Shown here in pieces: positions 1 through 51,098 of a DNA stretch of 51,098 nucleotides (its first letter is position 1; the number at the start of each line of letters is the position of its first letter). A program made the translations under genes and the position numbers. The notes under the pieces are model-generated. The model made no database searches. It was not told the origin of the DNA and worked only from the letters and a program-made list of their open reading frames with translations. The DNA comes from Elusimicrobiota bacterium (GTDB lineage Bacteria > Elusimicrobiota > Elusimicrobia > Elusimicrobiales > UBA9959), in contig JAJUJA010000001.1 in NCBI GenBank assembly GCA_029267355.1, positions 1 to 51,098 of the forward strand, read 5' to 3'.

Positions 1-1
1 C

Positions 2-490
2 CTTTTCCCTGATGATCACTCAATAAAAGACAGAAAAAGCGCCGCCAAATCAGGAAAAAAGAAAATAGCCGGCTTTGAAGCCCAGGGTTATGAAATCAAA
101 GACGGCAAGGCAAAAAGCGAGATATGGCTGAGCAATGATGAAAAACTTTCCCCCGCTTCAAAATTCTATGCCCAGCTTGCCAAAAACTGCGATTTATCAA
201 ATGAAGGCGAAGGAACAGCCCTTAAGATAAGGATTAAGGACCAAAATTACTCTTATGAAAGCGAAGCCAAAGAAGTAAAGTTTGATAAAAACCCGCCTGA
301 AAAGTTTGAAATCCCTGCTGGCTATAAAAAAATTCCAAACAGCGCCTGGCAATCTTACAGAGAAAATTTTGACAAGGAAACTCTTATAAACGCCGTAAAA
401 GAACGGATGAAAGAAGCGGCCAAGGAAGCTGCCGCAGAACAAGGCAAGGAAGTCCTTAAAAAAGGGCTCAAAGGCGCCCTGGGTTTATAA
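2..490 (+). CDS. C-terminal part of a secreted hypothetical protein (DUF4412-like tail), 5' end outside window
   Basis: An open frame runs from the window edge to a TAA at 488-490 with no internal stop, giving about 162 residues. The start lies outside the window. The segment is lysine-rich. It contains a GYEIKDGKAKSEIW stretch, then a second conserved-looking FEIPAGYKKI stretch, and ends in an alanine/lysine-rich helix. This pattern of a charged beta-rich core followed by a 'P-x-GY-x-K' tail resembles the C-terminal half of DUF4412-type periplasmic proteins; the assignment is from memory of the family and is weak. The gene is convergent with the large minus-strand gene that ends at 506, with only 15 bases between the stops and no clear terminator. 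Codon use matches the surrounding core genes. Confidence 0.7.
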   Translation, partial: LFPDDHSIKDRKSAAKSGKKKIAGFEAQGYEIKDGKAKSEIWLSNDEKLSPASKFYAQLAKNCDLSNEGEGTALKIRIKDQNYSYESEAKEVKFDKNPPEKFEIPAGYKKIPNSAWQSYRENFDKETLINAVKERMKEAAKEAAAEQGKEVLKKGLKGALGL

Positions 491-505
491 TTTGAGAGCG
501 CCTTA

Positions 506-3328
506 TCACTTAATAAGCCAGTAAGAGCCGTTCTCGGTTTTATAAATTTTGGCTTTACCCTTTTCTATTTTGACCTTTTCAGATACAGAGGAACTTTCAA
601 CCCTTCTTATATTTTTGGAATATATCCTTGATGTCATTTCCAGATTATAGGAAACGGCATAGGAGTCTGAAGATTCTTTGATTATGCGGAAATCGCTTAT
701 CTTGAAAGTTATCTCATTGAACATGCCGAATATCCTGCTTAAATGCTGCTGAAGATCCGACATATCGTCCCCGTCAGGCGATTGCCAGCCTGAATCTATA
801 AGAGAAACCACCTTTGAAGCATTCCTTGATTCATAGGCGGATTTAAGCTCTTCATAGAGCCCTTTTATAATCTGCTCAGCGTCAACCTCGTTAACTGAGT
901 TTTCAAAAGAGGTTTTCCACATTGAAGGGGTAAGGCAATACTTCTCAACATCCGGGCTTACTATCCACGGATATGAGGCGATGGCTTTTTTGTTTTCCTC
1001 AACAGACATAGACTGACAGGCAAAACTCTTCATATTATCCTCAATCTCCTGCATTCTATCAATGGCCTTGGCATAAGATGAAACAGCAGCGCCGATATTT
1101 TCCTTTGAGAATTTTGAAAAATTAGAGAAAAGCCATGAAATTTTATTCGCCTCATTTTCAATATCTGAAACCTCTTTGCATGGCACATTTATCGGCAATT
1201 CCTTCTTGGCCTTGCTCATCTCTTCAACCTTTGTATATATAAAATCCCTTCTTGAATAAAAATCCTCAATGCCGTGCTCGGAGGCCAGTTTGGAAAGCTC
1301 AGATAATTGTTTTTTATGCTCGGCTATGCTCATAAAGCAGTTTCCGGAAACTGCCCTATCTTTGTATGGAAAACCTCCTCTATTTTCTTCCATAGCGTCA
1401 GTGACGCAATAAGCTTTGTTCAGAACAGGATTTATTTTAGCTTCCATCTTATCCAGATTTTCCTTTGTTGGTTCAATAGAGCCATTTTTGTTCTTTATTT
1501 TTGATTTTTCCCTTATCTCATCTAGAACCGGCTTAAATTGCGCCAGGAACTTGTTATTGAGCTCTATTTCTTTGTTCCATTTCTCCTGAAGCCCTCTTGC
1601 TTTGGCCGACCATACTCTCCATCTAGCCGTACAGCTTTCGCTGAGGAAATTGGTGCTGAATTCATTGCAGCTTTCAGAAACTCTCTTAAGCATCATTGAA
1701 AGAAGGTCCGCCTGAAGCCGGAATTCATACTTTTTTATGCCGAAATACTGGGCAAGGGAGCTGTTCTTTGAATAAAGCTCATCGTACTTGCTCAAGCTCT
1801 CATTGTATTTTCTGTCCAGCTCGTCCATTTTCGCTTTGTAAAGTTTTGTCTTTTCAGCGGCGGCCGATACCATAGTTTCATAAGCGCCGGCTATTGAAGC
1901 TATGGAATCTCTGAATTTCTCCATCTTTTTTATTTCTGGGTCTGTCTTTGTCTCCCATGACCAGTTAACCCAATGGTCATAATCTTCCTCATAATTATTC
2001 CCTGTGTCTATGCTGTACATTATGCCGTTATATCTGTCCAAAGATTTCGCCTGAGACAGCGAGAAAAACTCGCTTTTGAGTTTCTCATAATAATCATCCT
2101 GCACGCTGCCGTAAGAAACTGTTATGGGATAATCCTTCATGGTAAGCGCTTCAAGGTCCGCCTTCAATTTTTCGCCGTATTCAGCAAGCCTTTTATCTAT
2201 TTGGGAAGCCTCATCCGAAAACTTTGAATAGGCCTGGGAGCAAAGACTGTAATTGGACTTATCCCCTGAAGCTCCGGCTTTTGAAGTACAGGCGGAATTA
2301 AGAGAATTTGCCGAATTGTAAATTAGATTTTTCATATTTATGTGTTCGCTGGAGCTTATATTGTTTGTAAGCAATCTGTCAGCATTCAGGCCGTATTCTC
2401 TCAAAAGCGCCGAGTAATCCGGAATCGAAAAATTTGATGAATTTGAAATATTATTTTTCTGCGTTACTGCTATATTCACTACCGTATCCGCCTTTTCATC
2501 GCCGGTTGAAATTTTTTCCCCTTTAGCCAGTTTTGATTCAATCTCTTTGTCATAATCGCTTTTAAGCTTGCTGTAAAGATCCTTGTCCTTCAGGTATTTT
2601 TCAAAATTTTCCTTGGTAAGCGGTATTTTGGCGTTTTTCATCATTAAAGTTATTTCTCTGGCCTTTTTCTGGGCCTCAGCCCTGATATCGTCAAGCTGTT
2701 TCTCAAGATCTATTTTCGCCCATAACATTTTGGTATAAAGCGCCTTCCTTCTTTCCTGCGCCTCCAGCTCTTTTCTTCTCTTCTCATAGGCCTCTTTCAT
2801 TTTTGCCATAACTTCAGGCCTTTTATGGTAAAGTATGCCGGCCATTCTGTTTTCCACGCCTATTGAGTCGTCGGTTCCCACAGTGAATTTTATATAGGCA
2901 TTATCCAGCTCTTTAACTGTTGTTTTTGAAAGCACATCCTCGTTAAATTCCGTAAGTCTGTTCTGCATGGCCCAATCCTGCCAGTCATTAACATAGGTTT
3001 CAACCATGGAATAGACGCTTAAGGCCGTTTCCGCATAAACCCCGACCACAGGCGCGATTTGCTTGAAAACGAAAAACATGGCCGACTGCTGCATATCATT
3101 TTTGATGCTTTCAGGTTTTAAACTTTCAAAAAACTGATCCACTATTCTGCCGCTTTTGCCCATAGAAACCTCATAGGCGATTTGGCCGTAAATCTTGGGG
3201 TCTGCCGGACTCGGCGCCCTGCCCTTGAGAGTTTCAACAATAACCTCTTTTACAAATTCATTGATAAGGTCTTCGCCGTAAACTTTTGCGCATGGAAAAA
3301 GCAATAATAGCGACAGAATCAATTTCAT
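506..3328 (-). CDS. Large secreted coiled-coil protein with C-terminal NTF2-like module
   Basis: A 940-residue protein with a clear signal peptide (MKLILSLLLLFPCAKVYG, cleavage expected near residue 18), so it is exported. Most of the length is charged, lysine/glutamate-rich helix with long coiled-coil-like runs and several cysteines. The last 120 or so residues (about 815-940) have the alternating helix/strand layout of an NTF2/SnoaL-like module, ending in a SYWLIK strand. It is the third of three minus-strand envelope genes. It is separated from the one upstream by 53 bases that contain a strong GC hairpin, so its transcription may be partly uncoupled. A GGGGG stretch just before the ATG can act as ribosome binding site. 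No enzymatic motif is visible; the function is unknown. It may be a periplasmic structural partner of the neighbouring beta-barrel protein. Confidence 0.8.
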   Translation of the reverse strand: MKLILSLLLLFPCAKVYGEDLINEFVKEVIVETLKGRAPSPADPKIYGQIAYEVSMGKSGRIVDQFFESLKPESIKNDMQQSAMFFVFKQIAPVVGVYAETALSVYSMVETYVNDWQDWAMQNRLTEFNEDVLSKTTVKELDNAYIKFTVGTDDSIGVENRMAGILYHKRPEVMAKMKEAYEKRRKELEAQERRKALYTKMLWAKIDLEKQLDDIRAEAQKKAREITLMMKNAKIPLTKENFEKYLKDKDLYSKLKSDYDKEIESKLAKGEKISTGDEKADTVVNIAVTQKNNISNSSNFSIPDYSALLREYGLNADRLLTNNISSSEHINMKNLIYNSANSLNSACTSKAGASGDKSNYSLCSQAYSKFSDEASQIDKRLAEYGEKLKADLEALTMKDYPITVSYGSVQDDYYEKLKSEFFSLSQAKSLDRYNGIMYSIDTGNNYEEDYDHWVNWSWETKTDPEIKKMEKFRDSIASIAGAYETMVSAAAEKTKLYKAKMDELDRKYNESLSKYDELYSKNSSLAQYFGIKKYEFRLQADLLSMMLKRVSESCNEFSTNFLSESCTARWRVWSAKARGLQEKWNKEIELNNKFLAQFKPVLDEIREKSKIKNKNGSIEPTKENLDKMEAKINPVLNKAYCVTDAMEENRGGFPYKDRAVSGNCFMSIAEHKKQLSELSKLASEHGIEDFYSRRDFIYTKVEEMSKAKKELPINVPCKEVSDIENEANKISWLFSNFSKFSKENIGAAVSSYAKAIDRMQEIEDNMKSFACQSMSVEENKKAIASYPWIVSPDVEKYCLTPSMWKTSFENSVNEVDAEQIIKGLYEELKSAYESRNASKVVSLIDSGWQSPDGDDMSDLQQHLSRIFGMFNEITFKISDFRIIKESSDSYAVSYNLEMTSRIYSKNIRRVESSSVSEKVKIEKGKAKIYKTENGSYWLIK

Positions 3329-3344
3329 CTATCCCCCTTGAAAT

Positions 3345-3377
3345 TAAAAAGGGCGGGGCGCCCCGCCCTTTTATTTT
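3345..3377. terminator. GC-rich palindromic hairpin, bidirectional terminator candidate
   Basis: A perfect 26-base palindrome at 3347-3372 (core GGGCGGGGC/GCCCCGCCC flanked by A4 and T4) is followed by T-rich sequence on both strands. It lies between the stop of the gene at 3382-4626 and the start of the 940-residue protein gene, so on the minus strand it could terminate or attenuate transcription entering the latter. Confidence 0.65.
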
Positions 3378-3381
3378 TTTA

Positions 3382-4626
3382 CTAAAACTTCCTTACTTTA
3401 AAAGCCGTATTCTGCTGTCCGCTGGCAGCCGGTATTGTCACAAACTGAACAGCGTAAAACTTCCCGTATATGTATATGCCGTATGAGCTTGTTGTGTTTA
3501 TGCTGAAAGTGACAGGCTGAGTATAACCGGACAAATTTTTAACTTCCGCCTCGGTAAGCGAAGAAATCGGCTTATTAAACTCCTTCACCTGGCCATTGTG
3601 CTGCAGTTCAGCCTGAACGGGAGAGCCGTATACTATGAATTCGCCAATAGCGCTCTTCTCAATCATATCATTTTGAGGATGGCAGCCTGTTTCTTCCGTA
3701 CTGAAATAATAAAGAGGATGCAGATACGGATTTGAGCCGCTGCAGGATATGCTTACAGTCTCCACCGCGCCGCCGACTTCGCCATTGTCTATGACTATAC
3801 CTTCGCTCTGGCCGGCGGTTTGGCCTGTGGCCACATTATCCGCGTCAGAAAGCCCGAACAGAAGCGGTTTCTTCATGCTGTAGAGCATCGGCTTTTCGCC
3901 ATTAAACTTGAATACCATTTCAGTTATGCCGTTGTCAGAGCTTATCTGGCCGCTTTTGGCGCCAAGCATGCTTCTGTTATAGTTTATGGACACATAAATG
4001 CCGTTAGGCCCTGAAGCTATATTGTTTATGGTATATCTCATCTTTATATCGTTTAAAGCAAGAAAATCCTTATTTATAGCCAAAGCAAGAAAATCCTTGT
4101 CTCCGGCAAAATCATCTGAAACATAAGACATAAATTTTGCCGAATTTTCATTGGAATATGCGTCAAACATTGAATCCAGGGTTTCCTTTATCTTTGAGGT
4201 TGCATTCTCGTTTGAAATCTCTATCTCTTTAGCCGTCTCTTCAAGATTATTGGTTTTGCCGGCTGTATTTGTTATTTCTATATACATTTTGTATTTTTTG
4301 CCGGTCTCGGGCCTGAAGGAAAACTCAAAGTTTCCGCTTTCGGTGAACTTTGCGTCTTGCCAGGTGTTTTTTCCGTCTATGGAATATCTCACGCTGCCTA
4401 CAACGGCGCCTTTGCCGGCTGAGGCTTTGCCCTTGACCACTACTGAGCCGCCAAGATTATCGGCAAAAAACTTAAGAGTCTTAGCAGACTCATCAGCCGA
4501 GATAGAGTTTATGGTCATGTATTTTACTGAAACCTCATCTTTGGTCTTGCCGAAAATCCACCATTTAGCATGAGCAAAGGATGCCGTCATTAAAACCGCT
4601 ATTATAAGTCCTGTTATTTTTTTCAT
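3382..4626 (-). CDS. Secreted protein with Ig-like and NTF2-like modules
   Basis: A 414-residue protein with a signal peptide (MKKITGLIIAVLMTASFAHA, cleavage near residue 20). Residues about 55-125 look like an immunoglobulin-like beta-sandwich: 'YSIDGKNTWQDA', then a 'FSFRPETGKKY' strand, then 'EITNTAGKTN', as in bacterial Ig-like or Y_Y_Y-type repeats. Residues about 145-250 resemble an NTF2-like module (DSMFDAYSNENSAKFMSYVS). The remaining C-terminal part is beta-rich with a cysteine pair. It starts 14 bases after the beta-barrel gene stops, with a purine-rich SD before the ATG, so the two are almost certainly cotranscribed. The shared NTF2-like module suggests a joint function with the 940-residue neighbour. 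Function unknown. Confidence 0.8.
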   Translation of the reverse strand: MKKITGLIIAVLMTASFAHAKWWIFGKTKDEVSVKYMTINSISADESAKTLKFFADNLGGSVVVKGKASAGKGAVVGSVRYSIDGKNTWQDAKFTESGNFEFSFRPETGKKYKMYIEITNTAGKTNNLEETAKEIEISNENATSKIKETLDSMFDAYSNENSAKFMSYVSDDFAGDKDFLALAINKDFLALNDIKMRYTINNIASGPNGIYVSINYNRSMLGAKSGQISSDNGITEMVFKFNGEKPMLYSMKKPLLFGLSDADNVATGQTAGQSEGIVIDNGEVGGAVETVSISCSGSNPYLHPLYYFSTEETGCHPQNDMIEKSAIGEFIVYGSPVQAELQHNGQVKEFNKPISSLTEAEVKNLSGYTQPVTFSINTTSSYGIYIYGKFYAVQFVTIPAASGQQNTAFKVRKF

Positions 4627-4640
4627 CTGCCCTCCTTAAA

Positions 4641-6194
4641 TTAAAATGAAGTGTTCAATCCGAGCATAACGCTTTTCTCGCGAAAGTCCCTTGAATTGGT
4701 TGAAAAATTATAATTGTTATAACCGGCCTTCAGGAAAAGCGTGGAATCAGCTTTGAGCAATTTTGTCCTGTAATAAACATTCAAAGAAGAGAACAATCTG
4801 TCGGAATCGTCTCCTGTTTCCTTTCTCAGAAAGTTCTGGCCGGCTTTTATATCGGCGCTTATGTTTGATTTGGGAGCCTCAAAACCAAGGCCGAGCGAGT
4901 ATTCATACAATTTGTCGGTTTGATTTGAGAGATTATCATTTGAATACCAGCTTCCAAGGGTCAATCTCGGCGTTAAAACCTTGTCATTTTTCTCTATCCT
5001 TTTGTTCAGAGAGGTATTGAAGTTTATTTCCGAAGCGTCCCTTATGTTAGTGTCAGTGTCATAAAGAGTATAACCTATATTGGTATCGTTGTCCATTTCG
5101 GCGAATTTATCCCTGTAATTCACATTAAAGTAATGGTCCTTCTGGGAATTGACGCCGTATTTTCTGTCAAACTTATAGGAGAAATCGGCAAAAGAATAAG
5201 GCCTGGCCTTAAAAATCTTTTTAACGGCCACGGAAATCTCAGGTCTCATGCTGTAAGTTGTAGCCGCCTTTTGTCCGTCAAGATTATCCCTGTACCAAAG
5301 CAGGCCCGAATTAAAGGTTATATTTTTTGAATACTTATATCTCCATTTCGCCTTCGCCTTTCTTCTGTCAGGCACGGCCGAGCCGAGCAAGGAAAGATAC
5401 TCCGGCTCAACATTTTCATATTCCAAAGTTACCCTTGAAGGATCCGCATCGCCTGTGATCTCAACTCTGTAGGCCGCAGCTTTGCCGCTTGTGCCGGAAA
5501 TCTTCTCATCGGAATCGGATTTGGCATATTCGCCGTTTATGGTAAGCCCCGGCAAAGGCACATAATTTAAGTCAAGCGAATAATTTTTGGAATCATACTT
5601 GGCTGTTTCGCCCATGAGTTCAGTGTCATTGGTTCTGAGATAGTTCAGACCGAGGTTGAAATCATTCATCAGGTTTTCCTTCAATCTGAAACCGTAGGCC
5701 TGCCTCTGCGAAACTGCCGTCTCAGGGTCCTTCCAGTAAGAATCCCATCTGGCATATGTATGGCCGAAGAGCGCAGTAAATTCAGGCAATTTTGAATCTT
5801 TTTTTGAAAATTTATACTGCGCGCCCTTAAGCGAGGAAGCCAGAGTATACTGCGAGAAGCTGTCAAATATATCGCCAAGGTTCAGGGTATGGCTTTGCTT
5901 ATTAAAGGAACCAGACAGATTTGTGAGAGAAATATTTTTTATGTCATTTCTTCTGTCATCTGTAAATTTAAGTCCCAGGCTGTAATTGTACTTTAAATCG
6001 TTTTTCTCGCCCGAGCCGTAAAGATTGAGTATATCCAGATAGCTGGCTCCGTCTGTGAGCGAAGACTGCGACTTGCCGTCGCCTGATATATCATTGTAAT
6101 AAGCTGAAAATTCATTTGAAGCATGAAATTCAGCGGCGAAAGAGCTAGAGAACAAGAAAGGCAAAAGTATTGAAAAAATCGCTGTTTTTCTCAT
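4641..6194 (-). CDS. Outer-membrane beta-barrel protein
   Basis: A 517-residue protein with a signal peptide (MRKTAIFSILLPFLFSSSFA, cleavage near residue 20). The mature part is a long series of alternating amphipathic strands rich in Tyr, Asn, Asp and Ser (for example YNYSLGLKF, YSLDLNYVPL, FADFSYKF, VNYRDKF) and ends in a strand with terminal phenylalanine, the usual beta-barrel assembly signal. The length would fit a barrel of roughly 18-24 strands. It is the first gene of a three-gene envelope cluster. An SD (GGAGGT) precedes the ATG, and a TATAAT lies about 62 bases upstream. The substrate is unknown; it could be a porin, a transport channel, or an anchor for the two secreted partners. 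Confidence 0.85.
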   Translation of the reverse strand: MRKTAIFSILLPFLFSSSFAAEFHASNEFSAYYNDISGDGKSQSSLTDGASYLDILNLYGSGEKNDLKYNYSLGLKFTDDRRNDIKNISLTNLSGSFNKQSHTLNLGDIFDSFSQYTLASSLKGAQYKFSKKDSKLPEFTALFGHTYARWDSYWKDPETAVSQRQAYGFRLKENLMNDFNLGLNYLRTNDTELMGETAKYDSKNYSLDLNYVPLPGLTINGEYAKSDSDEKISGTSGKAAAYRVEITGDADPSRVTLEYENVEPEYLSLLGSAVPDRRKAKAKWRYKYSKNITFNSGLLWYRDNLDGQKAATTYSMRPEISVAVKKIFKARPYSFADFSYKFDRKYGVNSQKDHYFNVNYRDKFAEMDNDTNIGYTLYDTDTNIRDASEINFNTSLNKRIEKNDKVLTPRLTLGSWYSNDNLSNQTDKLYEYSLGLGFEAPKSNISADIKAGQNFLRKETGDDSDRLFSSLNVYYRTKLLKADSTLFLKAGYNNYNFSTNSRDFREKSVMLGLNTSF

Positions 6195-6255
6195 TTAATG
6201 AACCTCCAATATCGGCTATTTTACAAAAAAACAGGCGGCCTTGTCTGTAACTTTG

Positions 6256-6261
6256 ATTATA
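6256..6261 (-). promoter_or_regulatory. Probable -10 box for the beta-barrel gene cluster
   Basis: On the minus strand the sequence reads AAAAGTATAATC, a consensus TATAAT, about 62 bases before the ATG of the beta-barrel gene. No good -35 is visible at 17 bases. The same AGTATAAT string recurs before other genes in the window. Confidence 0.45.
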
Positions 6262-6322
6262 CTTTTGCTTGTCACAAACGATTGCCTTAACTGTGAGTAA
6301 TTTTTTACAATTTAGCAAAGCC

Positions 6323-7525
6323 ATGACAGAAAAATCGAAAATTTCAATAACTTTAAAAACTGACTGCAAAAAGGCATTCTGCTGTCTTTTAATTATTCTT
6401 CAAGCCGATACAGCCGTTTTCGCTGAAAATGAAAAAATCAAGAGTGAGCCATGCAAAGCTAGAATTGAAAGACGAAACAGCGGCTACGGCCTTGTAAGCG
6501 GCAGCGGTCAGACTGTAATTCCTTTTGATTTCTTAGGCATTCATCCGGCAGGCAATTGCCTGTTTTCCCTTATATACCTTGAACAGGACAAGTTTTCATC
6601 AAGAACCTTTTACAAATACGGCATTGTGGACGATGAAGGCAAGGAACTGATTCCCCTGACATATGACAGAGTTACAGAAGTGGCGGGGAAATACCTGGTG
6701 TTAAAGTCGGACGAAAAATTTACGCTGTTTGACAAAACTTCTATGACAAGACTGCCGCAGGAATATGAGCAGATAGATACTATACTCTACAAACGGGATA
6801 TATTTAAGGCCAAACGAAACGGAAAATGGGCTATCTTTAACAGTATGGCCGAGCCGATAACCGGATTTGAATACGATGAAATTATTTCAAGCGTTAATTC
6901 CAAGGAACCTCTTATCATAAAAAAAGACGGAAAATCTGGAATTTTGACTATTGGAAACGAGGAGAAATTGCTTCCCTCCGATTACGCGGAAATTGAAATT
7001 GAAGGGAGATTCATAATCGCCCATAAAACCTCATCCGAGAGCGGCAAGGCAGATATATACGATATTGAAACTACGAAACCCCTTATGCCCAATGCCGGAA
7101 TAAATTATGACCACTTCGGCCTGACAAATCCAAATGGCGACAGACTGATAATATCAGAAGTTGCCGGCTACGATACCGTAGGCACAAACATTATAAAGCG
7201 TCTGAAAAAGGGCGCAATAAGCATAGAAGGCGTTTTACTTGCGCCTATTAAATACGACGATATATTTTTTTCAAACGAACTGGTATTTGCGGTAAAGAAG
7301 GAAGGCAAGAGAAAGTATTTCCTTGATGTATACAGCGGCAAAGGCGAACCGGTTTTCAGGAAACAGGTATACGGCCTTTCAATGAAATCTGACGCTTCAA
7401 TATGGATTTTTCAAACCGACAAAGGCCTTGAATCTTTTGCCTCAATAGACAGGAAAAACAAGGTCATAAACGGCAAATTTTACATAAGAATGATAATAAA
7501 GCTTCTTAACTGGATATTTATATGA
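6323..7525 (+). CDS. Secreted WG-repeat-like protein
   Basis: About 400 residues from the ATG at 6323. An upstream TTG at 6269 would add 18 residues before the likely signal sequence, so I prefer the ATG, after which a hydrophobic stretch (FCCLLIILQADTAVFA) follows. The body has at least three degenerate repeats of the form 'G-[IL]-[VF]-[DN]-x-x-G-x-x-[LI]-I-P-x-x-Y-[DE]-x-[IV]' (YGIVDDEGKELIPLTYDRV, WAIFNSMAEPITGFEYDEI), which is the WG/KWG repeat signature. WG-repeat proteins are beta-propeller-like surface or periplasmic proteins of mostly unknown role. The stop overlaps the ATG of the next gene (ATGA), so the two are translationally coupled. Confidence 0.75.
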   Translation: MTEKSKISITLKTDCKKAFCCLLIILQADTAVFAENEKIKSEPCKARIERRNSGYGLVSGSGQTVIPFDFLGIHPAGNCLFSLIYLEQDKFSSRTFYKYGIVDDEGKELIPLTYDRVTEVAGKYLVLKSDEKFTLFDKTSMTRLPQEYEQIDTILYKRDIFKAKRNGKWAIFNSMAEPITGFEYDEIISSVNSKEPLIIKKDGKSGILTIGNEEKLLPSDYAEIEIEGRFIIAHKTSSESGKADIYDIETTKPLMPNAGINYDHFGLTNPNGDRLIISEVAGYDTVGTNIIKRLKKGAISIEGVLLAPIKYDDIFFSNELVFAVKKEGKRKYFLDVYSGKGEPVFRKQVYGLSMKSDASIWIFQTDKGLESFASIDRKNKVINGKFYIRMIIKLLNWIFI

Positions 7526-8085
7526 TAAGGAAAAGGTTTATAATAATACCGGGAATAATATACACATTAATCTTGTGCTGGCTTTCCATTGATTTTATGG
7601 GAGCCGGACACGGCAGTTATAAAATCACTTTTTTATTCGGAGCTCCGCTGTCATTCTTTATGTTCGAACTGCCGCCGCTTATAGTTCTTGCCATACCGCT
7701 TGTATGGATAACAATCACCATACTGCTGGCCTATAACATAAAAAAAGCTGTATTGATGCTCAAAATTCATTATGCTTCCGCTATTGTTCTTTTGACGGCG
7801 GCCGTTTTTATAATGCCTGTTTTTGAGTTATTCATGACAGACCCGTTCTACCACTATTATTCTCAGGAAAGTTTTGCGGTTCTATACCGTTCTGCCGAAA
7901 ATGGAATTTTCTTTCTTGATGTCTTAATGGACAAAACAATGACGGAGAAATACGGCTCCCTTCTCGCCTCAATTTTACTCTACATAACGGTTCAGCTTGC
8001 TATCTGGAAATACATACAAAAAATTAAAAAAACAAATTTTCAAAATTCTCAGGAAGCGGAATCTGACTCTCAGGATATAAACTGA
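7522..8085 (+). CDS. Small polytopic membrane protein
   Basis: A 187-residue protein with about five hydrophobic segments: residues about 7-25, 33-50, 52-73, 85-105 and 148-163. It ends in a charged, glutamine/serine-rich cytoplasmic-type tail. It overlaps the WG-repeat protein gene by four bases (ATGA), so the two are cotranscribed and may work together. I recognise no transporter or enzyme family motif. After it come about 100 bases with no further gene before the minus-strand SH3-domain gene. Confidence 0.75.
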   Translation: MIRKRFIIIPGIIYTLILCWLSIDFMGAGHGSYKITFLFGAPLSFFMFELPPLIVLAIPLVWITITILLAYNIKKAVLMLKIHYASAIVLLTAAVFIMPVFELFMTDPFYHYYSQESFAVLYRSAENGIFFLDVLMDKTMTEKYGSLLASILLYITVQLAIWKYIQKIKKTNFQNSQEAESDSQDIN

Positions 8086-8191
8086 AACTAAAAATCCATA
8101 TCTGAAAGTATTTTCTCGATTGAACCGGCAAGTTTTCTAAGCCCTCATGCTTTTAAATTCATCTGAGCCTTTTACTCATCAGGAATAAAAA

Positions 8192-8863
8192 TTATTCCCC
8201 GCAAATTAAACCTTCAAAAACTTTAAAAGCATCTTCATTTATGTTTTCTACGAGTGAATAATCTTTTATCTTAAACCATCCTCTTTCGCCTTTTGAATTT
8301 TCTATAAGACACCACTGTTTGTTATCGCTGGACAATATAACGGCCTCTTCGCCCGGCCTTAAAACTGCTCCAATGCTTAAATCATCTCTGGATTTATATA
8401 AAGGCAGTTCTTTTACAACTTTGACACTTGAGTTCATGGGATAAAGATCTTCTTCTATAGGTTCCAATTGATGTGATCTATTTAATCTGTATTTTTTAGT
8501 ATAAAACCATGCATGCAATATATTTCCTTGTGTTCTCGCCTCAATTATGCCTGAGCCATTTACTTTGAAATTCTCTTGTATTCCAGGCAGCTCTGCCATC
8601 TTAATAATTTTATTACCGTCGTAATAATAAATTCTGCTATAAAGGTCTAGAGGATTTTCGGCAATTATTTCCTTAAAATGATCGCTTTTATCTATATCAA
8701 CAATTCCATATGAATAACTGTATTCCATTATGCATTTGTTATTTATGCATATGTATACAGCATCACCGTAAGCTTCTATAAAATACACTCTTTCTACAAT
8801 TCCATCTCCATTAAGGTCAATATCCCTATAGTTTGTATAAAAACAAAAACTGAACGGACTCAT
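8192..8863 (-). CDS. SH3-domain protein, probably lacking its N-terminus
   Basis: A 223-residue protein. Near the start there is a calcium-binding-like stretch (DIDLNGDGIVERV), as in FG-GAP/VCBS or dockerin-like proteins. The middle is beta-rich. Residues about 145-205 look like a bacterial SH3 (SH3b) domain: 'VVKELPLYKSRDD', then 'LRPGEEAVILSSDNKQWCLIE', then 'GERGWFKIKDY'. Such proteins are normally exported, yet no signal peptide is encoded, and the frame reaches a stop shortly upstream of the ATG. The first residues (MSPFSFCFY) look like readthrough of unrelated DNA. It abuts an lpoB-like gene on the other strand that also lacks its 5' end, so I think a rearrangement removed both starts. 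It may be a pseudogene. Confidence 0.6.
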   Translation of the reverse strand: MSPFSFCFYTNYRDIDLNGDGIVERVYFIEAYGDAVYICINNKCIMEYSYSYGIVDIDKSDHFKEIIAENPLDLYSRIYYYDGNKIIKMAELPGIQENFKVNGSGIIEARTQGNILHAWFYTKKYRLNRSHQLEPIEEDLYPMNSSVKVVKELPLYKSRDDLSIGAVLRPGEEAVILSSDNKQWCLIENSKGERGWFKIKDYSLVENINEDAFKVFEGLICGE

Positions 8864-9397
8864 CCCAACGAAGAAATTTATGTTAGTGATAAATGGAATG
8901 ATACCGACTCAAGATTGACTGCTGAAGAAATGATTTCAGATTGTCTTTCAGATTCATGGTTGCCAAGATTTACGTCAACTTTACAGAGAGCTCCAATCTT
9001 AATTGCAGGATCTATAAGAAACCAAACTTCTGAACACATTAATGTCAATACTTTTGTTGATGAATTCCAAAGGGCTCTAATAAATAGTAAAAGAGTGATT
9101 TTTGCAGCTAGCATAAAGGAGCGAGATAATACAATGACAGACAGGATATATAATTTGGGCAATTCCACAGAGGCGCAAAATAAAAAAGCAAAAGAGATTT
9201 CGCCTGACTTTATTCTAAGTGGCACAATTAGTTCTATAGTTGATGAAGACGAGAATAAAAAGGTAATCTACTACCAAGTTAACTTCAAACTGTTAGACAT
9301 CACTTCAAAACAAATCGTATGGAATGGAGAGAAAAAAATTAAAAAGCTTATAGGTATCCTAAAGATTTTTGCTGAAAAAACTCAAACCAGAACTTAA
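8846..9397 (+). pseudogene. lpoB: LpoB-type penicillin-binding-protein activator, 5'-truncated
   Basis: The frame encodes the LpoB core: EEIYVSDKWNDTDSRL, then AEEMISDCL, 'ILIAGSIRNQTSEHIN', 'FQRALINSKRV', then 'GTISSIVDEDENKKVIYYQVN' and 'KQIVWNGEKKIKK'. LpoB is an outer-membrane lipoprotein that activates the class A penicillin-binding protein PBP1b from the periplasm. Here the frame runs back into the head-to-head SH3-protein gene with no ATG and no signal peptide or lipobox cysteine. The first internal start is a TTG at 8915 inside the conserved core. The end, 'LIGILKIFAEKTQTRT', also departs from the family. I read it as a truncated gene left by a deletion or inversion. The coordinates mark the recognisable frame, not a functional start. 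Confidence 0.65.
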
Positions 9398-9517
9398 AAT
9401 TTAAAGACTTAAACAATACTGACTTTGACGAAATCTTTGTAGAGAAAGTATTTTACAAACTTAACCAGAATACCAAATTAATTGTAATTAACCATATTAT
9501 CGCAAATTCCTATTAAA
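9376..9517 (+). other. Possible small coding remnant
   Basis: After a TGA, about 46 codons stay open to a TAA, including 'FKDLNNTDFDEIFVEKVFYKLN', which has the look of protein sequence rather than noncoding DNA. There is no start codon or SD. It overlaps the ends of the lpoB remnant and of the opposite-strand lipoprotein gene. It could be the tail of a disrupted gene or chance in AT-rich DNA. Confidence 0.2.
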
Positions 9518-9930
9518 GATTGAGTCCCTTGAATTAAAAGATTAGTATGTTTTGACCAATAACTTATACCATCTGGCCAAATAGTAAAAATATGTACTCC
9601 AGTACCATGTGGAACCATAAGTGTAATTCCATCATCATGCGTATGGTTAATCTTAATAATTTTTCCCCTATCACCCCCAGATACGTACTCAGGAGTTTTC
9701 GATTTCATATTTATAAAATCCCATTCTAATGGTTTATCATTTGTCCCCATAAAACTCTCTATTTTGCCTTTAGAATAAAACATACCAGTAGTTTTTTGAT
9801 AAACACAATTAATATCTTTTGAAAAATTAATATTACTTGAAACTTTACGAAAATATTCTGTTTTTTTATCATAACTTGAATTACAAGCAAAGAAAGGAAT
9901 TAAAAATATTATTGCAATAATCTTATTCAT
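9478..9930 (-). CDS. Small lipoprotein of unknown function
   Basis: A 150-residue protein with a lipoprotein signal (MNKIIAIIFLIPFFAC, lipobox FFAC with Cys at residue 16), so it is expected to be lipid-anchored in the envelope. The mature part is beta-rich with His/Asp/Gly motifs (NHTHDDG, VPHGTGVHIFTIWPDG) and two more cysteines. I recognise no family. The gene lies in DNA clearly richer in A+T than the flanking core genes and uses AT-rich codons, which suggests recent acquisition. An AGAGGTAG stretch before the ATG can serve as SD. Confidence 0.65.
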   Translation of the reverse strand: MNKIIAIIFLIPFFACNSSYDKKTEYFRKVSSNINFSKDINCVYQKTTGMFYSKGKIESFMGTNDKPLEWDFINMKSKTPEYVSGGDRGKIIKINHTHDDGITLMVPHGTGVHIFTIWPDGISYWSKHTNLLIQGTQSLIGICDNMVNYN

Positions 9931-10020
9931 AAAAACTACCTCTTTTCTTAATTACTACAATCAGCAAACTTATTTTAGTATTTTTAAAAATTCACAACAA
10001 ATCAAGATGTAATAAGAATA

Positions 10021-10836
10021 TTATTCAAACTTCTTTTGTGGTCTATTTGAACTAATAAAATCATTTACAATACCTTTTAGCTTTTCTAACTCTTTTTCTT
10101 TCCCAAGAGACAATAATTCATTTAATATTTCTACCCCATCTCTCAAAAAAAACAACATAGTCAAAATAACAGAATCTATATGTTCTTTAGATGGAATAAG
10201 TTGACACATTATTCCACCATTTGTATCATAAGCATAATAGCCAAGATCAGAATTATGAACCACTTGAGATGAAAATCTAAATAAAGTGTTGTAACTATCC
10301 TTAAATCCTAATTTTTCGCATAGTTCTTTAAATGGCATCATAGATGGACCATATTGTCTAAATTTTTTCCAATTTCTTGGTCCAAGTTTATTTTCTTCAT
10401 CTTTTAAAATATCCCTAAACTCATTTACAAGATTTCCTATTTTATTTCTCACTATTATTTCTTGACAGGTAAAACATGTACGATGCAAATCCCATAAAAG
10501 CCATAATCTTGCAAATTCATCCGGATTTATAGATTTTTTCAAGGCTGCCAAGTTAACATACAACTCAAACAAAGAACGCAATAAAATACAAGATTCGTTA
10601 GCGAGACCCTCTTTACATAGAACAAATATGGATGAATATAGCCGAATCATTTTTACATATACACCGACAAGACAACAATTTAAAGAACCTTTTTTACCAA
10701 CTCCAACTATAGAATTCGCATTCATAAAAAGCAACAATAAATCCCAAACATCTTTAGCAGTTTCAAAATATTTGTAAAATTCTTTTTCTATTTCTGGTAG
10801 TATTTTATCTGAATATGGAAGTTCCAATTTTGTCAT
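10021..10836 (-). CDS. DUF5677-like helical protein
   Basis: A 271-residue, mostly helical cytoplasmic protein without signal or membrane segment. The central part (ANESCILLRSLFELYVNLAAL, then 'DEFARLWLLWDLHRTC', and later 'FSSQVVHNSDLGYYAYD') matches what I remember of the DUF5677 family: an Arg-Ser-Leu-x-Glu helix plus a later S-x-x-V-H motif. These proteins are common in variable genomic islands and their role is not settled. One sampled 60-base line of the gene (10021-10080) is about 23% G+C, against about 53% for a line in a core gene at 13261-13320. It stands alone, with about 90 bases to the lipoprotein gene downstream. Confidence 0.65.
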   Translation of the reverse strand: MTKLELPYSDKILPEIEKEFYKYFETAKDVWDLLLLFMNANSIVGVGKKGSLNCCLVGVYVKMIRLYSSIFVLCKEGLANESCILLRSLFELYVNLAALKKSINPDEFARLWLLWDLHRTCFTCQEIIVRNKIGNLVNEFRDILKDEENKLGPRNWKKFRQYGPSMMPFKELCEKLGFKDSYNTLFRFSSQVVHNSDLGYYAYDTNGGIMCQLIPSKEHIDSVILTMLFFLRDGVEILNELLSLGKEKELEKLKGIVNDFISSNRPQKKFE

Positions 10837-11164
10837 AATTTAAAAAATCATTACAATTGATATTCTATTCAATTTGTTATTTATAAAAATAGGACAGATT
10901 TAAAAACTATCCATCTTTTCATATAACATTACTTTACAATTTTTATTTCAAATTCTTTAAAGATTTGAATTATTTTTTATTATCAAAAAACATAAAAACA
11001 AAATAATGAACCAACAATTTTGAATCCTGGCGAAATGGTATCTACATTTCTTACAAAAGATATAGGAAAAGTGTCCATTAAATTTTAAGCAAATTCTACA
11101 TATGATGTAAAAAACTTACAACTAACACAAAAAAGTATAGAAATAATTATAAAAACTCTCTAAT
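10837..11164. other. AT-rich intergenic stretch without a recognisable gene
   Basis: About 330 bases of very AT-rich DNA. A 30-codon open stretch after a TAA at 10993 (ends VSIKF, stop near 11087, plus strand) has no start codon and is too short to call. I see no hairpin, repeat array or RNA gene here. Confidence 0.6.
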
Positions 11165-11536
11165 TCAACGAAAAATAGATATAAACAAGGCAATTATAAG
11201 CAATATGATAATACCGACAATTTTTATCAACCAAGCCAAAATGTAAAAGGGTATAGTAAGTTTAATCAATAAAAGTGAAAAAATAAAAAATCCGATATTA
11301 TAAGAAAGCCCAGAATTGTTTTTATTATAAACATTTACACCATCAAAGAAAACACTTAAGGGGGCAGTAATCGGGGATGTTATTCCATCCCATACACCAC
11401 CCCAAAAACCACTTCTTTTTTCACCATAATACTGTAACTTCGCTTCAGTAACAGAAGAAAAAGAGATCGTAAGAAAAAAGAACATTAAAATACCTAAAGT
11501 ATTTTTTAAAGAAACTGTTTTTATTATTTTTTTCAT
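11165..11536 (-). CDS. Small membrane protein with N-terminal signal-like segment
   Basis: A 123-residue protein. An N-terminal hydrophobic segment (LGILMFFFLTISFSSVTEA) looks like a signal peptide or first membrane helix. It is followed by a polar region with the GGVWDGITSPITAP motif, and the C-terminal third consists of two strongly hydrophobic helices with almost no charge (residues about 78-98 and 103-122). The 'W-x-G-x-x-S-P' motif after the signal is typical of small envelope proteins, but I do not recognise the family. The gene is in the AT-rich patch between tRNA-Asp and the DUF5677-like gene (a sampled line is about 22% G+C), consistent with acquired DNA. Confidence 0.55.
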   Translation of the reverse strand: MKKIIKTVSLKNTLGILMFFFLTISFSSVTEAKLQYYGEKRSGFWGGVWDGITSPITAPLSVFFDGVNVYNKNNSGLSYNIGFFIFSLLLIKLTIPFYILAWLIKIVGIIILLIIALFISIFR

Positions 11537-11700
11537 TTTAACTTTTTACCCAAATTTCTTCTTTCAACTTATATTTTAAATTTTTTGTGTCAAATTTTCT
11601 AAAAATCCCGTTTATTTATTGTATGAAAAATCTGAACCATAACAATGATAAAAATAACCTTTAATAGTAGAACAGCAGTATTTGAATCATGGGGTAACTA

Positions 11701-11776
11701 CGGGGTTGACGGGATTCGAACCCGCGGTCTTCGCCTTGACAGGGCGACGTGTTAGGCCAGGCTACACCACAACCCC
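11701..11776 (-). tRNA. tRNA-Asp (GTC)
   Basis: The minus strand folds as a 76-base tRNA. The acceptor stem GGGGTTG pairs with CAACCCC, with G as discriminator base. The anticodon stem TCGCC/GGCGA encloses loop CTGTCAA with anticodon GTC (Asp). The T-arm carries GGGTTCGAATCCC. CCA is not encoded (TAG follows). Its 3' end points towards the AT-rich patch at 9.4-11.7 kb; tRNA 3' ends are frequent integration sites. Confidence 0.95.
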
Positions 11777-12234
11777 TGGTGACTTTTTATATTATACCAA
11801 AAAAAATCTTTTTTCAATAACAAGCAGGCTCCGCTTAAATCAAATAGTAACTGAAACAAAACTATTCCGTCATTTTAAAGCAGGAATCTGCCCGAAGGTT
11901 ATGCGTCAAAAAAGAGCCTTTACACAGACCGTTCATTTTAATTTCACGGGAAACCGCCGCAGGACAAAGTCCCAGTCTGCATATATGACCTTTAACCTGC
12001 AGCTTTGTAAAAGCGGTAATATATAACTCACGTATTCAAGTGCTTCTGCTTCATATCTGCCTATTATCACAGGGTAGAGATGCTCGTTTTTTTTACACTA
12101 ACATTCTGAACTTATTCATCCTTAAATTTTTGTCATTTTTAGGACGACCGTTCAAAAAATGAAAAAAAATAAAACTGGATTATAAGGTGATGATTTAGCG
12201 ATTATGAATAAGCGGCTGCAGTCTCTGTTTTAAT
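11777..12234. other. Gene-poor stretch with a coding-like remnant
   Basis: About 460 bases between tRNA-Asp and the OsmC-family gene. On the minus strand from about 12097 to a TGA at 11933-11935, some 54 codons are open and contain protein-like sequence (HLYPVIIGRYEAEALEYV and VIYADWDFVLRRFP). There is no start codon, so it may be the tail of a decayed gene. A run of eight T at about 12087-12094 and AT-rich DNA follow. I recognise no structured RNA here. Confidence 0.35.
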
Positions 12235-12243
12235 TGCTAAAAT
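12235..12243 (+). promoter_or_regulatory. Extended -10 element directly before an initiation codon
   Basis: TGCTAAAAT (extended -10 of the TGnTAtAAT type) occupies 12235-12243. The A of the ATG at 12250 lies seven bases after the hexamer, the normal distance to a transcription start. This would give a leaderless mRNA and supports 12250 over the ATG at 12244. No Shine-Dalgarno is present. Confidence 0.45.
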
Positions 12244-12249
12244 ATGGAC

Positions 12250-12651
12250 ATGGCTACAAAAATAAAATCCTTATACATAGGCGATGATAAAGTGGAAATA
12301 ACGCATGGCCCGACAGGTAAAAAAATCATAACAGATCTCCCCCCCGACAATGGCGGTCAGGGCAGGGAGTTTTCTCCCACGGACCTGGCGGCTGCTTCAA
12401 TTTCCTCCTGTATTCTGACCATAATGGGCGTTATAGCAAAAAGAGAAAAGGCAAATATTGAAGGCGCCTATATAGAAATTGAAAAGCATATGGCCGAAAA
12501 TCCAAGGCGTATAGGCAAATTTACAGGCGTAATTTATCTGCCCTCAAATATTGAGCCAAAGACAAAGGAAAAAATAATGGCCGCCGTAAAGGCCTGCCCC
12601 GTAACAAGAAGTTTAAGGGAAGATATCAGGATAGAATTGAGAGAAGCATAA
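12250..12651 (+). CDS. OsmC/Ohr-family protein
   Basis: About 133 residues from the ATG at 12250. The family's two reactive cysteines are present: Cys54 in SSCILTIMG and Cys116 in KACPVTRS. The middle has the typical 'FSPTDLAAAS' start of the central helix. OsmC/Ohr proteins are cytoplasmic thiol peroxidases acting on organic hydroperoxides; many members from anaerobes are of unknown substrate, so I do not assign osmC or ohr specifically. An alternative ATG at 12244 overlaps the promoter hexamer. The next gene follows after about 60 bases in the same direction. In an anaerobe this enzyme would be part of peroxide defence. Confidence 0.85.
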   Translation: MATKIKSLYIGDDKVEITHGPTGKKIITDLPPDNGGQGREFSPTDLAAASISSCILTIMGVIAKREKANIEGAYIEIEKHMAENPRRIGKFTGVIYLPSNIEPKTKEKIMAAVKACPVTRSLREDIRIELREA

Positions 12652-12710
12652 ACATATTTATAGGACCTTTGGCCCTTGAAAGAAAAAGCCCAAAGGGTAA
12701 AATTTATCTG

Positions 12711-13649
12711 ATGAGAAACTTGTTCATAGCAGCCTTGATAACGGCCGCATTTTCACTGCCTTCCAAAGCCGCGCAAAAAAGCATTGAAGATTTGCGTTTT
12801 GAAGCAGGAAATTTCAATTCAAATATTCTGGAATTGATTAAAACCGCCGAATATCCTTATGTATACGCCGAGCCCAGAGCGGAATATGACGAAAATAATT
12901 ATTTCAATAAGTATCTCTTGAAAGCCGTTCTGGAATTATATTCCAAATACGGACTTAAAGGATATGATATACATGCCGCCCTTACTCACGACATACCCTT
13001 CTTAGATCAGGGCAATATAAAGGCGCTTAAACCGCCATACACTATGTGCGTAGCCGCCCAGCTGGAAATTATTTTAACCGCCTATGAAATATATGCGAGA
13101 GAAACCGGCGATTACTCTGTATACGCTTATCTGCCAAAGACAAGCTATGAGAAACTCGGCCCAACGGATTTGCGCGGTCATATATGGGTGAATCATGATT
13201 TTAATTCCTACGGCACGGCCGACGCCTTGAGGAATTTCGGCATGGGCGAAATAAAAACTTTTGACTCTCTTAAGCCAGGCGCCTTCGTGAACATAAACAG
13301 GACCAACGGCACGGGACATGCAGTTTTGTTCATAGGGTATATAGACAAGCAGGGCCGGCTTCAGGAGAATTTGGACTCAAATACCATAGGTTTCAGATAT
13401 TTTTCTTCGCAGGGCACCAAGGACAGCGGCGGGCTTGATTACAGAAATGCCATATTCAGCCAGTACGGCTGCCCGGAAATGGATTTCAAGAGAGATTGCA
13501 ATGTAATCTACTCGCAGGACCAGAGATATCTCAATACCGGAATGATGTTTCATCCCAAATTATGGAAACTGCCTAAACCGTCTTTAAGCCCTGTTCTTAA
13601 AGACACCGTTTTAGACGAAAAATATTTTAACGGCGAAGTCACAGACTAA
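12711..13649 (+). CDS. Secreted protein, probable papain-like-fold (NlpC/CHAP/C39-type) hydrolase
   Basis: About 312 residues from the ATG at 12711, chosen because it is followed at once by a signal peptide (MRNLFIAALITAAFSLPSKA); an upstream TTG at 12669 would put charged residues ahead of it. The mature protein has a Cys at residue 113 at the start of a helix (TMCVAAQLEIILTAYEIY) and, about 90 residues later, a His in a strand (His203 in GTGHAVLFIGYI). This Cys/His order and spacing is typical of papain-like-fold peptidases and amidases. A nearby DSN could supply the third residue. The substrate may be peptidoglycan or protein; the family is not identified, so the enzymatic role is inference. 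Confidence 0.6.
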   Translation: MRNLFIAALITAAFSLPSKAAQKSIEDLRFEAGNFNSNILELIKTAEYPYVYAEPRAEYDENNYFNKYLLKAVLELYSKYGLKGYDIHAALTHDIPFLDQGNIKALKPPYTMCVAAQLEIILTAYEIYARETGDYSVYAYLPKTSYEKLGPTDLRGHIWVNHDFNSYGTADALRNFGMGEIKTFDSLKPGAFVNINRTNGTGHAVLFIGYIDKQGRLQENLDSNTIGFRYFSSQGTKDSGGLDYRNAIFSQYGCPEMDFKRDCNVIYSQDQRYLNTGMMFHPKLWKLPKPSLSPVLKDTVLDEKYFNGEVTD

Positions 13650-13693
13650 AAACAATCCTGAAATTTTGACTAAAAAACTTGAAGCGCAAATAG

Positions 13694-13699
13694 TATAAT
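13694..13699 (+). promoter_or_regulatory. TATAAT -10 box six bases before an ATG (leaderless start)
   Basis: TATAAT at 13694-13699 is followed by six bases and then the ATG at 13706, so transcription would begin at or next to the A of the start codon. No SD lies before this ATG. The nearest -35-like TTGACT (13666-13671) is 22 bases away, which is too far for a standard promoter, so the -35 is unclear. Confidence 0.45.
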
Positions 13700-13705
13700 C
13701 TGCTT

Positions 13706-15070
13706 ATGGGAATTAAGAAATTTGACGCGGCTGTCATAGGCGCTGGTTCTGCCGGCATAGTGGCAGCCACAATGTTTGCCGGAAACGGCAAAAAAACCGC
13801 CCTTATAGAAAAAGGAAATATAGGCGGAGAATGCCTTAATTCAGGCTGTATCTCAAGCAAGATCTTGTTAAAAACAGCTCATCTTTCCCAGAAAATTAAA
13901 AATTCCTCGCAGCTGGGCATAAGCTGCTCCATAAAAAAACCTCAATTATCGGATGTGATGAAAGCGGTATCAGAAACCGCCGCTGCCGTTATAAATCAAT
14001 ACAGGGAAAAGATAAAAGCGGAAAAGAACATAACTTTCATAGAAGGCGCGGCTGAATTTGCCGGTGAAAATGAGATAATTGCCGGCAGGGAAAAAATAAA
14101 GGCGGAAAAAATTGTAATAGCGGCCGGCTCCTCGGCCTTTGTGCCGGATATATACGGTCTTAGAGAGGCCGGTTTTTTGACAAGCTGCAGCGTTTTTTCT
14201 GCCGAAGAGCTGCCAGGCAAACTGGCGGTGCTGGGCAGCGGCTCAATAGGCCTTGAATTGGGCCAGTCATTTCTCAATCTCGGCAGCGAGGTTTATGTCA
14301 TAGACAGAAGCGCCGGCCCATTTCACAGGGAAGATGCGGAAATAGGGCCGCTTATAAGGGCAAAGCTTGAAGATGAGGGAATGAAATTTATAAATTTCGC
14401 CTCGGTAAAGAGAGTTAAAAAAGAAAAAGGCAAGAAAATTATCGTTTATCAAACTGATAAGGGATTTTTTGAGCTGGCAGTTGATGAAATTCTGGCCGCC
14501 ACAGGCCGTAAGCCAAACACCGCCTCATTAAATCTCAAAGCAGCCGGGATTAAGACAAATGAAAGAGGTTTCATATTAACCGATTCCTTTTTAAGAACCT
14601 CAGCGAAAAATATTTATGCCGCAGGCGATTGCGCCGGACCTTATCTGTTTGCGCATATGGCGGTTTATCAGGCGAAGCTCGCAGTTGAAAACGCTCTTTT
14701 CGGAGACAGAAAAAAAACGGATTATTCAGCCGTGCCGTGGACTACCTACACCTCGCCTGAAGTCTCGCATGTAGGCCTGAATGAAAATGAGGCAAGAGAA
14801 AAAGGGCTTTTTAAGAGAGCTCAGATAATAGACCTTAAAAATATAGACAGGGCTGTAAGTGAGAGAGACACTAAGGGCTTTCTTAAATTGATATTGGGCA
14901 AAAAAGACAGGATACTCGGCGTAACCATAGTGAGCGAAAAAGCCGGCGAGATGATAGGCATGGGCGTTATGTCTCTTAAGAAAAATTTTTCGGCAAAAAA
15001 TTTCGGCGGCCTTATACTTCCATATCCAACGGTTTCCGAAATATATACCTTCGCTTCCAACGCAAAATAA
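13706..15070 (+). CDS. FAD-dependent pyridine nucleotide-disulfide oxidoreductase (mercuric reductase/lipoamide dehydrogenase-like)
   Basis: 454 residues. An N-terminal FAD-binding GAGSAG motif (residues 12-17) is followed by the redox-active disulfide GGECLNSGC (Cys43, Cys48). A second dinucleotide-binding motif (LGSGSIGLELGQ, about residue 177) binds NAD(P)H, and an AAGDCAG motif contacts FAD. The C-terminal dimerisation domain carries YPTVSE where lipoamide dehydrogenases have HPT-x-x-E: the catalytic His is Tyr440 while Glu445 is kept. That argues against lipoamide dehydrogenase and for the broader mercuric reductase-like/RclA-like group. No pyruvate dehydrogenase genes are nearby. No metal-binding N-terminal domain is present. 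The substrate is unknown. Confidence 0.8.
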   Translation: MGIKKFDAAVIGAGSAGIVAATMFAGNGKKTALIEKGNIGGECLNSGCISSKILLKTAHLSQKIKNSSQLGISCSIKKPQLSDVMKAVSETAAAVINQYREKIKAEKNITFIEGAAEFAGENEIIAGREKIKAEKIVIAAGSSAFVPDIYGLREAGFLTSCSVFSAEELPGKLAVLGSGSIGLELGQSFLNLGSEVYVIDRSAGPFHREDAEIGPLIRAKLEDEGMKFINFASVKRVKKEKGKKIIVYQTDKGFFELAVDEILAATGRKPNTASLNLKAAGIKTNERGFILTDSFLRTSAKNIYAAGDCAGPYLFAHMAVYQAKLAVENALFGDRKKTDYSAVPWTTYTSPEVSHVGLNENEAREKGLFKRAQIIDLKNIDRAVSERDTKGFLKLILGKKDRILGVTIVSEKAGEMIGMGVMSLKKNFSAKNFGGLILPYPTVSEIYTFASNAK

Positions 15071-15083
15071 ACAAGCTTTTTAG

Positions 15084-15089
15084 TATAAT
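15084..15089 (+). promoter_or_regulatory. TATAAT -10 box for the CsgG-like gene
   Basis: TAGTATAAT precedes the gene, with TATAAT at 15084-15089 and transcription expected near 15096. A strong SD (AGGAGG, 15105-15110) stands before the ATG at 15115, so this gene has a conventional leader. Confidence 0.5.
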
Positions 15090-15114
15090 TAAAAACGACG
15101 GTTTAGGAGGACTA

Positions 15115-16017
15115 ATGAAAAGGATTCTGTTTTTGCTGTGTCTTTTCTCGCTTTTTTCATTCTCAAATGCCGGCGGGAAAAAGATAGTTTGCGTTATAGA
15201 TCTTGAAGATAAGTCAAGCCATAGCCATTCCTGGCAAAATGTAGGCACAGGCATAGCGGATATGATGGTCACAGCTCTGGCTGAAAGCAAAAAATACACT
15301 GTAATAGAAAGGGAAAAGCTTGAAAAAGTGATGGAAGAGCAGAAACTCGGCGCTTCCGGCGCGGTTACGCCCCAGACAGCGGCCAAGATAGGCAGATTGC
15401 TCGGCGCAAATTACATAATAACCGGCTCGGTAACCGAATTCGGCATAAAAGACAGCAAGATAGGCGTGGGCGGGCTCGGCAAAGTTCTTCCCATAGGCGG
15501 CAGCGCCAAAATAAGCAAAAATACGGCAAGAGTCGCCATAGATGTAAGGGCCATAGACACCTCCACCGCTCAGATACTGGCAGCAGCCAAAGGCGAGGGC
15601 AGCAAATCAAGCGCAGAGGTTGAAGGCGATTTAAGCATAGCGCCGAGTTTTGACTTCGGCAAGGAAGGTTTTGACGAAACGATAATAGGCAAAGCCGCCA
15701 GAGAGGCCGTTGAAAAAGTAGTCAAAGAGCTTGGCAAAAAATTTGACGAGGCCGGCCCTGTCGCAGTCAAAATAATAAAGATAACCGGCAATCAAATTTA
15801 CATAAACTCCGGCTCAGCCGACGGCGAACAGATCGGCAATGTCTATCATATTTTCAGAACAGGCGAGGAAATGATAGACCCCGACACCGGCGAATCATTG
15901 GGCGCCGAAGAGGAAAAGGTGGGAACCGCCAAAATAGTAAAGGTCACACCCAAGTATTCCATAGCCGAAACAAAGGCCTCAGTTCAGAAAACGGATATAT
16001 TAAGGCCGGCAAAATAA
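15115..16017 (+). CDS. CsgG-family periplasmic/outer-membrane protein
   Basis: 300 residues with a signal peptide (MKRILFLLCLFSLFSFSNA). The core matches the CsgG/curli-assembly-like fold: 'VGTGIADMMVTALAESKKYTVIEREKLEKVM', here split by the 'QNVG' start, then 'KIGRLLGANYIITGSVTEFG', then a 'TARVAIDVRAIDTSTAQIL' strand pair. No lipobox cysteine follows the signal, unlike true CsgG. The C-terminal 80 residues (VKIIKITGNQIYINSGSADG and on) form a second beta domain like the C-terminal extension common in CsgG-like proteins of diverse phyla. Likely envelope protein, function unknown; no curli genes are nearby. It is transcribed alone and ends at a bidirectional terminator shared with hydF. Confidence 0.8.
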   Translation: MKRILFLLCLFSLFSFSNAGGKKIVCVIDLEDKSSHSHSWQNVGTGIADMMVTALAESKKYTVIEREKLEKVMEEQKLGASGAVTPQTAAKIGRLLGANYIITGSVTEFGIKDSKIGVGGLGKVLPIGGSAKISKNTARVAIDVRAIDTSTAQILAAAKGEGSKSSAEVEGDLSIAPSFDFGKEGFDETIIGKAAREAVEKVVKELGKKFDEAGPVAVKIIKITGNQIYINSGSADGEQIGNVYHIFRTGEEMIDPDTGESLGAEEEKVGTAKIVKVTPKYSIAETKASVQKTDILRPAK

Positions 16018-16033
16018 GAGTTTAAGCAAAATG

Positions 16034-16061
16034 AAAAGGCGGGCTTAAACCCGCCTTTTTT
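16034..16061. terminator. Bidirectional terminator between CsgG-like gene and hydF
   Basis: Stem AAAAGGCGGG (16034-16043), loop of six, stem CCCGCCTTTT (16050-16059), then T's. It lies between two convergent stops (16017 and 16065) and has A/T tails on both sides, so it would end both the CsgG-like transcript and the long hydrogenase operon. Confidence 0.85.
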
Positions 16062-16064
16062 ATT

Positions 16065-17300
16065 TCAAAGATTTTCCCTGTACGCCTTGAGTGCTTCGGG
16101 GAAGGGTTCAAGCAGTCTTTCCAGAACGCCGAAACAGGCGCCTATAGCCATGCCGTAATTGGTCAGGGGTATTGATATTTTCCGGGCTTTCTCCTGCCTG
16201 TTTTTCATTTCAGCCCCTGTCAGCATACAGCCGCCGCAATTTATCAAAAGTTTGTATTTTTCAAGCTCTTCCGGCATTTTCCTGCCTGAAAAAACGTCTA
16301 TTTCCAGTTTACCGCCGGCTTTTTTCTCAAGCCATTTGGGCAATTTAACTCTGCCTATATCGTCTTCTATCGGATGATGCGAGCAGGCCTCAAGTATTCC
16401 TATCTTATCTGATGGCTTAAGTTTATTCACCAAAGCCGCAGCCGCCGCAAATTCGGCCATTTCGCCCTTGAAGCCGGAGAAAATTATTGAAAAAGTCGTG
16501 CATTTTATATCTTTCGGCGCGCGGCTGACCATAAGGTCTGCGACCTGCGAATCGCAGACAACAAGGTCCGGCTTAACTGAAAGCTTACTTAGAATTTCGG
16601 GCCAATTTTTTTCAGTTATGCATATGGACGATTTATCGGCGTCAAGCAAATCCCTTATGGCCATGACCTGCGGAAGAATTATTCTGCCTTTGGGCGCTTC
16701 CTTGTCTATGGGTATTATAAACACAGCCAGGCCGCCGGCAGGCAAAAGATGAGAAAGTATGCTTTTTTCCTTTTTCCCGCCCTGAATCCGCATTAGGAAG
16801 TCCTTTATTTTATTTACGGTTTCATCTCTTTTTGAGGCGTCGCGGGCATTTGAAAAGATAAACTCACGGCCTTTTTGTAAAAAATCTTTTTCAAACTCCT
16901 TCCTGTTTTCAAGCAAATCCTCTTTATTGAACACTATAAGAGCCGGAATTTTTCTCTCGTCAAATTCCCTTAAAAGCTCCCTTTCATAACCGCCGAAAAT
17001 CCCGGCCTCGCAGACAAGCAGGGCGGCCTCCGTTCTTTCAAAAATTTTTCTGGTATTTTTGACCCTTAAATGGCCAAGCTCGCTTTTATCGTCAATGCCG
17101 GCGGTATCAATAAATACCACAGGCCCCACGGGCAAAAGTTCCATCGTTTTCTCAACGGCATCGGTAGTGGTGCCGGGCACCGGCGAGACCAGAGCCGTTT
17201 CATGGCCGGCTATGAGATTTAAAAGACTGGACTTGCCGACATTGGCACGGCCGAATATGCCTATATGCAGTCTTAAAGATTTAGGCGCCTTCTCTTTCAT
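16065..17300 (-). CDS. hydF: HydF, [FeFe]-hydrogenase H-cluster maturation GTPase
   Basis: 411 residues. HydF is the scaffold on which the binuclear iron subcluster is built before transfer to the hydrogenase. The N-terminal GTPase domain has a P-loop (GRANVGKSS, near residue 17), DTAG and FNKED motifs. The C-terminal part carries the iron-sulfur ligand set C-x-H (CSH) followed, 46 residues after the His, by CGGC (LLINCGGCML), matching the family pattern CxH-x(44-53)-CxxC. The start overlaps the hydE stop by 20 bases and has an AAGGAGG SD inside hydE, so the two are coupled. It is the last gene of the operon and ends at a strong terminator. Confidence 0.97.
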   Translation of the reverse strand: MKEKAPKSLRLHIGIFGRANVGKSSLLNLIAGHETALVSPVPGTTTDAVEKTMELLPVGPVVFIDTAGIDDKSELGHLRVKNTRKIFERTEAALLVCEAGIFGGYERELLREFDERKIPALIVFNKEDLLENRKEFEKDFLQKGREFIFSNARDASKRDETVNKIKDFLMRIQGGKKEKSILSHLLPAGGLAVFIIPIDKEAPKGRIILPQVMAIRDLLDADKSSICITEKNWPEILSKLSVKPDLVVCDSQVADLMVSRAPKDIKCTTFSIIFSGFKGEMAEFAAAAALVNKLKPSDKIGILEACSHHPIEDDIGRVKLPKWLEKKAGGKLEIDVFSGRKMPEELEKYKLLINCGGCMLTGAEMKNRQEKARKISIPLTNYGMAIGACFGVLERLLEPFPEALKAYRENL

Positions 17301-18291
17301 TCTGCCTCCTTAAGGAATGGCCGTAATCTTGCGCCTCTTTTCTCCCCATTTTTTTTATCAATTCTCTGGCGCTTTGAACCGTTTCAAGCGGACTTTGCGA
17401 AAGGGCTATTTTACCGGGATAAAGAAGATAATCGCCGCGGTATTTTTCAGGAGTTATATTTGGCATTATCACATTGGCGCCGGCCCTGAGCGCCATTTCC
17501 CTGCCCTGTTCTGAAAGCGCCTCCATAGCCGAGGCGGCCGGCATATGCGCCTTGGGGCATAGTATTCTTGCCACTGCCAGCACCTTAAGCGCCGCTTTCA
17601 AATTATTTTTATTGCTGCCGGCCAAAGGCGTATCCGGATGCGCTATAAACGGCCCGATGCCTATCATATCCAGCTCAAGCTCCTTGAAAAGCATAATATC
17701 TCTGGCTATGCTTTTTACGCTTTGGCCAGGCAGTCCGACCATTATCCCTGAGCCGACCTGAAAGCCGGCCTCTCTCATCCATCTCAGGCAATCAAAGCGC
17801 CTTATGTAGGAAGAATCCGGTTTATACTTTGAGAAAAGCAGCGGGTCTGAAGTTTCAAATCTCATAAAAAATCTGTCCGCGCCGGCTTCTTTAAGCCGGA
17901 AATAATCAGCTCTCGCCAATTCGCCTGTTGAAAGAGTTACGGCAAGTTTTGTAGCGGATTTTATCTGAGATATGAGATTTTCCATTCTGGAAATATTGAA
18001 ATAGCCGTCTTCGCCCGATTGCAGAACCACGCTTTTAAGCCCCAGCTGCCAGCCCTGAACGCAGCAGGCAAGTATTTCATCTTCCTTAAGCCTGTATCTC
18101 TTTACAAAAGGATTGTCTTTTCTCAAACCGCAGTAAAAGCAGTTTCTTGCGCAGATATTTGAAAATTCAAGAAGCCCCCTCAGATGAATTTCATCGCCCA
18201 AATTTTTCCGCCTTATATCATCGGCCTCGCGGAAAATTTTATCCTCGTCAGGGTCGTTCAGCAGAATTTCTATGATTTCGCTTTTATTCAT
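17281..18291 (-). CDS. hydE: HydE, radical SAM [FeFe]-hydrogenase maturase
   Basis: 336 residues. HydE is a radical SAM enzyme of H-cluster biosynthesis that acts on the HydG-derived iron-cysteine complex. The radical SAM cluster motif is CARNCFYC (Cys47, Cys51, Cys54, CX3CX2C), followed by QSGEDGYF-type and 'MVGLPGQSV' segments usual for the BioB/HydE barrel. I see no second C-terminal CX7CX2C cluster, which is optional in the family. Four bases separate it from the hydG stop upstream, and hydF overlaps its end, fixing the order hydG-hydE-hydF. Confidence 0.97.
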   Translation of the reverse strand: MNKSEIIEILLNDPDEDKIFREADDIRRKNLGDEIHLRGLLEFSNICARNCFYCGLRKDNPFVKRYRLKEDEILACCVQGWQLGLKSVVLQSGEDGYFNISRMENLISQIKSATKLAVTLSTGELARADYFRLKEAGADRFFMRFETSDPLLFSKYKPDSSYIRRFDCLRWMREAGFQVGSGIMVGLPGQSVKSIARDIMLFKELELDMIGIGPFIAHPDTPLAGSNKNNLKAALKVLAVARILCPKAHMPAASAMEALSEQGREMALRAGANVIMPNITPEKYRGDYLLYPGKIALSQSPLETVQSARELIKKMGRKEAQDYGHSLRRQNEREGA

Positions 18292-18295
18292 AAGA

Positions 18296-19726
18296 TCAAA
18301 AACAAAGGTCCCTTTCGCCTTTCTTTATCCTCTCATAATAAACGCAAAGGGTCTTTTTTGTCTCCGCTCCGAACCTCTCATCCTGCGCCATTACTTCTTT
18401 TATCTCTTTTTCTATAAGTTTTTCGCCCCTGGCCTTGGTTTGCGGCGAAGCGAAATCGTCCAGCCATTCCCTGAATGTCAGTATGGCGTTCAATTTACAG
18501 AAACGCGCTTCATGTCCGCTTTTAAGCAGTTTCATTATATGGTCGCCTGTTCTGCCGCAGCGGTAGCCGGAAGTGCAGAAGGAGGTGATATAGCCCATTT
18601 CAGCAAGCTCTCCTATAACTTCATCAAGAGTTCTTGTGTCGCCAAGCTCAAATTGCTGTTTTTCAAGCTCCTGCTTTTCATAGGAATGCGAATAGGCGCC
18701 TATGCCTATTCTGGTTGAGGCGTCGCGCTGAGTGCAGAACGGTATGACGCTTCTTATCACTTCAGGCCTTTCCCTGGCGGTGACGATAAGCCCGGCATAG
18801 GGCACAGATAATCTGATCAAAGCGGCTATTTTTTTGAAATCTTCACCGCTTATTTCATTTTCTTTTAATTTTGAGCCGCAGGCTTTTTCCAGTCTCGGAA
18901 ATGAGACGGTATGAGGCCCGACTTTGAAAGTTTTTTCAAGCTCTCTAGCATGCGAAAGAAGGCCCAGAACCTCAAAACGCCAGTCGCCGAGGCCAAACAG
19001 CGCGCCCAAAGCGACATCGTCTATACCGGCCTCAAAAGCCCTGTGATGGCAATAAAGCCGCCATAAAAAATCGCTTTTAGGCGTACTAGCGGGATGCAAT
19101 TTCCGATAAAGCTCTTCATCGTAGGTTTCCTGAAAAACCTGATAAGTGCCCAGGCCTGCCGCCTTTATTTTTTTAAGGTCTTCAACGCTCATAGGCGCGG
19201 CATTCACATTCACGCGCCTTATCTGGCCGTAACCCATTCTGGTTTTGACCCTTACCGAATAAATCGTCTTCAAGGCTTCGGCTATATAATCCGCGCCGGT
19301 TGAGGGATGTTCGCCCACGACAAAGATCAGCCTTTTATGGCCTATTTCGCCGCAGAGAACCTCAGTCTCTTTTTTTATCTCCTCCATTGAAAGCTTGCGC
19401 CTGACGGCCTTGCTGTTGCCGGTCCTGAATCCGCAGTAAAGGCAGTTATTGACGCAAAAATTTGAAGCGTAAAAAGGCGCAAAAGTGACCACTCTGTTGT
19501 CATAGATCTTCTTTTTAAGCGCGGCTGCCGCCGAAAAAATTTCCTCCCATATCTGCGGGTCTTTGACCCTCATAAGCGCGGCCGTCTCGGCGGGCTCAAG
19601 GGCGCAGGATGCCTCCAGAGATTTTTTTATTATATCCCTTACCTGCGCCGCGGACGGCTCATCATTTAGTTTTAAAAGGGAAATTATCTCCTGCCTGTTT
19701 ATAAAATTTTTGATTTCTGTCTTCAT
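18296..19726 (-). CDS. hydG: HydG, radical SAM tyrosine lyase (H-cluster CO/CN synthesis)
   Basis: 476 residues. HydG splits tyrosine to make the CO and CN ligands of the H-cluster. The radical SAM motif is CVNNCLYC (Cys91, Cys95, Cys98), flanked by FAPFYASNF and GFRTGN as in the family. The C-terminal auxiliary-cluster region reads CTSGYRCGRTG and ends in RFCKLN: Cys384 and Cys410 match the first and last cysteines of the usual CX2CX22C motif, but the second position is Gly387, with a cysteine three residues on (Cys390). Either the ligand has shifted or this belongs to a HydG variant. The gene starts 14 bases after the receiver-kinase gene stops, within the hydrogenase operon. Confidence 0.93.
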   Translation of the reverse strand: MKTEIKNFINRQEIISLLKLNDEPSAAQVRDIIKKSLEASCALEPAETAALMRVKDPQIWEEIFSAAAALKKKIYDNRVVTFAPFYASNFCVNNCLYCGFRTGNSKAVRRKLSMEEIKKETEVLCGEIGHKRLIFVVGEHPSTGADYIAEALKTIYSVRVKTRMGYGQIRRVNVNAAPMSVEDLKKIKAAGLGTYQVFQETYDEELYRKLHPASTPKSDFLWRLYCHHRAFEAGIDDVALGALFGLGDWRFEVLGLLSHARELEKTFKVGPHTVSFPRLEKACGSKLKENEISGEDFKKIAALIRLSVPYAGLIVTARERPEVIRSVIPFCTQRDASTRIGIGAYSHSYEKQELEKQQFELGDTRTLDEVIGELAEMGYITSFCTSGYRCGRTGDHIMKLLKSGHEARFCKLNAILTFREWLDDFASPQTKARGEKLIEKEIKEVMAQDERFGAETKKTLCVYYERIKKGERDLCF

Positions 19727-19740
19727 AAGCCCTCCGGCCC

Positions 19741-20901
19741 TCAGGCCGCAGACGCGTTTTGAACAGCCGCTGCCTGCTCCTTGAGCGTGACTATGAAAAT
19801 GCTGCCCTTGCCATATTCCGACGAGACTTTTATTTCGCCGCCGTAAAGAGAGGCAAGTTTTTTCAGTATTGAAAGCCCAAGCCCGCTGCCTTCTATGTTC
19901 CTTGTATGCTCGTTTTTTATCCTTACAAATTCGCCGAAAAGCCTTTTCTGGTCTTCGCGGCTTATGCCTATGCCGGTGTCGCTGCAGGAGATTTCCATAA
20001 AATCTCCTTTTTTCTCTATTTTAAGTTTTATTTCGCCGCCTTCCCTGTTGTACTTTACGGCATTGCTCAAAAGATTTGAAAACAATGTTTCCATTTCCCC
20101 CCTGTCAGCGCCGAAGGCGAACTTTTCAGGGTATAAAAGCTCAAATTTTATTTTTCTCTCCTGCGCCTTCAAAGCCAGCCCTTCATAAACATACAAAGCC
20201 GTCTCGCCCGGATCAATTTTTTCAATAAGCCGCTTCTTTTTGCCCGATTCAAGCCGCGTCAAATCCAGAATATCGTTTATCAGTTTCCGCATTGAGGCTA
20301 TTCTGTCAACTGATCTCTTTATCATTGAGTCATAGCTTGCAAGTTCATCGCCCTTGACTCTTTCGTCTATAAGATGCAGATATCCTTCTATGGCGGCCAG
20401 CGGCGATTTAAGCTCATGGGCGAGCACGGACACAAATTCAAACCTTATTCTGCTTTTCTCTTCCTGAAGCTGCCTTACTTTGCGCGACATAAAAATGTTT
20501 TTCGCCGCTTTTTTGACGGCCTCTCTCAATTCATCAGGTGAAAAAGGCTTGGCGAGGAAGTCAAAGGCGCCCTTTCTGGTGGCTGTAATGGCCACATCCA
20601 GCGAGGCGAAAGCGGTTATTACTATAGTGAGAAATCCGGAAGAATCGCAGTTTTGCAGCACTTCCAGCCCGTTCATATCAGGCAATTTATAGTCAAGAAG
20701 AACTATGTCAGGCGAGTTTTCACTTATCTCTTTAAGAGCGGCCTGTCCCGTTTCAGCCATGTAAATGTCAAAAGTTATCTTTTCGGGAAAATCGGTTTCC
20801 TTGAAAGAAAGATTTCTCAGGCATCTGGCCGCGCCTTCTCTCATTCCCGGCTCATCATCAACTATGAGCAGTTTAAGCCTGAGACTTTCGCCGTTTTCCA
20901 T
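19741..20901 (-). CDS. Hybrid receiver-histidine kinase
   Basis: 386 residues: an N-terminal receiver domain (residues about 10-130, LLIVDDEPG acidic pocket, DIVLLDYKLP phosphoacceptor Asp, FLAKPF Lys), a linker helix, then a HisKA dimerisation domain with H-box SVLAHELKSPL, and a HATPase domain (N-box LFSNLLSNAVKYN, G1 DTGIGIS, G2 GSGLGLSI). There is no membrane segment, so it is cytoplasmic. A receiver in front of the kinase core means its activity is probably set by phosphotransfer from another kinase, plausibly the sensory hydrogenase-kinase two genes upstream. Two bases separate it from the receiver gene upstream. The next gene is hydG. Its output partner is not certain. Confidence 0.92.
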   Translation of the reverse strand: MENGESLRLKLLIVDDEPGMREGAARCLRNLSFKETDFPEKITFDIYMAETGQAALKEISENSPDIVLLDYKLPDMNGLEVLQNCDSSGFLTIVITAFASLDVAITATRKGAFDFLAKPFSPDELREAVKKAAKNIFMSRKVRQLQEEKSRIRFEFVSVLAHELKSPLAAIEGYLHLIDERVKGDELASYDSMIKRSVDRIASMRKLINDILDLTRLESGKKKRLIEKIDPGETALYVYEGLALKAQERKIKFELLYPEKFAFGADRGEMETLFSNLLSNAVKYNREGGEIKLKIEKKGDFMEISCSDTGIGISREDQKRLFGEFVRIKNEHTRNIEGSGLGLSILKKLASLYGGEIKVSSEYGKGSIFIVTLKEQAAAVQNASAA

Positions 20902-20903
20902 AT

Positions 20904-21296
20904 TTATCTCCCTAAAAGCTTTTTCAATTCCTTTTCCAGCTGTTCAAAGCGGAGCTCCTTCTGTATTACCGCATCCGCCTTTATCCAGTTATTCTTGTCA
21001 TGCTCCTTGTCAAAATAAAAGCCGGTCTCTTTCGTGACAGAGGTCACTATTATGACCGGTTTTTTCGGGAAGGCCTTTTTTATCCTATGGCTTAAAACAA
21101 AGCCGGAATCCGGATTTTCCATCATCAAATCCAGGACCGCGGCGTCAAACTCTTTTTCCGAAATGATTTTTTCAGCGTCCTTCTGTGTATAGGCTTTCAC
21201 AACTTCATAACCCCTGCCGCCAAGATAAATATCAAGCTGATCCATAAGGTCAGCGTCATCTTCCGCTATAAGAACTTTTATTTTTTTCTCGCTCAT
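20904..21296 (-). CDS. Single-domain response regulator
   Basis: 130 residues, a receiver domain only: acidic pair in KVLIAEDDADLMD, phosphoacceptor Asp in DAAVLDLMME, Thr/Ser in IIVTSVTKE, Lys in VIQKELRF. No DNA-binding or enzymatic output domain is attached. The insert FYFDKEHDKNNWIKAD before the Lys is longer than in CheY. It overlaps the sensory hydrogenase-kinase gene upstream by four bases and lies two bases before the receiver-kinase gene, so it is a likely phosphotransfer intermediate between the two kinases. Confidence 0.92.
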   Translation of the reverse strand: MSEKKIKVLIAEDDADLMDQLDIYLGGRGYEVVKAYTQKDAEKIISEKEFDAAVLDLMMENPDSGFVLSHRIKKAFPKKPVIIVTSVTKETGFYFDKEHDKNNWIKADAVIQKELRFEQLEKELKKLLGR

Positions 21297-23338
21297 ATTT
21301 TCTCCTTTGAAGCGCCGGCATTTTTTATCAGCTCGGCATTCTCTTTGATTTTCTCCCTTTCAAGAGGCAGTTTCACCGTAAATTTCGTCCCTGTTTCGCC
21401 TTTGGACCTGTCGGCATTGCTTTCAACCATTATTGCCCCGCCATGCGCCTTTATTATCCCGTAGGTTACCGCCAATCCCAATCCTGTTCCTTTGCCTATC
21501 TGTTTTGTGGTAAAGAAAGGCTCAAATATTTTTTTCAGGTTTTCCTCTTTTATGCCGCAGCCGTTGTCTGAAACAGTGAAAAAGGCAAATTTCCCCTGAG
21601 AAAAAACCTCAACCTTTATTAAGCCGCCGTTCGGCATGGCCTCAAAGGCATTAGTAATCAGATTTGATATGACCTGCGTTATCTGATCCTGGTCTATCTC
21701 CGCAAAAACCTCGCCTTCCCTTGAGAACTCTATATTTATGTTTTTTGACGGCTTGAAAACCTTGAAATAATTTTCAAACAGAAGCCCGAGATCTGTTTTC
21801 TTGAACACAGGCTTGTTCTTTCTGGCAAAATTGAGAAGGCCGGCCACGATTTTCTTGCATCTTTCCGCCTGCTCGGTTATCGTATTGAGATCTCTTCTGA
21901 GAGGATTTTCAGGCTCCGTTTCCTCGGCGGCCAGTTTTGAATACAAAAGAACGACGCCGAGAGGATTATTCAGCTCATGGGCTATGCCGGCAGCCAGCTG
22001 CCCCATACTGGCCAGCTTTTCAGATTGAAGCAGGGCCTGCTTGGCGCTTGTAAGCTGATTATAGGACTCTCTCAATTCCTGCGCCGTCATTTTCAATCTG
22101 TCTATGGCATAAGGCAGGCACATTTCGCTTTCGGCCAGCCCCTTGATTATGGCGGCGGCATGTTCGCGGCAGGAAGGATAACCGCAGGCGCCGCAATTCA
22201 ATTCATCCTGCTGATTTATTTTCCCCATTTTCTCAAGAACTTTTTTTATTTCGCTTTCAGCCGGCGCGTCCTTTTCAGCCGTCTCCGTCTTGAAAAAAGC
22301 GGAATAGTCCATATCCCTGAATCTTGTCACATAATCTTCCCATTCCCCTATCTTCATATTGAAGTATTTGCTTCTGGCATAGGCCCTTAAAATCTCTTCT
22401 CTGGCATAGCGGGATTTACCGCTTTTTATGCCCGGTCCCATAATACAGCCGTCGCAGCATAAAAGATCAAGAAAATCCGCCTTTATATCGCCTTTTTCAA
22501 AATTTTTCAAGGCCTCCGTAAATTCATCCAGTCCCTCAGCCGACATAAATCTGCCGCTGAGCAGATCCTCTTCAAATTCAGAAGCGCTCAAAAGGCCGCG
22601 GCCCATGGGATAAAGCACGCCTTTGGCCGGATAAGGCGGATCAAAGAAAGAATCCACCGAGTTTCTGTCTGAAACATCCATCGCCTCAAGTATGCTCCTG
22701 AGTTCAGCGAAAGTTATTACGCAGCTTATGTCCTTTGCGTATTTTTCTGCTTCTCTTTTTTTGGAAACGCAGGGCCCGGCGAATACTATTTCAGTTTCCC
22801 CGCCGTAAATGCTTTTCATTATTCTGGCCGTGGCCACCATAGGCGAAACTATAGGCGCTATATTGCCCACAAGCGACGGATGATATTTTTCTATGTATGA
22901 AACCACGGCCGGGCAGGCGGAGCTTATATATTTTTTGCCCGGATTTTCATTTATCAGTTTTCTGTATTGAAGCGAAACTATATCGGCGCCAAATGACACT
23001 TCATTTACAAATGAAAAGCCGGCTTTTCTCAGCATACCGGCCAGCCGCAGCGGGTCGGTATCGCAGAACTCAACCGGAAAGCTCGGGGCAAGGCATATAG
23101 CCGCCTTTCTTCTGCCTTTGAGCATCTCTATCACGGCAGCGCTGGAATCCTTTATCTTTTTAGCCTGACGGCTGCACATTAAGGTGCAGTTTGCGCAGCT
23201 TATGCATCGCTCTTCTATTATTTCCGCCTGGCCCTGGCAAATTCTTATGGCTTTTGCCGGACAGCCCCTGACGCAGGTATAGCATGTCCTGCACAGCTCT
23301 TTTACAGTATATACCAGCGGATCTTCTTTCATATTCAC
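21293..23338 (-). CDS. Sensory [FeFe]-hydrogenase (HydS-like) fused to a histidine kinase
   Basis: 681 residues. Domains in order: two [4Fe-4S] ferredoxin motifs (residues about 16-56); an [FeFe]-hydrogenase large-subunit-like domain (about 75-325); a CX2CX4C...C iron-sulfur motif (Cys382, 385, 390, 407); a coiled linker; HisKA with H-box His454 ([12 protein letters not shown]); and a HATPase (N-box [24 protein letters not shown]). H-cluster cysteines seem kept: Cys142 in SSACP, Cys190 in AGPC, Cys294 and Cys298 in CCDGC. The proton-transfer cysteine of TSCCP is Ala141, and the small [FeFe] subunit C-terminus is absent. This fits the group C sensory hydrogenases rather than a catalytic enzyme. 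It overlaps hydA by four bases. I infer that it senses H2 or redox state and feeds the adjacent receivers. Confidence 0.9.
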
Positions 23339-25053
23339 CTGTCCTTTGTCGCTCTTGCCTTATACGATGTATGCAGAAGGTGATGACTTTTTTCTCCAAG
23401 CGGCTTGCCGAGAAAGTCCTTATAAAGCGTCTTTAAAGCTTTATTCGCGTGAGATACTCTAATCTTCTCAGCCGAGTCTATTTCATAAAGCGCTCTGGCC
23501 CTTTCAGAAACCGCTTTTTTATTTTGCGAAAAGGGCTGGCCGCCGCCGTTCACGCAGCCGCCGGGGCAGGCCATAACTTCGACGAAATCGGCTTCTTCAA
23601 GGCCTTTTTCAAGCGAGTCAAGAAAATCTTTCGCATTGCCGAGTCCGCTTAAAACAGCCAGTTTTATCTCTTTTCCGCCTATGACTGCTTTCGCTTTTTT
23701 CACGCCTTTAAGGCCCCTGACCTGCTCAAACTTCAGTTCTGCCAGTTCCTTGCCGGTCAAAAGATAATGCGCGGTCCTTACCGCGGCCTCCATAACGCCG
23801 CCTGAAGCGCCGAATATTTTGCCTGCGCCGCTTCTTTCCCCGAAAGGTAAATCCGCCTGAGAGGGTTTTATGTTTTTGAAATCAATGCCGAATATATTTA
23901 TAAGTCTGGCCAGCTCTCTTGTTGTCAGAGATAAATCCACATCCTCAAAATCGCCGCCTTTCATTTCCGGCCTTTTTATCTCAAATTTCTTGGCAGTGCA
24001 GGGCATTATTGAAACCACGGCTATATCTTTGGGGTCTATGCCCTCTTTTTTGGCGTAATAGGATTTTATCACAGCCCCAAGCATTTGATGCGGGCTTTTA
24101 CAGGTTGAAAGATTGTCTATCATTCCCGGATAAAAGGTTTCAAGATATTTGACCCAGCCCGGACAGCAGGAAGTGAACATAGGCGGTTTACCCTTATTCT
24201 TTATCCTTTCGGCAAGCTCTGAAGCCTCTTCCATTATGGTCAAATCAGCGGCGAAAGAGGTGTCAAATACGGCCTTAAAGCCCATTTCTCTCAAAGCCGA
24301 AACCATAAGTCCGTCCACATCCTTGCCCAAAGGCAGGCCGAACTCTTCGCCGAGAGAAACCGATACCGCCGGCGCATGCTGAGCGACAACATATTTTCCG
24401 CTTTCAAGGGCTCTTTTTACTGCTTCAATTGAGTTGTTCTCCATCAAAGCGCCTGTGGGACAGACTGTAACGCATTGACCGCAATTAACGCAGGAGGACA
24501 CATTCAAAGCCGAATCAAAGGCGCAGGAAATTCTGCTTTTGAAGCCTCTCATTGAAAAATCTATGCAGCCGACCTTCTGAACCTCTTCGCAAACTCTGAC
24601 GCATTTGCCGCAAAGTATGCATTTTTCCGGATCCCTGACTATGGAAGGGCCGGAAACGTCCATATTGATATCTCTTGAGATAGTCGGAAAACGCCTTTTG
24701 GTAACGCCGTATTTTCTGGCCAAAGCCAGCAATTCGCATTTATCCTGTTTGTCGCAGTAAAGGCAGTCGTCAGGATGAGAACCCATCAAAAGCTCTATGA
24801 CGGTCTTTCTGGCGTTTATCACTCTCGGACTGTGAGTTTTAACCTTAAGCCCGGCCGTAACGGGAAGCGAGCAGCTTGTCATAAGGTTAGCCTGCCCCTC
24901 AACCTCAACCACGCAAACTCTGCAGGCGCCGGACGGGGCCATGCCTTCAAGATAGCATAAGGTGGGTATATCAAAACCTTCTCTTTTCAAAACGCTTAAA
25001 AGCATTTCTCCTTCAAGCGCTTCTATATCCTTGCCGTTTACATTTATTTTCAT
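23335..25053 (-). CDS. hydA: HydA, catalytic subunit of trimeric [FeFe] hydrogenase
   Basis: 572 residues. An N-terminal [2Fe-2S] domain (residues 1-75, CRVC motif), a His-Cys [4Fe-4S] segment (HPDDCLYC, about 93-106), and two ferredoxin [4Fe-4S] clusters (CILCGKCVRVC, about 145-155; CVNCGQCVTVC, about 188-198) precede the H-cluster domain. The three H-cluster signatures are complete: TSCCPGW (294-300), MPCTAKK (350-356) and MACPGGCVNGGGQ (from 493). It should therefore make or oxidise H2. With HydB and HydC it forms the NAD(P)-linked, often electron-bifurcating, hydrogenase of anaerobes; bifurcation cannot be read from sequence. Nine bases separate it from hydB. Confidence 0.97.
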   Translation of the reverse strand: MKINVNGKDIEALEGEMLLSVLKREGFDIPTLCYLEGMAPSGACRVCVVEVEGQANLMTSCSLPVTAGLKVKTHSPRVINARKTVIELLMGSHPDDCLYCDKQDKCELLALARKYGVTKRRFPTISRDINMDVSGPSIVRDPEKCILCGKCVRVCEEVQKVGCIDFSMRGFKSRISCAFDSALNVSSCVNCGQCVTVCPTGALMENNSIEAVKRALESGKYVVAQHAPAVSVSLGEEFGLPLGKDVDGLMVSALREMGFKAVFDTSFAADLTIMEEASELAERIKNKGKPPMFTSCCPGWVKYLETFYPGMIDNLSTCKSPHQMLGAVIKSYYAKKEGIDPKDIAVVSIMPCTAKKFEIKRPEMKGGDFEDVDLSLTTRELARLINIFGIDFKNIKPSQADLPFGERSGAGKIFGASGGVMEAAVRTAHYLLTGKELAELKFEQVRGLKGVKKAKAVIGGKEIKLAVLSGLGNAKDFLDSLEKGLEEADFVEVMACPGGCVNGGGQPFSQNKKAVSERARALYEIDSAEKIRVSHANKALKTLYKDFLGKPLGEKSHHLLHTSYKARATKDR

Positions 25054-25062
25054 AGTTTCACC

Positions 25063-27015
25063 TCAGGAGACTTTAACAGCCGAGAACTTGCAGACAGTTT
25101 TGCAATTTCCGCAGGAGATGCATTTCTCCGCTATTATGTAATGCGGAGCTTTGGGCGCTCCTTTTATGGCCTGCGTCGGACATTGTTTCGCGCATAAAGT
25201 GCAGCCCTTGCATTTATCGGCCAGTATTGAGTACTCAAGCATATCGGCGCAGGCGCCGGCCGGACATTTCCTGTCAAAAATATGCGACTCATATTCGTCT
25301 CTGAACCATCTTAAAGTGGAAAGCACCGGATTCGGCGCTGTTTGACCAAGCCCGCAAAGACTGGTTTCTTTTATAACTTTGGCCAGATCTTCCAGCTCAA
25401 TAATGCCCTCAAAACGCCTTAAGGCGTCCTGCGTTTTCTCATTTTTTCTGCTTCTGGTTATGGCCTCAAGCATATGAAGCATTCTTTTTGTGCCCTCTCT
25501 GCACGGTATACATTTGCCGCAGGACTCATTTTGAATGAAGTTCATAAAGTATTTGGCCACATCTACCATACAGGTGCTTTCATCCATTACCACAAGGCCG
25601 CCGGACCCCATCATGGCGCCGGCGCCTTTGAGCGATTCATAGTCAACCTGTATGTCTATGCCGCTTTCAGGTATGCAGCCGCCTGAAGGGCCGCCTATTT
25701 GAACGGCTTTGAACTTTCTGTCCTTTTCTATGCCGCCGCCTATATCAAAAATTATTTCCTTAAGCGTGGTTCCCATAGGTATTTCCACAAGACCGGTTCT
25801 TTTTACGGTGCCGGAGAGGGCAAATACTTTTGTGCCCTTGGAATTCGCCGTTCCCATTGAAGAAAAATACTCATATCCGCGGCTTATTATCTCTGCCACA
25901 TTGGCAAAGGTTTCCACATTATTTATCACAGTCGGTTTTCCGAAAAGGCCTCTGGCGGCAGGATAGGGCGGCCTGGGCCTCGGCATGCCTCTTTTTCCTT
26001 CTATGCTGTGTATTAAAGCCGTTTCCTCTCCGCAGACAAAGGCGCCTGCGCCCATCTTTATTTTTATGTCAAAATCAAAACCGCTGTCATAGATATTTTC
26101 GCCGAGAAGGCCTTTGGCTCTGGCATCGGCCAGCGCTTTTTTGAGGTTTTTTACGGCCAGCGGATACTCGGCCCTTATATAGACATAAGCCTTATTGGCG
26201 CCTATGGCATAGCCGGCTATGCACATGCCTTCTATGACCCTGTGCGGATCGCCTTCTATAACCGCCCTGTCCATAAAAGCGCCGGGGTCGCCTTCGTCGG
26301 CATTGCAGATAAGATATTTTTCATGCGAGTCGGCTGCTTTGGCAAGCTTCCATTTTTTTCCTGTCGGGAAACCGCCGCCGCCGCGGCCCCTGAGCCCGCT
26401 TTTTTCCACACAATCGCAAACCTCATCCGGAGTCATTCTGGTTATCGCCTTTATAAAGGAAAGATAGCCGCCTCTGGCCGCATATTCTTCTATGGAAAGC
26501 GGATCCACTATGCCGCAGTTTTTCAAAACTATCCTTTTCTGCCTTGAAAAGAAAGGGTGCTCGTTTATAAAAGGCACGCCTTCCCAGGCGAGAGGGCCTT
26601 CAAATTGTCCCAGAAGATTTTCCTTCAGAGGACTGCCTGCAAATACGGATTCGGCTATTTTTTCGGCATTGTCTTCAAGAACTTTTGAAAAGCTTATCCT
26701 GTTTTTGCCGGGCATCGCAAAATCCACAAGCGGCTCGCCTGAACAGAAACCTATACAGCCGACTTCAACTATTTCTGCGTCTATATTTTTGGCTTTCAGA
26801 ACGCTTTCTATTTTTTTTCTTGTTTTAGCCGCGCCTGCCGCCAGTCCGCAGGTGCCTGCCCCTATATAAATGACGGGTTTTGAAATCTTTTCTCTTCTTA
26901 AAACAGGCGCCGTCTCGTCTTCAGGGCTGCCGCCGAAAAAAGCCGAAGAAAATCTTTCCGCCGCTGCTGCCGGCAAGGCCGAGAGCTGTTTTTTAAGTTC
27001 CTGCTGTATGTTCAT
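25063..27015 (-). CDS. hydB: HydB, NuoF-like flavin subunit of the hydrogenase
   Basis: 650 residues. An N-terminal thioredoxin-like [2Fe-2S] domain (about 45-115, with GTCGLAAG and EVGCIGFCSGEP cysteines) leads into the NuoF core with its FMN/NADH-binding GLRGRGGGGFPTGKKW and GAFVCGEETALI motifs, and a [4Fe-4S] site (ESCGKCIPCREGT). The C-terminus carries two further [4Fe-4S] motifs (CKGCTLCAKQCP and CISCGNCKTVC), as in HydB of trimeric bifurcating hydrogenases. It binds NAD(H) through FMN and passes electrons to HydA. It overlaps hydC by four bases. Confidence 0.96.
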   Translation of the reverse strand: MNIQQELKKQLSALPAAAAERFSSAFFGGSPEDETAPVLRREKISKPVIYIGAGTCGLAAGAAKTRKKIESVLKAKNIDAEIVEVGCIGFCSGEPLVDFAMPGKNRISFSKVLEDNAEKIAESVFAGSPLKENLLGQFEGPLAWEGVPFINEHPFFSRQKRIVLKNCGIVDPLSIEEYAARGGYLSFIKAITRMTPDEVCDCVEKSGLRGRGGGGFPTGKKWKLAKAADSHEKYLICNADEGDPGAFMDRAVIEGDPHRVIEGMCIAGYAIGANKAYVYIRAEYPLAVKNLKKALADARAKGLLGENIYDSGFDFDIKIKMGAGAFVCGEETALIHSIEGKRGMPRPRPPYPAARGLFGKPTVINNVETFANVAEIISRGYEYFSSMGTANSKGTKVFALSGTVKRTGLVEIPMGTTLKEIIFDIGGGIEKDRKFKAVQIGGPSGGCIPESGIDIQVDYESLKGAGAMMGSGGLVVMDESTCMVDVAKYFMNFIQNESCGKCIPCREGTKRMLHMLEAITRSRKNEKTQDALRRFEGIIELEDLAKVIKETSLCGLGQTAPNPVLSTLRWFRDEYESHIFDRKCPAGACADMLEYSILADKCKGCTLCAKQCPTQAIKGAPKAPHYIIAEKCISCGNCKTVCKFSAVKVS

Positions 27016-27479
27016 ACTTTTTTCTCCCTGGCTTTTATGTCCTCTATTATTTTCCTGAATTTTTCTGCCGTTACCTGAGCATAGAATTCGCCGTTTACAC
27101 TTATCACAGGCGCCAGGCCGCAGGCGCCCATACAGGCGACGGTTTCAAGACTGAAAAGGCCGTCCCTGGTAGTTTTTCCAGCCTTTATGCCCAGTATATC
27201 TTCGGCAGTTTTCAGGGCTGAAGCCGACCCTTTCACATGGCAGGCAGTGCCGCGGCATACCATTATGTGATACTTGCCCAGGGGCTCAAAGCGGAATTGA
27301 TTGTAGAAGGTAGCCACGCCGTAAATCTTGCTGGCCGCAATCCCAAGATGCCTTGAGACTTCAAGCACCGACTCGCCGGAAATATAACCTTCGGCTTCCT
27401 GTATTTCCTGCAAAAGGCCGATAAGAGCGTCTCTCTTTCTGTTTTTGTTCTTTTCAAGTATTTCCTTAACTTTGCTCAT
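27012..27479 (-). CDS. hydC: HydC, NuoE-like [2Fe-2S] subunit of the hydrogenase
   Basis: About 155 residues from the ATG at 27479. I chose this start because GGAGAT lies just before it; an upstream TTG (27509) would sit inside rex. The protein has the thioredoxin-like [2Fe-2S] fold of NuoE, with cysteines in VCRGTACHVKGS and in CMGACGLAPV. A helical N-terminal bundle (IGLLQEIQEAEGYI) precedes it. It is the small electron-carrying partner of HydB. It begins 13 bases after the rex stop and overlaps hydB by four bases, so all three subunits are produced together under the same promoter. Confidence 0.95.
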   Translation of the reverse strand: MSKVKEILEKNKNRKRDALIGLLQEIQEAEGYISGESVLEVSRHLGIAASKIYGVATFYNQFRFEPLGKYHIMVCRGTACHVKGSASALKTAEDILGIKAGKTTRDGLFSLETVACMGACGLAPVISVNGEFYAQVTAEKFRKIIEDIKAREKKV

Positions 27480-27492
27480 ATAATCTCCGGTT

Positions 27493-28113
27493 TCATATTC
27501 TTTGCGCAAAGTAAGCCGTTTTTTCTATGGACAGGGTTATGTCTATTTGATCCACGAAAACATCATTCGGCACGCGTATAGCCTGCGGCGCAAAATTTAC
27601 TATTCCCTTTATGCCCGCTCTGACCAGCATATCGGCCGTTTCCTGGGCAGCCTCAGCCGGAACCGTAATTATGCCCACGCTTATGTTTTCCTTTTTCACG
27701 ACCTCAGGCAGGTCGGAGATATGATACACCTTGCAGCCGCAAAAGATCCTGTCCGTTTTTTGCGTATCCGAATCAAAGGCGGCCGCTATCTCAAGGTTCG
27801 GTCTTCTTTTGAGGAAATAGAACAATATGGCCTTGCCTAGATTGCCCACACCTACAAGAGCCAGCTTCGTCTTCATATTGCATTTAACATGGCTGCACAC
27901 CTGAGAGAAAAAGTCTTTTACCGGATACCCCTTTTGAGGCGTGCCTTCTATGTCAAACTCCATAAGGTCGCGCCTTACCTGCACAGCCGAAACTCCGACC
28001 TTCTGAGCAAGCTCATGCGAAAAGACGAAATGCTCGCCGTTAGCCATTTTTTCCTTGACCACCTCAAGATACTTAAGCAGCCTTTCTACAAGTTTTTCAG
28101 GAACTCTTTTCAT
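27493..28113 (-). CDS. rex: Rex, redox-sensing transcriptional repressor
   Basis: About 206 residues from the ATG at 28113; a TTG at 28131 would overlap the upstream gene. The N-terminal winged helix (RVPEKLVERLLKYLEVV, then VSAVQVRRDLMEFD) is followed by a Rossmann NAD(H)-binding domain with GVGNLGKA and a C-terminal swapped helix. Rex binds DNA at low NADH/NAD+ ratio and lets go when NADH is high, so fermentation and hydrogenase genes are derepressed under reducing conditions. Its wing reads IEGTPQKGYPV instead of the usual 'G-x-x-G-x-G-Y' pattern, and the operators seen upstream also depart from the standard Rex site. The position as second gene of the hyd operon points to autoregulation. 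Confidence 0.95.
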   Translation of the reverse strand: MKRVPEKLVERLLKYLEVVKEKMANGEHFVFSHELAQKVGVSAVQVRRDLMEFDIEGTPQKGYPVKDFFSQVCSHVKCNMKTKLALVGVGNLGKAILFYFLKRRPNLEIAAAFDSDTQKTDRIFCGCKVYHISDLPEVVKKENISVGIITVPAEAAQETADMLVRAGIKGIVNFAPQAIRVPNDVFVDQIDITLSIEKTAYFAQRI

Positions 28114-28114
28114 A

Positions 28115-28528
28115 TTACTTCTTGCCTTCAATATTTATCTCTTCCTTTTCAAGTGAAAGCATTTCATCCACCTTTTTAAGGAAGTCTTTGGGCTTTATGG
28201 GCTTTTCTATAAAAGCGTCAACAGGCAGAAATTCTCCATCCTTTTCGCCGAACTTCTGCGGGAAATGCTGATTTACCGAAGTGAGCATCATAACCGGAGT
28301 ATATTTGACGCTTTCGTCTTTCCTTATTTCATAAACGGCATTGAAGCCGTCGGTGAAATCATCCATCATAACATCCATTATCACAAGGGCCGGTTTTACC
28401 TCTTTCACCTTTTTTACCCCGTCTTTGCCGTTAGAGGCCGTAAAAACTTCATGTCCGCGGCCGGTCAAAATAACCTCGCAGGTCTCCAGTATATCCTTAT
28501 CATCGTCTACGCATACTATCCTTGCCAT
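28115..28528 (-). CDS. Single-domain response regulator, first gene of the hyd operon
   Basis: 138 residues, a receiver domain only: acidic residues in IVCVDDDKDI, phosphoacceptor in ALVIMDVMMDD, Thr/Ser in VMMLTSVN, Lys in FIEKPIKP. The ATG at 28528 is preferred over a GTG two codons upstream because the SD GGAGG is then correctly spaced. No output domain is attached. It is separated from rex by one base, which makes it a candidate to deliver the sensory hydrogenase signal to another protein, but no DNA-binding partner other than Rex is encoded in the operon. The leader from the predicted transcription start is about 74 bases. Confidence 0.92.
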   Translation of the reverse strand: MARIVCVDDDKDILETCEVILTGRGHEVFTASNGKDGVKKVKEVKPALVIMDVMMDDFTDGFNAVYEIRKDESVKYTPVMMLTSVNQHFPQKFGEKDGEFLPVDAFIEKPIKPKDFLKKVDEMLSLEKEEINIEGKK

Positions 28529-28577
28529 AACCACCTCCGTTATTTGCTTAACTTACAAGCTTTTTATTTCCTTTGTT

Positions 28578-28597
28578 ATCGTTACTTTTGTAACGAT
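28578..28597. promoter_or_regulatory. Palindromic operator, Rex-site-like
   Basis: ATCGTTACTTTTGTAACGAT is a perfect 8-4-8 inverted repeat. Its TCGTTAC-N4-GTAACGA core has the 7-4-7 geometry of Rex sites (TTGTTAA-N4-TTAACAA type) with changes at two positions per arm. It lies just downstream of the predicted transcription start of the hyd operon (about +5 to +24), a position suited to repression. Confidence 0.6.
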
Positions 28598-28608
28598 GCT
28601 ACAAACTT

Positions 28609-28637
28609 AATATAGCACATCGTTACTTTTTTGTCAA
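28609..28637 (-). promoter_or_regulatory. Sigma-70 promoter of the hyd operon with second operator half-site
   Basis: On the minus strand: TTGACA (28632-28637), a 17-base spacer, then TATATT (28609-28614); transcription is expected near 28602. The spacer contains another ATCGTTAC arm (28619-28626 on the plus strand), 41 bases from the first, about four helical turns. The -35 is consensus, so without repression this promoter should be strong. Confidence 0.75.
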
Positions 28638-28751
28638 GCCCCCTAAAAATACTGATGAAAAATATTTTTTTCACAAAAGAATGAGGCGTCAAAGTTTAAA
28701 ATTCCGTATTTTTTTTGCTCATAATTGGATGAATTGCCAATAGATTTTTAG

Positions 28752-28757
28752 TATAAT
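28752..28757 (+). promoter_or_regulatory. -10 box for hpf
   Basis: TTTTTAGTATAATAT contains TATAAT at 28752-28757. Transcription would begin near 28764, about 30 bases before the ATG, and a GGAGG SD stands seven bases before it. No good -35 is seen at 17 bases. Confidence 0.5.
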
Positions 28758-28793
28758 ATTTCAAAGCTTCTATTTTGGATTTCGGAGGAAGAA

Positions 28794-29315
28794 ATGAAAA
28801 TACATATTGTTGCTAGAAAAATAAAGCTCACAAAACCCCTTAAGGATTTTATAGAGTCAAAGGTTCAGAAACTTTATGATTATATAACGAACATAGTCTG
28901 GATACAGGTCGTGGTTTCTGTTGAGAAGAAAGTCCACACAGCCGAGATAGTCGTGCACGTAGGCCATCAGACCATGAAAGCGGCCGCTTCCTCGGATGAT
29001 CTTTATTCAGCCATGGACAGGGTAATGGACAAAATAGAAACTCAAGTCAAGAAATATAAAGAGAGACTTTCTGAATTTAAGGCCGAGGATGTCTATTACT
29101 ATAAGGAACTGCCCACAGCTTTTTCCCCCGAGATAAGATTCTCAGTTGTAAAGGATGTGCCGATAAAGCCCATGGCTAAGGAAGACGCCGTGGTTGAGAT
29201 GGAAAAGCTCGGATACAATTTCTGGCTGTTTCTGGACAAGAAAACCAGGCAGATGCAAGTCGTGTTCAAAAGACTTGACAATTCCTACGGACTGCTTCAG
29301 CCGGTAAAAAAATAA
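28794..29315 (+). CDS. hpf: Ribosome hibernation-promoting factor, long form
   Basis: 173 residues. The N-terminal domain (about 1-100) is the S30AE/HPF fold that sits in the ribosomal decoding region (MKIHIVARKIKLTKPLKDFI, then 'VEKKVHTAEIVVHV', then 'SSDDLYSAMDRVMDKIETQV'). The C-terminal domain (about 117-173, RFSVVKDVPIKPMAKEDAV, then MEKLGYNFWLFLDKK) is the dimerisation domain of long HPF, so 100S ribosome dimers are likely. Strong SD GGAGG. It is followed after 40 bases by hprK, an arrangement also known from other phyla in which hpf lies by nitrogen/carbon-type PTS genes. Confidence 0.95.
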   Translation: MKIHIVARKIKLTKPLKDFIESKVQKLYDYITNIVWIQVVVSVEKKVHTAEIVVHVGHQTMKAAASSDDLYSAMDRVMDKIETQVKKYKERLSEFKAEDVYYYKELPTAFSPEIRFSVVKDVPIKPMAKEDAVVEMEKLGYNFWLFLDKKTRQMQVVFKRLDNSYGLLQPVKK

Positions 29316-29355
29316 GCGCGACCGCCCCTTGCGGCCGTTTATTTAAGAAGGATAA

Positions 29356-30300
29356 ATGGAAAACCATATAACCGTAAGGGAACTTCTCAAAAAAAAGGGC
29401 AAGGCTCTGGGACTCAGGGTCATTTGCGGCAGGGATTCAATAGACAGAAAGATATCTGTAAGCGAACTTAACAGGCCCGGTTTGGCCATAGCAGGATATC
29501 TTGAGAAATTCCGTTCCGAGAGAATACAGATAATAGGCAAGGGCGAATACTCCTATTGCGAATCGGAAACACCGTCCAGAATAAAGAGAAATCTCTCAAA
29601 AATGCTTTCCTTTCCTGACATACCCTGCGTAATAGTTACCGGCGGAGTAAAATCATCCAAAACGCTTATTGACACATGCAAAAAATTCAAACTGCCTCTG
29701 CTGGAAACAAAACTTGAAACTTCAAGTTTCATAAGGGAACTCACGATATTCCTTGACGACAAACTGGCGCCTATGATGACCCTGCACGGCGTGCTGGTGA
29801 ACGTATACGGTCTTGGAGTGCTTATACAGGGAGATCCCGGCATAGGCAAATCCGAATGCGCCATAGAGCTTTTAAAAAGAGGCCATATACTCATAAGCGA
29901 TGATATAGTAGAGGTTAAACGGCGCATGGGCCATATTCTTATAGGCCGCTCGCCGGCTACCATCAAGAAATTCATGGAAGTGAGGGGCATAGGCATAATA
30001 GATGTTGAATTGCTTTTCGGCATAGGCGCCATAATGGAGCAAAGCGTCATAGAGATGCAGGTCTATCTGCAGTCTGCCGCGAATATGGATATGTCCAAAT
30101 ATGACAGAACAGGCCTTGAGGAAGAGAAAATAAGCATACTTGAAGTTCCTGTCCCTTCCCTAAAGATACCAGTCACTCCCGGCAGAAATCTCGCCGTACT
30201 GATAGAGATTGCCTCTTTGAATCAAAGGCTTAAGAACCAGGGCTATTTTGCGGTAAAAAAATTGAATGAGGAAATTCTCAGAAGAATGAAGGCAAAATGA
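29356..30300 (+). CDS. hprK: HPr kinase/phosphorylase
   Basis: 314 residues. An N-terminal regulatory domain is followed by a P-loop kinase domain with Walker A GDPGIGKS (near residue 158), the following SDD motif (LISDDIVEV), and the HprK C-terminal signature VRGIGIIDVELLFGIGA. It phosphorylates and dephosphorylates Ser46 of HPr in response to metabolites. Its substrate, an HPr with Ser46 and His15, is encoded 3.2 kb downstream in the same direction, which supports a functional pair. Its stop overlaps the rapZ start by four bases (ATGA). Confidence 0.96.
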   Translation: MENHITVRELLKKKGKALGLRVICGRDSIDRKISVSELNRPGLAIAGYLEKFRSERIQIIGKGEYSYCESETPSRIKRNLSKMLSFPDIPCVIVTGGVKSSKTLIDTCKKFKLPLLETKLETSSFIRELTIFLDDKLAPMMTLHGVLVNVYGLGVLIQGDPGIGKSECAIELLKRGHILISDDIVEVKRRMGHILIGRSPATIKKFMEVRGIGIIDVELLFGIGAIMEQSVIEMQVYLQSAANMDMSKYDRTGLEEEKISILEVPVPSLKIPVTPGRNLAVLIEIASLNQRLKNQGYFAVKKLNEEILRRMKAK

Positions 30301-31145
30301 AACAAACCATATTTATAATTACGGGCATGTCAGGTTCAGGCAAAAGCCAGGCCCTTAAATGTTTTGAAGACTTCGGCTTTTACTGTATAGACAATCTGCC
30401 GATTAAGCTGCTTGGACCTCTTTCAGAGCTTATAAAAAAAGAGAAACATTTCAGGAATATAGCCCTCGGACTGGATATAAGAGAAGCAAAATTCATGAAC
30501 AATTTCACCGAAGAAATAAAAACGGCTGAAAAACTCGGGCTGAAAACAAAAATAATATTTCTCGACAGCGCCGATTCGGTGCTGCTGCAGAGATTTTCGG
30601 AAACGAGACACCGTCATCCTCTCGGCAAAAACATAGCCGACGCAATAAAAGCCGAGAGAAAAATCCTCTGCAGTCTGAAGGAAAAAGCCGACAAGGTCAT
30701 AGACACGTCTAAACTCACTCTTGGTGAATTGAAGGAAAATCTTTCCGCTCTGCTTGAGCTTAAAAAAAGCACCGAAGTGAAAATATCTGTTTTATCTTTC
30801 GGCTATAAGTACGGGCTGCCGCTGGATGCCGACCTTGTTTTTGATGTGCGCTTTTTGCCGAATCCTTATTACGTGGGTTCATTGAAACATAAAACCGGCC
30901 TGGATAAACCCGTGCAGAATTTTATTTCAAGGCACAGGCCGTACAGGCAGTTCATAAAAGATTATACGGCCCAGATAAAAAAACTGCTGCCGCTTTATGT
31001 GAAGGAAGGCAAATCCTATTTGACCATAGCCATAGGATGCACAGGCGGAAAACACAGAAGCGTTTTCATAGCCCATACTATAGCTTCCAAACTCTCGGCG
31101 GCTGGATATTCGGTAAGCGAATATCACAGGGATATAAGAAAATAG
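30297..31145 (+). CDS. rapZ: RapZ-family nucleotide-binding protein
   Basis: 282 residues. An N-terminal P-loop (GMSGSGKS, residues 8-15) is followed by the RapZ/YvcJ signature CFEDFGFYCIDNLP and a 'SETRHRHPL' segment. The C-terminal domain has 'SFGYKYGLPLDADLVFDVRFLPNP' elements and GCTGGKHRSV. RapZ is an RNase E adaptor controlling glucosamine-6-phosphate synthase in enterobacteria; elsewhere the role is less clear. It is coupled to hprK and precedes the PTS genes by 28 bases. Confidence 0.95.
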   Translation: MKQTIFIITGMSGSGKSQALKCFEDFGFYCIDNLPIKLLGPLSELIKKEKHFRNIALGLDIREAKFMNNFTEEIKTAEKLGLKTKIIFLDSADSVLLQRFSETRHRHPLGKNIADAIKAERKILCSLKEKADKVIDTSKLTLGELKENLSALLELKKSTEVKISVLSFGYKYGLPLDADLVFDVRFLPNPYYVGSLKHKTGLDKPVQNFISRHRPYRQFIKDYTAQIKKLLPLYVKEGKSYLTIAIGCTGGKHRSVFIAHTIASKLSAAGYSVSEYHRDIRK

Positions 31146-31173
31146 TCCGGCTGCATTTCAGCAAGGCGGTAAA

Positions 31174-31581
31174 ATGGTGAACATCATAATAATAACCCAT
31201 GGCGATTTCGGCGCTTACATAACAGAGGCAGCTGAAAATATCGCCGGGCCACAGAATGAAGGTGTGAAAAACATTTCCGTTTCGCCGAAAATGTCCCTTC
31301 AGGCCGTCAATGAGCTGGTGGAGAAAGCGGCGAAAGAATATTATTCCGGCGACGGCCTGATATTTTTAACCGATATGCCCGGAGGAACGCCGATGAATGT
31401 GGCTTTGCCTCTGGCTGCCCGTCTTGAAAAAGCGGCCGTCATATGCGGACTTAATTTGAGCATGGCCGTATCTGCCTTTGCAAACAGAAAGAGTCTGGCT
31501 TTTGAGCCGCTTGTGGAGAAAATACAAAATGACGCCAGAAGGGCCATATGCGAGGTAAAAGGTCTTTTAAAGAAACAATGA
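31174..31581 (+). CDS. PTS mannose/fructose-family EIIA
   Basis: 135 residues. The phosphorylation site His9 lies in IIITHGDFG, as in ManX-type EIIA, and the later FLTDMPGGTPMNVA motif is the family's second signature. The domain is free-standing, not fused to EIIB. It receives phosphate from HPr and passes it to the EIIB encoded 15 bases downstream. It begins a short run EIIA-EIIB-EIIC-EIID-HPr-EI. Confidence 0.93.
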   Translation: MVNIIIITHGDFGAYITEAAENIAGPQNEGVKNISVSPKMSLQAVNELVEKAAKEYYSGDGLIFLTDMPGGTPMNVALPLAARLEKAAVICGLNLSMAVSAFANRKSLAFEPLVEKIQNDARRAICEVKGLLKKQ

Positions 31582-31596
31582 ATTGAGGGAGATTTT

Positions 31597-32079
31597 ATGT
31601 CCATAGAGCTTCTTAGAGTTGATGACAGACTTATACACGGACAGGTTGTTGAGGGCTGGGTGCCTGAGCTTAAAATAAACGAGATAGTGGTCGTGTCGGA
31701 CGAGGTTTTTTCAGATGAAATAAGAAAGACCATAATGAGATTTTCCGTGCCGGAAAATGTTGAACTGGTTTTTTTGAAAGTGGCGCAGGCTGCTGAAAAG
31801 CTTGAAGAAATACAAAAAAACGGCTCTCTTAGAGTTTTAGCCCTGTTTTCAAATCTTTCAGACGCCTATGAGACTCTTAAAAACATGAAGACGGCTAAAA
31901 CTTTGAACATAGGCGGCATACATTATTCAGCCGGGAAGAATTTCTCCCTGGGAAAGGCCATTTTTTTAAGCGAAAGCGACTGTATGGACCTTAAGAGAAT
32001 AGATGAATTGGGGATAAAGATAGAAGGCAGAGGCGTGCCGCATGACAAACCCTCTGATATTCTGCAGTCTATAAAATAA
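31597..32079 (+). CDS. PTS mannose/sorbose-family EIIB
   Basis: 160 residues. The phosphorylated His14 is in the family signature LLRVDDRLIHGQVVEGW. The rest shows the usual Rossmann-like arrangement, and the end is 'RGVPHDKPSDI', close to the typical R-x-V-P-x-D segment. A GAGGGAG SD precedes the ATG. The stop is followed immediately by the EIIC start. Confidence 0.93.
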   Translation: MSIELLRVDDRLIHGQVVEGWVPELKINEIVVVSDEVFSDEIRKTIMRFSVPENVELVFLKVAQAAEKLEEIQKNGSLRVLALFSNLSDAYETLKNMKTAKTLNIGGIHYSAGKNFSLGKAIFLSESDCMDLKRIDELGIKIEGRGVPHDKPSDILQSIK

Positions 32080-32694
32080 ATGGAAACCAAAGAACTGCTA
32101 TACATCTGCGCTGCAGCCGGACTTTTGAACCTCGAAACCATTCAGGCCGGACAGTTTTTGATTTCAAGACCGTCTTTTGCCGGTTTTATACTGGGCCTTA
32201 TCTGCGGCTATCCTTTACAATGCTTTTTTGCCGGACTTCTTATTGAGGCGATATACCTTGATTATACTCCTATAGGCGGAGCTGTGCCTCCCAACGGCGC
32301 GGCTGCCTGCGCCGTATTTGCCGGGCTTGCCGACAAATCCTATGAATGCTTTTCAATTTGCTTTTTCATAGCCCTTTTTTCAGGCTTCATATATGCGGCA
32401 GCCGACAGAAAAATAAGGGAAATGAAAAATGCCTGGAATGAGTTTTATCAAATGGAAATAAAAGAGGGAAAATTTAAGCCGGCGGTATGGATAGCGACTT
32501 CTCTGCTTGCCGATTTTACGGTTTTGTCTGCATCCTGCGCCATTTTCATAATCATTTTGCGGCCGCTGCATTCATTCCTTTACAGCTATCCTTTTCTCAG
32601 AAGCTGGATGGAAACCGCTTTTCTTGCTGTTCCCTTCATAGCTTTCTCTTCCTTTTATTTCAGGCTGGCCGGCCAGGTGAGGAAAAATGCCTGA
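32080..32694 (+). CDS. PTS mannose/sorbose-family EIIC (short)
   Basis: 204 residues, about five to six hydrophobic segments. Recognisable EIIC features are ICGYPLQCFFAGLLIEAIYLDYTPIGGAVPPNG, seen in pieces: 'GLICGYPLQCFFAGLLIEA' and 'DYTPIGGAVPPN'. The length is shorter than the roughly 260 residues usual for ManY-type EIIC, and no sugar specificity can be read from it. It forms the membrane channel with EIID. Its start abuts the EIIB stop, and it overlaps EIID by eight bases. Confidence 0.85.
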   Translation: METKELLYICAAAGLLNLETIQAGQFLISRPSFAGFILGLICGYPLQCFFAGLLIEAIYLDYTPIGGAVPPNGAAACAVFAGLADKSYECFSICFFIALFSGFIYAAADRKIREMKNAWNEFYQMEIKEGKFKPAVWIATSLLADFTVLSASCAIFIIILRPLHSFLYSYPFLRSWMETAFLAVPFIAFSSFYFRLAGQVRKNA

Positions 32695-33472
32695 ATTCTG
32701 GAAGATATTTTTCAGAAGCTTTTTTATACAAGCCGGCTGGAACTATATGAAGTTTCAAAATCTCGGATTCATTTTCGCTTTAGAGCCGGTCCTAAAGAGA
32801 ATACATAAGGGCGAAGAGCTTAAACAGGCTTATCTGAGACATATTGAGATTTTCAATACTCAGCCTTATATGGCCGGCTTCGTACTGGGAAATGCGGCGG
32901 GCATGGAGGAGAAAAAAATTGACGGCCAACAGATACTTAAAATCAAGCAGTCTCTAGCCTGCGCCTACGCTTCTATAGGAGACAGAATATTCTGGGCGAG
33001 GCTGAGAATAAGCGTTTTTCTGGCTACCATACTTTTATATTTCCTTCTTACCGTTTTACAAATTCTACCGCCGGTGAAGGCGGCCTTATTCGCGCTGGCC
33101 GTACCTACGGCGCTTTACTGCGCCTTTTCAATTTACATAAGAGCCGCCGGCATCAAAAAAGGGTATCTATGCTCCGGTTCAGGATACTGCGGCCTTGATT
33201 TTTTAGACTGGAACAAAATAATAAAGGTTTCAAGCAGGGCCAACTTTGCGATTCTTGTGGTCATAATTTTTTACGGCCTGTTTTCAGCAATAGTTTACAG
33301 GACAGGCTTTTCAAAGGACAATGATCTTTTTGCCTTTGAATTTCTTTTTGTTATCACGGCAGTTTTGGCGCAGAGACATTTCAGGGCGCAGAAAAAGCCG
33401 CTCACATGGACTTTATTTTCATGTTTTGCCGGCGCCCTGGTTTTTGCCCTGCTCAAAAGATTTTTCGCCTGA
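32687..33472 (+). CDS. PTS mannose/sorbose-family EIID
   Basis: 261 residues. The N-terminus has the EIID pattern of an aromatic-rich amphipathic start (FFIQAGWNYMKFQNLGF), then FNTQPYMAGFVLGNAAGMEE, which matches the family's NTxPxxAGxxLG segment. Four hydrophobic segments follow in the C-terminal half. It is moderately shorter than ManZ. It overlaps EIIC by eight bases, and HPr starts 14 bases after its stop. Confidence 0.88.
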   Translation: MPEFWKIFFRSFFIQAGWNYMKFQNLGFIFALEPVLKRIHKGEELKQAYLRHIEIFNTQPYMAGFVLGNAAGMEEKKIDGQQILKIKQSLACAYASIGDRIFWARLRISVFLATILLYFLLTVLQILPPVKAALFALAVPTALYCAFSIYIRAAGIKKGYLCSGSGYCGLDFLDWNKIIKVSSRANFAILVVIIFYGLFSAIVYRTGFSKDNDLFAFEFLFVITAVLAQRHFRAQKKPLTWTLFSCFAGALVFALLKRFFA

Positions 33473-33486
33473 AAAGAGGAAATTTT

Positions 33487-33750
33487 ATGATTAAAAAAGA
33501 CTTGAAGGTCATAAACAAACAGGGAATACATGCCAGGCCAGCCGGCCTTATCTCAAGGACGGCCTCGCAATTTGAAAGCGAAATAAAACTTATAAAGGAA
33601 GGCTATGAAGTAAATGCCAAAAGCATAATGGGGCTTTTGACTCTGGCGGCGGCCTGCGGCTCTGTAATAACTGCAACGGCCTGCGGAAAAGATGAAAAGG
33701 ACGCCATAGAGGCGCTGGAAAAAATTTTTGCCGCCGGTTTTGACGAATAA
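33487..33750 (+). CDS. ptsH: HPr phosphocarrier protein
   Basis: 87 residues from the ATG at 33487, which has a GAGGA SD; a longer frame exists upstream but encodes EIID sequence out of phase. Both phosphorylation sites are present: His15 in GIHARPAG (target of EI) and Ser46 in AKSIMGLLTL (target of HprK). It links EI to EIIA and is the substrate of the HPr kinase encoded upstream, so carbon or energy status can be written on it in two ways. Confidence 0.96.
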   Translation: MIKKDLKVINKQGIHARPAGLISRTASQFESEIKLIKEGYEVNAKSIMGLLTLAAACGSVITATACGKDEKDAIEALEKIFAAGFDE

Positions 33751-33759
33751 GGAGATGCC

Positions 33760-35481
33760 ATGATAATAAAGAAGGGCATAGGCGCGAATATAGGAATAGC
33801 GATAGGAAAGGCCTATCTTGTCAAGGAAGACAGCGTTTTGATAGAAAAACTGGACCTGCCCAAGGACAGAATCAAGCCTGAAATAAAAAGATTCAAGGAA
33901 GCCATAGCTAAAACGAAAGAAGAGCTGAATGTCATAAGAGAGCAAATACTTAATTCTCTCGGCAAAAATCACGCCAAACTTATAGACGCTCATCACATGA
34001 TCTTAATGGACCCGCTCATAACAAAGGAAGTGCCCGAACATATAGCGACCTTCAGCGTAAATGCGGAATTTGCTCTTTCCGAAAAAATAAGCGCAACCAT
34101 AAAAAAATTCGAAAATATAGAAGACCCCTTTTTCGCCGAAAGGAAAAACGAGATAATGGATGTGGCCAAAAGGATAATGGCCAATCTTTCCAATGAAACA
34201 AAAATGGAAATAAAAGATCTGAAAGAGCCGTCAATAATAGTGGCGCACAATATATATCCTTCCGACACTCTGCAGATAAGAAAAAGCGACAAGGTAATGG
34301 CTTTCTGCATGGATATGGGGTCAAAATCCAGCCATACGGCGATATTTGCGCAAAGCATAGGCATACCGGCTGTAGTCGGCCTCGGAGATATTTCAAGGAT
34401 AATAAAGCAGGGAGATATGCTGATAGTCAACGGCGAAGACGGCACCGTCACAATAAACCCTCTTCCTGAAATGATTGAAGCGGCAAAAGCGAAGATGGCC
34501 GAATTGAAAAAGAAAGAATCCTATCTTCTCAAGATGAAGAATTTAACCACGGCCACCAGAGACAGCAGGAAAATAAACCTTATGGTAAATCTGGACCCCC
34601 AGGACGACCTTTCTGAATTCAAGAAAAACAATACGGACGGCGTCGGCCTTTTCAGAACCGAATTTCTTTACATGAACCGAAACAGCATCCCCAATGAACA
34701 GGAGCAGTACGAGATTTACAAAAAAGTTCTTTCCTGCGAGCCGAAGCTTCCGGTCACGATAAGAACAGCCGATATAGGCGCGGACAAGGCGTCAAATATC
34801 GGCATAAAGGGAATAAAAAATGAGGAAAACCCTTTTATGGGCTTCAGGGGCATAAGGCTTTTCCTCAAATATCCTGACCTGATGAAAACTCAGATAAAAG
34901 CGATACTCAGAGCCGCTTATGAAACGCAGGCGCAGATAATGCTTCCAATGGTCACCTCGATCGGAGAGCTGATAACCTCAAAAAAGATAATAAGCGAAGC
35001 CAAAAATGAGCTTTTGTCTCAGGGTCTTGAATTCAAAAGCGATATACCTGTGGGCATAATGGTGGAAGTCCCGGCGGCCGCGCTTATGCTGGATCAGTTT
35101 CTCAATGAAATAGACTTTGTTTCAATAGGCACGAACGACCTTGTGCAGTATCTGCTCGCCGTTGACAGGGTCAATCAGTATGTATCGGAACTTTATGATC
35201 CCTATCACCCTTCTGTAATAAGAGTGCTTAATCTCATCATACAGACGGCCCACAAAAAGGGCAAAAAAGTCTCTGTTTGCGGAGAGATGGCCAGCGATAC
35301 ATACGGCTGCGCTGCGCTTATAACGCTGGGCGCGGATTCGCTGTCCGTGCCTCTTAAAATGCATCTTAAGGTCAAGGAATTCATAAGAAATTCAAGCTAT
35401 GAGAAGCTGATATCTTTAAGACAAAGACTTTTAAACATTTCCGATTCTCAGGAAATAACGGAAATATTCAAAGGAATATGA
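33760..35481 (+). CDS. ptsI: PTS enzyme I
   Basis: 573 residues, normal for EI. The N-terminal phosphohistidine domain has the active His in SKSSHTAIFAQSIGIPAVVG. The C-terminal PEP-binding barrel shows GVGLFRTEFLYM, RTADIGADK, the 'MVEVPAAALMLDQF' segment, SIGTNDLVQYLLAVDR and VCGEMASD with the catalytic Cys. It takes phosphate from phosphoenolpyruvate and hands it to HPr, whose gene ends nine bases upstream. Being complete, it means the whole PTS chain is encoded here. lepA starts four bases after its stop. Confidence 0.97.
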   Translation: MIIKKGIGANIGIAIGKAYLVKEDSVLIEKLDLPKDRIKPEIKRFKEAIAKTKEELNVIREQILNSLGKNHAKLIDAHHMILMDPLITKEVPEHIATFSVNAEFALSEKISATIKKFENIEDPFFAERKNEIMDVAKRIMANLSNETKMEIKDLKEPSIIVAHNIYPSDTLQIRKSDKVMAFCMDMGSKSSHTAIFAQSIGIPAVVGLGDISRIIKQGDMLIVNGEDGTVTINPLPEMIEAAKAKMAELKKKESYLLKMKNLTTATRDSRKINLMVNLDPQDDLSEFKKNNTDGVGLFRTEFLYMNRNSIPNEQEQYEIYKKVLSCEPKLPVTIRTADIGADKASNIGIKGIKNEENPFMGFRGIRLFLKYPDLMKTQIKAILRAAYETQAQIMLPMVTSIGELITSKKIISEAKNELLSQGLEFKSDIPVGIMVEVPAAALMLDQFLNEIDFVSIGTNDLVQYLLAVDRVNQYVSELYDPYHPSVIRVLNLIIQTAHKKGKKVSVCGEMASDTYGCAALITLGADSLSVPLKMHLKVKEFIRNSSYEKLISLRQRLLNISDSQEITEIFKGI

Positions 35482-35485
35482 GACA

Positions 35486-37321
35486 ATGAAAAATATCAGG
35501 AATTTTTCCATTATTGCGCACATAGACCACGGCAAGTCAACGCTGGCGGACAGGTTCATAGATATAACAAAAGCCATACCTGAAAGGGCGATGAAAGAGC
35601 AGTTTATGGACGCTATGGAGCTTGAAAGAGAAAGAGGCATAACGATAAAAGCCAAAACCATAAGAATGGATTATAGATCAAAGACCGGCGAGAAGTATGT
35701 ATTCAATTTGATAGATACTCCGGGACATGTGGATTTCGCCTATGAAGTCTCAAGAGCTCTGGCGGCCTGCGAAGGCGTGATATTGCTTGTGGACGCCACT
35801 CAGGGCGTAGAAGCCCAAACGCTGGCTCATGCGCATCTGGCCCAAAGCCTGAACCTGAAGATAATTCCAGCCATAAACAAACTGGATTTGGAGCACGCCA
35901 ATCCGGATGCAGTTGAAGAGCAGATTTGGGAAATATTAAAAAACCCCTCGGAATGCTCGAGAATAAGCGCCAAGGACGGAAGGTCCGTATCGGAGCTTAT
36001 GGAAAGGGTCATAAGGGATATTCCGGCGCCGGCTGGAAACCCGGGCGGGCCATGCAGGGCTCTGGTTTTTGACTCCGTATATGACTCCTATAAGGGCGTC
36101 ATAATATACACAAGAATTGTTGACGGCGAATTAAGGCCCGGGCAGCAGATAGCCTTGTATTCAACCGGAAAGATTTACAAAATAGAAGAGGTGGGCTGGC
36201 TGACCCCAAAGATGACTCCGGCGCAGAAACTTTCGGCCGGAGAGGTCGGCTATATAGTCGCCGGAATAAAGAACATACATGACATCAAAATGGGCGATAC
36301 TATTTGCGACAAAAATCAAATTTCGGCAGTAAATCCTCTGCCGGGCTATAAGGATGTGAAGCCGGTGGTATTTGCGGGCTTTTTCCCGGTGAATACCTCC
36401 GATTATCCTTTGCTCAAAACAGCCATAGAAAAACTTAATCTTACCGATTCATCATTCACCTATCAGGGCGAAACATCCAAGGCTCTGGGCTTCGGCTTCA
36501 GACTAGGCTTTATGGGCCTGCTCCATATGGACATAATAAAGGAGAGGATAGAAAGAGAATTCAATGTGCCTGTTATAGTCACAAACCCAAATGTGGTTTA
36601 TAAAGTAGAGGCGAAGGTTTCTCTTCACTCAAAGGAAAGAAAAAAATTTGAAGTCACAAATCCGAGCGATTTCCCCCATTACGGCGATATTTTAAGCGTT
36701 GAAGAGCCTTATGTTCTGGCCTCTATAGTCACCCCTCTTACCTATATGGAAAACATACTCAATCTGCTCAAGGAAAAAAGAGGAGAGCATATAAGGATAG
36801 AGTACATTTCCTCGACCAGAGTCCTGATAGAGTATTATCTTCCGCTTAGCGAAATTATTCTGGATTTCTATGACAAACTGAAATCGGTATCCAAGGGTTT
36901 CGCCTCTTTTGACTATGAACAGGCCGATTACAGGGTTTCTGATATGGTAAAAGTTGAAATGCTGCTTCACTCAGAGCCCGTTGACGCTCTCTCATTCATA
37001 GTGCATAAATCCAAGGCTCATACAGCCGGCAGGGCCATGTGCGAAAAGCTTAAGGAGCTGATTCCAAGGCATATGTTTGAAATAGCCATACAGGCGAGAG
37101 TTGAAGGCAGAATTTTATCCAGAGAAACCATCCCGGCGATGAGAAAGGACGTTCTGGCCAAATGTTACGGCGGAGACATAACAAGAAAGAGAAAACTTCT
37201 TGAAAAACAGAAGGAAGGCAAAAGAAGGATGAAGCTTTTGGGTTCCGTCGAAATACCGCAGGACGCCTTTATGTCCGTTCTTAAGATAAACCAGGGCGAA
37301 AATAAAGAGAAAAAAAGCTGA
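35486..37321 (+). CDS. lepA: LepA (EF4) translation GTPase
   Basis: 611 residues. G1 HIDHGKST (near residue 12), the switch region RGITIKA, G3 DTPGHVDF and G4 NKLD are all present. The C-terminal LepA-specific domain has 'LHSEPVDALSFIVH' and 'AIQARVEGRILSRETIPAMRKDVLAKCYGGD' in separate segments, typical for the family. It acts on ribosomes under ionic stress or in initiation. It is placed directly behind ptsI and is followed by lepB after 82 bases, recalling the lepA-lepB pairing of E. coli. Confidence 0.97.
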   Translation: MKNIRNFSIIAHIDHGKSTLADRFIDITKAIPERAMKEQFMDAMELERERGITIKAKTIRMDYRSKTGEKYVFNLIDTPGHVDFAYEVSRALAACEGVILLVDATQGVEAQTLAHAHLAQSLNLKIIPAINKLDLEHANPDAVEEQIWEILKNPSECSRISAKDGRSVSELMERVIRDIPAPAGNPGGPCRALVFDSVYDSYKGVIIYTRIVDGELRPGQQIALYSTGKIYKIEEVGWLTPKMTPAQKLSAGEVGYIVAGIKNIHDIKMGDTICDKNQISAVNPLPGYKDVKPVVFAGFFPVNTSDYPLLKTAIEKLNLTDSSFTYQGETSKALGFGFRLGFMGLLHMDIIKERIEREFNVPVIVTNPNVVYKVEAKVSLHSKERKKFEVTNPSDFPHYGDILSVEEPYVLASIVTPLTYMENILNLLKEKRGEHIRIEYISSTRVLIEYYLPLSEIILDFYDKLKSVSKGFASFDYEQADYRVSDMVKVEMLLHSEPVDALSFIVHKSKAHTAGRAMCEKLKELIPRHMFEIAIQARVEGRILSRETIPAMRKDVLAKCYGGDITRKRKLLEKQKEGKRRMKLLGSVEIPQDAFMSVLKINQGENKEKKS

Positions 37322-37373
37322 AATTTTGCCCGCAATATCTGCATCTGTCTTCAATGCTTCATCCGTGCTCTAT

Positions 37374-37383
37374 ATGCTAAAAT
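37374..37383 (+). promoter_or_regulatory. Extended -10 element before lepB
   Basis: ATGCTAAAAT has the same TGCTAAAAT extended -10 form as the one before the OsmC-family gene. Here it is about 20 bases from the ATG, and an AGAGGA SD intervenes, so this is a normal leadered promoter. Confidence 0.4.
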
Positions 37384-37403
37384 AGACTTATAAAGAGGAT
37401 TTT

Positions 37404-38402
37404 ATGGAAGAAAAACTTTTCTGGGTCGGCATTCTTGTCGGACTTCATCTGCTTTTAAGCGGGGAATTTAAGAAAAAAAACAAATTTGAAAATGAAAAAT
37501 TTTCAATACTGTGGCACAGGACCTTTCTGGCTATTTTCGCCTTTTCTTTCGGTCTGCTCTTGTCCGTAGTATTTGACAACAGGAACGGCGAAATAGTCAC
37601 AGCCCAGCTTTTCACCTTAAAGCAGATAATAACCGGCTTGATAGCGGCCATGCTGGGATGGATTTATCCGGATTTACCTTTTTTCAAGCAGGATAAACAG
37701 AAAAAGCCCGGCGAGCTTGCGGCTTATCTCAAGAAAGATTTTGAGTGGTCTGAAACTCTTTTTTCCGCCGTTATCATGGCCTCTATCGTAATGTATATTT
37801 TCCTTCAAGCCTTCAAAATACCCAGCGGTTCAATGAGAACAACCTTTCTTGAAGGGGATCATCTGTTCGTCAATAAACTGATATACGGAGTAAGAATTCC
37901 CTTCACTGAGAAGAAAATACTCAAATTGAGGGATGTAAAAAGAAGAGATATTGTAATATTCAGATTCCCCAGCGAGGACCCGCAGGAATTTCAATGCGGC
38001 GGCAGCCAGTACGGCAAGGATTTTATAAAAAGGGTTATAGGCCTTCCGGGCGATGTCATAGAGATCAGAGACGGCATGGTTTTCGTCAACGGAGAGAAGC
38101 AGGATGATGAAACCTATGCAAGATTTGTCGATTCACAAAGATACCCGAAGGCCGGCGGAAATATAACCAGAGAAATGTTTCAGAAATACTGGGAAACCAG
38201 AGAAAGCGGAAAACTCTTCTCAGATTTCGTAAGAGATAATTTCGGACCTGTAAAGGTGCCGCAGGGACATTATTTCGTCATGGGCGACAACAGAGACCGC
38301 TCCTGCGATTCCAGATATTGGGGGCCTGTGCCTCAGCTTTATATCAAGGGCAAGCCTCTAATAATATACTGGCCTCCCGCGAGAATAGGCGTTCCTGAAT
38401 AA
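37404..38402 (+). CDS. lepB: Signal peptidase I
   Basis: 332 residues. Two or three membrane segments stand at the N-terminus (about 5-20, 38-55, 68-88), plus one just before the active site (about 119-136). The catalytic Ser143 is in KIPSGSM and the general-base Lys209 in KRVIGLPGD, followed by the signature GDNRDRSCDSRYWG. It removes signal peptides of exported proteins on the outer face of the inner membrane, such as the many exported proteins predicted in this window. The stop overlaps the metF start by one base. Confidence 0.95.
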   Translation: MEEKLFWVGILVGLHLLLSGEFKKKNKFENEKFSILWHRTFLAIFAFSFGLLLSVVFDNRNGEIVTAQLFTLKQIITGLIAAMLGWIYPDLPFFKQDKQKKPGELAAYLKKDFEWSETLFSAVIMASIVMYIFLQAFKIPSGSMRTTFLEGDHLFVNKLIYGVRIPFTEKKILKLRDVKRRDIVIFRFPSEDPQEFQCGGSQYGKDFIKRVIGLPGDVIEIRDGMVFVNGEKQDDETYARFVDSQRYPKAGGNITREMFQKYWETRESGKLFSDFVRDNFGPVKVPQGHYFVMGDNRDRSCDSRYWGPVPQLYIKGKPLIIYWPPARIGVPE

Positions 38403-39250
38403 TGAAATTAAGCGAAATAATAGGCAAAAGAAGGACTTTCTCCTTTGAGTTTTTCCCTCCGAAAGATGAAAGCCAAAACGAGGCTTTTGCCGCAAACTTA
38501 AAGGACCTTATACCGCTGAAACCGGATTTTGTTTCAGTTACCGATACCGGCTATTCCGCCGCCAAATACAAGCATCTGGCTTTGTCCATGCTTTTAAAGC
38601 AAAAAGCCGGCTTTGACGTCATACTGCATCTTACCTGCGTAAACAGCACGGGAAAAGAGATAGAAACTATCCTTGAAAAAGCCCATGTAAGCGGAATAGA
38701 AAACATTCTAGCCTTAAGAGGCGACAAGGACCCGGACAAGCCAATATTGCCCGGGGATTTCTGCTATGCCAGCGATTTGCTCAAAAAAATAGATATGAAA
38801 AAATTTTGCGCAGGCGCGGCTGCTCACCCGGAAAAACACCCCCTGTCGCCGTCATTGAAACATGATATAGAAATATTGAAATTAAAACAGGACCTCGGCG
38901 CCTCATTTTTTGTAACCCAGCTTTTTTTTGACAATGAGGTTTTCTTTAGATGGAGAGACGAACTTTTGAAAAATGGAATTACAATTCCCGTGGCGGCCGG
39001 CATAATGCCGCTCTCTTCTCCCTCCTCTATTGAAAAAATAGAAAAAAAAGCAGGAAAAATTTCAAAGCCCAGAGAGCTTGTTGAGATTCTGGAAAAATAT
39101 TCAAATGACAAGGACTCCTTCTTTAAAGCCGCAGCGGATTTTTCGGCCAGGCAATGCATGCAGCTTCTTGAAAACGGCATCAATGCCCTTCATTTTTTCA
39201 CATTTAACAGGGCCAAAGCGGTAAGAGAGATAATGGGGGCTTTAAAATGA
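38402..39250 (+). CDS. metF: 5,10-methylenetetrahydrofolate reductase
   Basis: 282 residues. The N-terminus FSFEFFPPKDE, the central LTCVNSTG, ALRGDKDP and GAAAHPEKHP motifs, and the VTQLFFDN segment match MetF. It reduces methylene-THF to methyl-THF for methionine synthesis or, in some anaerobes, C1 metabolism. No MetV-type zinc/iron-sulfur partner gene is next to it. It is coupled to lepB (one-base overlap) and to the aldolase gene (four-base overlap), which looks like compaction and not a shared pathway. Confidence 0.95.
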   Translation: MKLSEIIGKRRTFSFEFFPPKDESQNEAFAANLKDLIPLKPDFVSVTDTGYSAAKYKHLALSMLLKQKAGFDVILHLTCVNSTGKEIETILEKAHVSGIENILALRGDKDPDKPILPGDFCYASDLLKKIDMKKFCAGAAAHPEKHPLSPSLKHDIEILKLKQDLGASFFVTQLFFDNEVFFRWRDELLKNGITIPVAAGIMPLSSPSSIEKIEKKAGKISKPRELVEILEKYSNDKDSFFKAAADFSARQCMQLLENGINALHFFTFNRAKAVREIMGALK

Positions 39251-39882
39251 GAAAGGAAATTTTGAAAAAAGAGATCGCCGATTATTCCCGGCGGCTTAAA
39301 GAGCTTGGATTTTTATCCGGCTTTTCCGGAAATATAAGCGCAAAAGTTTCAGATAAGAATTTTTTAATAACAGCTTCAGGCATCGATAAGGGGAATCTCT
39401 CCAAAGAAAACATTTGTGAAATGGATGTCTCAGGAAAAGTCCTTTCTGCAAAAAAGCCGTCAAGCGAATGGCGGCTTCACGCTTTCATATACAAAAACTT
39501 TCCGAAAGTAAATGCCGTAATTCATACTCATCCGCCGTTTATATCTGTTTTTTCCTGCTCAAAAATAAAGATAGACAAGCCTCTTATGGCGGAATTTGAG
39601 ATAATGCTGAAAAAATTGCCCAAAAGCGCTTATTTCACGCCCGGCTCGCCTGCTTGCGAAAAAGCTGTCGCCAGGGCATGTAAAACTTCTCAAACGGTGA
39701 TTTTAGCCAATCATGGACTGCTTGTTTACGCGCGAAATCTTAAAAACGCTTTCGCCCTTACCGAGGAGGCGGAGCATTTCGCCAAAATTTACTGGCTTTC
39801 CATTATTTTGGGAAGAAGCGAACCGATAAAAAAAAGCAAAATTCCTGAACTTCAAAAACTTGCCGAACAATTTGATCTTTAA
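39247..39882 (+). CDS. Class II aldolase/adducin-family protein
   Basis: 211 residues. The fold signature runs from GFSGNISAK through 'SSEWRLHAFIYK', then the zinc ligands HTHPP and, later, NHGLLVYA, with a 'EEAEHFAKIYW' helix. This is the family of fuculose- and ribulose-phosphate aldolases and of methylthioribulose-phosphate dehydratases (MtnB). Specificity cannot be told from the sequence; the genomic neighbours do not point to a sugar pathway. It is coupled to metF and convergent with dus, overlapping its stop by four bases. Confidence 0.85.
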   Translation: MRKEILKKEIADYSRRLKELGFLSGFSGNISAKVSDKNFLITASGIDKGNLSKENICEMDVSGKVLSAKKPSSEWRLHAFIYKNFPKVNAVIHTHPPFISVFSCSKIKIDKPLMAEFEIMLKKLPKSAYFTPGSPACEKAVARACKTSQTVILANHGLLVYARNLKNAFALTEEAEHFAKIYWLSIILGRSEPIKKSKIPELQKLAEQFDL

Positions 39883-40844
39883 AGGTACGGCGCGAAAAGG
39901 CTTCTCGCCTGTGAAATCGTTTCTATTTTCATAAACTCGCTTCTAAGCAGTGTGGCCCGCCTGAAATTTTTAAGCCACAGGCCGACCAGTTTTCTTGAAG
40001 TTATTATCCCCTTTCTTTCCCCGCATACAGAACAGTTCAATTCCAGAAATCTCATAAATAAACTTAATCTCTCTTTTTCGCCGGCTTCTTCAATTTCCAG
40101 TCCGCTTAAAAATTTTTCAGTTTCCCAGAATATCAAAGGATTTGTTACGGCTCCCCTTCCGACAGACAAAGCGTCCGCACCGGTTTTCTCAAACATATCG
40201 GCGGCCGACTGCGCAGAAATGACGCCTCCGTTGACTATCAGAGGAATTTTCAATATTTCCTTTATTCTCCGGCCAAGCTCATAATTTACCGGTCCGCTGT
40301 GAACCTGCGCGACAGTCCTGAGATGTATATGAAGACAGGCTATTCCGCAATCGGCCAGATTTTTGGCTATTTCCAGCGCGTTCTCCCTGCCGGCTTCAAA
40401 GCCGGTCCTTATCTTTACAGATAAAGGGATTTTCACCGCTTTAGCGACGGTTTCCGTTATCCTGTAAAGTAATGGCGGATTTGACATAAGGGCTGCGCCG
40501 GCGCCTGTTTTCAAAATTTTCTTCATAGGGCAGCTGGCATTTATCTCAATCATATCGCAGCCGGTTTCCTGGGCTTTGAGCGCGGCGGTTTTCATTATTT
40601 CTTCATCTGCGCCGAAGATCTGCTCGCAGACAGGCCTGTCATCTTTTATGGCGGCTATTTTAAGCGTTTTAAGATTGCCTCTGGCCAGGCTCTGAGCCGA
40701 AACCATCTCCGTAAAAACCATGCCGGAGCCGCTTTCAAGGCATATCTTTCTGAAAGCGTAATTGGTAATGCCCGCCATAGGGCTTAAAAAAATATTGTTC
40801 TTTGTCTCAAAATTTTTGAATGAGATTTTTTTAAGATAAGGCAT
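39879..40844 (-). CDS. dusB: tRNA-dihydrouridine synthase (DusB-like)
   Basis: 321 residues. FMN-binding TIM barrel: SPMAGITNYAFRKI at the start, catalytic Cys in NASCPMKKILKTGAGAAL, then 'PLSVKIRTGF', 'LHIHLRTVAQ' and 'VNGGVISAQSAADMFEKTGADALSVGRGA' in separate pieces, as in the family. It reduces uridines in tRNA D-loops. It lies downstream of the zincin-like gene with a one-base overlap (both near 40844). The typical HxRT motif reads HLRT, which is normal. Confidence 0.93.
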   Translation of the reverse strand: MPYLKKISFKNFETKNNIFLSPMAGITNYAFRKICLESGSGMVFTEMVSAQSLARGNLKTLKIAAIKDDRPVCEQIFGADEEIMKTAALKAQETGCDMIEINASCPMKKILKTGAGAALMSNPPLLYRITETVAKAVKIPLSVKIRTGFEAGRENALEIAKNLADCGIACLHIHLRTVAQVHSGPVNYELGRRIKEILKIPLIVNGGVISAQSAADMFEKTGADALSVGRGAVTNPLIFWETEKFLSGLEIEEAGEKERLSLFMRFLELNCSVCGERKGIITSRKLVGLWLKNFRRATLLRSEFMKIETISQARSLFAPYL

Positions 40845-41542
40845 TAATTGTTCACAAAATATTCGCCGTCATGGCCGGCTGAAAAATCTTTTTCATCCCT
40901 GTTTAAGACTTCATAAATCTCTTTTTTAGAGCCGCCTATTTTCTTTAAAATTTCTGCTTGAAACCGGCAGGCCTCTTTTTCGGCTTCAAGAAAACCTTCA
41001 AATGTTTTTCCTTCATAAAAAACTATAGGCTTAAGCTTGTAATCCTTTTTCTCGCCTGGCTCGGGAACGATAATTTCGTTTTTCTTTGCGGCTTTGGCCG
41101 ACACTTCCTTATAGGCGTGCCAGGCATTATGGGCTATTATCCCTGCCAGCCAGGTGAGGCTTCTGGAAGCGTGATCTTGCGAAACGGCCACCACCGGAAC
41201 CGCTTCATCAAAATAAAAGCCAGTGCGGCGTTCCTGCCTTATTTCAAAGACATACTTTCTTATGAAGTAAAAATCTTCCTTATCAGCCATCCATATTATC
41301 TTCAGAGCCTGTTTGGCGTTTTCCTTGAAATTATCATCGCCTTTGATTTGAAGAGAAAAAGAAAATGATCCTTCTTCATTCCCGGCGTTTTTGGGAGTTT
41401 CGGCTTTGAAGGATGGATTAAGCGGAGCAGAAGCTTTTTCCCCTTCATTTTCCAAAGGCCTTGTCTTGTAATAAATAAGAGCGCTTAATATCAACAAGGG
41501 CAGAATGGAAATAAAAAAATGCTTCGCTTTGCCGCCTGACAT
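40844..41542 (-). CDS. Membrane-anchored zincin-like protein (HNAWH motif)
   Basis: 232 residues. One N-terminal membrane helix (FFISILPLLILSALIYY) anchors it in the inner membrane with the rest outside. The central helix reads WLAGIIAHNAWHAYKE. It occupies the place where related proteins have an HExxH zinc motif, but the Glu is replaced by Asn. A later helix EAEKEACRFQAEILKKIGG resembles the E-x-x-A-x-x-x-Q segment that follows in such predicted peptidases. If Asn is real, catalysis would be lost or altered, so it could be a structural homologue. The family assignment is from pattern memory and is uncertain. It is coupled to dus. Confidence 0.5.
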   Translation of the reverse strand: MSGGKAKHFFISILPLLILSALIYYKTRPLENEGEKASAPLNPSFKAETPKNAGNEEGSFSFSLQIKGDDNFKENAKQALKIIWMADKEDFYFIRKYVFEIRQERRTGFYFDEAVPVVAVSQDHASRSLTWLAGIIAHNAWHAYKEVSAKAAKKNEIIVPEPGEKKDYKLKPIVFYEGKTFEGFLEAEKEACRFQAEILKKIGGSKKEIYEVLNRDEKDFSAGHDGEYFVNN

Positions 41543-41547
41543 TTTTA

Positions 41548-41952
41548 TTATTTGTCAAAAGCTTTGAGATATGAGGAGTAAAAAGCTTCTATCTCTTTAT
41601 CAGGATTTTCAAATTCCAGTATATGCTTTTTACATCCTCTTCTGGAGCAAATCTGAACCTGGCCGCCCTCTTTCAGATCAAAGGCCACCATTTGCGCGCC
41701 GCATATATCGCATTTTCTGAGACTTTTGAGATCAGCCTTGCAATGCGGACATCTGAAGCCGGCGATTTTTCCGATGGGCACATTTATATCGGTTTCAACT
41801 TCATAGCTGCCGTAAACAGAGCTTAGATAAAGAGGAGAATTTTTGCCTGCATAAGTGAGCTTCACGGCAACTGAAGGATGCCCTCCAAGTTTCTTGCTTT
41901 TATCCATCAGGGATTTTCTGCAATGCGGACATTTTAAAGACAGGTTTATCAT
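41548..41952 (-). CDS. Zinc-ribbon protein
   Basis: 134 residues from the ATG at 41952, chosen for its AAGGAGA SD; an upstream alternative start would add 14 residues without support. Three zinc-knuckle groups are present: CPHCRKS (near residue 8), then CPHCKAD with CDICGAQ, and CSRRGCKKH near the end. It resembles small zinc-ribbon proteins of unknown function. It is followed, across five bases, by the zincin-like gene. It may bind nucleic acid or act as a metal-binding adaptor; I cannot say which. Confidence 0.65.
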   Translation of the reverse strand: MINLSLKCPHCRKSLMDKSKKLGGHPSVAVKLTYAGKNSPLYLSSVYGSYEVETDINVPIGKIAGFRCPHCKADLKSLRKCDICGAQMVAFDLKEGGQVQICSRRGCKKHILEFENPDKEIEAFYSSYLKAFDK

Positions 41953-42018
41953 AAGCGCTCTCCTTTGAGACAAATTATACGGATATGATAGCAAATTTAA
42001 TTATTTCCTCAGGAATAT

Positions 42019-43968
42019 TTATTCGTATCTCAAGGCTTCTATCGGCGAAAGTTCTGAAGCCTTCTTGGCCGGCCAAAGACCGAAAATTACACCGACAGCC
42101 GCGGAAAAGCCGAAAGACATTAAAATTGAAGACATTGAAACATAAACTGCCCACTTGGCAGCTTTCGCTATTATGAAAGCGGCTCCGGCACCCAGAGCTA
42201 TGCCTATGAATCCGCCGGTTATTGAAACTAAAACGGCTTCTATCAAAAATTGCAAAAGAATGGCTCTCTTTGTCGCGCCTATTGCTTTTCTAAGGCCTAT
42301 TTCCTTGGTTCTTTCAGTGACGCTTACAAGCATTATATTCATTATGCCTATGCCGCCCACTATAAGCGAAATGCCCGCTATTATTCCCAGAAGAGCGCCG
42401 AATGTTTTGGCCGTTTGAGAAAACATAGCCTGTATATCCGACATATTCATTACGCTTACCGGATCTTCTTTGTTTTCGCCTGCGCCCAGCTCTTTTCTCA
42501 TAAATGAGGTTATAGCCCTCATTGCCGGCTGAGTATTTTGCGGCAGATCTATTTCAACCCATATCAAATCCGCATATTCTTTTCCAAAAAGTATATTCAT
42601 TGCCGTATTCAAAGGCACAATAACCATATCGTCCTGGTCTCTCATTCCGGCGGCGCCTTTGGCCGGCAAAACTCCTATGACCGTAAAATTCTTCCTGTTT
42701 ATCTTTACAGTTTTTCCTACCGGATTTTCCTCGCCGAACAGATTATTTACGACGGTCTGGCCGAGCAAAACCACTTTTTTCATGCTTTGATCTTCGCTTT
42801 TGGAAAAAAACCTGCCGTAATAAGGAATTGAATTCCGCATATACGGATAGGCATAAGTGGCGCCCAGCACCGTGGTCCTGGTATTTTTCTGTCCGTATAC
42901 CACCTGAAGAGAGCCCTGCACATTGGCGTCAGTGTTCTTGATATAGCTGAATTTGCTCTTAAGGGCATCGGCATGGGAAGGCTTCATTCTGCTTACAACT
43001 CCCCTCCCCATTGAGATTCCGCCCTGAGACATATTGCCCGGCATAACAAGAAGCAGATTGGCGCCCAGAGATGAAAGGCTGTCCTGTATGGCCTTCTGCG
43101 CGCCGCGTCCTATGGCAAGCATGGCTATAAGAGAGGCCACGCCTATTACTATGCCCAGCATAGTTAAAAGCGATCTTATTTTATTTGCAAATATGGACTT
43201 AATTGAGGCCTGAATATTTTCATAAACCTCCTGAAAATTCAAAAAAGCGGATTTAACGGCAATTTTTTTCTTTTCAGGATTTTCAGAGGAGGCGTTTTGC
43301 GTTTTTCTCTTATCTTCAAAAATTTTCCCGTCTTTTATCTTTATTATTCTGTCGGCCCATTGAGCTATGTCAGGCTCATGCGTCACGAGTATTACGGTTA
43401 TGCCCTTTTCATTTAATTTCTTGAAAACAGACATTATTTCATTTGACTGATCGCTGGCTAGATTGCCCGTTGGCTCATCTGCAAAAATTATGGAGGGATT
43501 ATTGACCAGAGCCCTGGCTATGGCGACTCTCTGCTGCTGTCCTCCTGAAAGCTGATTCGGCTTATGAAACAGCCTGTCGCCAAGCCCCACCTCCCTTAAA
43601 AGAGCCGCCGCTTTTTCTTTATCGTTTTTTTCATAAAGGTATATCTGCGGCAAAGCGACATTATCCAGAGCCGACATTTTGGAAAGAAGATTGAACTGCT
43701 GAAAGACAAAGCCTATTATCTTTGCTCTTAAATAGGCGGTTTCCGCGTCAGAAAGATTTGAAACTTCGCGGCCGAAAATTTTATAGCTTCCGGATGTCGG
43801 CTTATCAAGCAGGCCGAGTATATGCATAAGAGTGGACTTGCCGGATCCGGAAGGCCCCATGATGGAAACGAATTCACCCTGTTTGATTTCAAGAGAAAGT
43901 CCCTTCAATACCTCAAGGTCTTCATCTCCCATTCTGTAAATTTTCCTAATGTCTTTTATCTCTATCAT
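42019..43968 (-). CDS. macB: MacB-type ABC transporter (ATPase fused to permease)
   Basis: 649 residues. The N-terminal ATPase has Walker [10 protein letters not shown] (about 38-46), the ABC signature [15 protein letters not shown] and Walker [13 protein letters not shown] membrane helix (about 263-285), a periplasmic domain (MacB_PCD, about 290-510) and three C-terminal helices (FtsX type, about 520-640) follow. With MacA and a TolC-like channel it exports substrates such as lipoproteins, peptides or antibiotics. It overlaps macA by four bases. The gene order tolC-macA-macB is transcribed from one promoter. Confidence 0.95.
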
Positions 43969-44954
43969 CTGGCCTTTCTTATGGCTTCCCTTGCCTGGCC
44001 TGTGGGACGCTTCGGCATAAACGGAGAAGAGTTATTGTCTTTTCTGGCCTGAGGCTTATAGTTCTTTACTTCAATATAAACGGGATCAGATGGCTCAAGC
44101 CCGGACATTATTTCAGTTTTACCCTCATATTCGGCCCCTGTTTTAACTTCTTTTTTGACAGGATTCTTTTTTGAGTCAAAACCGGTTATTATATATGTGT
44201 TTCCTTCCGGCGAATAAACAATGGCGCTGGAAGGCACAAGCAGGGCCTTGCGGCCGCTTGAAACCTCTATTTTTATGTTCGCTGTCATTTGAGACTTAAA
44301 AAATTCAGGCACAATGTAAGGCCTTATTTTCACCTTGTAGATTATTACATTGCTGCTGTTTTTGCCTTCATCTAAAATCTGGAAAACTTCGCCTTTGACG
44401 GCTTTGTCCGGATAAGCGTCAAGTTTTATTTCAGCCTTCTGCCTGTTTTTTACCTTGCCTATATCAGATTCATCCACGCTGGCCACGGCTATAAGCGAAT
44501 CCGACATGGCAAAAAGCACAGTGGAAGCTCCGACTGTCTGGCCTTCAACGATATTCCTGAGTATTATCCTTCCGCTTATGGGCGCTATTATTTTTATCGG
44601 TTTATAGGCCTCCTTCCAGTACTCATATTCTTTATCGCCCATGGCCCTGGCCGAGTCCAGTATGGCCACCCTGTCCTGCGAGCTCATAAGAGCCAGAACA
44701 TCGCCGGATTTTACATTTGAGCCCTCTTCTATGAAAATTTTTTCTATTCTTCCCGACGACGGAGGAAGTATCTCAACGCGGTTTAAGGGCTCTATCTGGC
44801 CTGTAGTGTCAACAAACTCTTTTATCTCCCCGAAAGCCGCCTTTTCAGGCATATATTTTTTTTCTTCGCCTTTATTTTCCTTTTTAAAAAATTTCCAGCC
44901 GGCAAAAACGACGGCCAGCGCCACCAGCAAAGAAAAGAAAATTTTCTTTTTCAT
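43965..44954 (-). CDS. macA: MacA-type periplasmic adaptor (HlyD family)
   Basis: 329 residues. An N-terminal membrane anchor (IFFSLLVALAVVFAGWKFF) is followed by lipoyl half-domain 'GRIEKIFIEEGSNVKSGDVLALM', a short coiled region with a second lipoyl half (IIAPISGRIILRNIVEGQTV), a beta-barrel and a membrane-proximal domain. The hairpin is shorter than in E. coli MacA. It links MacB to the outer-membrane channel. AGGTG before the ATG serves as SD. It overlaps macB by four bases and starts nine bases after the tolC stop. Confidence 0.92.
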   Translation of the reverse strand: MKKKIFFSLLVALAVVFAGWKFFKKENKGEEKKYMPEKAAFGEIKEFVDTTGQIEPLNRVEILPPSSGRIEKIFIEEGSNVKSGDVLALMSSQDRVAILDSARAMGDKEYEYWKEAYKPIKIIAPISGRIILRNIVEGQTVGASTVLFAMSDSLIAVASVDESDIGKVKNRQKAEIKLDAYPDKAVKGEVFQILDEGKNSSNVIIYKVKIRPYIVPEFFKSQMTANIKIEVSSGRKALLVPSSAIVYSPEGNTYIITGFDSKKNPVKKEVKTGAEYEGKTEIMSGLEPSDPVYIEVKNYKPQARKDNNSSPFMPKRPTGQAREAIRKAR

Positions 44955-44963
44955 ATTTTCACC

Positions 44964-46211
44964 TCAAATTGAATCTTTCCCCACAAGCCTTTCAAGAGCT
45001 ATTTTTTTAAGCCCGGCATTCTTCATATACTCCAGATAATTCAGCTTGGAGTCTATCATGTTCTGCTCCAGATTCTCAAGATTTATGAAGCTCAGCTTAC
45101 CTGCCATATACTGTATCTGGCCTTCCTTATACCTTTCCTCGTCAGCCGTTTTAAGAGACAAATAAACTCTAGCCGTATCCAGAGCGTTCTCAAAATCCCT
45201 AAGATAGTTTTTTAGATTTTTTTCATAGGAAAGCCGCGCGTCATTAAGTCTCTCTCTAGCGGCTTTGACCGAATTTCTCAAAGAAGAGACATTGGAATAG
45301 TAATAAAAAGGGCCGCCGGAAAAAAGCGGCAGTGAAGCTGAAAGCCCCAAAGACCAGGATTTGTCCCGCGGAAATTCGCTTTTTCCCGAATAGCCGAATG
45401 AGCCGGAAGCTTTAAAGGAAGGCAGGGCGTCATAGCGTCCTGAAGCCAGCTTTTCCTCGGCCTGCGCCAGGTTCTTCTCATAAACAAGCAAATCGGGATA
45501 ATTTGGAGAAAGCTTTTTCAGCTGCTCATAGGAATATCCGCCGTCTGAATCGTCAAGATTATATGAAACCTCAAAGGGTTCCCTGTATTCCTCGCCCATG
45601 ATCCGCGAAAGCTCCTCGGCGTAATTTTCAAGCTCTCTTTTTGAGCGCCTTAAACTCAATTCAGCCATTTGCGCCTGCGCGGAAGAATAAAGCATATTGC
45701 CCCTTGATTCCATTCCGCTTTCATATTTAAGGGCTATAAGTTTGGCGTTTTCCTTTCTTATTTCAAGTATTCTCTCGCTGACTTTCACTTTTTCCTGCGC
45801 GAAATAAAGATTTATATAAGCCGTAAGAAAGTCCTTTCTTAAATCGCAAAGGGCCGCCTTGTAAGAAACTTCGGCCGATTCAAAGGAATATTTGGATATT
45901 TTTATTGATGAAAGAGTTTTAAGGTTAAAAATTTCCTGTGAAGCCGACAGCGAAGCTGAGAATCTGTTTGAAACGGAAGAATTGTCTCCCCCGGCCCTTG
46001 AAAAGGAATTGGATATTGAAATCTGCGGCAAATAAGCGTTTATTGAAGAAAGGTAAGAATACTCCTGCTGCTTTTTTTCATATTCTTTGGCTTTCAAAGA
46101 CTGATTTTTAGTCAGCGTCTTTGTCCAGGCTTCTTTGAGGGAAATGGTCTTTTGCTGGGCAAAGGAGGAAAGGCTTATAAACAGAAAAAAAAGAGTTAAA
46201 AAGTTTCTCAT
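44964..46211 (-). CDS. tolC: TolC-family outer-membrane efflux protein
   Basis: About 415 residues from the ATG at 46211, which leads directly into a signal peptide (MRNFLTLFFLFISLSSFAQQ); the longer frame from 46253 would overlap the palindromic operator. Two TolC-like repeats of long helices with intervening strands are visible, for example 'SLKEAWTKTLTKNQSLKAKE' in the first and 'YPDLLVYEKNLAQAEEKL' in the second. It forms the outer-membrane exit duct for MacA/MacB. First gene of the operon. Confidence 0.9.
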   Translation of the reverse strand: MRNFLTLFFLFISLSSFAQQKTISLKEAWTKTLTKNQSLKAKEYEKKQQEYSYLSSINAYLPQISISNSFSRAGGDNSSVSNRFSASLSASQEIFNLKTLSSIKISKYSFESAEVSYKAALCDLRKDFLTAYINLYFAQEKVKVSERILEIRKENAKLIALKYESGMESRGNMLYSSAQAQMAELSLRRSKRELENYAEELSRIMGEEYREPFEVSYNLDDSDGGYSYEQLKKLSPNYPDLLVYEKNLAQAEEKLASGRYDALPSFKASGSFGYSGKSEFPRDKSWSLGLSASLPLFSGGPFYYYSNVSSLRNSVKAARERLNDARLSYEKNLKNYLRDFENALDTARVYLSLKTADEERYKEGQIQYMAGKLSFINLENLEQNMIDSKLNYLEYMKNAGLKKIALERLVGKDSI

Positions 46212-46255
46212 CTTGAATATATAACGAAAAAAGCGAAAATTTATTGCATTCATTG

Positions 46256-46275
46256 TTTACCTACCGGTAAGTAAA
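46256..46275. promoter_or_regulatory. Palindromic operator of the tolC-macA-macB operon
   Basis: TTTACCTACCGGTAAGTAAA is a 20-base inverted repeat with a single mismatched pair (positions 46261/46270), centred on CC/GG. It lies about 45 bases upstream of the tolC start. Its form is usual for TetR/AcrR-family operators. No TetR-type regulator gene is encoded in the window, so the regulator must lie elsewhere. Confidence 0.6.
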
Positions 46276-46303
46276 TATTACAAATTAGAAAGGATTATGT
46301 CAA

Positions 46304-46332
46304 CAAAAAAGCCGCGGATAAGAATCCGCGGC
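46304..46332 (-). terminator. Terminator upstream of the tolC operon
   Basis: Stem GCCGCGGAT (46311-46319), loop AAGA, stem ATCCGCGGC (46324-46332). On the minus strand it is followed by TTTTTT and so would terminate the large gene at 46353-48599, insulating the efflux operon from it. Confidence 0.85.
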
Positions 46333-46352
46333 CTTTCAAATATACTCAATCT

Positions 46353-48599
46353 TTAATCGCTGAGCGTTGAGGGCTCGGCGAACCTTTCTCTCATAGCATT
46401 GACTTCGCCGATGGTGGCGGAGAAATTATTGTCTTTTGAGTTCATATAGGAATAGGTTTCGGTCACATCTTTCTCGCCTTTAACCCTTTTATCCGTATGA
46501 ACATAAACTTCGGCGGATATATTTTGTTTTGAAACAAGCTGTATGGCGACTTTGAAGAAATCCTCAAAGCCCATTTTGCTCTTGCTTCTGCCCGCAGAGA
46601 CGGCGGCAAGTTTCTCGGACCTCTCCTTCCAGTCGGATTCATCTCTTACTGAGAAAATATCTCTTATCAGACAGGTGGCCGTATAGGCCATATCTCTCAT
46701 TATATCCAGAGGGTTAACGCCGTTATCATTGTCAAAAGCGTTCACGCCGAGTATTTTTGAAGCCTGCTTGTAGTCGTACTCAACGACATTTTTTGAGTTA
46801 ACCTTGAACAGGTGAGCAACCTTTTTAAGAAGCTCGCTTTCAGATTCTCTCATCACATTAAGGTAAGCTTTAAGCAGATTTTCAGCCGGCGCGTATATAA
46901 GCTGTTTTATGCCTTCGGCTGAAAACATAAGCCTGAAAGAAACCACGCTGGCCTTATAGGTCTTGGAAGGCGCAGTATCTTCAAAAGGATCAAAGCCCTC
47001 GGGAAGCGGACTGGCCGGGAAGATATTGTCAACAGGCAAGACAAGCTCATCGGTTGTGCCATCGCCGTTTACTCCGGCGTATTTGAGCACATTGTTTATC
47101 CTGTGTATTATATCTCTGGCTGTGCCCTCGCCCTGCCTCACAAAACCTACATTATGCTGAAATAAAAGTACAGGGTCTGAAGCCCCGCGCTCAGTTTCTT
47201 TGTTTATGATATAAACGTTCTTATCGCTGTTGTATTTTATCATTGTGCCTACGAAAGGTATATTTATGGATGAGCCGTTGGAAACCCTGCCAGCCTGGCT
47301 GACATGCATAACTCCGTCTTTTGTATTCATGCTTTGATATCTGTTGTATGAAGTAGTCCAGGAATTTTCATGATTGTGTATGACAGGCACGGCTATATTA
47401 AGATTGTCGCTGTGACCGTGATAATGATTGGCGCCGGCAAAAGAGGCGTCAACGCCGAGAGCGTCTTCGGCTTCATTTACCACCTGATTCATTCCGTTTA
47501 AGCCCTGTGTGACATCCGCAGCCTCAGTAAATTCATTAAACTTCAATCCCAGCTCTATGAATCTCTTTATATAGCCGAGATCGCCCTTTAAGAAGGAAAC
47601 CAGAGCGTCAAGCTGTCTCTGATCTTTGGGGTTTATCAAAAACTCAAGCAAAATCTTTCTGCCGCTGCTCCTTGAATGGCCGTAAACTATTTTGGCGGCC
47701 AGATATTTGTTTATCTCCCTGGCTATCTGTTTGTTTATCTCCTTGGTAAGTATGTTCTCGGCTTCAAAAAGCCCTATATCTGAAGCGGGTATTTCAAAGG
47801 TTGAAGATACGCCGGCGCTCACACTTTTTACAAGCAGTCTGTCTATTCTTATTCTAAGGCGTATAGTATCCTGATTCATTCTGAAAAGCGTTATTGAGGG
47901 CTTTCTTTCCTTGCTTACGCCAGCTCCGACAAAAACATTAATATACGCGGCTACGGGGGCATTGGCGCCTGTTGAAAAAGAAAATCTGGTTGTAACAGGC
48001 ATTTTCCAGATTTCGCCTTCTTTCATTTCGCTTATTCTTTTGGCGTTTATTGGAAGCACGGTTTTAACTTCTCTCAAATCTATCAAAGAATCCATTTCCT
48101 TGCAGTATTTATCGCTTTCAAGAGGTCTTACAACTATGGATTTGCCTTCAAGACTGGCGCCTATGCCGACATTAAGCGGTCCGAAATCCGGAATTTGTAT
48201 AAGTTCCCGGCCCAGCGAAACGTCAAGTTTCAGGCCGATTTCGTCTATCAGGGCTATTTTTTTGCTTGGAAACTGCTTAAGGTATCTTTTGAATTTCCCC
48301 TCTATACCCGCCACATCGGCTATTTTGGCGTCCTGATTAAGCTTTAGTTCCGCATTTTTACATACGCTGTCGAAAACATCGGTTTTCAAATCCTCCCAGA
48401 AATGTATCAAATCCGAGTTGACGCTTGAAACCGTTGATGCCTGTATTTGCCTGTTGTCTATCTGATACGGCTCATTCTCTGATATGAATTGTCTAACCGA
48501 TTTTTTGGAGTAGTTATCAAATATGTTTTGCGCCTGGGCGTTCATAATGAACGCCGATACTATTGCGGCTGCTAAAAATTTTCCTTGTTTTTTCATCAT
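46353..48599 (-). CDS. Large secreted protein of unknown function with His-rich segment
   Basis: About 748 residues from the ATG at 48599 (a second ATG follows at once); upstream starts would add a charged segment before the signal peptide (MMKKQGKFLAAAIVSAFIMNAQAQ, cleavage near residue 23). The mature protein is mixed alpha/beta with no membrane segment. A region near residues 390-430 is unusually rich in histidine (GANHYHGHSDN and VIHNHENSW), which could bind metal. No known domain is recognised. It is flanked by a terminator and by a promoter, so it is probably a single-gene unit. A TATAAT lies six bases before the ATG, suggesting a leaderless transcript. Confidence 0.7.
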   Translation of the reverse strand: MMKKQGKFLAAAIVSAFIMNAQAQNIFDNYSKKSVRQFISENEPYQIDNRQIQASTVSSVNSDLIHFWEDLKTDVFDSVCKNAELKLNQDAKIADVAGIEGKFKRYLKQFPSKKIALIDEIGLKLDVSLGRELIQIPDFGPLNVGIGASLEGKSIVVRPLESDKYCKEMDSLIDLREVKTVLPINAKRISEMKEGEIWKMPVTTRFSFSTGANAPVAAYINVFVGAGVSKERKPSITLFRMNQDTIRLRIRIDRLLVKSVSAGVSSTFEIPASDIGLFEAENILTKEINKQIAREINKYLAAKIVYGHSRSSGRKILLEFLINPKDQRQLDALVSFLKGDLGYIKRFIELGLKFNEFTEAADVTQGLNGMNQVVNEAEDALGVDASFAGANHYHGHSDNLNIAVPVIHNHENSWTTSYNRYQSMNTKDGVMHVSQAGRVSNGSSINIPFVGTMIKYNSDKNVYIINKETERGASDPVLLFQHNVGFVRQGEGTARDIIHRINNVLKYAGVNGDGTTDELVLPVDNIFPASPLPEGFDPFEDTAPSKTYKASVVSFRLMFSAEGIKQLIYAPAENLLKAYLNVMRESESELLKKVAHLFKVNSKNVVEYDYKQASKILGVNAFDNDNGVNPLDIMRDMAYTATCLIRDIFSVRDESDWKERSEKLAAVSAGRSKSKMGFEDFFKVAIQLVSKQNISAEVYVHTDKRVKGEKDVTETYSYMNSKDNNFSATIGEVNAMRERFAEPSTLSD

Positions 48600-48605
48600 A
48601 CTCAA

Positions 48606-48611
48606 ATTATA
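48606..48611 (-). promoter_or_regulatory. TATAAT -10 box six bases before an ATG (leaderless start)
   Basis: On the minus strand: GCCGTATAATTTGAGTATGATG. TATAAT is at 48606-48611, then six bases, then the ATG at 48599. This is the same spacing as before the OsmC-family gene and the oxidoreductase gene. No SD is present. Confidence 0.5.
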
Positions 48612-48681
48612 CGGCTTTTTCCTTTCCCGCATAAGAAGCAAAATGCCCAAAATAGACCTATTTTTTATACCACTCTTTTAG

Positions 48682-48726
48682 TAGGGCCTTAGAAAGGTCC
48701 CATAGGACCTTCGGGCATAGGCCCTA
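48682..48726. repeat. Nested inverted repeat
   Basis: An outer arm TAGGGCCT (48682-48689) pairs with AGGCCCTA (48719-48726). Inside it, AAGGTCC (48694-48700) and GGACCTT (48705-48711) form a perfect second hairpin with loop CATA. The structure lies between the divergent starts of the 748-residue protein gene and the pilin-like gene and has no T-tract, so it is not an ordinary terminator. Confidence 0.6.
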
Positions 48727-48810
48727 ACACGAAGTGCAGAATTGACATTTTTAACATTGACTAATCAGGTTTTTGCCATTAAACTATACAATATAGTAAT
48801 ATTAAATCCT

Positions 48811-51098
48811 ATGAAGAGAAACAGGGGTTTTACTCTTGTTGAGCTTTTGATAGCAGTTGCCCTTATAGGCATAGGGATTATGGCTTTGGCCGAGTCTTTT
48901 AAGTATATACAAAGGGGCATACAGGTATCAAAAAATAAAAGCATTGCATCCAATCTGGCCCAGGAAAAGATGCAAATCATTAAAGAAAAGATTTATTACA
49001 ATATAGCCGCTACCACAGCCCCCCTTTACTTAAGCGAATTCAGCCCTGCTGTTCCTTATGATAATTATTTTTTTCCCCCGGAGAATATACTGGAAGCCGG
49101 CGTTACCTATACAAGATATACCTATATACAGCCTGTTCAGGAAGATTCCGGAAATCTAGTTTATGTATCCCCGGCTTCTCCGGATACCGGAATGAAGCAA
49201 ATAACAGTTACAGTAGTCTGGAATGAGGGCTCGGGCAGGAAAAAAGTTCAGATAAAAAGCATAATAACTAACAAAGACACAATAATGGCAAATTGCGTTT
49301 TTAACGGCACAATAAGAAATGCCTCAACATTCGCCCCCATATCAGACGCCCTGGTAAATATGGCGGAAAATGTCGGCTACCGCGACAGCACAAATGTCTC
49401 CGGTTTTTATTCAATAAGCGTATTGCCGGGGAATTATACAATGTATGTAAATGCCAGAGGCTATTTCCCTCAATTCAAACAGGTGTCCATAACCGCTAAT
49501 CAAACGCAGACAAATGATTTCAGTCTTGTGCCTATGGCCAGCGGCACTGTTTCAGGATATCCCTGGATTGCCGACCATCTGGTAATAAGCCAGATCGTCG
49601 GCTCAACGGTAAACTCTTCCGGCTGGGATCAGGAGTATATAGAGATTTTCAATCCCACAACTTATACCTGGACTATGGACGGCAATATAGGGCTTAAATA
49701 TCAGAGAATTTATGACAGCGACAAGAAAACTATAGCCGTTGATTACATAAACGCCAGCATACCTTCAGGGGGATTTTATCTTTTCGCCAATACCGGCACT
49801 GTAACGGCGGCCGGATATTCAAGAAATGCCGACGCTGTATGGAGCGATTCCAATTCAATTTCAGATTTCCCGGATTTTTCAAATCAAAAGAATATAATAA
49901 GAGTTTTTGACGAAGGCGGCGATGAAGGGGGCGGCGCCATTGAGTTGTACAGGATATCCGACGGACTTGCTTTAGACAAGGTCGGCTGGAACAGAAATGA
50001 CGGAGCCAGCGGCAAAAAAACTGCGCCGTTTTATGAAACTTCAGCCATAGTTCAAAGCATAGGCCTTCAGAGAAATGAGCTTTATGCCAGATATTCAAGC
50101 ACATCAGGAGTATCATCCTCCTACGGGCCGGCTTATGATTCAAATGATAACAGCAAGGATTTTTACGATTTTTCATCTTCCATTTCCATACCGCCCAGAA
50201 ATTCGGCCGTAACTTTACCTGTAATAGCCGGTACTCCGGCTGACGGCGCCATAGCCAGCTGCTCTGACGGTCTGTCTATTTCAGCCAATGCCTCTCTTTA
50301 CGGCAATCCGCCCTATGCCTATTTCTCTGTAACCGATGTGGCTACCGGCACATGGTCTTGTATGATAACAAGCAATTCATATACGCTGACCCATGATACC
50401 GTCACAATAGCTTCTTCAGGCTCTTCATTCGTATTCGGCTCCACCTGGACTTTTCTGAATTCCCAGGCCATAAGCGCCTACATAACCGGAAGGGTTTTAA
50501 ATTCAATGAATAATCCCATAAGCCCTCAGATAAAAGTGACAAATTATTCAACAGATGCCTGGGCCAGAACAACGGACGGGAAATATCTCATCTCCGTGCC
50601 TGAGGGATACAATACGCTTGTGGCCAATCCGAACAATCTGAATTCCTCATATGTATCGGTAACATCGGCGAATATAAATGTGGCGCTCGGAGAAATAAAA
50701 GGCGGCGTGGACTTCATACTTTATCCCGGCGGCAGAATATCCGGCTTTATAACAAGAGACGGCAACAATCCCCTGCCCGGAGTGGCTGTGGCCATAAATG
50801 ATTTCAACGGCGTCGCCAAGGATGTGCAGATAAGCGGCAGCGACGGCAGATTTACATCCAATAACCTGAGCACAGGAACATACTATGTTGAACCCAGCGT
50901 GGACCCAAAGGAAACCGTAACGCCGAGTTCAACTACTGTAAATATTTCAGCCGCCGGAACGACCTATTTCTCTTCAACCTTCACGGTAAGAAATGCCATG
51001 GGTTATGTAAAGGGATCTGTTGCCTATCAAGGCCAGCCGGTAAAAACAGGAGCGCTTATAGTTGTAACCACCACAACAATATCCGCGCCGCCCAATAT
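48811..51098 (+). CDS. Giant prepilin-type protein with lamin-tail-like and CarboxypepD_reg-like repeats, 3' end outside window
   Basis: The frame is open from the ATG at 48811 to the window end, at least 762 residues. The N-terminus is a type IV prepilin signal: basic leader MKRNRG, then FTLVELLIAVALIGIGIMAL, so a prepilin peptidase would cut after Gly6 and methylate Phe. After an alpha-helical pilin spine (to about residue 60) come a beta-rich part, a carboxypeptidase-regulatory-like domain (CVFNGTIRNASTFAPISDALV, then SGFYSISVLPGNYTMYV), a lamin-tail-like stretch (HLVISQIVG, EYIEIFNPT, IPSGGFYLFAN), and two more regulatory-like repeats (ITGRVLNSMNNPIS and ISGFITRDGNNPLPGVAV). Pilins are usually 130-200 residues. 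It is probably a surface-displayed or pseudopilin-like secretion component. A possible leaderless start is weaker here. Confidence 0.85.
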   Translation, partial: MKRNRGFTLVELLIAVALIGIGIMALAESFKYIQRGIQVSKNKSIASNLAQEKMQIIKEKIYYNIAATTAPLYLSEFSPAVPYDNYFFPPENILEAGVTYTRYTYIQPVQEDSGNLVYVSPASPDTGMKQITVTVVWNEGSGRKKVQIKSIITNKDTIMANCVFNGTIRNASTFAPISDALVNMAENVGYRDSTNVSGFYSISVLPGNYTMYVNARGYFPQFKQVSITANQTQTNDFSLVPMASGTVSGYPWIADHLVISQIVGSTVNSSGWDQEYIEIFNPTTYTWTMDGNIGLKYQRIYDSDKKTIAVDYINASIPSGGFYLFANTGTVTAAGYSRNADAVWSDSNSISDFPDFSNQKNIIRVFDEGGDEGGGAIELYRISDGLALDKVGWNRNDGASGKKTAPFYETSAIVQSIGLQRNELYARYSSTSGVSSSYGPAYDSNDNSKDFYDFSSSISIPPRNSAVTLPVIAGTPADGAIASCSDGLSISANASLYGNPPYAYFSVTDVATGTWSCMITSNSYTLTHDTVTIASSGSSFVFGSTWTFLNSQAISAYITGRVLNSMNNPISPQIKVTNYSTDAWARTTDGKYLISVPEGYNTLVANPNNLNSSYVSVTSANINVALGEIKGGVDFILYPGGRISGFITRDGNNPLPGVAVAINDFNGVAKDVQISGSDGRFTSNNLSTGTYYVEPSVDPKETVTPSSTTVNISAAGTTYFSSTFTVRNAMGYVKGSVAYQGQPVKTGALIVVTTTTISAPPN

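Follow-up and report, generated by a model that had tools for sequence, protein, structure and literature searches.

The window analyzed here is a 51,098-nucleotide stretch of Elusimicrobiota bacterium contig JAJUJA010000001.1. It contains an apparent 11-gene operon, running on the minus strand from 28534 down to 16065, in the order RR0, Rex, HydC, HydB, HydA, HydS-HK, RR1, RRHK, HydG, HydE, HydF. The first gene encodes RR0, a single-domain response regulator by Pfam (28115–28534), and the second encodes Rex (27493–28131; NF003995, 195.8 bits against a cut-off of 126), the only DNA-binding regulator of the operon. Profile matches identify HydC as NuoE-like (27012–27509) and HydB as NuoF-like (25063–27015), and HydA (23335–25053; NF040763, 812 bits, cut-off 765) is a group A6 [FeFe]-hydrogenase with an intact TSCCP motif. 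The three maturases HydG (18296–19726; TIGR03955, 434 bits), HydE (17281–18291; TIGR03956, 330 bits), and HydF (16065–17300; TIGR03918, 481 bits) close the operon. RR0, at 81% identity, is the operon protein most conserved relative to the locus designated L003. The subject of this study, HydS-HK, is a kinase-fused group C-type [FeFe]-hydrogenase, assigned from its open reading frame, Pfam matches, and homologues. The frame is uninterrupted, encodes 681 residues from a GTG start, and occupies 21293–23338, the exact span given in the initial annotation, on the minus strand; its start shares 4 nucleotides (GTGA) with the hydA stop, and its stop shares another 4 (ATGA) with the start of RR1.

Upstream of RR0 there is a predicted σ70-type promoter, TTGACA-N17-TATATT (28609–28637, minus strand), with the same layout in 9 Elusimicrobia relatives, and 11 nucleotides past its −10 element lies the palindrome ATCGTTACaaaaGTAACGAT (28578–28597), a proposed Rex-type operator. 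The palindrome (ATCGTTACN4GTAACGAT) recurs at the corresponding position in nine Elusimicrobia loci, and its core, CGTTAN6TAACG, has a single match in the 1.93-Mb genome, with 0.04 expected in the window, but it deviates from the sequence TTGTGAAN4TTCACAA. Loci of other phyla in which rex comes first have canonical-looking Rex sites (TTTGTGAAttatTTCACAAA in L026 and two in L021), with GTGAA/TTCAC sites upstream of rex in these two loci and shorter ones in L020 and L015, and a Rex site precedes the rex-hyd operon of Caldithrix abyssi (PMC5317091). Because of these sites, it is likely that Rex also binds the Elusimicrobial variant. Control of the operon by σ54 was considered and dropped, a −24/−12 site being absent at the window promoter. 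In L003, L004, L010, and other Elusimicrobia loci, further copies of TAACGATG/AACGATG are present in the −35/−10 spacer and downstream of the palindrome, which suggests more than one regulator site.

Domain layout, relatives, and the linker to the kinase

HydS-HK begins with an N-terminal 2x[4Fe-4S] ferredoxin-like domain recognized by cysteine conservation (residues 11–60; 23159–23308), whose eight cysteines (C16, C19, C22, and C26; C45, C48, C51, and C55) are invariant in the 58 of 58 members that cover the region. The H-domain follows (PF02906, Fe_hyd_lg_C; residues 79–302; 22433–23104; 140.8 bits, cut-off 22.1), and then a C-terminal [4Fe-4S] domain (PF04060, with cysteine conservation; residues 380–409; 22112–22201), in which C382, C385, C390, and C407 are each present in 59 of 59 proteins. 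The kinase portion consists of HisKA/DHp (HisKA residues 445–508; 21815–22006), with the phospho-acceptor His454 in the sequence HELNNPLG, and HATPase_c (residues 549–660; 21359–21694); all of these features are on the minus strand. The H-box and the N, G1, F, and G2 boxes are intact, as are the kinase boxes in 43 of 43 aligned kinase-fused homologues, and residues H454, N559, N563, D591, G593, G595, G617, G619, and G621 are invariant in the alignment, which bears out the earlier proposal of a complete HisKA/HATPase in one chain with a sensory H-domain. The additional iron-sulfur motif noted in that proposal is also present, but it is the standard C-terminal cluster of groups C and D, Cx2Cx4Cx16C (PMC8163306). 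All four domains occur in the 43 aligned homologues, and Pfam detects no PAS domain in HydS-HK or in any of the 43. A fold search with the HydS-HK model gave [FeFe]-hydrogenases as the best PDB matches together with the histidine kinases ZraS and CckA.

A scan of genome contigs yielded 27 loci with near-full-length homologues (one incomplete) at 46–70% identity, in records titled Elusimicrobia, Fermentibacteraceae, Planctomycetes/Phycisphaerae, Myxococcota, Bacteroidales, Ignavibacteria, Acidobacteriota, Neomarinimicrobiota, and Hydrogenedentota, and further homologues were taken from 248 genomes of the source phylum and 345 genomes of the phylum to which the Bacteroidales record belongs. Since full-length homologues, 39–86% identical, extend across about nine phyla by record titles, HydS-HK is not a product of chance; about 100 alignment columns are strictly conserved across many phyla. 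Within the source family, HydS-HK is present in 18 sampled genomes with a sensor part that is 62–100% identical.

In a tree of the H-domain region (91 rows; IQ-TREE, LG+C20+F+G4, PMSF), in which Ruminococcus albus HydS is the named representative of group C and from which long-branch rows, including group D-like ones, were left out and TamHydS was absent, groups A (100/100), B (100/95), and C (100/99) are separate. The H-domain of HydS-HK lies within group C alongside R. albus HydS and outside groups A and B; the initial annotation had named grouping with catalytic hydrogenases as grounds for refutation, and its reading withstands this test. One clade (100/99), placed among PAS-type proteins, unites the kinase-fused proteins and L222, and this nesting points to an origin of the kinase fusion inside PAS-type group C; a PAS domain is carried by most of the comparison group C proteins. 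A first quick tree, in which the long-branch rows L203 and L224 split the kinase-fused set, was rebuilt without long branches to give the single clade. L203 is a 1349-residue frame from a Bacteroidota genome, with a group C/D-like H-domain and weak kinase similarity. L222 (L222:517-2388, the same gene as L019:2378-4249) is an additional HydS encoded next to the operon in a Bacteroidales genome; neither a kinase nor a PAS domain was found in it, and its C-terminal ∼190 residues have no domain assignment.

The connection between the last iron-sulfur cysteine and the phospho-acceptor histidine (C407 to H454) is 46 residues long in 40 proteins and 39 in the other 19, the Bacteroidota set, with no other length among the 59, and the two lengths differ by exactly one heptad. 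A coiled-coil transmitter predicts a linker quantized in heptads. It should be recognized that, with only one change of length observed, agreement with the heptad has by itself about a one-in-seven probability of arising by chance, so that the absence of any other length is the stronger evidence. In the AlphaFold2 model (mean pLDDT 85, pTM 0.64) a putative signaling helix, residues 408–443 (22010–22117, minus strand), begins beside C407 and leads from the iron-sulfur domain to the DHp helix at 445–473. Because model confidence falls below 50 at residues 439–445, helix continuity through this joint is presumed.

The H-cluster site

Residue numbers were mapped by alignment to CpI, and 59 non-identical kinase-fused proteins were compared. 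The CpI ligands C300, C355, C499, and C503 correspond to C142, C190, C295, and C298 of HydS-HK, each conserved in 59 of 59. In the L1 motif, Ala141-Cys142 (CpI C299-C300; 22913–22918, minus strand), residue 141 is Ala, Thr, Pro, Ser, or Asp in the clade and never Cys. The L2 motif, G188-P-C190-V-S-K193 (CpI M353-K358; 22760–22777, minus strand), has G188, P189, C190, and K193 in every protein, so that the CpI M353 position is always Gly. The initial annotation had drawn attention to Ala141 at the position of the proton-transfer cysteine and to altered motif neighbors such as Gly188; both residues are present, but neither is unusual, since among sensory enzymes Ala accounts for ∼43% at the first position, where it is the commonest state, and Gly for ∼51% at the second (PMC10055695). 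The Cys-to-Ala change was for this reason dropped as a novelty.

The L3 motif, L293-C294-C295-D-G-C298 (22445–22462, minus strand), is less conventional. Its CpI counterpart, C499-HGG-C503, is one residue longer, and CpI G501 is deleted in all 59 kinase-fused proteins, which have CxGC, not CxxGC. Position 294 is variable (33 Cys, 19 Phe, 4 Ala, and 3 Ser), whereas C295 and C298 are invariant. From the G501 gap, the invariance of C295, and the variability of C294, the clade is assigned a CxxC L3, and by alignment its conserved third ligand is C295, not C294. Of the ligands first proposed (142, 190, 294, and 298), three are thus retained and C294 gives way to C295. As a ligand throughout the clade, C294 is ruled out by conservation; in HydS-HK itself, which reads CCDGC, it is physically possible as an alternative. 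The same sequence fits both spacings, so that an L3 length taken from a regular expression is misleading, and the spacing is decided by the alignment together with the 26 members that have no Cys at 294. CxxxC is kept in the sampled members of group A (16/16), group B (12/12), and non-kinase group C (26/27), where the one exception is L222, which falls inside the kinase clade; a single change suffices to account for the short L3 on the H-domain tree. The shortened motif is a natural variant for asking what the minimum residues of an H-cluster site may be.

The pocket residues A84, P85, S165, P166, and K193 (CpI A230, P231, S323, P324, and K358) are essentially invariant among the 59 relatives. 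In contrast, the positions of the catalytic proton path, as defined for CpI (PMC6226526), have been replaced: C299 mainly by Ala, Thr, Pro, or Ser, E279 by Tyr (57/59), E282 mostly by Leu, and S319 by Ala (55/59). Because the pocket is kept and the path is lost, the conservation pattern indicates selection for the cofactor site and not for turnover.

These features also bear on the possibility that HydS-HK is a redox sensor kinase, linked to ferredoxin or NADH, in which the short L3 holds a [4Fe-4S] cluster only, with no [2Fe], and the iron-sulfur chain reports electron pressure, not H2. The CxxC motif itself would favor this explanation, as would the invariance of the twelve other iron-sulfur cysteines and the presence of Leu in 57 of 59 proteins at the position of CpI M497, where the change to Leu impaired [2Fe] integration in CpI (PMC10055695). 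However, the equivalents of the CpI residues that contact the [2Fe] ligands (K358, P231, and A230) are invariant or nearly so, which is hard to explain without the subcluster, and TmHydS, in which Ser replaces M497, gives typical spectra after artificial maturation (PMC10055695). On this evidence a redox sensor devoid of [2Fe] is unlikely, although it has to be taken seriously.

Comparison with related known systems

The fusion of a sensory H-domain to a kinase, which the initial annotation took to be unusual, has a precedent in BfuT of the sub-type V BfuABC clusters, described in 2024 as group C3 proteins with a His_kinase domain in Hydrogenedentota and Caldithrix (PMC11406978). BfuT (C. abyssi WP_006928132.1) likewise combines a sensory H-domain with a histidine kinase beside an electron-bifurcating HydABC, and HydS-HK has the sub-type V layout, H-domain-HisKA-HATPase, downstream of the hydA of a bifurcating HydABC; as at the present locus, Rex is encoded in the C. 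abyssi operon (PMC5317091). The passages on BfuT that were consulted do not mention the shortened L3, a fixed linker length, or RR1/RRHK (PMC11406978), the C. abyssi protein being compared by its description only; a Hydrogenedentota member (L048/L176) has all three in common with HydS-HK. From that account, in which kinase-fused proteins are assigned to C3, and from the clustering with R. albus HydS, HydS-HK probably belongs to HydDB group C3. Already on record are group C enzymes of putative sensory function with their altered motifs, the C-terminal cluster, and kinase-fused C3 proteins (PMC11406978). As far as checked, the new elements are the L3 shortening gained once, the 46/39 linker, the RR1/RRHK neighborhood, and the σ70 promoter with a Rex-like operator. 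A search of the open-licence literature did not find the clade-wide L3 shortening, the quantized linker, or the RR1/RRHK triad, and the L3 shortening and fixed linker length common to the 59 relatives are apparently unreported.

PAS-type (M2f) HydS proteins, represented by those of R. albus 7 (WP_013483411.1) and Thermotoga maritima (TmHydS), share with HydS-HK the N-terminal 2x[4Fe-4S] domain, an H-domain without the catalytic proton path, and the C-terminal Cx2Cx4Cx16C cluster. TmHydS likewise replaces C299 by Ala (A131) and M353 by Gly (G177) and differs from CpI at E279, E282, and S319 (PMC10055695). However, PAS-type HydS ends in PAS and acts on separate partners, whereas HydS-HK has its own kinase, and, having no C-terminal PAS, it and the 43 aligned kinase-fused members fall outside M2f. 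The R. albus protein, whose gene lies alongside one for a SpoIIE phosphatase, is 35% identical to HydS-HK in the sensor part. The regulatory [NiFe]-hydrogenase HoxBC and its kinase HoxJ are separate polypeptides, and the enzyme is unrelated to [FeFe]-hydrogenase. This group 2b system resembles HydS-HK in coupling H2 sensing to a histidine kinase (PMC5037454). TamHydS (group D/M2e) has the same order of iron-sulfur domain, H-domain, and iron-sulfur domain and also lacks PAS, but it has no fused kinase, a kinase-like gene being separate (PMC8163306). A kinase output has also been proposed for HydDB group C1, "histidine kinase-linked (putative)" (PMC5037454); for C1 of Cloacimonadota, the kinase is encoded by a gene of its own (PMC8542988).

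Partner genes and proposed signaling

Downstream of HydS-HK are RR1 (20904–21296, minus strand; open reading frame and Pfam), a single-domain response regulator that retains the acidic pair and the phospho-Asp, Thr/Ser, and Lys positions, and RRHK (19741–20901, minus strand), a receiver-HisKA-HATPase hybrid by Pfam. Pfam detects no DNA-binding domain in either, and no DNA-binding output adjoins the kinase within the window. The order HydS-HK/receiver/RRHK is found in 32 of 41 loci and RR1 lies ahead of HydS-HK in three more, while RRHK adjoins HydS-HK in 39 of the 41. Because RRHK remains in four loci where RR1 is not adjacent (L025, L028, L244, and L245), it is, judged by gene neighborhood, the more constant partner.

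We favor, with some reserve, the view that HydS-HK is a single-chain H2-responsive sensor kinase serving the bifurcating hydrogenase encoded beside it. H2, or the redox balance set by H2, would alter the state of an H-cluster, presumably loaded with [2Fe], held by C142, C190, C295, and C298, and the change would travel through the iron-sulfur sites to the C-terminal [4Fe-4S] domain, where C407, its last cysteine, starts the helix that would lead into those of DHp. The kinase/phosphatase balance at His454 may then shift without any PAS domain, and phosphate would pass to the receiver of RRHK and/or to RR1, the candidate partners in a phosphorelay that would adjust how the electron-bifurcating HydABC, transcribed with them, is used or expressed. 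Rex, encoded in the operon itself, probably acts as a separate transcriptional gate responsive to NADH/NAD+. This proposal is founded on the intact ligands and pocket, the intact kinase boxes, the two linker lengths, the AlphaFold2 helix, the group C placement, and the conserved triad. Against it are the L3 that is one residue short, Leu at the M497 position, the want of a DNA-binding output beside the kinase, and the finding that disruption of the C-terminal cluster of TamHydS hardly altered catalysis, in which the authors see a challenge to earlier signaling hypotheses (PMC13104023). A more specific version, which we offer tentatively and regard as rather doubtful, is that the reshaped site, with its CxxC L3, Leu at M497, and no proton path, does not turn over H2 and works as a redox/H2 switch, with a heptad-spaced helix from the iron-sulfur cluster into the kinase and a phosphorelay without DNA-binding output; if true, this would be metallocluster-to-coiled-coil signaling, a mode so far undescribed for hydrogenases.

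It is also conceivable, but improbable, that the kinase in reality acts on a DNA-binding response regulator of the σ54 NtrC type encoded elsewhere, that RR1 and RRHK are side branches, and that HydS-HK is part of a conventional two-component system activating hydrogenase genes. The closest relatives of its kinase domain are the NtrB-like kinases AtoS and ZraS, the source genome has 48 receiver domains, and at a Planctomycete locus (L022:7004-8536) a kinase-fused HydS without RR1/RRHK has a divergent NtrC-type σ54 regulator as its neighbor, with hydABC nearby. Nevertheless, the constancy of RRHK beside HydS-HK argues against a mere side branch, and the operon promoter is of the σ70 type with a Rex-like operator, not −24/−12. 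The L022 locus offers a natural setting in which the output of the kinase might be found. That HydS-HK is a catalytic hydrogenase bearing a kinase for another purpose is very improbable: its H-cluster ligands are intact and HydEFG lie within the operon, but the clade has lost the proton path in its entirety, its phylogenetic position is outside groups A and B, and the preceding gene on the minus strand encodes a HydA dedicated to catalysis, which has TSCCP. A functionless pseudo-sensor in decay, to which the altered active-site motifs might point, is hardly credible in view of the strictly conserved columns, the fixed linker, and the conserved gene triad.

Group C [FeFe]-hydrogenases have been termed H2 sensors mostly because they have PAS domains and are weakly active, direct physiological evidence being scarce (PMC8924675), and a measured H2 response or phosphotransfer for any kinase-fused member was not found in the open-licence literature. 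With sensor and kinase in one polypeptide, H2-dependent autophosphorylation should be directly measurable, which makes HydS-HK a good protein for testing whether group C enzymes really sense hydrogen; the conserved operon, present in many anaerobic phyla, ties this sensor to electron-bifurcating hydrogenases. Some Bacteroidota loci (L234–L236, L239, L241, L246, and L247) have, after the triad, a second receiver, a second hydCBA with a HydA of ∼638 residues, and another kinase. In L235, RRHK contains an additional PAS domain, and the RRHK proteins of L234, L236, L239, L241, L246, and L247 are similar to it in length.
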